Assembly: GCA_028823445.1 (NCBI GenBank)
Contig: JAPKBH010000019.1
Location: 1 to 32,769 of the forward strand
DNA: 32,769 bases
DNA from: Acidimicrobiales bacterium
GTDB lineage: Bacteria > Actinomycetota > Acidimicrobiia > Acidimicrobiales > MedAcidi-G1
Reading direction: 5' to 3'
How positions within the stretch are numbered: position 1 is the first letter of the stretch; each line of letters begins with the position of its first letter. Positions 1 through 32,769 of this stretch are shown in pieces. A program made the translations under genes and the position numbers. The notes beneath the pieces were generated by a model. It was not told the origin of the DNA and did no database searches. It worked only from the letters and a program-made list of their open reading frames with translations.

Positions 1-20
1 TTTAGCCGGGAGTTGGTTGG

Positions 21-1073
21 CTATGTCGCTGGGTGGGTTTTGCTGACAAGGTCTACCGGGACCACCGATTGGTCAGTGATCGCCATGAGTTGTTGACAAC
101 CGTTGATTGTTTCGGCTCTTAAGCCAACGGCGCCATCTATGGTTGCGCTGACTTGCGTGCCGAGCAACGCTTGGCCAGCCCATTGGTCAAAAACAAATAC
201 TTCTCCGGTGCTTGGGCGCAACAAAGCAAGCAAGGGTTCTGGAGAACATTGGCCATCGACCAGCCATTGTCCAACGGTGGCGACATCGCCGGATATTCCT
301 ACTTGGTATTGGTTTCCTTGGTGCTCCACTAGTTGGCCGGTCGGTTCGTTGGCTACCCAAACCGGCGAAGGCTCTGTGACCGTTCGACTGGCAAGCAGTA
401 ACCCGGTCCCTACTAAAAGAACTATGGCGGTTACCCCAAGGAGGGAACGGGAGACCGTGGTTAAATTTTGCGGCAAGTTGGGGCGCAACCGAAAAGGGTC
501 GTGGGCGGGTTTTTGCCCAGCAAAAACTCCCGAGAGGTCGGCCAAGGCAATGGCCAGATCAGTGGCTGTGTCGTTTTTGGCTACCCGGCAGGTGTGGCGT
601 AGTTTTTTTCGGTGGCGTTGTTCTTGGGTTGAAGGGTTAGCGGGGAGGCGGCCAACGGTCGCGGTCAACAGGTCGGCTAAAGCGGTGAGGTCTTGAAAAG
701 CTGCTGCGGGGTCGTCGGGCAAAGGCTGGGCTAAAGAAAAGTTGGTAATCAGCGGCCGACCCTCAAGGTCTACGAGGACTGTTTCTGCGCTGAGCGCTTG
801 ATGGCTTACCCCTGAGCGGTGCATTTCGGCCAGGGTGCGAGCTAAGGATGCGCCAAGGTGGCAGAGGTCGGTGGCGCTTTGCAAATCGTGATGGTTGAGT
901 GTCTGATAGTCGGCATCGTCGTAGGTGAGGGTGGCGTGGTCGCCGGTGCGTTCGAAAGACAACACTCGTACCACTCCGGGCAGGCTTAAGCCATTGAGGA
1001 GTACTACTTCGGCTTCCAGTACATCGGCTTGGCGTGGGTTGCTGGCTTGGCGTTCTGTGGGGCCGTTGCTCAT
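21..1073 (-). CDS. Membrane-anchored pseudokinase, Ser/Thr-kinase-like
   Basis: This 350-aa protein carries a degenerate eukaryotic-type kinase domain (about residues 15-185), a basic juxtamembrane stretch, one membrane segment (about 209-228) and a roughly 120-residue C-terminal part that should lie outside the cell. The start of the kinase fold (Gly-rich loop and VAIK lysine) is missing; similarity begins near the alpha-C helix. The catalytic loop reads HQALSAET (91-98) where active kinases have HRDLKPEN, and the DFG triad is NFS (111-113). No phosphotransfer is therefore expected; it is more likely a scaffold or sensor. The ATG overlaps the stop of the upstream CpaE-like gene (ATGA), so the two are translationally coupled and probably act in one process, possibly pilus assembly or secretion. 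The kinase-fold call is firm by motif order; the role is inferred. Confidence 0.75.
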   Translation of the reverse strand: MSNGPTERQASNPRQADVLEAEVVLLNGLSLPGVVRVLSFERTGDHATLTYDDADYQTLNHHDLQSATDLCHLGASLARTLAEMHRSGVSHQALSAETVLVDLEGRPLITNFSLAQPLPDDPAAAFQDLTALADLLTATVGRLPANPSTQEQRHRKKLRHTCRVAKNDTATDLAIALADLSGVFAGQKPAHDPFRLRPNLPQNLTTVSRSLLGVTAIVLLVGTGLLLASRTVTEPSPVWVANEPTGQLVEHQGNQYQVGISGDVATVGQWLVDGQCSPEPLLALLRPSTGEVFVFDQWAGQALLGTQVSATIDGAVGLRAETINGCQQLMAITDQSVVPVDLVSKTHPAT

Positions 1074-2338
1074 GGTCGATTTTCATTTCCTAAAGAACCG
1101 GGGGGCAGCGGGGTGGATGGCTCGTTTTGTACCCGAGGGGCGAGTCGGTCCAGTTGGGCAGCAATACGGCGGGCGATCTGTGCCGCACTTTCTTCGCTGG
1201 GGTCGGTCCCGGGGTCACTGATTTCTCCGGTTGGGTTGGTGGCCGCTAATTTCTTGCCACCAAACGGAGAACGCCACCGCGGTCTTGGCCCAGCGGGATA
1301 CAAAATGAGCGGAGAGATTCGTTTGTCGTCTACACCGGCCGCTACCAAAGTGTTGAGGGTGCGTTGTTGGGCGATGGTGTCTCGCTCGCTGGGGCGGCCT
1401 ACCACCACCACAAAATCGGCCAGATTCATAACCACTCGGGCGATTTCACCGGGGGTAGAAGGGCCAGTGGGTTGCTCTTCGGGGGCCAAATCAACAAAGG
1501 GGTCCACGTCAATCACGGTAACCAAATGGTGACGAGCGATGTTGATGAGGGTGGCGCGCAGGCTGGACCCGCCGGCCGCTGGCCAGTCGCCGCGACGCAA
1601 AAGGCCGGGCAACAGTCGGTAGGGAGCCCCCTGGGGTTGGACCATGAGGGTAAAAAGTTCTTGGGCCGTGGGTTCGCCGATGCGGTGGGCTTGTACGGCT
1701 TGTTGCAGGTTTTTACCGTTGGGGTCAACGCCGTGCAAATAAGATTGGTCGGCTTCTAGGCAGGCGTCAACAAGAGCTACGGATTTTTGGAAACGTGGAT
1801 CGTGGCCTAAGCCAAGGGCCAGGGCTCGAGCCACCGAAGAGGCCCCGGTGCCGCCGGGCCCGGTTACGGCGATTAAGCGGCCGCGCCAACTGGTGTTTTG
1901 CCATTTGGCTTTGTCTCCGATGGCCGGTGGCGCCGCCGGGGTATCGCTCTTGCGAAAACGGTCGGTTTGGTTTATGAGACTGCCGTGGCGTTGTAGCGCT
2001 AATCGAAGGTCTTCGTCGGCCAAAAATGAGGAGATCACCTCATCGGCCCCCAGTTTTTTCCATCGACCCACATCGGTTTCTTTGCCAACAACGATGACTG
2101 GGCAGTGGGCAGCATGCGAGCGCTGAATCAACTCGCGGTCTAAGCCGACGGTGTGGTGGTCTATTAAAAGCGCAGAAAAAGGCCGGCCGGAAGCCAGACG
2201 GTTGGTGAGGTCGGCTAAACCGGCGCAGGGCAGAAACTCTCCTGCTGGTTGCCCCGTGTCGAGCACCGGTTGCACTTTGGTCATCCAACTGGGTGCCCCC
2301 GAGGCCAGACCGAGAAGCACATAACGCTGCCCGCTCAT
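1070..2338 (-). CDS. CpaE/TadZ-like MinD-family ATPase with receiver-like N-terminus
   Basis: This 422-aa protein has a response-regulator-like N-terminal half (about 1-120; core strand around SALLID at 55-60, then VIVVG at 81-85) and a ParA/MinD-type ATPase domain from about 154. The P-loop is GPGGTGASS (160-168), with Ala where the Walker lysine usually stands. This GA(S/T)(S/T) form is familiar in CpaE-type proteins. VALVDACLEADQ (187-198) supplies the aspartate that follows strand 2, and VIDVDPFVDLAPE resembles the Walker B region. The family positions Tad/Flp pilus or secretion machinery at the membrane. The gene is followed without a gap by the pseudokinase and preceded 48 bp upstream by a 91-aa gene. 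TadA/B/C are not in the window but could lie beyond its left edge. The family call is good; the function is inferred. Confidence 0.8.
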   Translation of the reverse strand: MSGQRYVLLGLASGAPSWMTKVQPVLDTGQPAGEFLPCAGLADLTNRLASGRPFSALLIDHHTVGLDRELIQRSHAAHCPVIVVGKETDVGRWKKLGADEVISSFLADEDLRLALQRHGSLINQTDRFRKSDTPAAPPAIGDKAKWQNTSWRGRLIAVTGPGGTGASSVARALALGLGHDPRFQKSVALVDACLEADQSYLHGVDPNGKNLQQAVQAHRIGEPTAQELFTLMVQPQGAPYRLLPGLLRRGDWPAAGGSSLRATLINIARHHLVTVIDVDPFVDLAPEEQPTGPSTPGEIARVVMNLADFVVVVGRPSERDTIAQQRTLNTLVAAGVDDKRISPLILYPAGPRPRWRSPFGGKKLAATNPTGEISDPGTDPSEESAAQIARRIAAQLDRLAPRVQNEPSTPLPPGSLGNENRP

Positions 2339-2386
2339 GGGCTTAAGGTAGTCCAGATTTTTCCCGTTAGCCCGGCGGCCCGGTTT

Positions 2387-2662
2387 TTAGTTGCAGGCGG
2401 CTTCTAAGGCGTCAAAAAGGTCTTGGCCTTTTTTGAGAGACCAGGTGATTTCACCAAACGAAGTATGAGCAACGATGGAATCGGCACCAATCATTTTTTT
2501 GTCTTTGTCTAGGCCCTCTACGCTTGTGGTATCGAGGCGGCCTACCCAGTGTTGATCTTCGGTGGAGCGCACAATGCTGGTGGCGGTTATTTCGAGGGTC
2601 ACTTGGCGTTCGATGCCCTCTTGGTCGGTTTCGGTAATGTTGTCGAAGGTTGTCATGCCCAC
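2387..2662 (-). CDS. Small conserved-looking protein of unknown function
   Basis: This 91-aa soluble protein is not one I recognise. It has no membrane segment or signal peptide. The alternating hydrophobic pattern and the GEITWSLKKGQDLFDAL ending resemble small PH-like beta-barrel proteins, but this is only an impression. The first codon here is GTG; an in-frame ATG two codons later (2654-2656) is equally possible, and neither has a clear ribosome-binding site. It lies 48 bp upstream of the CpaE-like ATPase on the same strand and probably begins that operon. It is divergent from the HTH gene at 2737, so the 74-bp gap between them should hold both promoters. Confidence 0.65.
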   Translation of the reverse strand: MGMTTFDNITETDQEGIERQVTLEITATSIVRSTEDQHWVGRLDTTSVEGLDKDKKMIGADSIVAHTSFGEITWSLKKGQDLFDALEAACN

Positions 2663-2736
2663 ACTTTGACATGGTTAACAAGAAAAGACACCCTTATTGA
2701 CTTGCCGATTAGCGAAAAAGATGGAAAGATACTGAA

Positions 2737-3003
2737 ATGGAAGAAAAAGCAGCTGAGTCAAAGCAGGCATCTCAAGAGACAGTGTGGTTGAGTTCTGGAC
2801 AAGCGGCCAAGCATTTAGGGATTACCCCACGTACCTTGTACCGGCTTATCAACGAAGGCCAACTTGAAGGCTTCCGTTTTGGTCGGGTGATTCGTTTGCG
2901 CCTTGATGGGGTGGACCAATTCGTCGAACAGTCTCGTATCCAACCAGGAGACCTGAGCCACTTGTATCAAGAGTCGCCTGAAGATGGTGGAATTGTTGAC
3001 TGA
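2737..3003 (+). CDS. Excisionase-family (MerR-like winged HTH) DNA-binding protein
   Basis: This 88-aa protein has a single HTH_17/excisionase-type domain at about residues 17-66: LSSGQAAKHLGITPRTLYRL followed by INEGQLEGFRFGRVIRL and the DGVDQFV helix. Such proteins bind DNA as small architectural factors or regulators. No integrase or other phage gene is nearby, so a chromosomal regulator is more likely than a true excisionase. The ATG at 2737 has a GGAAAG ribosome-binding site at 2723-2728. The acidic C-terminus (QESPEDGGIVD) is variable in the family. It is divergent from the 91-aa gene. The next item downstream on the same strand is a sufC remnant, and no target can be deduced. Confidence 0.8.
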   Translation: MEEKAAESKQASQETVWLSSGQAAKHLGITPRTLYRLINEGQLEGFRFGRVIRLRLDGVDQFVEQSRIQPGDLSHLYQESPEDGGIVD

Positions 3004-3201
3004 TTTCTACTGAGAACCCTCGCCGGAGTTTCTCCTACGCGGATGAGATAAATACCACCGACCGGAATGGTTGTTTGCCCGTCCTTGGTCGTTCCAGTAA
3101 CCGAACGGCCAATCCCCATGGTGCCTCCGGGTGGCCAGCGTTTCGCCAACCCCAGCGCCACGGCGGTGCTTCAAGACGGGTGGATTACCAGTTTGATCAA
3201 A

Positions 3202-3474
3202 AGTCTTGACTCGCCCGCTAAACGCATTCAAGAGGCCACCGAAAACGAAGGCTTAGGTGTGTTGGCTATTACTCACTTCAGCCGACTGCTCGAAGTGTTA
3301 GAACCCGACCAAGTGCACGTGTTGGCCCAGGGTCGTATTCAGGTTTCTGGTGGGCCAGAAATTGTAGAGCGACTCGAAGTAGAGGGTTACCGCGGGTTGC
3401 TTGGTGAAGCAGCGGTCAAGGCAGAAGAGGAAGAAAACCTTTTGCCCGACCCTTTTGCTGATCCGCTTCTTTAA
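3202..3474 (+). pseudogene. Decayed C-terminal fragment of a second SufC ATPase
   Basis: The last 90 codons of this frame align by eye with the end of SufC: AKRIQEAT, GVLAITHFSRLLE (H-loop His), PDQVHVLAQGRI, then GGPEIVERLEVEGYRGLL. The intact SufC at 5210-5977 has the equivalent GVVTITHYQRLLE, PDFVHILMEGRI and LEEQGF. The Walker A, Q-loop, signature and Walker B parts are absent. Upstream of about 3202 the frame stays open to an ATG at 3067 but shows no ABC similarity, so an in-frame protein of up to 135 aa could still be made. A short acidic tail follows the ABC part. It sits convergent to sufU, 12 bp from its stop. The homology is seen in the sequence; the loss of the front part by deletion is inferred. 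Confidence 0.7.
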
Positions 3475-3486
3475 CTGGACAGTGCG

Positions 3487-3948
3487 CTAAGCGGTCGCTT
3501 CGACCAATGCTTGGTCCAGGGTGTTCCAACCCAAGGTGGCGCATTTAATGCGCACCGGAAACTTCACCACACCTCGTAACGCTTCAAGGTCCCCGAGTTG
3601 GGGAGCGGGAGCGGCATCAGCATTGGTGTCGTCGAGTTCGTGTTCGTGGATGGACATCATTTCTTTGAAGGCATGCAGTACTTGGCGGGCTTCTTCTACG
3701 GTTTTTCCTAGTACGGCGGTGGTCATCATGGAGGCAGAAGATTGGCTGATGGAGCACCCTTGGCCACCGATACGAATGTCGGTGATGGTGTTGCCTTCCA
3801 CAGTCAAAAACACTTTTATTTCGTCACCGCAGAGTGGGTTGAACCCCTCTGCCATGTGGGCTGGTGGGGTTTCTAACTCACCACGATTGCGCGGGCTTCG
3901 GTAGTGGTCAAGGATTATTTCTCGGTAGAGATCTTCTAAGCCTGGCAT
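3487..3948 (-). CDS. sufU: SufU zinc-dependent sulfurtransferase
   Basis: This 153-aa SufU-type protein accepts persulfide sulfur from SufS for Fe-S cluster assembly. The zinc/sulfur ligands are in place: Cys40 and Asp42 in NPLCGDE, Cys65 in GQGCSIS and Cys136 in KCATLGW. The insert between the second and third ligand motifs, a mark of SufU against IscU, includes an acidic linker (HELDDTNADAAPAPQ) followed by GDLEAL. Length is normal. It is the last gene of sufC-sufS-sufU, 32 bp after the sufS stop, with only a weak ribosome-binding site. It acts in the cytoplasm. The assignment is secure. Confidence 0.95.
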   Translation of the reverse strand: MPGLEDLYREIILDHYRSPRNRGELETPPAHMAEGFNPLCGDEIKVFLTVEGNTITDIRIGGQGCSISQSSASMMTTAVLGKTVEEARQVLHAFKEMMSIHEHELDDTNADAAPAPQLGDLEALRGVVKFPVRIKCATLGWNTLDQALVEATA

Positions 3949-3980
3949 TTGGTCTCGTTGGGTAGCGGGTGGTTGGGTGA

Positions 3981-5213
3981 TTAGAAGGCGAAGAACTGTC
4001 CGGCTGCTTCAAGAGCATCGGCCAGTGCGTCGACATCGGATTCGTCGTTATAAAGGTAGAGCGAAGCGCGGGCAGTAGCACCCACCCCCAGTAAACGCAT
4101 GAGGGGCTTGGCGCAGTGGTGGCCGGCACGTACGCAAACACCGCGTTCGTCAAGTACTTGGCTGAGATCGTGGGGGTGAACGTCTTTGTAGCAAAGTGAC
4201 AGCACGCCGCCACGAATGGTTAGGTCTTGCGGGCCGTGAATAATTAGGTCTTCGCCGAAACGGTCGCCAAGGGTGCGCAGGGCGTAACCGGTGAGTTGGG
4301 TTTCATGGGCGACGATGTTTTCCATGCCCAGGTTTTCTAGGTAGTCCACGGCGGCGCCTAAGCCGATCATTTCAGCAATGGGTGGGGTGCCGGCTTCGAA
4401 CTTCCAAGGGATTTCGTTGGCCGTGAACCCTTCTTGGGTGACGTTGAGAATCATTTCGCCTCCGCCCAGGAAAGGCGGCATGGCTTCGAGTAACTCTGCG
4501 CGCCCCCACAACACACCGATGCCGGTTGGGCCGCACATTTTGTGGCCGGTAAAAACTAAAAAATCGCAGTCAAACTCGGCAACGTCGGTAGGGCGATGAG
4601 GAACCCATTGGCTAGCGTCCACGAGGCAAAGGGCACCTACCGCGTGGGCCGCGTCGGCCAGTAAACGCACTGGAGGCAGGGTACCTAGAACATTGGAAGC
4701 GGCCGAAATGGCCACCATCTTGACCCCCTCGAGCATGCGGTCAAGGTCAGTGAGGTCAAGTTGGCCATCGTCGGTGAGGGGAATCCACCGCACTTCGCAA
4801 CCTTTTTCGGCGGCCAGTTGTTGCCAAGGCACAATGTTGGCGTGATGCTCTAACGACGAGATGAGTACCACATCGCCGGCGTTGAGGTTTGCTCGCCCCC
4901 AAGTGTAAGACACCAGGTTGATGGCTTCTGTAGCGTTTTTGGTGAAGATTATTTCTCGGTCGGCGGGGGCGTTAATAAAGTTAGCTACCCGCAGGCGAGC
5001 GTTTTCGGTGGCGTCGGTGGCGGCGGCGGCCAGGTAGTAGGCGCCGCGGTGGACGTTGGCGTTGAGGTGTTCGTAGTAGTGGTTGAGGGCGTCGAGTACC
5101 TGTTGAGGCTTTTGGGAGGTAGCGCCAGAGTCTAAGTAGATGATCGGCCGGTCGTTAATCAGATTGTTGAGCAGAGGAAAATCTGCTTTGACGGCCGCGG
5201 TATCTAAGGTCAC
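3981..5213 (-). CDS. sufS: SufS group II cysteine desulfurase
   Basis: This 410-aa PLP enzyme takes sulfur from L-cysteine and passes it to SufU. The PLP-stacking His pair is at 123-124 (SLEHHANIVPW), the Schiff-base lysine is Lys225 (FTGHKMCGPTG), and the persulfide cysteine is Cys367 in VRAGHHCAKP, as in type II desulfurases. LYLYNDESDVDAL near the end is also typical. The usual DxAQ motif reads VDASQW (199-203). The ATG overlaps the sufC stop by four bases, so the genes are translationally coupled. The assignment is secure. Confidence 0.96.
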   Translation of the reverse strand: MTLDTAAVKADFPLLNNLINDRPIIYLDSGATSQKPQQVLDALNHYYEHLNANVHRGAYYLAAAATDATENARLRVANFINAPADREIIFTKNATEAINLVSYTWGRANLNAGDVVLISSLEHHANIVPWQQLAAEKGCEVRWIPLTDDGQLDLTDLDRMLEGVKMVAISAASNVLGTLPPVRLLADAAHAVGALCLVDASQWVPHRPTDVAEFDCDFLVFTGHKMCGPTGIGVLWGRAELLEAMPPFLGGGEMILNVTQEGFTANEIPWKFEAGTPPIAEMIGLGAAVDYLENLGMENIVAHETQLTGYALRTLGDRFGEDLIIHGPQDLTIRGGVLSLCYKDVHPHDLSQVLDERGVCVRAGHHCAKPLMRLLGVGATARASLYLYNDESDVDALADALEAAGQFFAF

Positions 5214-5977
5214 GCTGTTGCCTCGGAACGAAAAGCATCGAAGCCTTGTTCTTCGAGTTGGACGGCGAGTTCGAAGCCGCCTTGTTTGACAATGCGGCCT
5301 TCCATCAAGATGTGCACGAAGTCTGGTTGGAGGTATTCCAACAAGCGTTGGTAGTGGGTGATGGTGACGACGCCCAGGTCGGGGCGTTGTTGGCGTACGG
5401 CGGTTACCCCGTCAGCCACGGTGCGCAGGGCATCAATGTCTAGCCCGAAGTCGGTTTCGTCCAAGACGGCCAGTTCTGGTTCCAAGATAGCCATCTGGAG
5501 AATCTCATTGCGTTTTTTTTCGCCGTCCGAGAAGCCTTCGTTGAGATAGCGGTCGGCAAAGGAGGAGTCCATGCCCAGGCGGTCTATCCATTCCATAATG
5601 GTTGAACGAAGTTCCAGTACCGAGAGGTCAATGCCTTTACGGGCTGAAAGGGCTTGGCGTAAAAAGTTGATGACCGATACGCCGGCTACTTCTTGGGGGT
5701 ATTGGAAAGCCAAAAAGATGCCGGCCCGACCGCGGGTGTCGGTAGGCCATTCGGTGATGTCGTCGCCCTGAAAGCGCAGAGAGCCTTTGGTGATGACGTA
5801 TTCGGGGCTACCTAAAAGTACGGCGGCCAAGGTGGATTTACCTGATCCGTTCGGGCCCATCAAAGCGTGGATTTCTCCGGTGTTTACTACCAGATCAACC
5901 CCATTCAAAATGGGTTGCCCGTCCACCGTGGTGGCGTGCAGGTTTTCGATTTCGAAAAGGGGGGCGGTGGTGTTCAC
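5210..5977 (-). CDS. sufC: SufC ATPase of the SUF Fe-S assembly system, with altered motifs
   Basis: This 255-aa ABC ATPase normally drives the SufBCD scaffold. Walker A is GPNGSGKST (41-49), the Q-loop is FQYPQEVAGV (91-100), Walker B is AVLDE (170-174) and the H-loop His is 208. Two family-invariant positions differ. The signature reads FSDGEKKR instead of FSGGEKKR (Asp151), and the segment after Walker B reads DETDFGLD instead of DETDSGLD (Phe177). Both were checked at codon level (GAC and TTC). The start is GTG at 5975-5977. A TATAGT box (minus strand, 6010-6015) lies about 32 bp upstream, but the matching -35 is poor. No sufB or sufD adjoins; they must be elsewhere or beyond the window. 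Confidence 0.92.
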   Translation of the reverse strand: MNTTAPLFEIENLHATTVDGQPILNGVDLVVNTGEIHALMGPNGSGKSTLAAVLLGSPEYVITKGSLRFQGDDITEWPTDTRGRAGIFLAFQYPQEVAGVSVINFLRQALSARKGIDLSVLELRSTIMEWIDRLGMDSSFADRYLNEGFSDGEKKRNEILQMAILEPELAVLDETDFGLDIDALRTVADGVTAVRQQRPDLGVVTITHYQRLLEYLQPDFVHILMEGRIVKQGGFELAVQLEEQGFDAFRSEATA

Positions 5978-6035
5978 AGTGTGGAGTCTAAACGGTTTAA
6001 GGGATTACCACTATACCCATAGGGGAAATCATTGC

Positions 6036-6713
6036 TTACCAGCCGCGGGCTACCCAGTTGTCCAATGAGGGTTGTTCGGCGCCGATGGTGGTGTCGGTGC
6101 CGTGGCCCGGCAAAACAAAGGTTTCTGCGGGTAGGGGAGCAAACAACCGGCGGTCTATGGATTCGATGATTTGTTCAAAGTTGCCGGTGTCAAAGTGGGT
6201 GGCTCCGGGCCCACCAGGAAACAGTGTGTCGCCGGAGAAAAGAATGGGCGCCCCTTCTAAGCGAAAGCAGATAGACCCCGGGGTATGGCCGGGGGTGCAG
6301 ATGGTGTGCAGGCGCAGGCGCCCCACTTCGATAACGGATTCGTCTTCCAATAAATAGTCGTAGCCGTCGAGTAACTCGGCGTCGGCGGCCGTTACCCCCA
6401 CCTGGTAGCCGGCTTCGCGTACCGCTGGTACGGCGGCAATATGGTCGGAGTGGCCGTGGGTTTCTAACACGGTGCGCACGTTGAGGGTCCGGCAGAGTTC
6501 CAGTAATTTGTCGTGCTCGTTGGCGGCGTCGATTAATACTGAGTCACCGGTTTGTCGGCAGCGCAAGACAAAAACGTTGTTGGCATAGTCGCCTACCACG
6601 ATTTTGTGAATCTCGGCCTGGGCGTCGCACCAGTGCAGCGACACTCCCGGCACCCCGGTGTTGGGGTGATCGTGGTGGTCGCAGGGGCTAAGCGGGCTGC
6701 TGGTTTCGGTCAT
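6036..6713 (-). CDS. Metallo-beta-lactamase-fold hydrolase, glyoxalase II-like
   Basis: This 225-aa protein has the complete dinuclear metal site of the MBL fold: THGHSDH (His86, His88, Asp90, His91), His143 in TPGHTPGS, Asp162 in FSGDTLFPGGPG and His204 in VLPGHG. The spacing and the GGPGATHFD segment resemble the single-domain glyoxalase II-like/YcbL group that acts on thioesters. The substrate cannot be read from sequence. The N-terminus carries a small CDHHDH cluster (11-16) that may bind metal or be incidental. It is 58 bp upstream of sufC on the same strand and could share its transcript. It is divergent from the acyl-CoA dehydrogenase. Confidence 0.88.
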   Translation of the reverse strand: MTETSSPLSPCDHHDHPNTGVPGVSLHWCDAQAEIHKIVVGDYANNVFVLRCRQTGDSVLIDAANEHDKLLELCRTLNVRTVLETHGHSDHIAAVPAVREAGYQVGVTAADAELLDGYDYLLEDESVIEVGRLRLHTICTPGHTPGSICFRLEGAPILFSGDTLFPGGPGATHFDTGNFEQIIESIDRRLFAPLPAETFVLPGHGTDTTIGAEQPSLDNWVARGW

Positions 6714-6845
6714 GGCTCTATCTTGCCCGAAAACTTCCTGTAATGACTTATCCGCCCGGTGTGGCTGCGGTGGTTACCGGCTGGTAGAACATGGGGAACG
6801 GCCACATGGCCAATTCGTAACAATCGTCTAACAGGAGTGCAACAG

Positions 6846-7961
6846 GTGAACTTCGCCTTCAGTGAAGAACAAGAACAACTGCGGGAATTTGTCCGCCAGT
6901 TCTTAGAGAACTATTCCGCCGAAGCAACGGTGCGCGAGTTGATGGAAACCGAAGCCGGCTACGACCCCGCTACTTGGGCCATGATGGCTGAGCAGTTGGG
7001 TTTGCAAAGCTTGATTATCCCCGAAGAACACGGCGGTCAAGGTTTTGGCTACGTCGAGTTGGTGGTCATCATGGAAGAAATGGGCCGAGCCCTGTTGTGC
7101 GCTCCGTTTTTCTCCACGGTTGTTTTGGCCGCTAACACTTTGATCCACGCTGGAGATGAAGCTGCAGCAGCAGAGATTTTGCCAGGTATTGCCAGCGGCG
7201 AGACCATCGCTACTTTGGCTTTCACCGAAGAAAGTGGACGCTGGGACGAAGCCGGCATCACCATGGAAGCCACCGCCGACGGTGACGCTTGGACGCTTTC
7301 TGGAACCAAAATGTACGTGTTAGATGGCCACCTGGCCAATGTGGTGTTGGTAGCAGCTCGTACTGCTTCTGGCGTGTCGCTGTTTAAGGTCGACGGTGAG
7401 GATGCAGGCTTGACCCGCACCTCACTAGCCACCATGGACATGACCCGCAAACAAGCTCGCCTAGACTTCGACGGGGTTTCGGCCACCATGATCGGTGCTG
7501 AAGGTGCCGGCTGGCCGGTGCTGGAACGAGTTTTAGATTTGGCCGCAGTGGCCTTGGCGGCCGAGCAAGTCGGTGGCGCACAAATTTGTTTAGACACCGC
7601 CGTGCAGTACGCCAAAGATCGTGTGCAGTTTGGGCGCCCTATTGGCTCGTTCCAGGCCATCAAGCACAAGTGTGCCGACATGTTGCTTGAAGTTGAATCA
7701 GCTAAATCAGCGGCTTACTACGCTGGTTGGTGTGCGGCAGAACTTAACGATGAGTTGCCGTCGGTGGCTTCGCTGGCTAAGGCTTACTGCTCCGAGGCTT
7801 ACTTTCATACCACGGCCGAAAACATTCAAATCCACGGCGGTATTGGTTTTACTTGGGAACACTCAGCACACCTTTACTTCAAGCGAGCAAAAAGCTCTGA
7901 ATTGTTGTTTGGTGACCCCACTTACCATCGGGAGCTTTTAGCTCAACGTATCGGCATCTAA
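6846..7961 (+). CDS. Acyl-CoA dehydrogenase family protein
   Basis: This 371-aa FAD enzyme belongs to the acyl-CoA dehydrogenase superfamily, which forms the 2,3-double bond of acyl-CoAs. Visible motifs: the helical N-terminus (FAFSEEQEQLREFVRQF), the FAD/substrate strand LAFTEESGRWD, the C-terminal dimer/FAD motif DRVQFGRPIGSFQAIKH, and QIHGGIGFTWEHSAHLYFKRA near the end. The last motif is like actinobacterial FadE proteins of branched-chain or steroid side-chain type. The start is GTG at 6846, with AGGAG at 6833-6837 eight bases upstream. An in-frame ATG at 6759 would add 29 atypical residues and is rejected. It looks like a single-gene unit. The substrate and the catalytic base are not assigned. 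Confidence 0.9.
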   Translation: MNFAFSEEQEQLREFVRQFLENYSAEATVRELMETEAGYDPATWAMMAEQLGLQSLIIPEEHGGQGFGYVELVVIMEEMGRALLCAPFFSTVVLAANTLIHAGDEAAAAEILPGIASGETIATLAFTEESGRWDEAGITMEATADGDAWTLSGTKMYVLDGHLANVVLVAARTASGVSLFKVDGEDAGLTRTSLATMDMTRKQARLDFDGVSATMIGAEGAGWPVLERVLDLAAVALAAEQVGGAQICLDTAVQYAKDRVQFGRPIGSFQAIKHKCADMLLEVESAKSAAYYAGWCAAELNDELPSVASLAKAYCSEAYFHTTAENIQIHGGIGFTWEHSAHLYFKRAKSSELLFGDPTYHRELLAQRIGI

Positions 7962-8024
7962 GCAACTGGTTTTTGAACAATCGGTTTCTGAGCGGTTGAG
8001 GCCTTTTGAGGCCATACTCTGTAC

Positions 8025-8474
8025 ATGATTTGGTTTTTTGTCGCCCTTGGGGCGTTGTTGGTGTTGGCTGTTGCCTTTTGGGCGGTCGGCTCGGCAGTGG
8101 GCCGTTTAGAGGGCACGGTGGTGCCCACAGTGTTCGAAGTTGACGATGCCGTCGATTGGGTGGCCGAGTGCTTGCCCGAAGAAGCAGCGGGTCAACTCAC
8201 CCGTGACGAGGTGGTTTTGATCACCCGATGGTGGCTTGATTCTTTTAACCAAGCGGGTCTGGCTTCGCCTTTCGGCAAAGAACTAGGCGATGAAGCGCTG
8301 ACCGAAGACACCGGTCGTCAAGTGGCAGAACTTGATGACGCGGTGGATTACGTGGTGGCTAAGGCTCTGGCACTTGAAGAACCGTTGGATGCGGTGTCGG
8401 TGGTTGTAGCGGTGGACCTCCTCGGGGTTTACCTGGCCGAAATGGGTGCCGTTGATCAAGCCGGCGAGAAGTAG
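8025..8474 (+). CDS. Small single-pass membrane protein of unknown function with an internal repeat
   Basis: This 149-aa protein has one N-terminal membrane helix (about residues 2-24) and an acidic, probably helical cytoplasmic part. The motif VDDAVDWV (39-46) recurs as LDDAVDYV (103-110), suggesting an internal duplication of a short helical unit. I do not recognise a family. There is no ribosome-binding site. A TACTCT box (8015-8020) lies just 4 nt before the ATG, a little close for a leaderless start. It is followed 9 bp later by GDP-fucose synthase on the same strand, so the two may be co-transcribed, but no functional link is evident. Confidence 0.7.
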   Translation: MIWFFVALGALLVLAVAFWAVGSAVGRLEGTVVPTVFEVDDAVDWVAECLPEEAAGQLTRDEVVLITRWWLDSFNQAGLASPFGKELGDEALTEDTGRQVAELDDAVDYVVAKALALEEPLDAVSVVVAVDLLGVYLAEMGAVDQAGEK

Positions 8475-8483
8475 TGTTAACTC

Positions 8484-9434
8484 ATGCTTGATCGTCACGC
8501 ACCAGTGTTTGTTACCGGCCACCGTGGTTTGGTGGGCTCGGCGGTTATGCGCCGTTTGGCCGCTGAGGGGTTCACCAACTTGTTGACCGCTTCACGGCAA
8601 GAACTCGACTTGCGGGATCAGTCTTCGGTGGATGCTTGGTTTGCCGAGCACCAGCCCCAGTACGTGTTTTTGGTGGCCGGCACGGTAGGAGGCATTGGCG
8701 CTAATAGCAGTCGCCCGGCCGATTTTCTTTACGACAACTTGATGATTCATGGCACGGTGGTTCACGCCAGTTACCAAAATAAAGTAGACAAGCTGCTTTA
8801 TTTGGGGAGTTCTTGTATCTACCCTCGGCTCGCTGAACAACCCATTGTCGAAGAGTCTTTGTTGTCGGGCCCGCTGGAGCCCACCAACGAGGGCTACGCC
8901 TTGGCGAAAATTGCCGGAATCAAACTGTGCGAAAGCTACCGTCGTCAGTACGGTTGCGATTTTATTTCGGCGATGCCCACCAACTTGTATGGGCCTGGCG
9001 ACAATTTTGATTTGGAGGGCGGCCACGTGTTGCCGGCGCTTATCCGGCGTTTTCACGAAGCCAAAGAGGCCGGCGTCAACCAAGTGCAAATTTGGGGAAC
9101 CGGGTCGGCTTGTCGAGAGTTTTTACATGTCGATGACCTTGCTGATGCTTGCTTATTTTTGATGGATAATTATTCCAAAGCCGGTCACGTCAATGTGGGT
9201 ACTGGGATTGATGATTCCATTGCGGCTTTGGCGCAGCAGGTACGAGACTTGGTGCATCCCGAAGCCGAAATTACTTACGACACCACGAAACCCGACGGCA
9301 CCCCACGCAAGGTTTTAGAGGTAAGCAAACTTACTGAGTTGGGGTGGACAGCCAAAACCGAGTTGGCCGATGGTTTAGCAAACACTTATGCCTGGTTTTT
9401 GCAAGCCCTGGCCGATGGTACGGCTCGGCTTTAA
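8484..9434 (+). CDS. fcl: GDP-L-fucose synthase
   Basis: This 316-aa extended SDR converts GDP-4-keto-6-deoxymannose to GDP-L-fucose by 3,5-epimerisation and NADPH reduction, supplying fucose for surface glycans. The NADP-binding motif is TGHRGLVGSA (11-20). The catalytic set is Ser109 and Cys111 in LGSSCIYP, Tyr138 and Lys142 in YALAK, and His181 in GGHVLP. Each lies two residues after its counterpart in the E. coli enzyme. GTGSACREFLHVDDLA is also diagnostic. GDP-mannose 4,6-dehydratase is not adjacent. The stop overlaps the converging HhH-GPD gene by four bases. The assignment is secure. Confidence 0.95.
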   Translation: MLDRHAPVFVTGHRGLVGSAVMRRLAAEGFTNLLTASRQELDLRDQSSVDAWFAEHQPQYVFLVAGTVGGIGANSSRPADFLYDNLMIHGTVVHASYQNKVDKLLYLGSSCIYPRLAEQPIVEESLLSGPLEPTNEGYALAKIAGIKLCESYRRQYGCDFISAMPTNLYGPGDNFDLEGGHVLPALIRRFHEAKEAGVNQVQIWGTGSACREFLHVDDLADACLFLMDNYSKAGHVNVGTGIDDSIAALAQQVRDLVHPEAEITYDTTKPDGTPRKVLEVSKLTELGWTAKTELADGLANTYAWFLQALADGTARL

Positions 9435-10015
9435 TCCTGTTTAGATTTTTTAGCGGCCTTTTGGGCTTTTTTCCATTGGCGCACCGTGGCCAGTGCTTCG
9501 GGGCCATCAATGTCGGCTACCGAGCGGGGTACTTCGTCTGCGAAGGCTCCGGCGTATTTCTGCCATCCTTCGGTAGGGACACCCATCCGTTTGGCCAGCA
9601 AAGCGATAAAGATTTTAGTTTTTTCTTCGCCATAGCCCGGAAGGGCTCGTAAACGTTTGGCCAGTTCTTGCCCGTCGACGTTTTGCCAGAGTTCGCTCGG
9701 GTCGCCGTGGTAGTGGTCTACCAAGTGTTGGCAGAGGTCTTGGATGCGCCGCCCCATGGAAGCCGGAAAACGATGTATGGCGGGTTTTTGGCAGCACAGG
9801 GTGACAAAAGCTTCCGGTTCGTAATCGGCTATGGCCTGGGCGTCAAAACCGGTGAGGCGTTCTTGCAAAGTGGCGGGCCCTCGAAATGCCCATTCCATTG
9901 GTACTTGTTGGTCCAGTAACATGCCGACCAACAGGGCGAGCGCATTGCTGTTGAGGAGACGGTCGGCTTCGGGGTCGCCGGTGATGGCCAGAGTGCCTTT
10001 GGGGAATGCGTTCAT
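9431..10015 (-). CDS. HhH-GPD family DNA glycosylase-like protein
   Basis: This 194-aa protein resembles the uncharacterised actinobacterial HhH-GPD base-excision repair group. The helix-hairpin-helix is LPGYGEEKTKIF (125-136); the N-terminal helices include LLVGMLLDQQVPMEWAF (28-44). There is no C-terminal Cys4 Fe-S loop as in Nth or MutY, and the C-terminus is Lys-rich. The conserved catalytic aspartate expected about 18 residues after the HhH lysine is not obvious: the stretch reads GVPTEGWQKYAG. The activity is therefore uncertain. Its ATG overlaps the aceE stop by four bases, so it is translated with pyruvate dehydrogenase E1, an odd pairing. The stop overlaps the converging fcl gene. 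Confidence 0.85.
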   Translation of the reverse strand: MNAFPKGTLAITGDPEADRLLNSNALALLVGMLLDQQVPMEWAFRGPATLQERLTGFDAQAIADYEPEAFVTLCCQKPAIHRFPASMGRRIQDLCQHLVDHYHGDPSELWQNVDGQELAKRLRALPGYGEEKTKIFIALLAKRMGVPTEGWQKYAGAFADEVPRSVADIDGPEALATVRQWKKAQKAAKKSKQD

Positions 10016-12759
10016 GAGGTGGATCTTCCTACGCCGTGCCCGGTCGCTGGGACGGTGTCGTGGCGGCCCGGGTCGGGAGACTCCGGGTCGATGCCGTAAA
10101 GGGCAATAGCTTTGTTAACGGTTTCTAAGGGGATTTCTCCGGCGGTGGCCAGGGCATGAAGCACGGCCACTACCACGTGGGCCATATCGACTTCGAAGAA
10201 ACGCCGGAGGGCTTCTCGGGTGTCGCTGCGGCCAAAACCATCGGTACCTAACACGGTAAAGGGGCGCGGTATCCAGCGAGAAACCTGATCGGCTACTAAT
10301 TGTTGAAAGTCGGAGACCGCCACTAAGGGTCCTTGCCCGTCGTTGAGTACTTGCGTAACGAGGGGTTCTTGAGGGGCGTCTTCGGGGTGTAAACGATTTA
10401 GGCGGTCTGCCTCTTGGGCTTGTTCGCGTAAACGTTTGTAAGAGGTCACGCTCCACAGGTCGCAACTTACGTCCCAACGGGTAGCCAACTCGGCGGCGGC
10501 ATCTCGGGCTGCTTGGTGGGCGGAACCAGAAAACATGATGCCTGCTTGGTGGGTGCATTCGGGGCCGTCGGCCCAACGGTAAATGCCGTTCACAATGTCG
10601 GTTTTGGAAATGTTGTCGGGGCGGGCCGGCATTTCGTAGGGCTCGTTGTAGAGGGTGAGATAGTAGAAAATGTCTTCGTTTTTGAGCGGGTCAGCGTGGC
10701 CATACATGCGGTGTAGGCCGTCATCAACTATGGCGCCTAATTCGTAGGCAAAAGCTGGGTCGTAGGCCTGGCAGGGGGGCACGGTGGTGGCCAATACCAA
10801 ACTGTGGCCGTCCTGGTGTTGAAGGCCTTCGCCAGCCAGGGTGGTTCGCCCGGCGGTAGCGCCTAATAAGAAACCGCGGGTGCGGGCATCGGCCGCCGAC
10901 CAGATCAGGTCGCCTACCCGTTGAAAACCGAACATGGAATAAAAAGTAAAGAAGGGAACCATGGGTACGCCAAGGTTGGCGTAACTGGTGCCGGCGGCAA
11001 TAAAACTCGAGAGCGAGCCGGCTTCGGTGATGCCTTCTTCTAAGAGTTGGCCGTCGGTGTCTTCGCGATAAGACAACAGGAGTTCGTGGTCGATGGGTTC
11101 GTAAAGTTGACCGAAGGGTGCGTAAATGCCGAACTCTCGAAACAAGGAGTCCATACCGAAAGTTCGGGCCTCGTCGGGCACGATGGGCACTACCCGGGGG
11201 CCAAATTCTTTGTCCCGCATGAGGTCACGCAACAAGTTGGTTAAGGCCATGGTGGTTGACACCGGGCGCCCTTGTGACCCTTTGGTGAGCCCATCAAAGA
11301 CTGAAGGGTCAGGCATGGTAAGCGGCCGGCGTTCGCGGATGCGTCGCTTGGGGATAGAGCCCCCTAAAGCTCGGCGGCGCTGCATCATGTATTGGTATTC
11401 GTCGCTGTCTTCGCTGGGCCGCAGATAGGGGGCCCGGTCGCCTTCAAGAAGTTCTTCGGGAATGTCTTCGGTTAGTTGTAGGCGTTCTCGTAGAGCCAAC
11501 AGTTGTTCTTTGGTCATTTTTTTAATTTGGTGAGTGGCGTTACGGGCTTCAAGCCCTTCGCCGAGGGTCCATCCTTTAACCGTTTTGGCCAAAATAACTG
11601 TGGGAGCATCGTTTTCTTCGGTGGCTGCTTTGTAAGCGGCGAAAACTTTTTGATAATCGTGGCCCCCGCGGGGAAGGTCTTCTATTTCTTTATCGGTTAG
11701 GTGGCTAACGAGTTCGCCAAGGCGTGGGTCAGGTCCAAAAAAGTTTTCGCGCACATAACTGGCGGGCTCAATAGCTAAGCGTTGAAATTCTCCGTCCACA
11801 GTGGTGTTGAACTTGTTGAGCAGCACCCCGTCGGTGTCTTTTTGAATAATCTCGTCCCACACCGAGCCCCACACGACTTTGATGACGTTCCAACCGGCAC
11901 CGCGAAAAACACCCTCGAGTTCTTGAATGATTTTTCCGTTGCCCCGTACTGGCCCGTCGAGGCGTTGCAGATTGCAGTTGACAATCCAAACAAGGTTGCC
12001 CAGTTTGGCGCGTCCGGCCAAAGAAATTGCGCCTAAGGTTTCTGGTTCGTCACATTCGCCGTCGCCTAAAAACGAAAATATTCGACTGGATGAGGTGTCG
12101 TCAAGGCGCCGATCAGTTATGTATTTGTTGAAACGAGCGTGGTAAATGGAGTTGATGGGTCCGAGCCCCATAGAAACTGTGGGGTATTCCCAAAAGTCAG
12201 GCATGAGCCGAGGGTGGGGGTAACTAGACAGGCCGCCGCTTTTTACTTCCATGCGGAACCGATTGAGGTGTTCTTCTTCGAGTCGGCGTTCTAAAAAGGC
12301 TCGGGCATAAACCCCGGGGGCGGCGTGCCCTTGAAAGTAAACGTGGTCACCGGGTTGGCCGTCGTCTTTGCCACGGAAAAACCAGTTGAACCCCACTTCG
12401 TAAAGGGTGGCCGAAGAGGCAAAGGTTGAGAGGTGTCCGCCAATGCCGTCGGCTGTTTTGTTGGCGTTTATGACCATGGCGGCGGCATTCCAGCGAATAA
12501 AAGACCGGATGCGCCGTTCGAGTTCTTCGTCGCCGGGAAACCATGGCTGATCGGAGGGGGAAATAGTGTTGATGTAGGGCGTCCAAGTGGGAGGTGCGTT
12601 GCCTACGTTGAGGGTGCCGGCTCGTTCCATCAACTTGGCCAACATAAAGCGCGCTCGGCGGCGACCGGAACGATCTACCAGGGAATCAAAAGAATCAAGC
12701 CATTCGCCGGTTTCTTCCGGGTCGCTGTCGGGGAGTTGATTGGTGAAACCATCGATCAT
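10012..12759 (-). CDS. aceE: Pyruvate dehydrogenase E1 component, homodimeric type
   Basis: This 915-aa thiamine-diphosphate enzyme decarboxylates pyruvate and passes acetyl groups to the E2 lipoyl domain. The ThDP/Mg motif is GDGECDEPETLG followed by NCNLQRLDGPVRGN. GHLSTFASSATLYEVGFNWFF and the C-terminal GTDGFGRSDTREALRRFFEVD are near-identical in style to AceE of E. coli and mycobacteria. Length is normal (887-930 aa). The ATG at 12757-12759 begins MIDGFTNQLP; no strong ribosome-binding site precedes it. E2 and E3 are not adjacent, as is usual in actinobacteria. It heads a two-gene unit with the overlapping HhH-GPD gene and is divergent from rnhA. Confidence 0.96.
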   Translation of the reverse strand: MIDGFTNQLPDSDPEETGEWLDSFDSLVDRSGRRRARFMLAKLMERAGTLNVGNAPPTWTPYINTISPSDQPWFPGDEELERRIRSFIRWNAAAMVINANKTADGIGGHLSTFASSATLYEVGFNWFFRGKDDGQPGDHVYFQGHAAPGVYARAFLERRLEEEHLNRFRMEVKSGGLSSYPHPRLMPDFWEYPTVSMGLGPINSIYHARFNKYITDRRLDDTSSSRIFSFLGDGECDEPETLGAISLAGRAKLGNLVWIVNCNLQRLDGPVRGNGKIIQELEGVFRGAGWNVIKVVWGSVWDEIIQKDTDGVLLNKFNTTVDGEFQRLAIEPASYVRENFFGPDPRLGELVSHLTDKEIEDLPRGGHDYQKVFAAYKAATEENDAPTVILAKTVKGWTLGEGLEARNATHQIKKMTKEQLLALRERLQLTEDIPEELLEGDRAPYLRPSEDSDEYQYMMQRRRALGGSIPKRRIRERRPLTMPDPSVFDGLTKGSQGRPVSTTMALTNLLRDLMRDKEFGPRVVPIVPDEARTFGMDSLFREFGIYAPFGQLYEPIDHELLLSYREDTDGQLLEEGITEAGSLSSFIAAGTSYANLGVPMVPFFTFYSMFGFQRVGDLIWSAADARTRGFLLGATAGRTTLAGEGLQHQDGHSLVLATTVPPCQAYDPAFAYELGAIVDDGLHRMYGHADPLKNEDIFYYLTLYNEPYEMPARPDNISKTDIVNGIYRWADGPECTHQAGIMFSGSAHQAARDAAAELATRWDVSCDLWSVTSYKRLREQAQEADRLNRLHPEDAPQEPLVTQVLNDGQGPLVAVSDFQQLVADQVSRWIPRPFTVLGTDGFGRSDTREALRRFFEVDMAHVVVAVLHALATAGEIPLETVNKAIALYGIDPESPDPGRHDTVPATGHGVGRSTS

Positions 12760-12843
12760 TCTTTAATCATGCCAGATTTGAAAGTGTTTAGGGAGGAAAG
12801 AAAAACCGTAGGCAGTTAGTCGTGTCTTGTAAGGTCGGAGGCT

Positions 12844-13287
12844 ATGGAAGAAACCCGCACGGTGGCGTACACCGATGGAGCATGTTCAGGAAACCCCGGG
12901 CCGGGGGGCTGGGCGTGGGTTATCCCCGATGGAGCGTTTGCGGCCGGTTTTGACCCAGACACCACCAACCAGCGCATGGAGTTGCGGGCCACTTTGGAAG
13001 CGCTACGGGCGTTGGAGGGGCCGTTGCTTATTGTCAGCGACTCAACGTATGTGGTGCATTGTTTTCGTGATAGTTGGTGGCGAGGGTGGCAGCGCCGCGG
13101 CTGGGTGAATAGCCAAAAAAAACCGGTGGCTAACCAAGATTTGTGGAAGCCGTTGATTGACCTTTATGTGGCTCGCGGCAATGTGGATTTTGAATGGGTC
13201 AAGGGGCATTCAGGTGACCGTTGGAACGATGAAGCTGACCGTTTGGCGGTAGAGGCCGGCCAGCGTCAAATCAATTTGCAGGGTTAA
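12844..13287 (+). CDS. rnhA: Ribonuclease HI
   Basis: This 147-aa enzyme cleaves RNA in RNA:DNA hybrids. All catalytic residues are visible: Asp11 in YTDGACSGNPGPGGW, Glu46 in NQRMELRA, Asp66 in SDSTYV, His122 in KGHSGD and Asp132 in NDEADRLA. The basic handle helix is shortened (WWRGWQRRGWVNSQKK). GGAGG at 12837-12841 lies only 2 nt from the ATG and AAGG at 12831-12834 lies 9 nt away, so the ribosome-binding site is unusual. The 3' end overlaps the converging COG0523 gene by 17 bp. The assignment is secure. Confidence 0.95.
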   Translation: MEETRTVAYTDGACSGNPGPGGWAWVIPDGAFAAGFDPDTTNQRMELRATLEALRALEGPLLIVSDSTYVVHCFRDSWWRGWQRRGWVNSQKKPVANQDLWKPLIDLYVARGNVDFEWVKGHSGDRWNDEADRLAVEAGQRQINLQG

Positions 13288-14164
13288 GTTGATTTAACCA
13301 TTTGATTAAAGCAGCCCGGGGGGTTCCGGGGCGAGCGATGGCCACCACGGTGTTGAGGGTCTGGTCGCTGGGGTGTGGGCGTAACACCAGGTTGGGGCCA
13401 AAGAGTTGTACGTCGGTTTGGTTTTCGGCCCGGTCAGAGATTTTCACCAAGCCTTTGGCGCGGATGACTCCGGTGGGGCGGGTTTTGGCCCAAAGGTCAA
13501 GGATGGATTTATCGACAGTCTTATTGAGAACGACCGAGGCAGTGAGGTAGTCAACGGGCGCTGGGTCGGAGTCGGTTCCTTGTGGGGGAAGCCCGTATAA
13601 AAGGGCGGTAGCCACCGGTGATTCTAAAACCGGCGCCTGGTGTTTGGTAGCCAACCATTGAGTTGCTTCCTCGACTTGTGGGCTATCCATAAGGTCGGTG
13701 TGGGTTAGGAGCAGGAGATCTGCTCCTTTGATTTGAGCGAGAACGGTTTCGCCGACGTAAGGGTCTTCGGCTCGCTGCATGATGCTTTGGCCGTTGACTA
13801 AAACAACGACTCCGTCGGAATAAAAGCCAGGGGACTGGCCCCAGAGGGCTACTTTGGCGGGCTGGCCAACGCCGGAGACTTCAATGACGACCCGGTCGAG
13901 ACGGTGAGCGTTTTCTTTAACGGTGTCAAGGGCCGAAGCAAAACCATCGGCCAGCGAACAGCAGATGCATCCGTTGGTCAGGCTTATGGTGTCGCCATCG
14001 TGGCTGGTGATCAAACTTTGATCAATGTTTACGTCGCCAAAGTCATTGATGAGCAGAGCGAGGCGCTCGCCTTGAGAGTCAGCCAACAGTCGGTTTATGA
14101 GGGTGGTTTTTCCGGCTCCGAGGTAACCGCCAATAACGGTGAGTGGTAGTGGAGATTGTTTCAT
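13271..14164 (-). CDS. COG0523 (CobW/ZNG-type) metallochaperone GTPase
   Basis: This 297-aa G3E GTPase has Walker A GGYLGAGKTT (12-21), the family's metal-binding CICC (66-69) in NGCICCSL, and EVSGVGQP (95-102) at the switch region. The base-recognition NKxD motif reads THTD (154-157), a noted variation. There is no His-rich loop. A C-terminal CobW-C-like domain follows from about 200. COG0523 proteins load Zn, Co or other metals into client enzymes. The ATG at 14162-14164 is only 2 bp after the stop of the upstream amidohydrolase, so the two are coupled and the amidohydrolase is the obvious client candidate. A longer frame to 14473 only overlaps that gene and is rejected. Confidence 0.88.
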   Translation of the reverse strand: MKQSPLPLTVIGGYLGAGKTTLINRLLADSQGERLALLINDFGDVNIDQSLITSHDGDTISLTNGCICCSLADGFASALDTVKENAHRLDRVVIEVSGVGQPAKVALWGQSPGFYSDGVVVLVNGQSIMQRAEDPYVGETVLAQIKGADLLLLTHTDLMDSPQVEEATQWLATKHQAPVLESPVATALLYGLPPQGTDSDPAPVDYLTASVVLNKTVDKSILDLWAKTRPTGVIRAKGLVKISDRAENQTDVQLFGPNLVLRPHPSDQTLNTVVAIARPGTPRAALIKWLNQLNPAN

Positions 14165-14166
14165 GA

Positions 14167-15795
14167 CTAGGCGGAGGGGAAAGTTTTTCCACCCAGCATG
14201 GTGCCCCATACGCCGATATTGCGTAATTCCATGGGGTCCTCTAGGAAGGGATCGGCTTTCAGCACGGCCAAGTCGGCAAACTTTCCCGGGGCGATAGAGC
14301 CAATTTCGTGATCCATTTTGAGTTGGTAGGCCGCTCCGATGGTGATGGCCTGAAGCGCTTCGTACACGGTGATGCGTTCCTTGGGTCCAAGAGTTTGACC
14401 GCTGGAGGTCACACGGTTCACGGCGGACCAAGCTACGTGTAGCGATCCCAAGGGGGTGACCGGGGCATCGCAATGCATGGAGAGTGGCACGCCAAGATCG
14501 AGGGCGGTGCGGGCGGAGTTCATGCGAGCGGCGCGGTCAGGGCCCACGGTGGAGGTGACGTGTTGATCCCCCCAGTACCAAGTGTGATTGGAGAAAATGT
14601 TGGCGCACATGCCAAGACTTTTAATACGTTTATATTGAGCGGGAGTGGTGAGTTGGCTGTGTTGCACGGTGTAGCGGTGGTCAAAGCGGGGGGTTTCGGT
14701 AAGGAGCTCTTGCACGCTGTCGAGAAACACGTCGACGGCCTGATCACCGTTACAGTGCGCATGAATTAAGAGACCGGCTTCATGGAAGGGACGCAGCAGG
14801 TCGGTGACTTGTTCGGGCGGTACCAGCCACAGGCCGTTGGGACGGTCATTTAGGTAGCCGGGCCAATTGAGGCGGGCGGTGTAGCCCTGGATGGAACCGT
14901 CTAAAACTACTTTGACGTGGCCAAAACGGAGCTTGTCGCTGGACTTTTGGCGGGTGGCGGTTACCGCTTGGAGGTCGGTAGCGGGGTTGCCCATATTGAA
15001 GATGGAGACTCGGGCGGGGAATTGTGAGTCATTAACGATTTTTTGCCATTGGGCAATGGTGGCTGGGTCAGTTGAGGTGGGATTACCAAGGTCGGTAAGG
15101 GTGGTGATGCCGGCCTGATTGGCGAGTTGACCCAAACCTTGTATGGCGTGCTCTGCCCGGAGACGCCCCCAAAAGGAGCGAAAGGGTTTTCCGGCTAACG
15201 ACATGGCGGCCGGTTCTTGAAGTTCACCAATGGGCCATCCTGCCCCATCTTTGGGAACGCCTTCCATAGTGGTGTCGGGAGTGATGCCTTGGGCTGTCAT
15301 GAGGGCATTGTTGACGGTGGCTATGTGCAGGCTGGCATGCATGACAAGAATTTCCCGGTGGGCGGAGACTTGATCTAGGTGGCTACCGGCCAAGTGTTCA
15401 CCTTCAAAGTAAATGGGGTCGACGCCCCAAGCAAGGAGAGGCTCATTGGGGTCGAGAAGAACGGCCTCGGCCTGGCGGAGTCGGTTGAGTACGTCTTCAA
15501 TATTTTTACAACCCGCCCACGTTTTACCTTGGGGGTCGGTTTGGTCAAAGAAACCGCAGTAGGTGTGCATCCAGAGTCCACCGGCATAACTATGGCTGTG
15601 GGCCTCTACAAAACCGGGTAAGAGAGTGTGGGTGGCAAAGGTGTTGTCAACGGTGTAGTCGTCAAGAACGCTGAGTTCATCAAGGGACCCGATGGCCAAA
15701 AAACGCCCATCACGAACCGCTACTGCTTGAGCAGTGGGCCGCGACTGGTCCATAGTGTAAATAGCGGCCGCCGGGTAAATGACTGTTTTAGACAT
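14167..15795 (-). CDS. YtcJ-like amidohydrolase (Amidohydro_3 family)
   Basis: This 542-aa metal-dependent hydrolase belongs to the amidohydrolase superfamily, related to YtcJ/NfdA N-substituted formamide deformylases. Metal-site elements: AHSHSY (HxH at 66-68), VKVVLDGSIQG with the likely carboxylated Lys, HAHCNGDQAVD, VQHSQL, and MHCDAPVTPLGS, followed by the C-terminal GSIAPGKFADLAVL. No signal peptide is seen, so it is probably cytoplasmic. The ATG at 15793-15795 is chosen because TAGAGT lies 7 nt upstream, the pattern of a leaderless promoter. In-frame ATGs up to 15882 would run into a palindromic repeat. It is followed 2 bp later by the COG0523 GTPase. The substrate is unknown. Confidence 0.88.
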   Translation of the reverse strand: MSKTVIYPAAAIYTMDQSRPTAQAVAVRDGRFLAIGSLDELSVLDDYTVDNTFATHTLLPGFVEAHSHSYAGGLWMHTYCGFFDQTDPQGKTWAGCKNIEDVLNRLRQAEAVLLDPNEPLLAWGVDPIYFEGEHLAGSHLDQVSAHREILVMHASLHIATVNNALMTAQGITPDTTMEGVPKDGAGWPIGELQEPAAMSLAGKPFRSFWGRLRAEHAIQGLGQLANQAGITTLTDLGNPTSTDPATIAQWQKIVNDSQFPARVSIFNMGNPATDLQAVTATRQKSSDKLRFGHVKVVLDGSIQGYTARLNWPGYLNDRPNGLWLVPPEQVTDLLRPFHEAGLLIHAHCNGDQAVDVFLDSVQELLTETPRFDHRYTVQHSQLTTPAQYKRIKSLGMCANIFSNHTWYWGDQHVTSTVGPDRAARMNSARTALDLGVPLSMHCDAPVTPLGSLHVAWSAVNRVTSSGQTLGPKERITVYEALQAITIGAAYQLKMDHEIGSIAPGKFADLAVLKADPFLEDPMELRNIGVWGTMLGGKTFPSA

Positions 15796-15802
15796 GCCAG
15801 TT

Positions 15803-15808
15803 ACTCTA
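15803..15808 (-). promoter_or_regulatory. Candidate -10 box for a leaderless amidohydrolase transcript
   Basis: On the minus strand TAGAGT fits the actinobacterial TANNNT -10 pattern and is followed by 7 nt and then the ATG at 15795. No SD-like sequence precedes that ATG. No good -35 is seen. The palindromic cluster at 15847-15887 lies about 40 bp upstream of the box, where an activator or repressor could bind. Confidence 0.4.
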
Positions 15809-15846
15809 GATGCCATAATCAAACCACCCCAACTCGCCACACCTCC

Positions 15847-15887
15847 GTGACATGGTGTCGGAGACATGGTGTCGAACACCATGTCAC
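15847..15887. repeat. Cluster of three GACATGGTGT units, two direct and one inverted
   Basis: GACATGGTGT occurs at 15849-15858 and 15863-15872, and its inverse ACACCATGTC at 15876-15885. The outer copies form an exact 12-bp inverted repeat (15847-15858 with 15876-15887). The inner pair forms a near-continuous palindrome with a 3-base centre (CGA). The cluster lies upstream of the amidohydrolase on one strand and contains the ATG (15881) of the small plus-strand ORF on the other. It may be an operator, or in RNA a hairpin hiding that start codon. Confidence 0.75.
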
Positions 15888-15961
15888 TCAGTGGGTGGCT
15901 GAAGGGAACGGATTGGGAGGTTAAGGTGGAGGTACCGAGGAAAGGAGGTGGTCCAAATTAG
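15881..15961 (+). CDS. Candidate 26-codon leader-type ORF ending in RKGGGPN
   Basis: The frame starts at the ATG inside the palindromic cluster and encodes 26 residues: MSLSGWLKGTDWEV, then KVEV, then PRKGGGPN, ending in two consecutive TAG codons (15959-15964). The codons for RKGGGP form the 16-nt run GGAAAGGAGGTGGTCC (15939-15954), which is complementary throughout (two G-U pairs) to the canonical 3' end of bacterial 16S rRNA. No ribosome-binding site precedes the ATG. No plus-strand gene follows until 16649. The extreme SD-like run suggests a regulatory leader peptide or translation-sensing RNA rather than a functional protein. Expression is unproven, and I cannot place it in a named family. 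Confidence 0.45.
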   Translation: MSLSGWLKGTDWEVKVEVPRKGGGPN

Positions 15962-16083
15962 TAGCAAACCTTGTAGGGCTTCGGAGGTGGACGGCCGCTA
16001 GACGGCCCTGGACCATCTGGCGATTACCCGCCATCCACCCCTAAAACGACCGTCAGCTTTGGTCCTGCCTGACGTTATTGGTC
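15939..16083 (+). ncRNA. Candidate structured RNA with SD-mimic and alternative pairings
   Basis: The SD-like segment 15946-15955 can pair for 10 bp (one wobble) with 16009-16018, masking it. A competing stem joins 15986-15995 to 16030-16039 (nine of ten pairs). Within the region GACGGCC is repeated (15990-15996 in extended form, and 16001-16007). TGGCG/CGCCA forms a 5-bp hairpin (16018-16022 with 16029-16033). A 6-bp stem CGTCAG/CTGACG (16051-16056 with 16069-16074), followed by TTATT, may end the transcript. The mutually exclusive pairings around a translated SD-like run look like an attenuator or ribosome-responsive switch, but there is no downstream gene to control. The pairing is read by eye; function is inferred. 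Confidence 0.4.
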
Positions 16084-16107
16084 GATTTGGGAACTCCAGA
16101 AAGTTCT

Positions 16108-16155
16108 AAAAAATTAAGACACCGGGAGTGCACCAAGTTGGTGTGCTCCCGTGTC
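16108..16155 (-). terminator. Rho-independent terminator of the VOC gene
   Basis: Read on the minus strand, a long imperfect hairpin (arms 16118-16136 and 16138-16155, about 17 pairs, GACAC/GTGTC at the base) is followed by TTAATTTTTT. It lies 25 bp after the VOC stop codon. Confidence 0.8.
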
Positions 16156-16179
16156 GCGTCCTAGGCATGTAATAACGGG

Positions 16180-16572
16180 CTAGGCCCCGGAGTAAGTTCC
16201 GAAACTCCAAATGTTTCCTTCTGGGTCTGCTGCCGAAAAGCCATGGGAACCGTATTCTTCATGCTGAAGTTCTTTAACGATGAGCGCTCCGGCCTTTACC
16301 GCTCTTTGATAAAGAACATGTGGCTGAGCGGTAATGATGTAGATGCTTACCGGCCCTGAAGGCAGAGACAAGTGCACGGCATCACCGATAACGGCGTCTC
16401 CCATCATGACCCCACCGCCTTCTGGCCACAAAATTTCTGCATGCACGATACCTATGGAGTCATCGGCAAGCACGACGAAACCCTCGACAAAACCAAAAGC
16501 CGAAATGAGAAAATCGATTAGTTTGCGAGAGTCTTGACAACGGAGAACCGGCCATATGTTAAATGAGGACAT
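16180..16572 (-). CDS. VOC family (glyoxalase/bleomycin-resistance-like) protein
   Basis: This 130-aa single-chain VOC protein has two beta-alpha-beta-beta-beta units. The first begins NIWPVLRCQDSRKLIDFLISAFGF; the second ends GFSAADPEGNIWSFGTY, a typical VOC closing strand with a metal-site acid. It resembles the PhnB/YdcJ-like subgroup of unknown substrate. No neighbour indicates a function. It is monocistronic, with its own terminator (16108-16155). The ATG at 16570-16572 follows a short stretch without a convincing ribosome-binding site. Confidence 0.85.
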   Translation of the reverse strand: MSSFNIWPVLRCQDSRKLIDFLISAFGFVEGFVVLADDSIGIVHAEILWPEGGGVMMGDAVIGDAVHLSLPSGPVSIYIITAQPHVLYQRAVKAGALIVKELQHEEYGSHGFSAADPEGNIWSFGTYSGA

Positions 16573-16636
16573 AGGTCACCCTAACTAATCTGGAGTAGCC
16601 ATTCGTCAAGTGGCCTTCCTACGACCAGCAGAACGC

Positions 16637-16642
16637 TAGTCT
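16637..16642 (+). promoter_or_regulatory. Candidate -10 box for a leaderless 67-aa gene
   Basis: TAGTCT matches TANNNT and is separated by 6 nt from the ATG at 16649, the spacing expected when transcription starts on the start codon. There is no SD before the ATG. The -35 region is not convincing. Confidence 0.4.
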
Positions 16643-16648
16643 CGGCTT

Positions 16649-16852
16649 ATGGACCGACCAACAGTATTTAGTCATCAACGTTTTCTCGGCGACAAACGAA
16701 CTCAGCAAGTTTATGACCTCGATGAAGTAGTTGACGAAGAAGCCATGAGCATTGTTCTCGACGAGTTGATGTCGGCCGAAACGTTTTTGTGCTTTGGCCC
16801 CGACACGTTGGCCGAAGCCCGCAACCGGGGTTACCAGTTGCGCAAGGTTTAG
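16649..16852 (+). CDS. Small acidic protein of unknown function
   Basis: This 67-aa soluble protein ([17 protein letters not shown] start) has an acidic centre ([11 protein letters not shown]) and a C-terminal [19 protein letters not shown] do not recognise a family. A leaderless-type -10 box lies 6 nt upstream of the ATG. Codon use is like that of neighbouring genes, and the stop overlaps the converging aconitase stop by four bases; both points favour a real gene over the 94-aa minus-strand frame in the same place. No membrane segment or metal motif is visible. Confidence 0.6.
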
Positions 16853-19122
16853 CCTGCGGTTCGTTGGCGGATCAGGTTTAAGGCACTGCCGGCGCGAAAC
16901 CAAGCCAACTGATCTTTAGAAAAGGTGTGCTTGGTTGCGATGTTGCTGCTTGACCCATCGGCGTGACTGATGGTCATGTTTACTGGGTTTCCAGGGGCGA
17001 GGTCGGCTAAACCAGTTACGGCAATCCGGTCGTTTTCGCCAATCAAGTCGTAGTCGGCGGGGTTAGCAAAGGTTAAAGCCAGTACGCCTTGTTTTTTCAA
17101 GTTGGTTTCGTGGATGCGAGCGAAAGAGCGAGCTAACACAACTTTGGCGCCGCGGAACCGGGGTTCCATGGCGGCATGTTCTCGAGATGATCCTTCGCCC
17201 ATGTTCTCATCACCGATGGCGATCCACGAAATGTTTGCTTCGTGGTAGCGGCGGGCGATCTCTGGGTAGGTGCGGTGCTGCCCGTCGGTTACGTCGAGGC
17301 CGGTGCCTACTTCGCCGTTGAAGGCGTTAACGGCCCCCATGTACACGTTGCCGGAGATGTTTTCTAGGTGGCCACGGTAGGTGAGCCATGGGCCGGCCAT
17401 CGAAATGTGGTCGGTGGTGCACTTGCCTTGGGCTTTAAGCAATACCGGCATGTCAGTAAAGTCTTGTCCGTCCCAGGCAGCAAATGGAGTCAATAATTGC
17501 AGTCGGTCGCTGGTGGGGGAGACCACTACGTTTATGTCTGAACCATCAGCGGGCGGGGCCACAAAGGTGTCTGCGCCGGGGTCGAAACCATTGGCTGGTA
17601 GTTCTTCGCCTGCCCCAACGGTGAGGCGTACTTCTTGACCGTCGGCGTTGGTCAAGGTGTCGGTGGCTGGGTCGAAGTCCAAACGTCCGGCCAAGGTTAA
17701 AGCGATGACCGTTTCTGGTGAGGTTACGAAAGCGTGAGTGGTGGCGTAGCCGTCGTTGCGTTTAGGAAAGTTGCGGTTATAGCTGGTCACGATGGAGTTA
17801 GGTACGCCGTCGTCCATGTCTTGGCGATCCCATTGGCCGATGCAGGGTCCGCAAGCGTTGGCCAGCACGGTGGCGCCCAGCGCTTCGAAGTCGGCCAGTA
17901 GGCCGTCTCGTTCAATGGTGGCTCGCACCTGTTCAGACCCGGGGGTGATCAGCAACGGAATTTTGGCGGTGAGGCCTTTAGCGGTGGCATCGCGGGCGAT
18001 GGATGCGGCTCGGGTGATGTCTTCGTAAGAAGAGTTGGTACATGAACCGATTAACCCGGCGCTTACCTCAAGGGGCCAACCGTTGGCTTCGGCTTCGGCG
18101 CCTAGGTCGGCTACTGGGCGGGACAGGTCGGGGGTGTGGGGGCCGTTGATGTGAGGCGACAGGGTGTTGAGGTCAATTTCGATGACTTCGTCAAAGTAGT
18201 CGCCGGGGTTGGCTTCAACTTCGTCGTCGGCTCGAAGGTGTTGGGCCACGGCATCAGCGGCTTGTGCGATGTCTTGGCGGCCGGTGGCGCTGAGGTAGCG
18301 GCCCACGGCGTCGTCGTAAGCAAAAAGTGAGGTGGTGGCTCCGATTTCTGCGCCCATGTTGCAAATGGTGGCTTTGCCGGTGGCCGAGAGGCTGCGTGCG
18401 CCGGGGCCGAAGTATTCGACTATGGCGCCGGTGCCGCCTTTTACGGTGAGGATGTCGGCTACTTTTAAGATGACGTCTTTGGGGGCGGCCCAACCGTTGA
18501 GTTGACCGGTCAAATGGATGCCGATCAGTTTGGGCCATTTGACGTTCCAAGCAAAACCAGTCATGACATCCACGGCGTCGGCGCCGCCGACTCCGATGGC
18601 CACCATGCCGAGGCCGCCGGCGTTAGGGGTGTGGCTGTCGGTGCCGATCATCATGCCGCCGGGGAAAGCGTATTGTTCGAGTACTACTTGGTGGATTATG
18701 CCGGAACCGGGTTTCCAGAAGCCAGCTCCGTAACGAGCACATACAGATGCTAAAAAGTCGTAGACCTCAGCGTTGCTTTCTACGGCGGTCAACAAGTCGG
18801 TTTTGCTTTCTACCTTGGCTTGGATGAGGTGATCGCAGTGCGTGGTGGTCGGCACTTGCACTTCGTCGAGGCCGGCGGTCATGAACTGCAGCCACGCCAT
18901 TTGTGCGGTGGCGTCTTGCATGGCGACCCGGTCGGGGCGCAAGTCGACGTAAGAAACGCCTCGTTCTAGTTCGGCGGCTGGGTCGTCGAGGTGGTTTATG
19001 AGTATTTTTTCGGCCAGGGTGAGCGAGCGGCCAAAGCGCTGTCGACCTGCGGCTAAACGTTTTTCAAGGGTGGCGTAAACTTGGTTGACTAGTTTGATGG
19101 GGGTGGAAGATTCAACGGCCAT
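16849..19122 (-). CDS. acn: Aconitate hydratase
   Basis: This 757-aa TCA-cycle enzyme interconverts citrate and isocitrate through a [4Fe-4S] cluster. The cluster cysteines lie in [12 protein letters not shown] and [11 protein letters not shown]. Substrate-binding motifs include [14 protein letters not shown], and the swivel domain has [16 protein letters not shown]. Overall style and length match the mitochondrial-type/AcnA-like group of about 750-780 aa rather than the 900-aa IRP-like form. The ATG at 19120-19122 ([10 protein letters not shown]) is preferred over a frame reaching 19239, which would add 39 Arg-rich residues. TATATT (minus strand, 19207-19212) could be the -10 of a transcript with a leader of about 80 nt. 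It is divergent from dnaG. Confidence 0.94.
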
Positions 19123-19268
19123 GGGGGCTACTCGCTTGTCTTGGAGGGGGTAAAGGGCGGTGCGGCGAAACTTCTTTGGCTCGCGGCGTTCGTCGTTAAG
19201 GGTAGCAATATAAAACCCGGTCGCCCGCCTCCGGCACAAGGCAAAGTCCGCTGCTAAGTTGACCCCCT

Positions 19269-21029
19269 ATGGGCATTGTTGACGAGGACGTAAAAAGGGT
19301 GCGGGACCAAACCGACATCGTGCAACTTATTACCCAGCACACCCAGTTGAAGAAAAATGGTCGCCAGTGGATGGGGTTGTGCCCGTTTCATGGGGAGAAG
19401 TCGCCTTCATTTTCGGTTAACCATGAAAAAGGTTTGTATTACTGTTTTGGTTGCCAAACCAGCGGCGACGTTATTGATTTTGTGCGCCAGATGGAGCACT
19501 TAGATTTTGCCGGTTCGGTGGAGTATTTGGCCAGCCGAGCCAATATTCCGTTGCGCTACACCGACAAAAATGAAACACAGAAAAGGGGTCGGCGTAAAGA
19601 GTTATTGGAGTCGGTGCAAAAAGCAGTTGATTTTTACCATGACCGTCTTTTGCGTCACCCGGATGGCCGGGCGGCGCGAGACTATTTGCGAGAGCGGGGC
19701 TATGACAGTGAGGTGGCTCGTCAGTTTTCGTTGGGGTGGGCTCCGGAGGGTTGGGACAATTTAGCTAAGCATTTAAATATTTCTGCTGATGACATGCAAG
19801 ATGCTGGTTTGGGTGGTTTGAGTAAGCGGGGCACTAAATACGATTTTTTTCGTGAACGTATTGTTTTTCCGATTTTTGATGAGCGGGGTGATGCGGTGGG
19901 TTTCGGGGGCCGCAAGTTGCCTGATGGCGAGGGTCCAAAATATAAGAATACTTCTGACGCCGCCAAGGTGTACTCCAAAAGCCGAGTGTTGTATGGGTTG
20001 AACTGGGCCAAAACCGAGGCCGGGAAACTCGACGAAATTATTGTTTGTGAGGGCTATACCGATGTTATTGGGTTTCACTTAGCTGGTATTGAACGGGCGG
20101 TCGCTACTTGCGGTACGGCCATGACCCCTGACCATGCCCGCAAACTTAAGTTGTTTGCTTCTCGGGTGGTGTTGGCTTATGACGCTGATGGTGCGGGCCA
20201 AGCTGCTGCCGAAAGGGTGTATGCGTGGGAAGAGGAGTTTGGTTTGCAATTCGCAGTGGCAGATTTGCCGGAGGGTTCTGACCCGGGCGATATGGCTCGC
20301 AACGATCCGGAGGGGTTGCGCCGGGCGGTTGAGCATGCGAAGCCTTTTTTGGCTTTTCGCATTGATCGAGAGTTGGCTCGGGGAGATCTTTCTACGGTGG
20401 AGGGGCGTGCCCGGGCTGGGGAGGCAGCGGTGGGGTTGGTGGCTGAGCATCCGAATGCGTTGGTTCGTGACCAGTACTTGGTTTCTATTGCTGATCAGTG
20501 CGGGTTAGATGCGGGGCAGTTGCGTCGCCGTATGGAAAACAAGCCGGTAGCGAAGACGCCGCTGGCCGATTCGCCGGTGGTGTCAACGACTCGACAGGTC
20601 ACTACGGAGCGGCAAGCTTTGCGTTTGTTGATGCATCGACCGTCGGAGGTTGCGGCGTTTTTATCGCCGGTGTTGTTTGCTGATCCGACTATGCGGCTGG
20701 CTTATGAAGCGTTGGCCGAGTATGAGGATTTGCATGAGGCTCGTGCGGCTCTTGAGGGGGAGGCGGCTGATGTGTTGAGCCAGGTGGCGGTTGATGATGC
20801 TACTGATGATGATCCGCTGGGGGTGGTGTGCCGGTTGCTTGCTTTGGCGGCTGTTCAGGCGGCCGTCATGTTGGAGGGTGAGGTTCGTCGGGGCGCCGAT
20901 ATGGCTTCTTTGTTGCCTGATATTACGTATCTGCGTAGGCAAGCGATTGAACTACGCGAGGTGCCAAACGATATGGCTGATTTGGCGCCGGCGTTGCAGT
21001 GGTTTGGTATTGGCGTCACCGGTGAGTGA
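19269..21029 (+). CDS. dnaG: DNA primase
   Basis: This 586-aa primase makes RNA primers for replication. The N-terminal zinc finger has Cys38, His41, Cys59 and Cys62 (CPFH and CFGC). The catalytic core has RIVFPIFDERGDAVGFGGR, the TOPRIM acid EGYTD (261-265) and DADGAG (305-310). The C-terminal third is poorly conserved, as expected for the helicase-binding domain. The ATG at 19269 lacks an SD; TAAGTT (19255-19260) ends 8 nt upstream and may serve a leaderless start. It overlaps rpoD by 8 bp, the remnant of the macromolecular-synthesis operon; rpsU is not present in this position. Confidence 0.95.
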   Translation: MGIVDEDVKRVRDQTDIVQLITQHTQLKKNGRQWMGLCPFHGEKSPSFSVNHEKGLYYCFGCQTSGDVIDFVRQMEHLDFAGSVEYLASRANIPLRYTDKNETQKRGRRKELLESVQKAVDFYHDRLLRHPDGRAARDYLRERGYDSEVARQFSLGWAPEGWDNLAKHLNISADDMQDAGLGGLSKRGTKYDFFRERIVFPIFDERGDAVGFGGRKLPDGEGPKYKNTSDAAKVYSKSRVLYGLNWAKTEAGKLDEIIVCEGYTDVIGFHLAGIERAVATCGTAMTPDHARKLKLFASRVVLAYDADGAGQAAAERVYAWEEEFGLQFAVADLPEGSDPGDMARNDPEGLRRAVEHAKPFLAFRIDRELARGDLSTVEGRARAGEAAVGLVAEHPNALVRDQYLVSIADQCGLDAGQLRRRMENKPVAKTPLADSPVVSTTRQVTTERQALRLLMHRPSEVAAFLSPVLFADPTMRLAYEALAEYEDLHEARAALEGEAADVLSQVAVDDATDDDPLGVVCRLLALAAVQAAVMLEGEVRRGADMASLLPDITYLRRQAIELREVPNDMADLAPALQWFGIGVTGE

Positions 21030-22260
21030 GGCGCCGCTTTGGGAGAGTGTTTCGCCGTTTGAGTTTGCGCGTCTTGTTCGTCATGGGCAGTCCAGCGGAG
21101 AGTTGAACCTTGATGAGGTGCTCGAAGTGTTACGAGACGCTGAGTTGACCCCTGAGTTGGTGGCTGAGGTGACGGAGACGTTGAAAAACGAAGGGATTGT
21201 GCTTAATGATGCGGTGGTTGATTTATCGGACGACGTTGAGGGGGCGGCACCAAAATTAAAGAGGCCGCCGCGCAAAAAAAGTAAAAAAACGAAAGGGCAA
21301 CGATCTAAGGGGAAGGGCCGCGAGAGTGCGGACTCCACGCGGCAGTATTTGCAAGAAATTAACGAAGTGGATTTGCTCACTAGCGAAGAAGAGGTGTCGT
21401 TGGCGACGGCGTTGCAAGAGGGTTTGGCGGCGGAATCTACGTTGGCTGCTTTGGCGGCTGCTGACGCGTTGGGTGACCTTGACCGGGCGGAACTTTCGCG
21501 TTTGCGGCGTTGTCAGCGCCGGGGGGACCAGGCCCGTGACCGTATGACACGCGCTAATTTGCGTTTGGTTGTTTCGGTGGCTAAGCGACATGCGGGGCGA
21601 GGTTTGCCGCTGTTGGATTTGGTCCAAGAAGGCAACATGGGTTTAATGCGGGCGGTAGAGAAGTTTGATGCCACTAAGGGTTTTAAGTTTTCTACTTACG
21701 CTACGTGGTGGATTCGCCAGGGGGTGAGTCGTGCTTTGGCTGATCAGGCCCGCACTATTCGTATCCCGGTGCACATGGTTGATGCTATGAATCAGGTGAT
21801 TCGTGCGCAGCGAGATTTGACGCAAGAGTTGGAGCGCAAACCAACGGTGGCGGAGGTTGCTGACCGGGCGGCGATAGACCCGGCTAAGGCAGAAGAGTTG
21901 CTGCGTTTAGATCACAGTCAACGAACTTTGTCGTTAGACATGCCGATGGGTGCGGATGGTGAGATGAGTTTGTCTGATGTGTTGGCCGATGAGGGTGCTG
22001 ACGGGCCAGATATTGCGGCGGCTCGGCAAATGTTGGGCGAAGATGTGGTGGCGGCTCTTGATGGTTTGGATGACCGTGAAAAAGAGGTGGTCCGTATGCG
22101 TTTTGGTTTAGACGGGGGGCATCCGAAAACGTTGGAGGAAGTAGCGAAGCATTTTAAGGTCACGCGGGAGCGGGTGCGTCAGATCGAGACCCGTACGTTG
22201 GCTAAGTTGCGGCATCCGTTGCGGTCGCAAAATCTTCGTGAATATATAGAAGACAATTAG
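21022..22260 (+). CDS. rpoD: Primary sigma factor RpoD/SigA
   Basis: This 412-aa principal sigma factor starts at the GTG at 21022, inside the dnaG end (8-bp overlap); the open frame reaching further upstream is merely dnaG read out of frame. A short region 1.1-like domain (11-60) and a very basic linker (KRPPRKKSKKTKGQRSKGKGR, about 80-100) precede region 1.2 (STRQYLQEI). Region 2 (177-250) contains LVVSVAKRH, LLDLVQEGNMGLMRAVEKFD and KFSTYATWWIRQ. Region 4.2 is near the C-terminus (TLEEVAKHFKVTRERVRQIE). It directs RNA polymerase to -10/-35 promoters. The stop overlaps the converging glycosyltransferase gene by four bases. The assignment is secure. Confidence 0.96.
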   Translation: MSEAPLWESVSPFEFARLVRHGQSSGELNLDEVLEVLRDAELTPELVAEVTETLKNEGIVLNDAVVDLSDDVEGAAPKLKRPPRKKSKKTKGQRSKGKGRESADSTRQYLQEINEVDLLTSEEEVSLATALQEGLAAESTLAALAAADALGDLDRAELSRLRRCQRRGDQARDRMTRANLRLVVSVAKRHAGRGLPLLDLVQEGNMGLMRAVEKFDATKGFKFSTYATWWIRQGVSRALADQARTIRIPVHMVDAMNQVIRAQRDLTQELERKPTVAEVADRAAIDPAKAEELLRLDHSQRTLSLDMPMGADGEMSLSDVLADEGADGPDIAAARQMLGEDVVAALDGLDDREKEVVRMRFGLDGGHPKTLEEVAKHFKVTRERVRQIETRTLAKLRHPLRSQNLREYIEDN

Positions 22261-23432
22261 TTTCGGGTGGGTCGCCAACTGAGGCGTGACCCTAAGAGAT
22301 GCCCTAGGGGGGCGGTGCCGATCAGCAGGGAGAAAAACACGGTGAGCGGGCCGAGGTTTGTCCAGGTGATGAGGAAGTTGATTAGCGCGAGGCGGCCGAT
22401 GAGCAGGATTCCGTGGGCGAGTTGTACACCGATGAGCCGTCGGTAACGGTCGAGGGAGGTCCTGGCGGGGCGCCCGGCAAATGTCCAAAGGTCAAGCAAG
22501 GCGATGGTGAACAAAATGCCGGCTTCGCCTGCGATTAAAGCGGAGCGGGTGAGGTTCCACCCCAGGGTGTCAAAGAGCCAGAAAAAAATGGCACCGTCGA
22601 GCAGTAGAGCCATGAGCGACACCATGAGGTAGCGGCCGAGGGCTTGGCTGCGTAGCGGTTGCACTCGTAGGCGCAGAAGGTGGCGCAGGTAGTCGAGGTA
22701 GTGGGTGGCTTTTACTTTTGAGCTGCCAGTTTCGCGTTCAAGGAAGTAGTAGGGCGTTTCTACCACTTGGTGTATGTCGCCGCGGGCGAGTACTTCGAGC
22801 AAGATTTTGTAGCCCACGGGTTGCAGGTCGCATCCGGCGATGGCTTGGCGTTTTACTACGAAGTAGCCGCTCATGGGGTCGGTGACTTGACCAACGGTGC
22901 CGGGGAGCAGTAAGGATCCGAGGGTTTGGGCGCCTTGGGAAAGTAGCCGTCTGCTGGCTGACCAGGTGGGTACGCCCCCGCCGGGGAGGTGGCGGCTGGC
23001 CACGGCGATGTCGGCGGGGTTGGTGGGGTCGCTGAGTGAGGCCACCAGTTTGGGGAGCGTGTCGGGTGGGTGTTGGCCGTCGCCGTCGATGACGCCGAGT
23101 AGCGCCCCGTGGGCGTGGTGCCATCCGCAGATCACGGCGGTGGCGAGGCCGTTTTCGTCGTTGCGGTGGATGAGTCGCAGGGTGGGTATTTCGGTGGTTA
23201 GTTGGGTTACTACGTCACTGGTGCCGTCGGGGCTGTTGTCGTCTACCACGATGAGTTCGTGGCTAATTTGTGCGTCGCTGAGTTGCTGGTGAAGGGAGCG
23301 AACCAGGGTGGCGATGTTGCCGGCTTCGTTGTAGGTGGGGATGACCAGACTCAGGGTGATGGCCGGGTCGTGTTCGGCGGCGATGTGTTGGGGTGATTTG
23401 CCCACGATGCTGGTTACCGGGTTGGTGGCCAT
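22257..23432 (-). CDS. GT2 polyprenyl-phosphate glycosyltransferase with C-terminal GtrA domain
   Basis: This 391-aa protein joins a dolichol-phosphate-mannose-synthase-like GT2 domain (about 25-255) to a GtrA-type membrane domain with about four helices (270-391). Motifs are VVDDNSPDGTS (62-72), the DxD-bearing GVIDGDGQHPP (113-123) and ASRHLPGGG. Such enzymes transfer a sugar from a nucleotide donor to polyprenyl phosphate on the inner face of the membrane; the GtrA part may help move the lipid-linked sugar. In actinobacteria the product would feed protein mannosylation or cell-envelope glycans. The ATG at 23430-23432 was taken. The gene stands alone between rpoD and tRNA-Asn. Confidence 0.9.
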   Translation of the reverse strand: MATNPVTSIVGKSPQHIAAEHDPAITLSLVIPTYNEAGNIATLVRSLHQQLSDAQISHELIVVDDNSPDGTSDVVTQLTTEIPTLRLIHRNDENGLATAVICGWHHAHGALLGVIDGDGQHPPDTLPKLVASLSDPTNPADIAVASRHLPGGGVPTWSASRRLLSQGAQTLGSLLLPGTVGQVTDPMSGYFVVKRQAIAGCDLQPVGYKILLEVLARGDIHQVVETPYYFLERETGSSKVKATHYLDYLRHLLRLRVQPLRSQALGRYLMVSLMALLLDGAIFFWLFDTLGWNLTRSALIAGEAGILFTIALLDLWTFAGRPARTSLDRYRRLIGVQLAHGILLIGRLALINFLITWTNLGPLTVFFSLLIGTAPLGHLLGSRLSWRPTRN

Positions 23433-23607
23433 GGCATGAATCTAGCGGCGTAGACGACGCAGGTTTGGTGTTAGGCCTTAGCTGCGGGGTGTTTGCTTGT
23501 TTTCTAATGTTTTTGGTGGATTTTTTTTGGCCTGTGCTTGCTGGGGAGAATTCTCTTTGTTGTCGTGATGCGTGGGGAAGCAGTCCTGTTATCATCTCAC
23601 TGGTTAT

Positions 23608-23680
23608 TCCGGGGTAGCTCAGCTGGCAGAGCGTCGGACTGTTAATCCGCAGGTCGTGGGTTCGATCCCCACCCCCGGAG
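23608..23680 (+). tRNA. tRNA-Asn (anticodon GTT)
   Basis: This 73-nt cloverleaf has acceptor arms TCCGGGG (23608-23614) and CCCCGGA (23673-23679) with G as discriminator. The D-arm is GCTC...GAGC, the anticodon loop is CTGTTAA, and the T-arm is GTGGG TTCGATC CCCAC. The CCA end is not encoded (CCG follows). A possible -10, TATCAT, lies at 23590-23595; no good -35 is seen. Confidence 0.95.
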
Positions 23681-23689
23681 CCGCTAAAG

Positions 23690-23725
23690 GGCCCCAGACG
23701 AAAGTCTGGGGCCACTTTGTTTTCT
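23690..23725 (+). terminator. Rho-independent terminator after tRNA-Asn
   Basis: A perfect 10-bp GC-rich stem (23690-23699 with 23704-23713) with a GAAA tetraloop is followed by ACTTTGTTTTCTG. It ends the tRNA transcript. The stem is symmetric, so it may also slow transcription from the opposite gene at 23755-25740. Confidence 0.85.
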
Positions 23726-23754
23726 GTCTGGTTGGGCGAGGTGCCTTAGTCGCT

Positions 23755-25740
23755 TTACTGTATTTCGCTGCTCAGCATGGTCGCCGAATCTGGCCGAACC
23801 TCAAAGGTTAGTTGTCCGTTTGTTGCTTTTATTTCGTCAAGGGGGCTGGTCAGGTATTCCCAGAGGACTTCTTCAGCCGATTGGTAGTCGAAGGTTTCGT
23901 TGACGAACTCTTCGTTGGGCCACCGGCGGTAGGCCTCAGCAAAGGTGTTGTGGTAGGCGTCTATGCGGTGGCGGGTTACTGCTCCGTCCCAGCCGGGAGC
24001 ATGAATGGTGAGATTGAAGGTCTCGCCTACATGGCCGACGCGGGGTGCGGCATAGGCCAACGCTTTGGCTAGTGCTTCGGCAAGGGATGGGTTTATTGTT
24101 GAGCAGTCGGCAATGATCTGCTCGGCCGATTGGTTGGCTATCGCCATGGTGCTGATGGATGCCTCTACGTCTTCAAGTTGAAATGCTGGACACTCGGCTA
24201 AGACTGGTGCGACTTCCTTAGCGAACTCAAACCCTTGGGAGAGTAGTCCTCGTGCGAATTGTTCGGTTACTGTTCGGTTTTGAGCGGCGACCAAAAGCAC
24301 TAACTCGTCACCGTTTAGCGAGGCTATGAGGTGATAGGGGAAGGGGCCATCGAGTTGGTTGATGACGGCGACCCGGTTTCCTTGCAAATGCGACAGCATC
24401 CAAAATGATGTGGCGGTTGGCTTGGGCAGATTGTTGATGGTGAGCAACCCCATGCGGGAGTTGATCATGTCGGTGGTGCCCCAATCCCAGACTTCGAAGC
24501 GGTATAACCGGTCGTGATCTTGGGCAGCCATAGTGGCCGCTAGGGCAATGTCTTCTACGGCTCCTCGGTGGTCGCATAGCACGGCGCTGGGGTCTAAGCC
24601 AGTGGCTATTGGTGTGTCTCCGTCTTGGGCCGCGATGACGCTTTGGTCACAAGGTGTGGTGGCTTCTGCGCCGTGGCCCAGAGATGACGCATATTCTCCA
24701 ATACCGATGGGTAGGTCGGGTTGGCTTCCCCAGGAACGCACCGTTTCTACGGTGTTTTCGAAGAGGAACTTTCCCGGCTCGGAGTAGTGGTGGTAGGTTA
24801 AAAAATCGTAGGGGGGGTTATCGCCGCAGGCTGTTTGGATGGCTTGAAGGAGCGGTGTGTCGGCGCCTCCGATGCTGTGGGCCCATGAGGACACGTCGGG
24901 TCCTCCGATGAGAATGTCGGTCCGGTCGCCGAGCACCTGGCGCACTGTTTGAGCGGTGGCACACCACATGTTTACAAACTGTGTTTGGTTTTCTTCCCAC
25001 CAGATTTGATCGGGTTCGTTCCATATGCCGATCCGCAGGTTGGGGGTTTCTGAGTCGAAGATGGTAAGAAGTTCGGTGGTTGTTTCTTCTACGTATTGGA
25101 GCCAAGAAATGCCGCCGACTGGGTCAAGGGACGGCGGCCCGGACCACCAAATGTCGTCTTCGCATTGGCAATCAATATCTATACCGAAAGGATTCCGCGG
25201 GTCGGAGGCGTCTACTGCTAGTTCACGTAGAAGATGGGTTGTGTCGTCGTCTTCGTTGATGAGACAACCGCTGCAACTGGAGTGAAGGAAGGCGGGGACA
25301 CCCATCATTGACCAGTAGATGGGAAAACCTCTGGTATGGAGTTCTTGTATGACGCCGTGGTTGGCAATGGATTGTTCAAGGGAAAATCGACCAACGTTTA
25401 TTTTGTCCCAGTAACGCACGGGCCCTGGGGTGCAGTTGGTGGGGTCGGGGCACATTAAGCGTTCGATTCGGTCGTAATCGGCGTCGTCGTTCATTTGTTT
25501 GCCCGCATCAAGGTTGAGGGAGCGAAACAGGTCACCGAAGGGTTCGCCAAAATTGTCAAGGTCGAGGGTTACCTCGATGTCGCTAATTGGGGTTTTGGGC
25601 GGCGCTGTGGGGACGGGTGTGTTTTCTGTGGTGGTGGTTGAAGACTTGGGTGGCTCGGGGGGTTGGGTGGCGTTTTCTTTGCTGCAAGCGAACGTGAACA
25701 GCAGCAACCCACTTAATAAGGTAAGTTTTTTTGTATTCAT
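23755..25740 (-). CDS. Secreted lipoprotein, clan GH-A-like glycoside hydrolase
   Basis: This 661-aa exported protein has a hydrophobic signal with lipobox-like TFAC (lipid Cys19), a Pro/Thr-rich linker (about 20-55) and a (beta/alpha)8-type glycosidase domain. IGIWNEPDQIWW carries the likely acid/base Glu242, and LPIGIGEYASSLG the likely nucleophile Glu349. The order NEP then GEY, with YHHYS between, resembles GH39 (xylosidase/iduronidase) and related families. The family number is uncertain. Twelve cysteines besides the lipid Cys suggest disulfides. The ATG at 25738-25740 is chosen because AGGA lies about 10 nt upstream; two TTG codons before it are unlikely starts. It is divergent from a lyase-like lipoprotein, and a Dsb pair is close by. 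Confidence 0.8.
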   Translation of the reverse strand: MNTKKLTLLSGLLLFTFACSKENATQPPEPPKSSTTTTENTPVPTAPPKTPISDIEVTLDLDNFGEPFGDLFRSLNLDAGKQMNDDADYDRIERLMCPDPTNCTPGPVRYWDKINVGRFSLEQSIANHGVIQELHTRGFPIYWSMMGVPAFLHSSCSGCLINEDDDTTHLLRELAVDASDPRNPFGIDIDCQCEDDIWWSGPPSLDPVGGISWLQYVEETTTELLTIFDSETPNLRIGIWNEPDQIWWEENQTQFVNMWCATAQTVRQVLGDRTDILIGGPDVSSWAHSIGGADTPLLQAIQTACGDNPPYDFLTYHHYSEPGKFLFENTVETVRSWGSQPDLPIGIGEYASSLGHGAEATTPCDQSVIAAQDGDTPIATGLDPSAVLCDHRGAVEDIALAATMAAQDHDRLYRFEVWDWGTTDMINSRMGLLTINNLPKPTATSFWMLSHLQGNRVAVINQLDGPFPYHLIASLNGDELVLLVAAQNRTVTEQFARGLLSQGFEFAKEVAPVLAECPAFQLEDVEASISTMAIANQSAEQIIADCSTINPSLAEALAKALAYAAPRVGHVGETFNLTIHAPGWDGAVTRHRIDAYHNTFAEAYRRWPNEEFVNETFDYQSAEEVLWEYLTSPLDEIKATNGQLTFEVRPDSATMLSSEIQ

Positions 25741-25938
25741 CAACAACTTTTCCTACTTTGACGTAGAACAGTCTGACTCAACACCCATAGTTGGTTGGAC
25801 GTTGGGTCTCCGTCTTGGAGTGGGTGCTTTAAATACATAGGTGCTGACGCTAGCCCACGGGTAGAAGAGATGTGCCGCGGTGCTGAAGGTTGTATGCAGC
25901 ACGGACTTGACGGTGCTTTGTGGTAACCATATGGCCTG

Positions 25939-27075
25939 ATGAAGAAGATTGTATTGACATTTGGTGTTTTAGTTTTGTTGGCTGGCTGCGGGGCTTTTTC
26001 TGATGAGGAATACTTTTTTGCCACGACGACCACGGAAAGTAGTGGTTTGTCGGTAACTACCACTTTGGGTTCTTCTACGACGCTGCTGCCTGATCTTGAG
26101 GAAATAACCACTACTTCCTCAACTGTGGAGGTTCCTCGGGTGCCTGATTTGGTGTTCCAGAGCGGGTTTGAGTCGGGGAGCGAAGTTTTGACGGCAGTGG
26201 GTACGGGGGCGCCTTGTACCGACGACATTGTTGGCGAGGATGTCTCGGTGGATGGTTACGGAAATTGGGAAACCGATTTAGAGGGCGGTTCGTTTGGCCG
26301 GTTCCAGTTTTGTTTCGGTGGGGGAACGCCCGACCAACGGGGAGTGGAAATTGTCGCTGACCCCGCAGACCCCACCAACCTGGTTTTACACACATGGATT
26401 GCTCTGCCGGGTGAAAACGTGTCTGACGATGATGACATCCCGTGTAATGGTTCCGGCGGCCGCGGGGACCGCAAGGCACGGGTGCAAGCGGTGCTTAAGG
26501 ACAATCCGAATTTGCAGCAATTTTATTACACGGTGCGTTTGCGGTTAGGGGATGGGTTTCAGGCTTTGGTGGAGGGCGACCGAGAGATTGACTGGCTGAC
26601 CATTGGAGAGTTTTGGAATAACACATCGGCAGAATCAGGGTCGTTTCGGGTGACGCTAAATTTGGTGAAGGAAACAGCAGAGAGGGGCGCACCGTTACGT
26701 TTTGGTTTGAAGTCTGATATGCAGCCGGATGAAGCAACGGACAAGAAGTGGTTTCCGGTGTGGCCCGAGGGGCAGATTGTTTCAATTCCGGTACCTATTG
26801 GAGAATGGTTTACCTTAAGCGTGTCACTGGTGGAAGGCGGCGAAGATTCTGGTCGGGTAACGGTGACGGTAACCCTGGCTGATGATTCGCAGCATCTGAT
26901 TGCTGATGTGACGGGCTTTACTTATAGCCCGGAGGGTCAACCTGATGGCTTTGCTTCAATCAGTCCCATCAAACTTTACACCTCTGGAGAGTTGATGTGT
27001 GCTTTGTACGACCAAGGCTTTTTGCTTGATGCTTGGTGGGACGATTTTGCCGTCAGTGCGCTGTCTGGCGGTTAG
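25939..27075 (+). CDS. Secreted lipoprotein with polysaccharide-lyase-like jelly-roll domain
   Basis: This 378-aa lipoprotein has signal peptide MKKIVLTFGVLVLLAGC with a perfect LAGC lipobox (Cys17) and a long Thr/Ser-rich linker (about 28-70). The roughly 300-residue beta-rich domain resembles the Polysacc_lyase/heparin-lyase I-like concanavalin fold: a GDRKARVQ strand, FYYTVRLRLGDGF, DWLTIGEFWNN, and near the end SPIKLYTSG and DAWWDDFAVS. Catalytic residues cannot be named, so a binding-only role is possible. Four cysteines besides the lipid one. No ribosome-binding site precedes the ATG. The 198-bp gap to the divergent glycosidase has a TTGACG (25907-25912) but no well-placed -10. Confidence 0.75.
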   Translation: MKKIVLTFGVLVLLAGCGAFSDEEYFFATTTTESSGLSVTTTLGSSTTLLPDLEEITTTSSTVEVPRVPDLVFQSGFESGSEVLTAVGTGAPCTDDIVGEDVSVDGYGNWETDLEGGSFGRFQFCFGGGTPDQRGVEIVADPADPTNLVLHTWIALPGENVSDDDDIPCNGSGGRGDRKARVQAVLKDNPNLQQFYYTVRLRLGDGFQALVEGDREIDWLTIGEFWNNTSAESGSFRVTLNLVKETAERGAPLRFGLKSDMQPDEATDKKWFPVWPEGQIVSIPVPIGEWFTLSVSLVEGGEDSGRVTVTVTLADDSQHLIADVTGFTYSPEGQPDGFASISPIKLYTSGELMCALYDQGFLLDAWWDDFAVSALSGG

Positions 27076-27112
27076 TAAGAATTTAGTTTTCTCGGCGATA
27101 CCGTCGGCTTTG

Positions 27113-27643
27113 ATGACTGTTGACCAGGTTTCGATGTTTTTGTCGTTGTTGGCGCTGATAGCCGGCGTTGGCACGTTGTTGGTTTTGTGGGCTTTGACAC
27201 CAAAGGGAGCGGGTCTACGGCTTTGGCTGGTTCCTCAGGCGCGAACCTTGGCGTTGGTGGTGGCTGCGACTTCGGTGGCCGGCAGTTTGTATTTTTCGCA
27301 GGTGGCGCATTACACGCCGTGTTTGTTGTGTTGGTGGCAGCGCATTGCCATGTATCCGTTGGTGGTGGTTTTGGGGGTAGGGCTGTGGCGGCGTATTTCT
27401 GATTTGGTTTGGCTGGTTTTGCCGTTGTCGCTGGCTGGTTTGGCCACTTCGGTTTACCATTACCAGTTGCAAGTGTTTCCTGAGCAGGGTTCTTCGTGTG
27501 CTCCGGGGGCTTCTTGTGCTTTTCGGTGGGTGGAGTCCTTTGGGTTTATTTCGATACCGTTTATGGCGGGTTGTGGGTTTGCCGTTATTAGTGCGTTAAT
27601 GATTTTGGATAGCAAGTTTTCTCAAGTGAAGGAGACAGCATGA
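27113..27643 (+). CDS. DsbB-like disulfide bond formation membrane protein
   Basis: This 176-aa integral membrane protein has about four helices. The quinone-linked CxxC is Cys70/Cys73 in YTPCLLCWWQR and the second periplasmic-side pair is Cys129/Cys135 in SSCAPGASC, both as in DsbB. It would re-oxidise an exported thiol oxidase using quinone. The ATG at 27113 is preferred; the frame extends to 26999 but that part overlaps the lyase gene. TACCGT (27099-27104) ends 8 nt before the ATG, a possible leaderless start. The stop overlaps the next gene (ATGA), a thioredoxin-fold protein, forming a redox operon. Confidence 0.88.
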   Translation: MTVDQVSMFLSLLALIAGVGTLLVLWALTPKGAGLRLWLVPQARTLALVVAATSVAGSLYFSQVAHYTPCLLCWWQRIAMYPLVVVLGVGLWRRISDLVWLVLPLSLAGLATSVYHYQLQVFPEQGSSCAPGASCAFRWVESFGFISIPFMAGCGFAVISALMILDSKFSQVKETA

Positions 27644-28269
27644 GCGCTGTGCCAGCAAAAAATAAAAATCTGTTGTTTGCTATCGCCGGGGTAGTGGTGT
27701 TGGCGCTGATGGTGGTTTGGTTTTCTGGTTCTGATGAACCGGTGGGTGAGATGGTGCCCACAGTAGAGGTGGCGGCGGTGCAGGTAACCGGTGTTCCTTT
27801 GCCTTCTTTTGTTAATGAGTTAGGTGATGTAGCGGTGGGCATGGAGGCGCCTGGGGTGAGCGGGGTGTCGTTTACTGGTGAGGAGATTTCGGTGCAAGCG
27901 GGCGAGGGCTCTGCTTATGTCCTCGGGTTTTTTGCTCACTGGTGCCCGCATTGTCAGCGTGAGTTGCCGGGGTTGAGCGAGTGGATGATGTTTAATGATC
28001 CCCCAGATGGGGTAGAGGTAGTGGCGGTTTCGACGGCCGTTAATGATGGTGCCCCCAACTATCCGCCTTCGGCTTGGTTTCGTGAGGTTGGTTGGACGGC
28101 CGATGTGTTGGTGGATTCCGAAGCGATGGGTGTGGCTGATGCTTTTGGTTTGAGCAGTTACCCCTTTTTCGTGTTGGTTGGTGCGGATGGAAAGGTGGTT
28201 GCTCGGGTGAGCGGTGAGATCGGTATCCCAGTGTGGGAACGGTTGTTGGAAGCAGCTGCTCGAGGGTAA
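27640..28269 (+). CDS. Membrane-anchored TlpA/ResA-like thioredoxin-fold protein
   Basis: This 209-aa protein has one N-terminal anchor (about 11-28), a spacer, and an extracytoplasmic thioredoxin fold with active site WCPHC (Cys102/Cys105) and cis-Pro loop SSYPFFVLVG. The CPHC pair is the DsbA-type dipeptide, suggesting oxidation rather than reduction, which suits the overlapping DsbB-like partner upstream. AAGGAG (27629-27634) lies 5 nt before the ATG, inside the dsbB-like gene. The acidic, Val-rich spacer (about 35-90) is not conserved in any way I recognise. It probably serves folding of exported, Cys-containing proteins such as the neighbouring lipoproteins. Confidence 0.88.
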   Translation: MSAVPAKNKNLLFAIAGVVVLALMVVWFSGSDEPVGEMVPTVEVAAVQVTGVPLPSFVNELGDVAVGMEAPGVSGVSFTGEEISVQAGEGSAYVLGFFAHWCPHCQRELPGLSEWMMFNDPPDGVEVVAVSTAVNDGAPNYPPSAWFREVGWTADVLVDSEAMGVADAFGLSSYPFFVLVGADGKVVARVSGEIGIPVWERLLEAAARG

Positions 28270-28317
28270 TTTTTCTTTAGGGCGTGGGTTTTGCGCTGAG
28301 CCTGCCAGAATGCCGGT

Positions 28318-28393
28318 GGGCCGGTAGCTCAGTGGTTAGAGCAGGCGACTCATAATCGCTCGGTCGCGGGTTCGATCCCCGCCCGGCCCACCA
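28318..28393 (+). tRNA. tRNA-Met (anticodon CAT), CCA encoded
   Basis: This 76-nt cloverleaf has acceptor arms GGGCCGG (28318-28324) and CCGGCCC (28383-28389), discriminator A and encoded CCA (28391-28393). The anticodon loop is CTCATAA and the T-arm is GCGGG TTCGATC CCCGC. The loop context fits elongator Met; a lysidine-modified tRNA-Ile2 with the same CAT anticodon cannot be excluded by eye. It is not an initiator type because the first acceptor pair is a normal G-C. Confidence 0.92.
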
Positions 28394-28396
28394 ATC

Positions 28397-28424
28397 TTGA
28401 CTTTGTTTGCTCCGATGAGATAAT
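28397..28424 (+). promoter_or_regulatory. Sigma70-type promoter for a leaderless membrane-protein gene
   Basis: TTGACT (28397-28402), a 16-bp spacer and GATAAT (28419-28424) form the best -35/-10 pair in the window. Five bases later comes the ATG at 28430, so transcription should start on or next to the start codon. The -35 begins 4 bases after the tRNA-Met CCA end. Confidence 0.7.
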
Positions 28425-28429
28425 GCAGT

Positions 28430-28765
28430 ATGGAAAGCTTTGAAACACAGGAGTCCGTAGCAGGGCAGAAAGAATTTGACAAGGTTTCTGTGGCTTCGTT
28501 GGTGTTGGTGCTTTTAGCCTTTTGTTCCGCGCTCCTCCCGATGACTGACAGCGGGCCACCGAGTCTATTTGTAGCCTTTCTAATCTTTTACTTCCCTGGA
28601 GGGGTGTGCGGCATTTGGGGTTTAATTCGCACGAAAAAAAATCCTCATTTGCGAGGAAGAAGTTTGGCCATGACGACTCTTCTTATCGGCAACCCGATAT
28701 CACTTTGGATCATCGGTATTTTCCTTTACTTTTCTCTGGGCACACTAAACGGCGGCTGCTGCTAG
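28430..28765 (+). CDS. Small DUF4190-like membrane protein
   Basis: This 111-aa protein has about three membrane segments (around 19-37, 45-62 and 80-103). A short polar N-terminus and the central GVCGIWGLIRTKKNPHLRGR loop recall the DUF4190 group of small membrane proteins of unknown role. It ends GTLNGGCC; the terminal Cys pair is unusual. The start is set by the strong promoter, which leaves no room for a leader. It is the last gene before the shift in base composition. The following 123 bp to the aldo/keto reductase stop contain no recognisable gene. Confidence 0.7.
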   Translation: MESFETQESVAGQKEFDKVSVASLVLVLLAFCSALLPMTDSGPPSLFVAFLIFYFPGGVCGIWGLIRTKKNPHLRGRSLAMTTLLIGNPISLWIIGIFLYFSLGTLNGGCC

Positions 28766-28888
28766 CGGGACCAGCCTTAGAACAACTTGTTGAGGGTTCT
28801 CCCAGGCTTTCGCCTTATGGGTCACCTCCTCAGAAGAGTAGGGGGAGCAGAGAGAAAAGAGATAGCGCAATATGGAGGGGATCTCTAA

Positions 28889-29848
28889 TCACTGACTTCC
28901 CTGAAGCCAAGAGTATTCGTCGCTGGTAAGCACTATTCCGCTTGCCTCTACATTTTTTTCTGCTTCGCAGAGTGTTCGGGCCGCACAGGTAGCGAAAGTA
29001 GGAAATAGTGCCGCAAGAATGTAGGCCACAGAAACCTGTTCAAGGTCGCATCCTTTTTCCGCAGCGAGACTTATTGCACGTTCCCGTCGATTCATATTCT
29101 CGGTAGAACCGTAACAACGAACTGTTTCAGAAAAAGTTGAAAGATTCGGATCATAAGAAGAAGTTAAAAACCCGCTAGCTAAAGAGGACCAAGCCAGCAC
29201 AGGCATTTGGTTTTGCGCAAACCAGTCTCGCTCATCTGAATGGTTGCCACCGGTAATTGTTGTTACACCAGGCCAAGGAGCGTCAATCTGATCAACAAGT
29301 GAGAAATGAGGACTTGTTGCAGAAGGGGGAGTTAGGTCGTTTTCTTGAGCGTAGGTCATTGCTTCTTCAAGCCGGGTAAAAGACCAGTTTGAGACACCCC
29401 AAGCACAAATGGTTCCTTTCGAGACTTCAAGAGATACAGCATCAACAAGTTCAGGAACAGGAACGCGTTCGTCATCTCGGTGAAAAAGCCAAAGATCAAT
29501 CTTGTCAACTCCCATACGGTTACAAGAAATAGATATGTCTTTAGAAACATTTTCTGGCAGCACCCGTGAAGCAGACCAGTCCGGAGGCCCAGGATGACAG
29601 CCTTTACCGATGATTGTGACGTCATCACGAACTCCTCGTGTAGTCACCCACTTCCCGAGCCGCTCATCACATGACCCGTTCTCGTCTGCGTAAGTAAGTC
29701 CACTGTCAAAAGCGTTGATACCCGCCGAGAAAACGTCATCAAGTAGGCGATGAGGTTCTTCAACCAGAGTCTGACCAAAGAGCGGGGTGGCTCCTTGAAT
29801 CACGGAAGGTACGGGAAGAGGGACACCGTCTATCATTTTTTTATCCAT
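28889..29848 (-). CDS. Aldo/keto reductase
   Basis: This 319-aa NADPH-dependent carbonyl reductase family protein has the catalytic tetrad Asp48 and Tyr53 (NAFDSGLTYADENG), Lys82 (IIGKGCHPG) and His123 (DLWLFHRDDE). The (beta/alpha)8 order is normal; the C-terminal cofactor motif (usually GAR/GxS) reads CAARTLCEAEKN. The ATG at 29846-29848 has AAGGAG seven bases upstream, the best ribosome-binding site in this part, and is preferred over a frame reaching 29902. It overlaps the upstream oxidoreductase gene by 8 bp, so the two form an operon. Base composition is clearly lower in G+C than the left 28 kb. Substrate unknown; a sugar or sugar-like ketone is plausible. Confidence 0.88.
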   Translation of the reverse strand: MDKKMIDGVPLPVPSVIQGATPLFGQTLVEEPHRLLDDVFSAGINAFDSGLTYADENGSCDERLGKWVTTRGVRDDVTIIGKGCHPGPPDWSASRVLPENVSKDISISCNRMGVDKIDLWLFHRDDERVPVPELVDAVSLEVSKGTICAWGVSNWSFTRLEEAMTYAQENDLTPPSATSPHFSLVDQIDAPWPGVTTITGGNHSDERDWFAQNQMPVLAWSSLASGFLTSSYDPNLSTFSETVRCYGSTENMNRRERAISLAAEKGCDLEQVSVAYILAALFPTFATCAARTLCEAEKNVEASGIVLTSDEYSWLQGSQ

Positions 29849-30818
29849 TTTCAGACTCCTTATCTGCAGGGTAAATAACGCCGATTTCGGAACGGATTTC
29901 ATCCATTAAACGCGACATCGAAAGAGACCAACTCCAAGGAACCACATCGCTTTCAACTGCTCCAGATTCCAAACATCTCTGAACTTCTCTTATTTGGTAT
30001 TCGAACCCGTTGACGTCATGAGGAATAGAAATATCTTCTGACAAAGAGTTAGATGTAAGGACAGCTTTTTCGGCTTGCCAAAAAAATGGTATTTCAATCA
30101 TTCCCTCGGAACCGATTACCCGGCCTGAGAATCCAAGAGCAGCATTTATCGCTGAACCAAGACGGGCAAGCCCACCGTTGGGGTATTTAGCAACTATCCC
30201 AAGATGTGTATCTATACCTTTAGAGGAAAGATCAGCTTTAGCAGAGAATTCTTCGGGCGGAGATCCATAAATAAGGTCAGCCAAAGTCAATGTGTAAATA
30301 CCGACGTCAAGCAGACTTCCTCCTGCTAGATCAGGGTTCCATAATCGGCTTTCTGGAACATAGGGGGCGTTGAAACCAAATGATGCTTCGACAAGAACGA
30401 CTTCCCCGATTTTTCCTTCGTTGATCCATGATAAAACTTTTTCATAAACAGGTAAATGTCGTGTCCACATTGCTTCCATTAAAAAAGTTTGCGTGCTCTC
30501 CGCTGTTCGAATCATTTTGGAAACCTCGGACTCATTTACTGCAAGAGGCTTTTCGCACAACACCGGAACTGAAGCTTCTAATAAGGGGACAGTAGAAGAA
30601 CAATGCTCACTATGAGGGACAGCAATATAAGCAGCATCCACCGCACTTACTAATGACAGAAGGTCAGTTGAACCTTCTGGCACATCATAAGAACTACAAA
30701 AATCTTCTATACGACCTGAATCTCTGCCTACAACCATTTCTATAGAGTGCCCAATCCCTCGAGCAGCTTCCATAAAAGTCTTAGCAATCGATCCATGACC
30801 TACTATTCCCCAGCGCAT
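29841..30818 (-). CDS. Gfo/Idh/MocA family NAD(P)-dependent oxidoreductase
   Basis: This 325-aa dehydrogenase has an N-terminal Rossmann fold (WGIVGHGSIAKTF), the family motif VLCEKPLAVNESE with the catalytic-loop Lys, and MEAMWTRHLPVYEKVL in the second domain. GGSLLDVGIYTLTLADLIYG resembles trans-1,2-dihydrobenzene-1,2-diol/xylose dehydrogenase-like members. It would act on a sugar or cyclitol. The ATG at 30818 is chosen because family members start M-R-W-G-I; an in-frame ATG at 30863 would add 15 residues and leave only 46 bp for two divergent promoters. It overlaps the aldo/keto reductase gene by 8 bp. It shares the low G+C of the right-hand block. Confidence 0.87.
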   Translation of the reverse strand: MRWGIVGHGSIAKTFMEAARGIGHSIEMVVGRDSGRIEDFCSSYDVPEGSTDLLSLVSAVDAAYIAVPHSEHCSSTVPLLEASVPVLCEKPLAVNESEVSKMIRTAESTQTFLMEAMWTRHLPVYEKVLSWINEGKIGEVVLVEASFGFNAPYVPESRLWNPDLAGGSLLDVGIYTLTLADLIYGSPPEEFSAKADLSSKGIDTHLGIVAKYPNGGLARLGSAINAALGFSGRVIGSEGMIEIPFFWQAEKAVLTSNSLSEDISIPHDVNGFEYQIREVQRCLESGAVESDVVPWSWSLSMSRLMDEIRSEIGVIYPADKESENG

Positions 30819-30909
30819 CCACTCAGCATTACCGACGAGAAAGAAAATGTCTATTTGAGGCATGCCTTAAAAAAAAAGTAAAGTAAGCGTTCTGACGGAA
30901 AGAAGAAAA

Positions 30910-31977
30910 ATGAAGGTAGCAATCGGATATGGCGGGCCGGCATCAGGATCAAAGCGCGATTGGGATACTCAAGTCGAGTTCCTTCTCGAAGCAGAACAGA
31001 TGGGTGTCGATATTATCTGGAGCGCAGAAGCCTGGGGCATGGACGGCGTAACAACCTTGGCTTACCTTGCGGCAGTAACAAAGAAAGTGAAACTAGGAAC
31101 AGGAATTCTACAAATCTCTGCTCGGGCTCCCGTAATGACCGCCATGACCGCTTTGTCTCTTGCATCCATCAGTGATGATCGCTTTATTCTTGGTTTAGGG
31201 GTTAGCGGACCTCAAGTAGTTGAAGGTCTTCACGGGGTTCCCTTCTCAAAACCGTTATCTCGATTGAAAGAAACTGTTGATATTATTCGACAAGCTTTCG
31301 CCGGGGAAAAGATTTCCTATCAAGGGACACATCATGAACTCCCTCTCCCCGGAGGGCAAGGAAAATCTTTACGCTTAGCTCAACGGCCAAATGAAAATAT
31401 TCCGATATGGCTCGCCACGCTTGGACCTAAGTCTCTTGCCTACACCGGAGAAGCTGCTGATGGTTGGGTTGGGACATCATTTGTACCCAGTGGAGCAGAA
31501 GCCACACTCGGACATATCCAACAAGCAGCACGCGAAGCCAACCGAAAACCACATAGTGTCGAATATCAAGCAGGGGGAGCGGTCCAATTTGGCGAAGACC
31601 TTGAAGCATTAATTGCCCCACGACGCCCAGGAGTAGCTTTCACATTAGGAGCCATGGGATCCCCGACAACTAACTTCTACAACGACGCCTATCGTCGAGC
31701 AGGATTCGAAGAAGAAGCTAGACATGTGCAGAAACTTTGGATTGAAAAAAAACGAGAAGAAGCAACTGCGGCAGTGCCCGATGAGTTAGTTCTACAAACA
31801 AATTTCTTAGGTACCAAAGAACAGGTAACAGAACGTGTTCGAGCATATAGAGACGCAGGAATCACGGTGCTAAGAGTGCAACCCGAAGGCGCGAATCAGC
31901 AAGAACGTTTAGACGGTCTCGGACAAATCGTTGATGTTGTTAAGACGGTGAGTGAAGAGGACTCAGGGAACTCTTAG
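30910..31977 (+). CDS. LLM-class (luciferase-like) F420-dependent oxidoreductase
   Basis: This 355-aa TIM-barrel flavin/F420 enzyme belongs to the bacterial luciferase-like family. Typical features: the start KVAIGYG, IIWSAEAWGMDGVTTLAYLAAVTKKVKLGTGI, RFILGLGVSGPQVVEGLHG, and PIWLATLGPKSLAYTGEAADGWVG. The arrangement is that of actinobacterial F420-dependent proteins; FMN use cannot be excluded. The ATG has GGAAAGAAG just upstream. It is divergent from the Gfo/Idh/MocA gene by 91 bp and is followed by an SDR gene 46 bp later. It lies in the low-G+C block. Substrate unknown. Confidence 0.88.
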   Translation: MKVAIGYGGPASGSKRDWDTQVEFLLEAEQMGVDIIWSAEAWGMDGVTTLAYLAAVTKKVKLGTGILQISARAPVMTAMTALSLASISDDRFILGLGVSGPQVVEGLHGVPFSKPLSRLKETVDIIRQAFAGEKISYQGTHHELPLPGGQGKSLRLAQRPNENIPIWLATLGPKSLAYTGEAADGWVGTSFVPSGAEATLGHIQQAAREANRKPHSVEYQAGGAVQFGEDLEALIAPRRPGVAFTLGAMGSPTTNFYNDAYRRAGFEEEARHVQKLWIEKKREEATAAVPDELVLQTNFLGTKEQVTERVRAYRDAGITVLRVQPEGANQQERLDGLGQIVDVVKTVSEEDSGNS

Positions 31978-32023
31978 TAGGCTGGTAATAGATGGGTGAA
32001 AAAATAATGGGAAACTTCTTTAT

Positions 32024-32769
32024 ATGAATGATTCAGATTTTTTGAACTTGTCGCGATCCGTAAAGGGTCATGTAGTAGTAATCACTGGAGCAGCTTCCGG
32101 GATTGGGCGAGCCACTGCACGTCTTTTCGCACACGAAGGAGCGCGAGTCGCGGTAACAGATTTAGGCAACGACAGGGTCGAAGCCGTAGTTCAAGAAATA
32201 AATGCCGCCAACGGGATAGCGCAAGGCTGGGAACTTGATGTCACCGACTCTGAAGCAATCAAAAAAGTTTTCGACGAGATTGCTCTATGGGGGAAAGAAG
32301 ATTCACCACGTATAGATGTTCTCGTCAACAACGCTGGAATATCAGTAAGCACCGCAATAGATGACCCCGACTATGAGCAAGCATGGGATACTTCTGTGGC
32401 AGTGATGCTGACTGCTCAAACTAGAACAATACGAGCAGCCTTGCCTTATCTGCGAAAGTCAGAAAACCCGCGAATAATAAATATTTCCTCCACTGAAGGG
32501 GTGGGAGGTTCGGCAACAGCATCAGCATATACCGCAGCAAAACATGGAGTAGTCGGGTTAACCCGCTCACTTGCCGTTGAATTAGGAGATGAAGGAATAA
32601 CCGTGAACGCTGTCGGACCAGGGCCGATACACACTGGCATGACTGAAGGGATACCTGAAGAAATGAAAACAAAATTTGCGAGACGACGCGTGCCGCTCAG
32701 ACGGTACGGACATCCAGAGGAACTCGCACACGGCGTTCTCCACCTCGCATTACCTGCTTCCTCTTACAT
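32024..32769 (+). CDS. Short-chain dehydrogenase/reductase, 3' end beyond the window
   Basis: A classical SDR of which 248 codons are visible, with no stop before the window ends. The NAD(P)-binding TGAASGIG is at 21-28, NNAG at 102-105, catalytic Ser in INISS (about 155-156), and Tyr169 and Lys173 in YTAAK. VNAVGPGPIHTGM follows. An acid (TDLGND, 45-50) after the second strand suggests NAD(H) preference. The ATG at 32024 is in frame; upstream GGGAAA is a weak ribosome-binding site. It probably belongs with the preceding F420 oxidoreductase gene. A typical SDR is about 250-280 aa, so only the last few tens of residues should be missing. Confidence 0.9.
   Translation, partial: MNDSDFLNLSRSVKGHVVVITGAASGIGRATARLFAHEGARVAVTDLGNDRVEAVVQEINAANGIAQGWELDVTDSEAIKKVFDEIALWGKEDSPRIDVLVNNAGISVSTAIDDPDYEQAWDTSVAVMLTAQTRTIRAALPYLRKSENPRIINISSTEGVGGSATASAYTAAKHGVVGLTRSLAVELGDEGITVNAVGPGPIHTGMTEGIPEEMKTKFARRRVPLRRYGHPEELAHGVLHLALPASSY

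Follow-up and report, generated by a model that had tools for sequence, protein, structure and literature searches.

A predicted stand-alone RNA gene of the Ms_IGR-5 (RF02471) type with a conserved micro-ORF behind an extended Shine-Dalgarno sequence in an Acidimicrobiales genome

The closest described relatives of the RNA reported here belong to Rfam family RF02471 (Ms_IGR-5, "Actinobacteria sRNA"). Ms_IGR-5 was reported as an sRNA of Mycobacterium smegmatis (cited in PMC10454040), and its expression is documented for two species of Streptomyces, S. lividans (PMC8079986) and S. avermitilis (PMC8780764). In two mycobacteria, M. abscessus and M. smegmatis, MS_IGR-5 carried ribosome footprints, a finding that the authors qualified by pointing out that such footprints are common on non-coding RNAs (PMC4974804). 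In Staphylococcus aureus, extended Shine-Dalgarno (SD) sequences accompany near-cognate start codons, namely AUU of cvfC1 and AUA of infC and ccpN (PMC13009471). The peTrpL system of S. meliloti (PMC7298713) involves a short translated ORF, a small structured RNA and a possible function in trans. The Caulobacter sRNA CC2171 (RF01867) has at its start GAAAGGAGGUGAUCC, an anti-16S stretch that is also present at this locus; its covariance model gave only a chance-level match in the window (E 2.2, 12.9 bits against a cut-off of 75) and no match in the genome.

The window, i.e. the whole stretch of 32,769 nucleotides that was analysed, almost certainly contains a relative of the first of these families: on sequence comparison, positions 15933-16151 of the plus strand are predicted to form a stand-alone RNA gene of about 220 nt of the Ms_IGR-5 (RF02471) type. 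The first-pass annotation of this DNA had found no named family for the region, and an Rfam search at the gathering threshold indeed missed the RNA, which proved placeable with a relaxed threshold, where cmscan matched RF02471 to 15934-16097 over the entire model (1-184 of 184; E 3.2e-8) with 42.1 bits, below the gathering cut-off of 45 bits. A relative from the same order (L052) reached 45.9 bits against RF02471, and a single covariance model built for this analysis (R1) matched both the RF02471 group and the window's group; on these grounds the window RNA is called a homologue, not a curated member, of RF02471. R1 matched 15933-16013 with an E-value of 6e-20, the window being among its building sequences. 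The window RNA shares with RF02471 the full-length model alignment, the 5' extended SD-like stretch and the next conserved block (both present end to end), the 3' hairpin region and the predicted arrangement as a stand-alone intergenic gene. It differs in that its order has mostly near-cognate starts and a potential SD-masking element, and the conserved micro-ORF described below contrasts with the filing of the family by Rfam as an sRNA.

Conservation delimited the same unit. By blastn, 73 of 100 related genomes retained the region (a few matches being short), with nearly all alignments beginning near 15933 and not at the ATG (15881) of a 26-codon ORF annotated previously, and this argues against a chance origin of the 16-nt anti-16S site within it. 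In an oriented alignment of 20 relatives, the conserved unit ran from a -10 box through ACCG and the extended SD to a conserved block, followed by hairpins and a 3' stem. The putative -10 promoter element TAAGGT (15922-15927), identified from the homologue alignment, stands 16 nt behind a weak -35 element (TGAAGG, 15900-15905), and a TANNNT motif ended 15-16 nt ahead of AAGGAGG in 81 of 109 homologues, against 0-3 at control positions. This spacing puts the RNA start near 15934, so the ATG at 15881 would fall outside the transcript. The probable 3' end is a hairpin (CGGGAGTGCACC/GGTGTGCTCCCG; 16123-16151) that close relatives have at the corresponding position, some of them with a U run; the conserved promoter box and 3' hairpin would fit a stand-alone intergenic transcript. 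The hairpin probably also terminates the convergent glyoxalase-like gene, for which the minus strand has a T-rich tract, so that one hairpin may serve both directions.

R1 found the RNA in 124 of 296 genomes sampled across Actinomycetota, and matches were present in 77 of 118 genomes of the order, nearly always as one clear copy, these and all other homologue counts referring to phylogenetically related sequences and hence not to independent events. No exact match to the RNA was found in viral contigs. The expectation of the first-pass annotation that homologues would keep both the RKGGGPN codons and the stems held for the RNA and failed for the peptide, as the conserved letters belong to the RNA and, further on, to an ORF in another frame.

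The extended SD, GGAAAGGAGGTGGTCC (15939-15954), paired with GGATCACCTCCTTTCT at 16 of 16 positions, two of them G-U, exactly as first described, with a computed duplex energy of -29.5 kcal/mol, and nowhere else in the window, on the plus or the minus strand, was there full pairing with GGAUCACCUCCUUUCU. The genome's own 16S 3' end was sought and is not present in the assembly, so that the comparison was made with nine relatives, one of the same genus, whose 16S tail is GGATCACCTCCTTTCTAAGGAG. Across the phylum (74 sequences) the core of the SD was near-invariant. As judged from the alignments, this sequence is the SD of a micro-ORF of 14 codons (15957-16001, plus strand; ATT AGT AGC AAA CCT TGT AGG GCT TCG GAG GTG GAC GGC CGC TAG) and not of the 26-codon ORF, into whose codons it had previously been read: the ORF that is conserved has its start behind the SD.

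The micro-ORF, which lies directly behind the SD and is 9-18 codons long, was recognised on comparing about 100 homologues, and the counts come from the 98 unique sequences. A start codon (ATG, GTG, TTG, CTG, ATT or ATC) occurred in frame within 9 nt of the SD in 94 of the 98 (10 and 13 in the other two frames), an ORF of 9-20 codons likewise in 94 (5 and 3 in the other frames), and the frame reading GAG GTG was stop-free from the SD to GAG in 96 (61 and 17). The first stop came exactly 15 nt past GAG in 95 of the 98 homologues, and the three stop codons interchanged (overall counts TAG 67, TGA 25, TAA 5). The three exceptions (L107, L110 and L113) had a one-base shift over GGAGGTG, and in them a TTG start and a TAG stop again shared one frame. 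Among 40 further loci found by the covariance model and held out from its building, 39 had the micro-ORF, the remaining one resembling a chance match inside a gene; several of these lineages read GGA GGT instead of GAG GTG, yet kept the ORF.

Single-base codon differences showed no synonymous excess relative to both other frames, and second codon positions were the most variable. There was accordingly no sign of selection on the amino-acid sequence of the kind expected of a small protein-coding gene, and lineages with a shifted frame kept an ORF. From these comparisons, the existence, start and stop of the micro-ORF are conserved and its peptide sequence is not. Since evolution has preserved the start, the open frame and the stop but let the peptide vary, the act of translation itself appears to be selected, and the micro-ORF is probably translated. 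Its first codons were recurrently rich in Ser and Asp (SSDSS, SDSS, ISSSSS) in different lineages (L049, L074, L077, L175, L197), with AGY and TCN serine codons both used in places. A literature search that covered largely open-access journals found the micro-ORF described nowhere.

In the window the codon 8 nt past AGGAGG is ATT, and most of the order likewise has a near-cognate start. Among the 54 homologues that lack a canonical start, this position always held ATC, ATT or CTG, whereas it was unrestricted where a canonical start follows, a restriction that favours near-cognate initiation and makes ATT the putative exact start. The GTG within the SD (15948-15950) may be an alternative start; it was in frame in 49 of the 54 near-cognate homologues as a consequence of the 8-nt spacing and missing from five CTG cases. 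It was rejected as the preferred start, being out of frame in many lineages with a canonical start, and the near-cognate site being restricted to ATC, ATT or CTG. The combination of a very strong extended SD with a near-cognate start codon resembles that of the S. aureus sites, with the difference that those serve ordinary proteins and the present one an ORF of 9-18 codons without a conserved peptide.

Four pairings with covariation have one strand inside the micro-ORF. Helix H1a joins CCGA (15935-15938) to UCGG (15981-15984, within the micro-ORF) and encloses the SD and the start codon; across the phylum (74 sequences) its covariation was 0.624 compared to 0.188 in shuffled alignments (0 of 500), both sides having changed in 122 cells. 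A pseudoknot, found unaided by RNAalifold, pairs AGGGC (15975-15979, within the micro-ORF) with GUCCU (16062-16066) in the loop of hairpin P5 (16051-16074; CGTCAG...CTGACG, with a conserved GGUCC loop; alignment A1), and was paired in 100% of cells (40 sequences) with compensatory change at two pairs. Helix P2, already proposed as a possible stem in the first-pass annotation, pairs 15986-15995 (within the micro-ORF) with GCCATCCACC (16030-16039) and showed compensatory change at four pairs, as did helix P3, in which CGCTAG (15996-16001), comprising the last sense codon and the stop, pairs with CTGGCG (16017-16022). In 40 sequences of the order, H1a, the pseudoknot, P2 and P3 together had 12 compensatory pairs and 94.1% of cells paired, and their covariation (0.219 compared to 0.134 in shuffles; 0 of 500) was destroyed by sliding. 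An alternative hairpin (alignment columns 112-115 with 125-128) was also supported; as it has one strand in common with P2 and P3, the RNA may be able to switch. Helix H1b, pairing GGUCC of the SD with GGGAC in the ORF, was paired in 99.5% of cells without compensatory change and was rejected; the pairing of GGGAC with the P5 loop was preferred, as it alone has compensatory change. Thermodynamic folding of the plus strand alone gave no signal (z 0.06), and the minus strand folded better than shuffles (z -3.06), but the stretch contains a palindrome.

The other stem possible in the sequence, between the potential SD mask TGGACCATC (16009-16017) and 15947-15955 (-16.6 kcal/mol), is conserved in the order. 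It was paired in 95% of cells (40 order sequences), and because its strands are nearly invariant, covariation neither supports nor refutes it. The earlier proposal of a ribosome-engaging regulatory RNA with alternative stems is probably correct and backed by covariation for P2, covariation being silent on the masking stem. An anti-SD-like mask in the P3 insert was rejected as a phylum-wide feature: 8 of 39 sequences from outside the order differed from shuffles at p<0.05, with no correction for kinship, and significance was lacking in the Mycobacterium- and Streptomyces-like sequences. On this comparison, the SD mask is a lineage feature only. Segments reading GGACCACCTCC or GGATCACCTCC, mimics of the 16S 3' end, were seen inside the RNA of some other lineages (L045, L095, L109, L115 and others), in the insert after the stop codon, where they could pair with the RNA's own SD.

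The 3' strand of H1a and the 5' strands of the pseudoknot, P2 and P3 (the last including the stop) all lie inside the ORF, so a translating ribosome must open these helices, and folding and translation would be mutually exclusive. Of the explanations compared, the best overall, and one that is somewhat favoured, is an RNA that stands alone, acts in trans and is gated by its own translation, similar to an attenuator leader without a gene in cis.

Alternatively, the RNA might simply encode, as its mRNA, a functional micropeptide of 12-18 aa, frequently with the ending T-x-E-V-x-G-R; this would fit the conserved start, open frame and stop and the recurrence of a C-terminal T-x-E-V-x-(G/A)-(R/C/S) in most lineages. 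This is unlikely in view of the lack of synonymous bias and the variability of second codon positions; moreover, several lineages read GGAGGTG in another frame (SGGGSS-stop, GGDCR-stop) and still keep the ORF, and the conserved letters coincide with the pairing strands of P2, P3 and H1a. Equally improbable is a ribosome decoy, in which the extended SD would sequester 30S subunits or block 16S 3' ends and so damp translation, the ORF being a by-product. The 16-nt complementarity and its duplex energy, the position of the SD core among the most conserved parts, and its place close to the 5' end, within the loop that H1a closes, would all suit a decoy, but a pure decoy needs neither the in-frame start nor the maintained frame nor the fixed stop, all of which are conserved.

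The gene neighbourhood bears on whether the RNA acts in cis. Its neighbours in the window are an amidohydrolase gene and a glyoxalase-like gene, the next gene being convergent. Across lineages they varied and lay on both strands, including a convergent THAP4-like haem-binding gene, an HNH gene, a prephenate dehydratase gene and a co-directional oxygenase gene, which argues against a conserved target in cis. Upstream of the amidohydrolase gene, the window also has a palindromic repeat (GACATGGTGTC..GACACCATGTC; 15847-15887) that includes part of a third arm and recurs at least five times elsewhere in the genome (C23, C29, C50, C57, C59); it could be a transcription-factor operator or a small repeat element, and the ATG at 15881 sits inside it.

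The RNA is therefore very unlikely to be the cis-acting attenuator leader of a neighbouring gene. It does resemble transcription attenuators in having an SD, a short ORF, alternative helices and a hairpin at its end, and the conserved ORF appears to overlap competing helices as in such leaders; a conserved co-directional gene downstream, however, was absent across the lineages compared. The earlier suggestion of a leader peptide that has lost its target fares no better, the same stand-alone arrangement recurring in unrelated neighbourhoods across the phylum. Slighter still is the probability of an antisense sponge that would bind C-rich sRNAs or mRNAs through exposed AGGAGGUGG sequences, for which two G-rich SD-like stretches (15943-15954 and 15985-15990) are available, as it leaves the conservation of the ORF unexplained. 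The chance that the 26-codon ORF (15881-15958) is a genuine, perhaps decayed, leader peptide is negligible: it has an ATG and an open frame, reading MSLSGWLKGTDWEVKVEVPRKGGGPN and then TAG TAG as annotated, but the ATG precedes the inferred transcription start by about 50 nt and stands ahead of the conserved -10 box and of the conservation beginning at about 15933, and in 33 of 109 homologues the frame meets a stop within the last 60 nt before the SD, so that the ORF was regarded as spurious.

In the favoured explanation, a trans-acting RNA gated by its own translation, 30S subunits would bind through the extended SD-anti-SD helix, and translation of the micro-ORF would unfold the RNA. Where initiation is slow, the RNA would fold, and in the window's order 16009-16017 may then also cover the SD. 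Ribosome engagement would in this way set the conformation of the RNA, its stability or its ability to act in trans. The gating step, taken by itself, is a plausible proposal that falls somewhat short of even odds. The system compares with peTrpL in its short translated ORF, small structured RNA and possible function in trans, and differs in that peTrpL arises by attenuation upstream of a biosynthetic operon, whereas no conserved downstream gene or codon run is present here.

More tentatively, the RNA may be a phylum-wide, single-copy sensor of translation initiation, in which the SD and, in most Acidimicrobiales, the near-cognate start would tie ribosome loading to the stringency of initiation, and passage of the ribosome to the fixed stop would toggle the RNA between folded and open trans-acting forms, the act of translation and not the peptide being selected. 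If true, this would be an attenuator-like sensor without a gene in cis. The signature of a translated ORF, strongly conserved and absent from the papers found, belongs to an RNA that is classed as non-coding and has been reported from Mycobacterium and Streptomyces; at stake is the distinction between a 'non-coding sRNA' and an RNA whose function would be its own translation.
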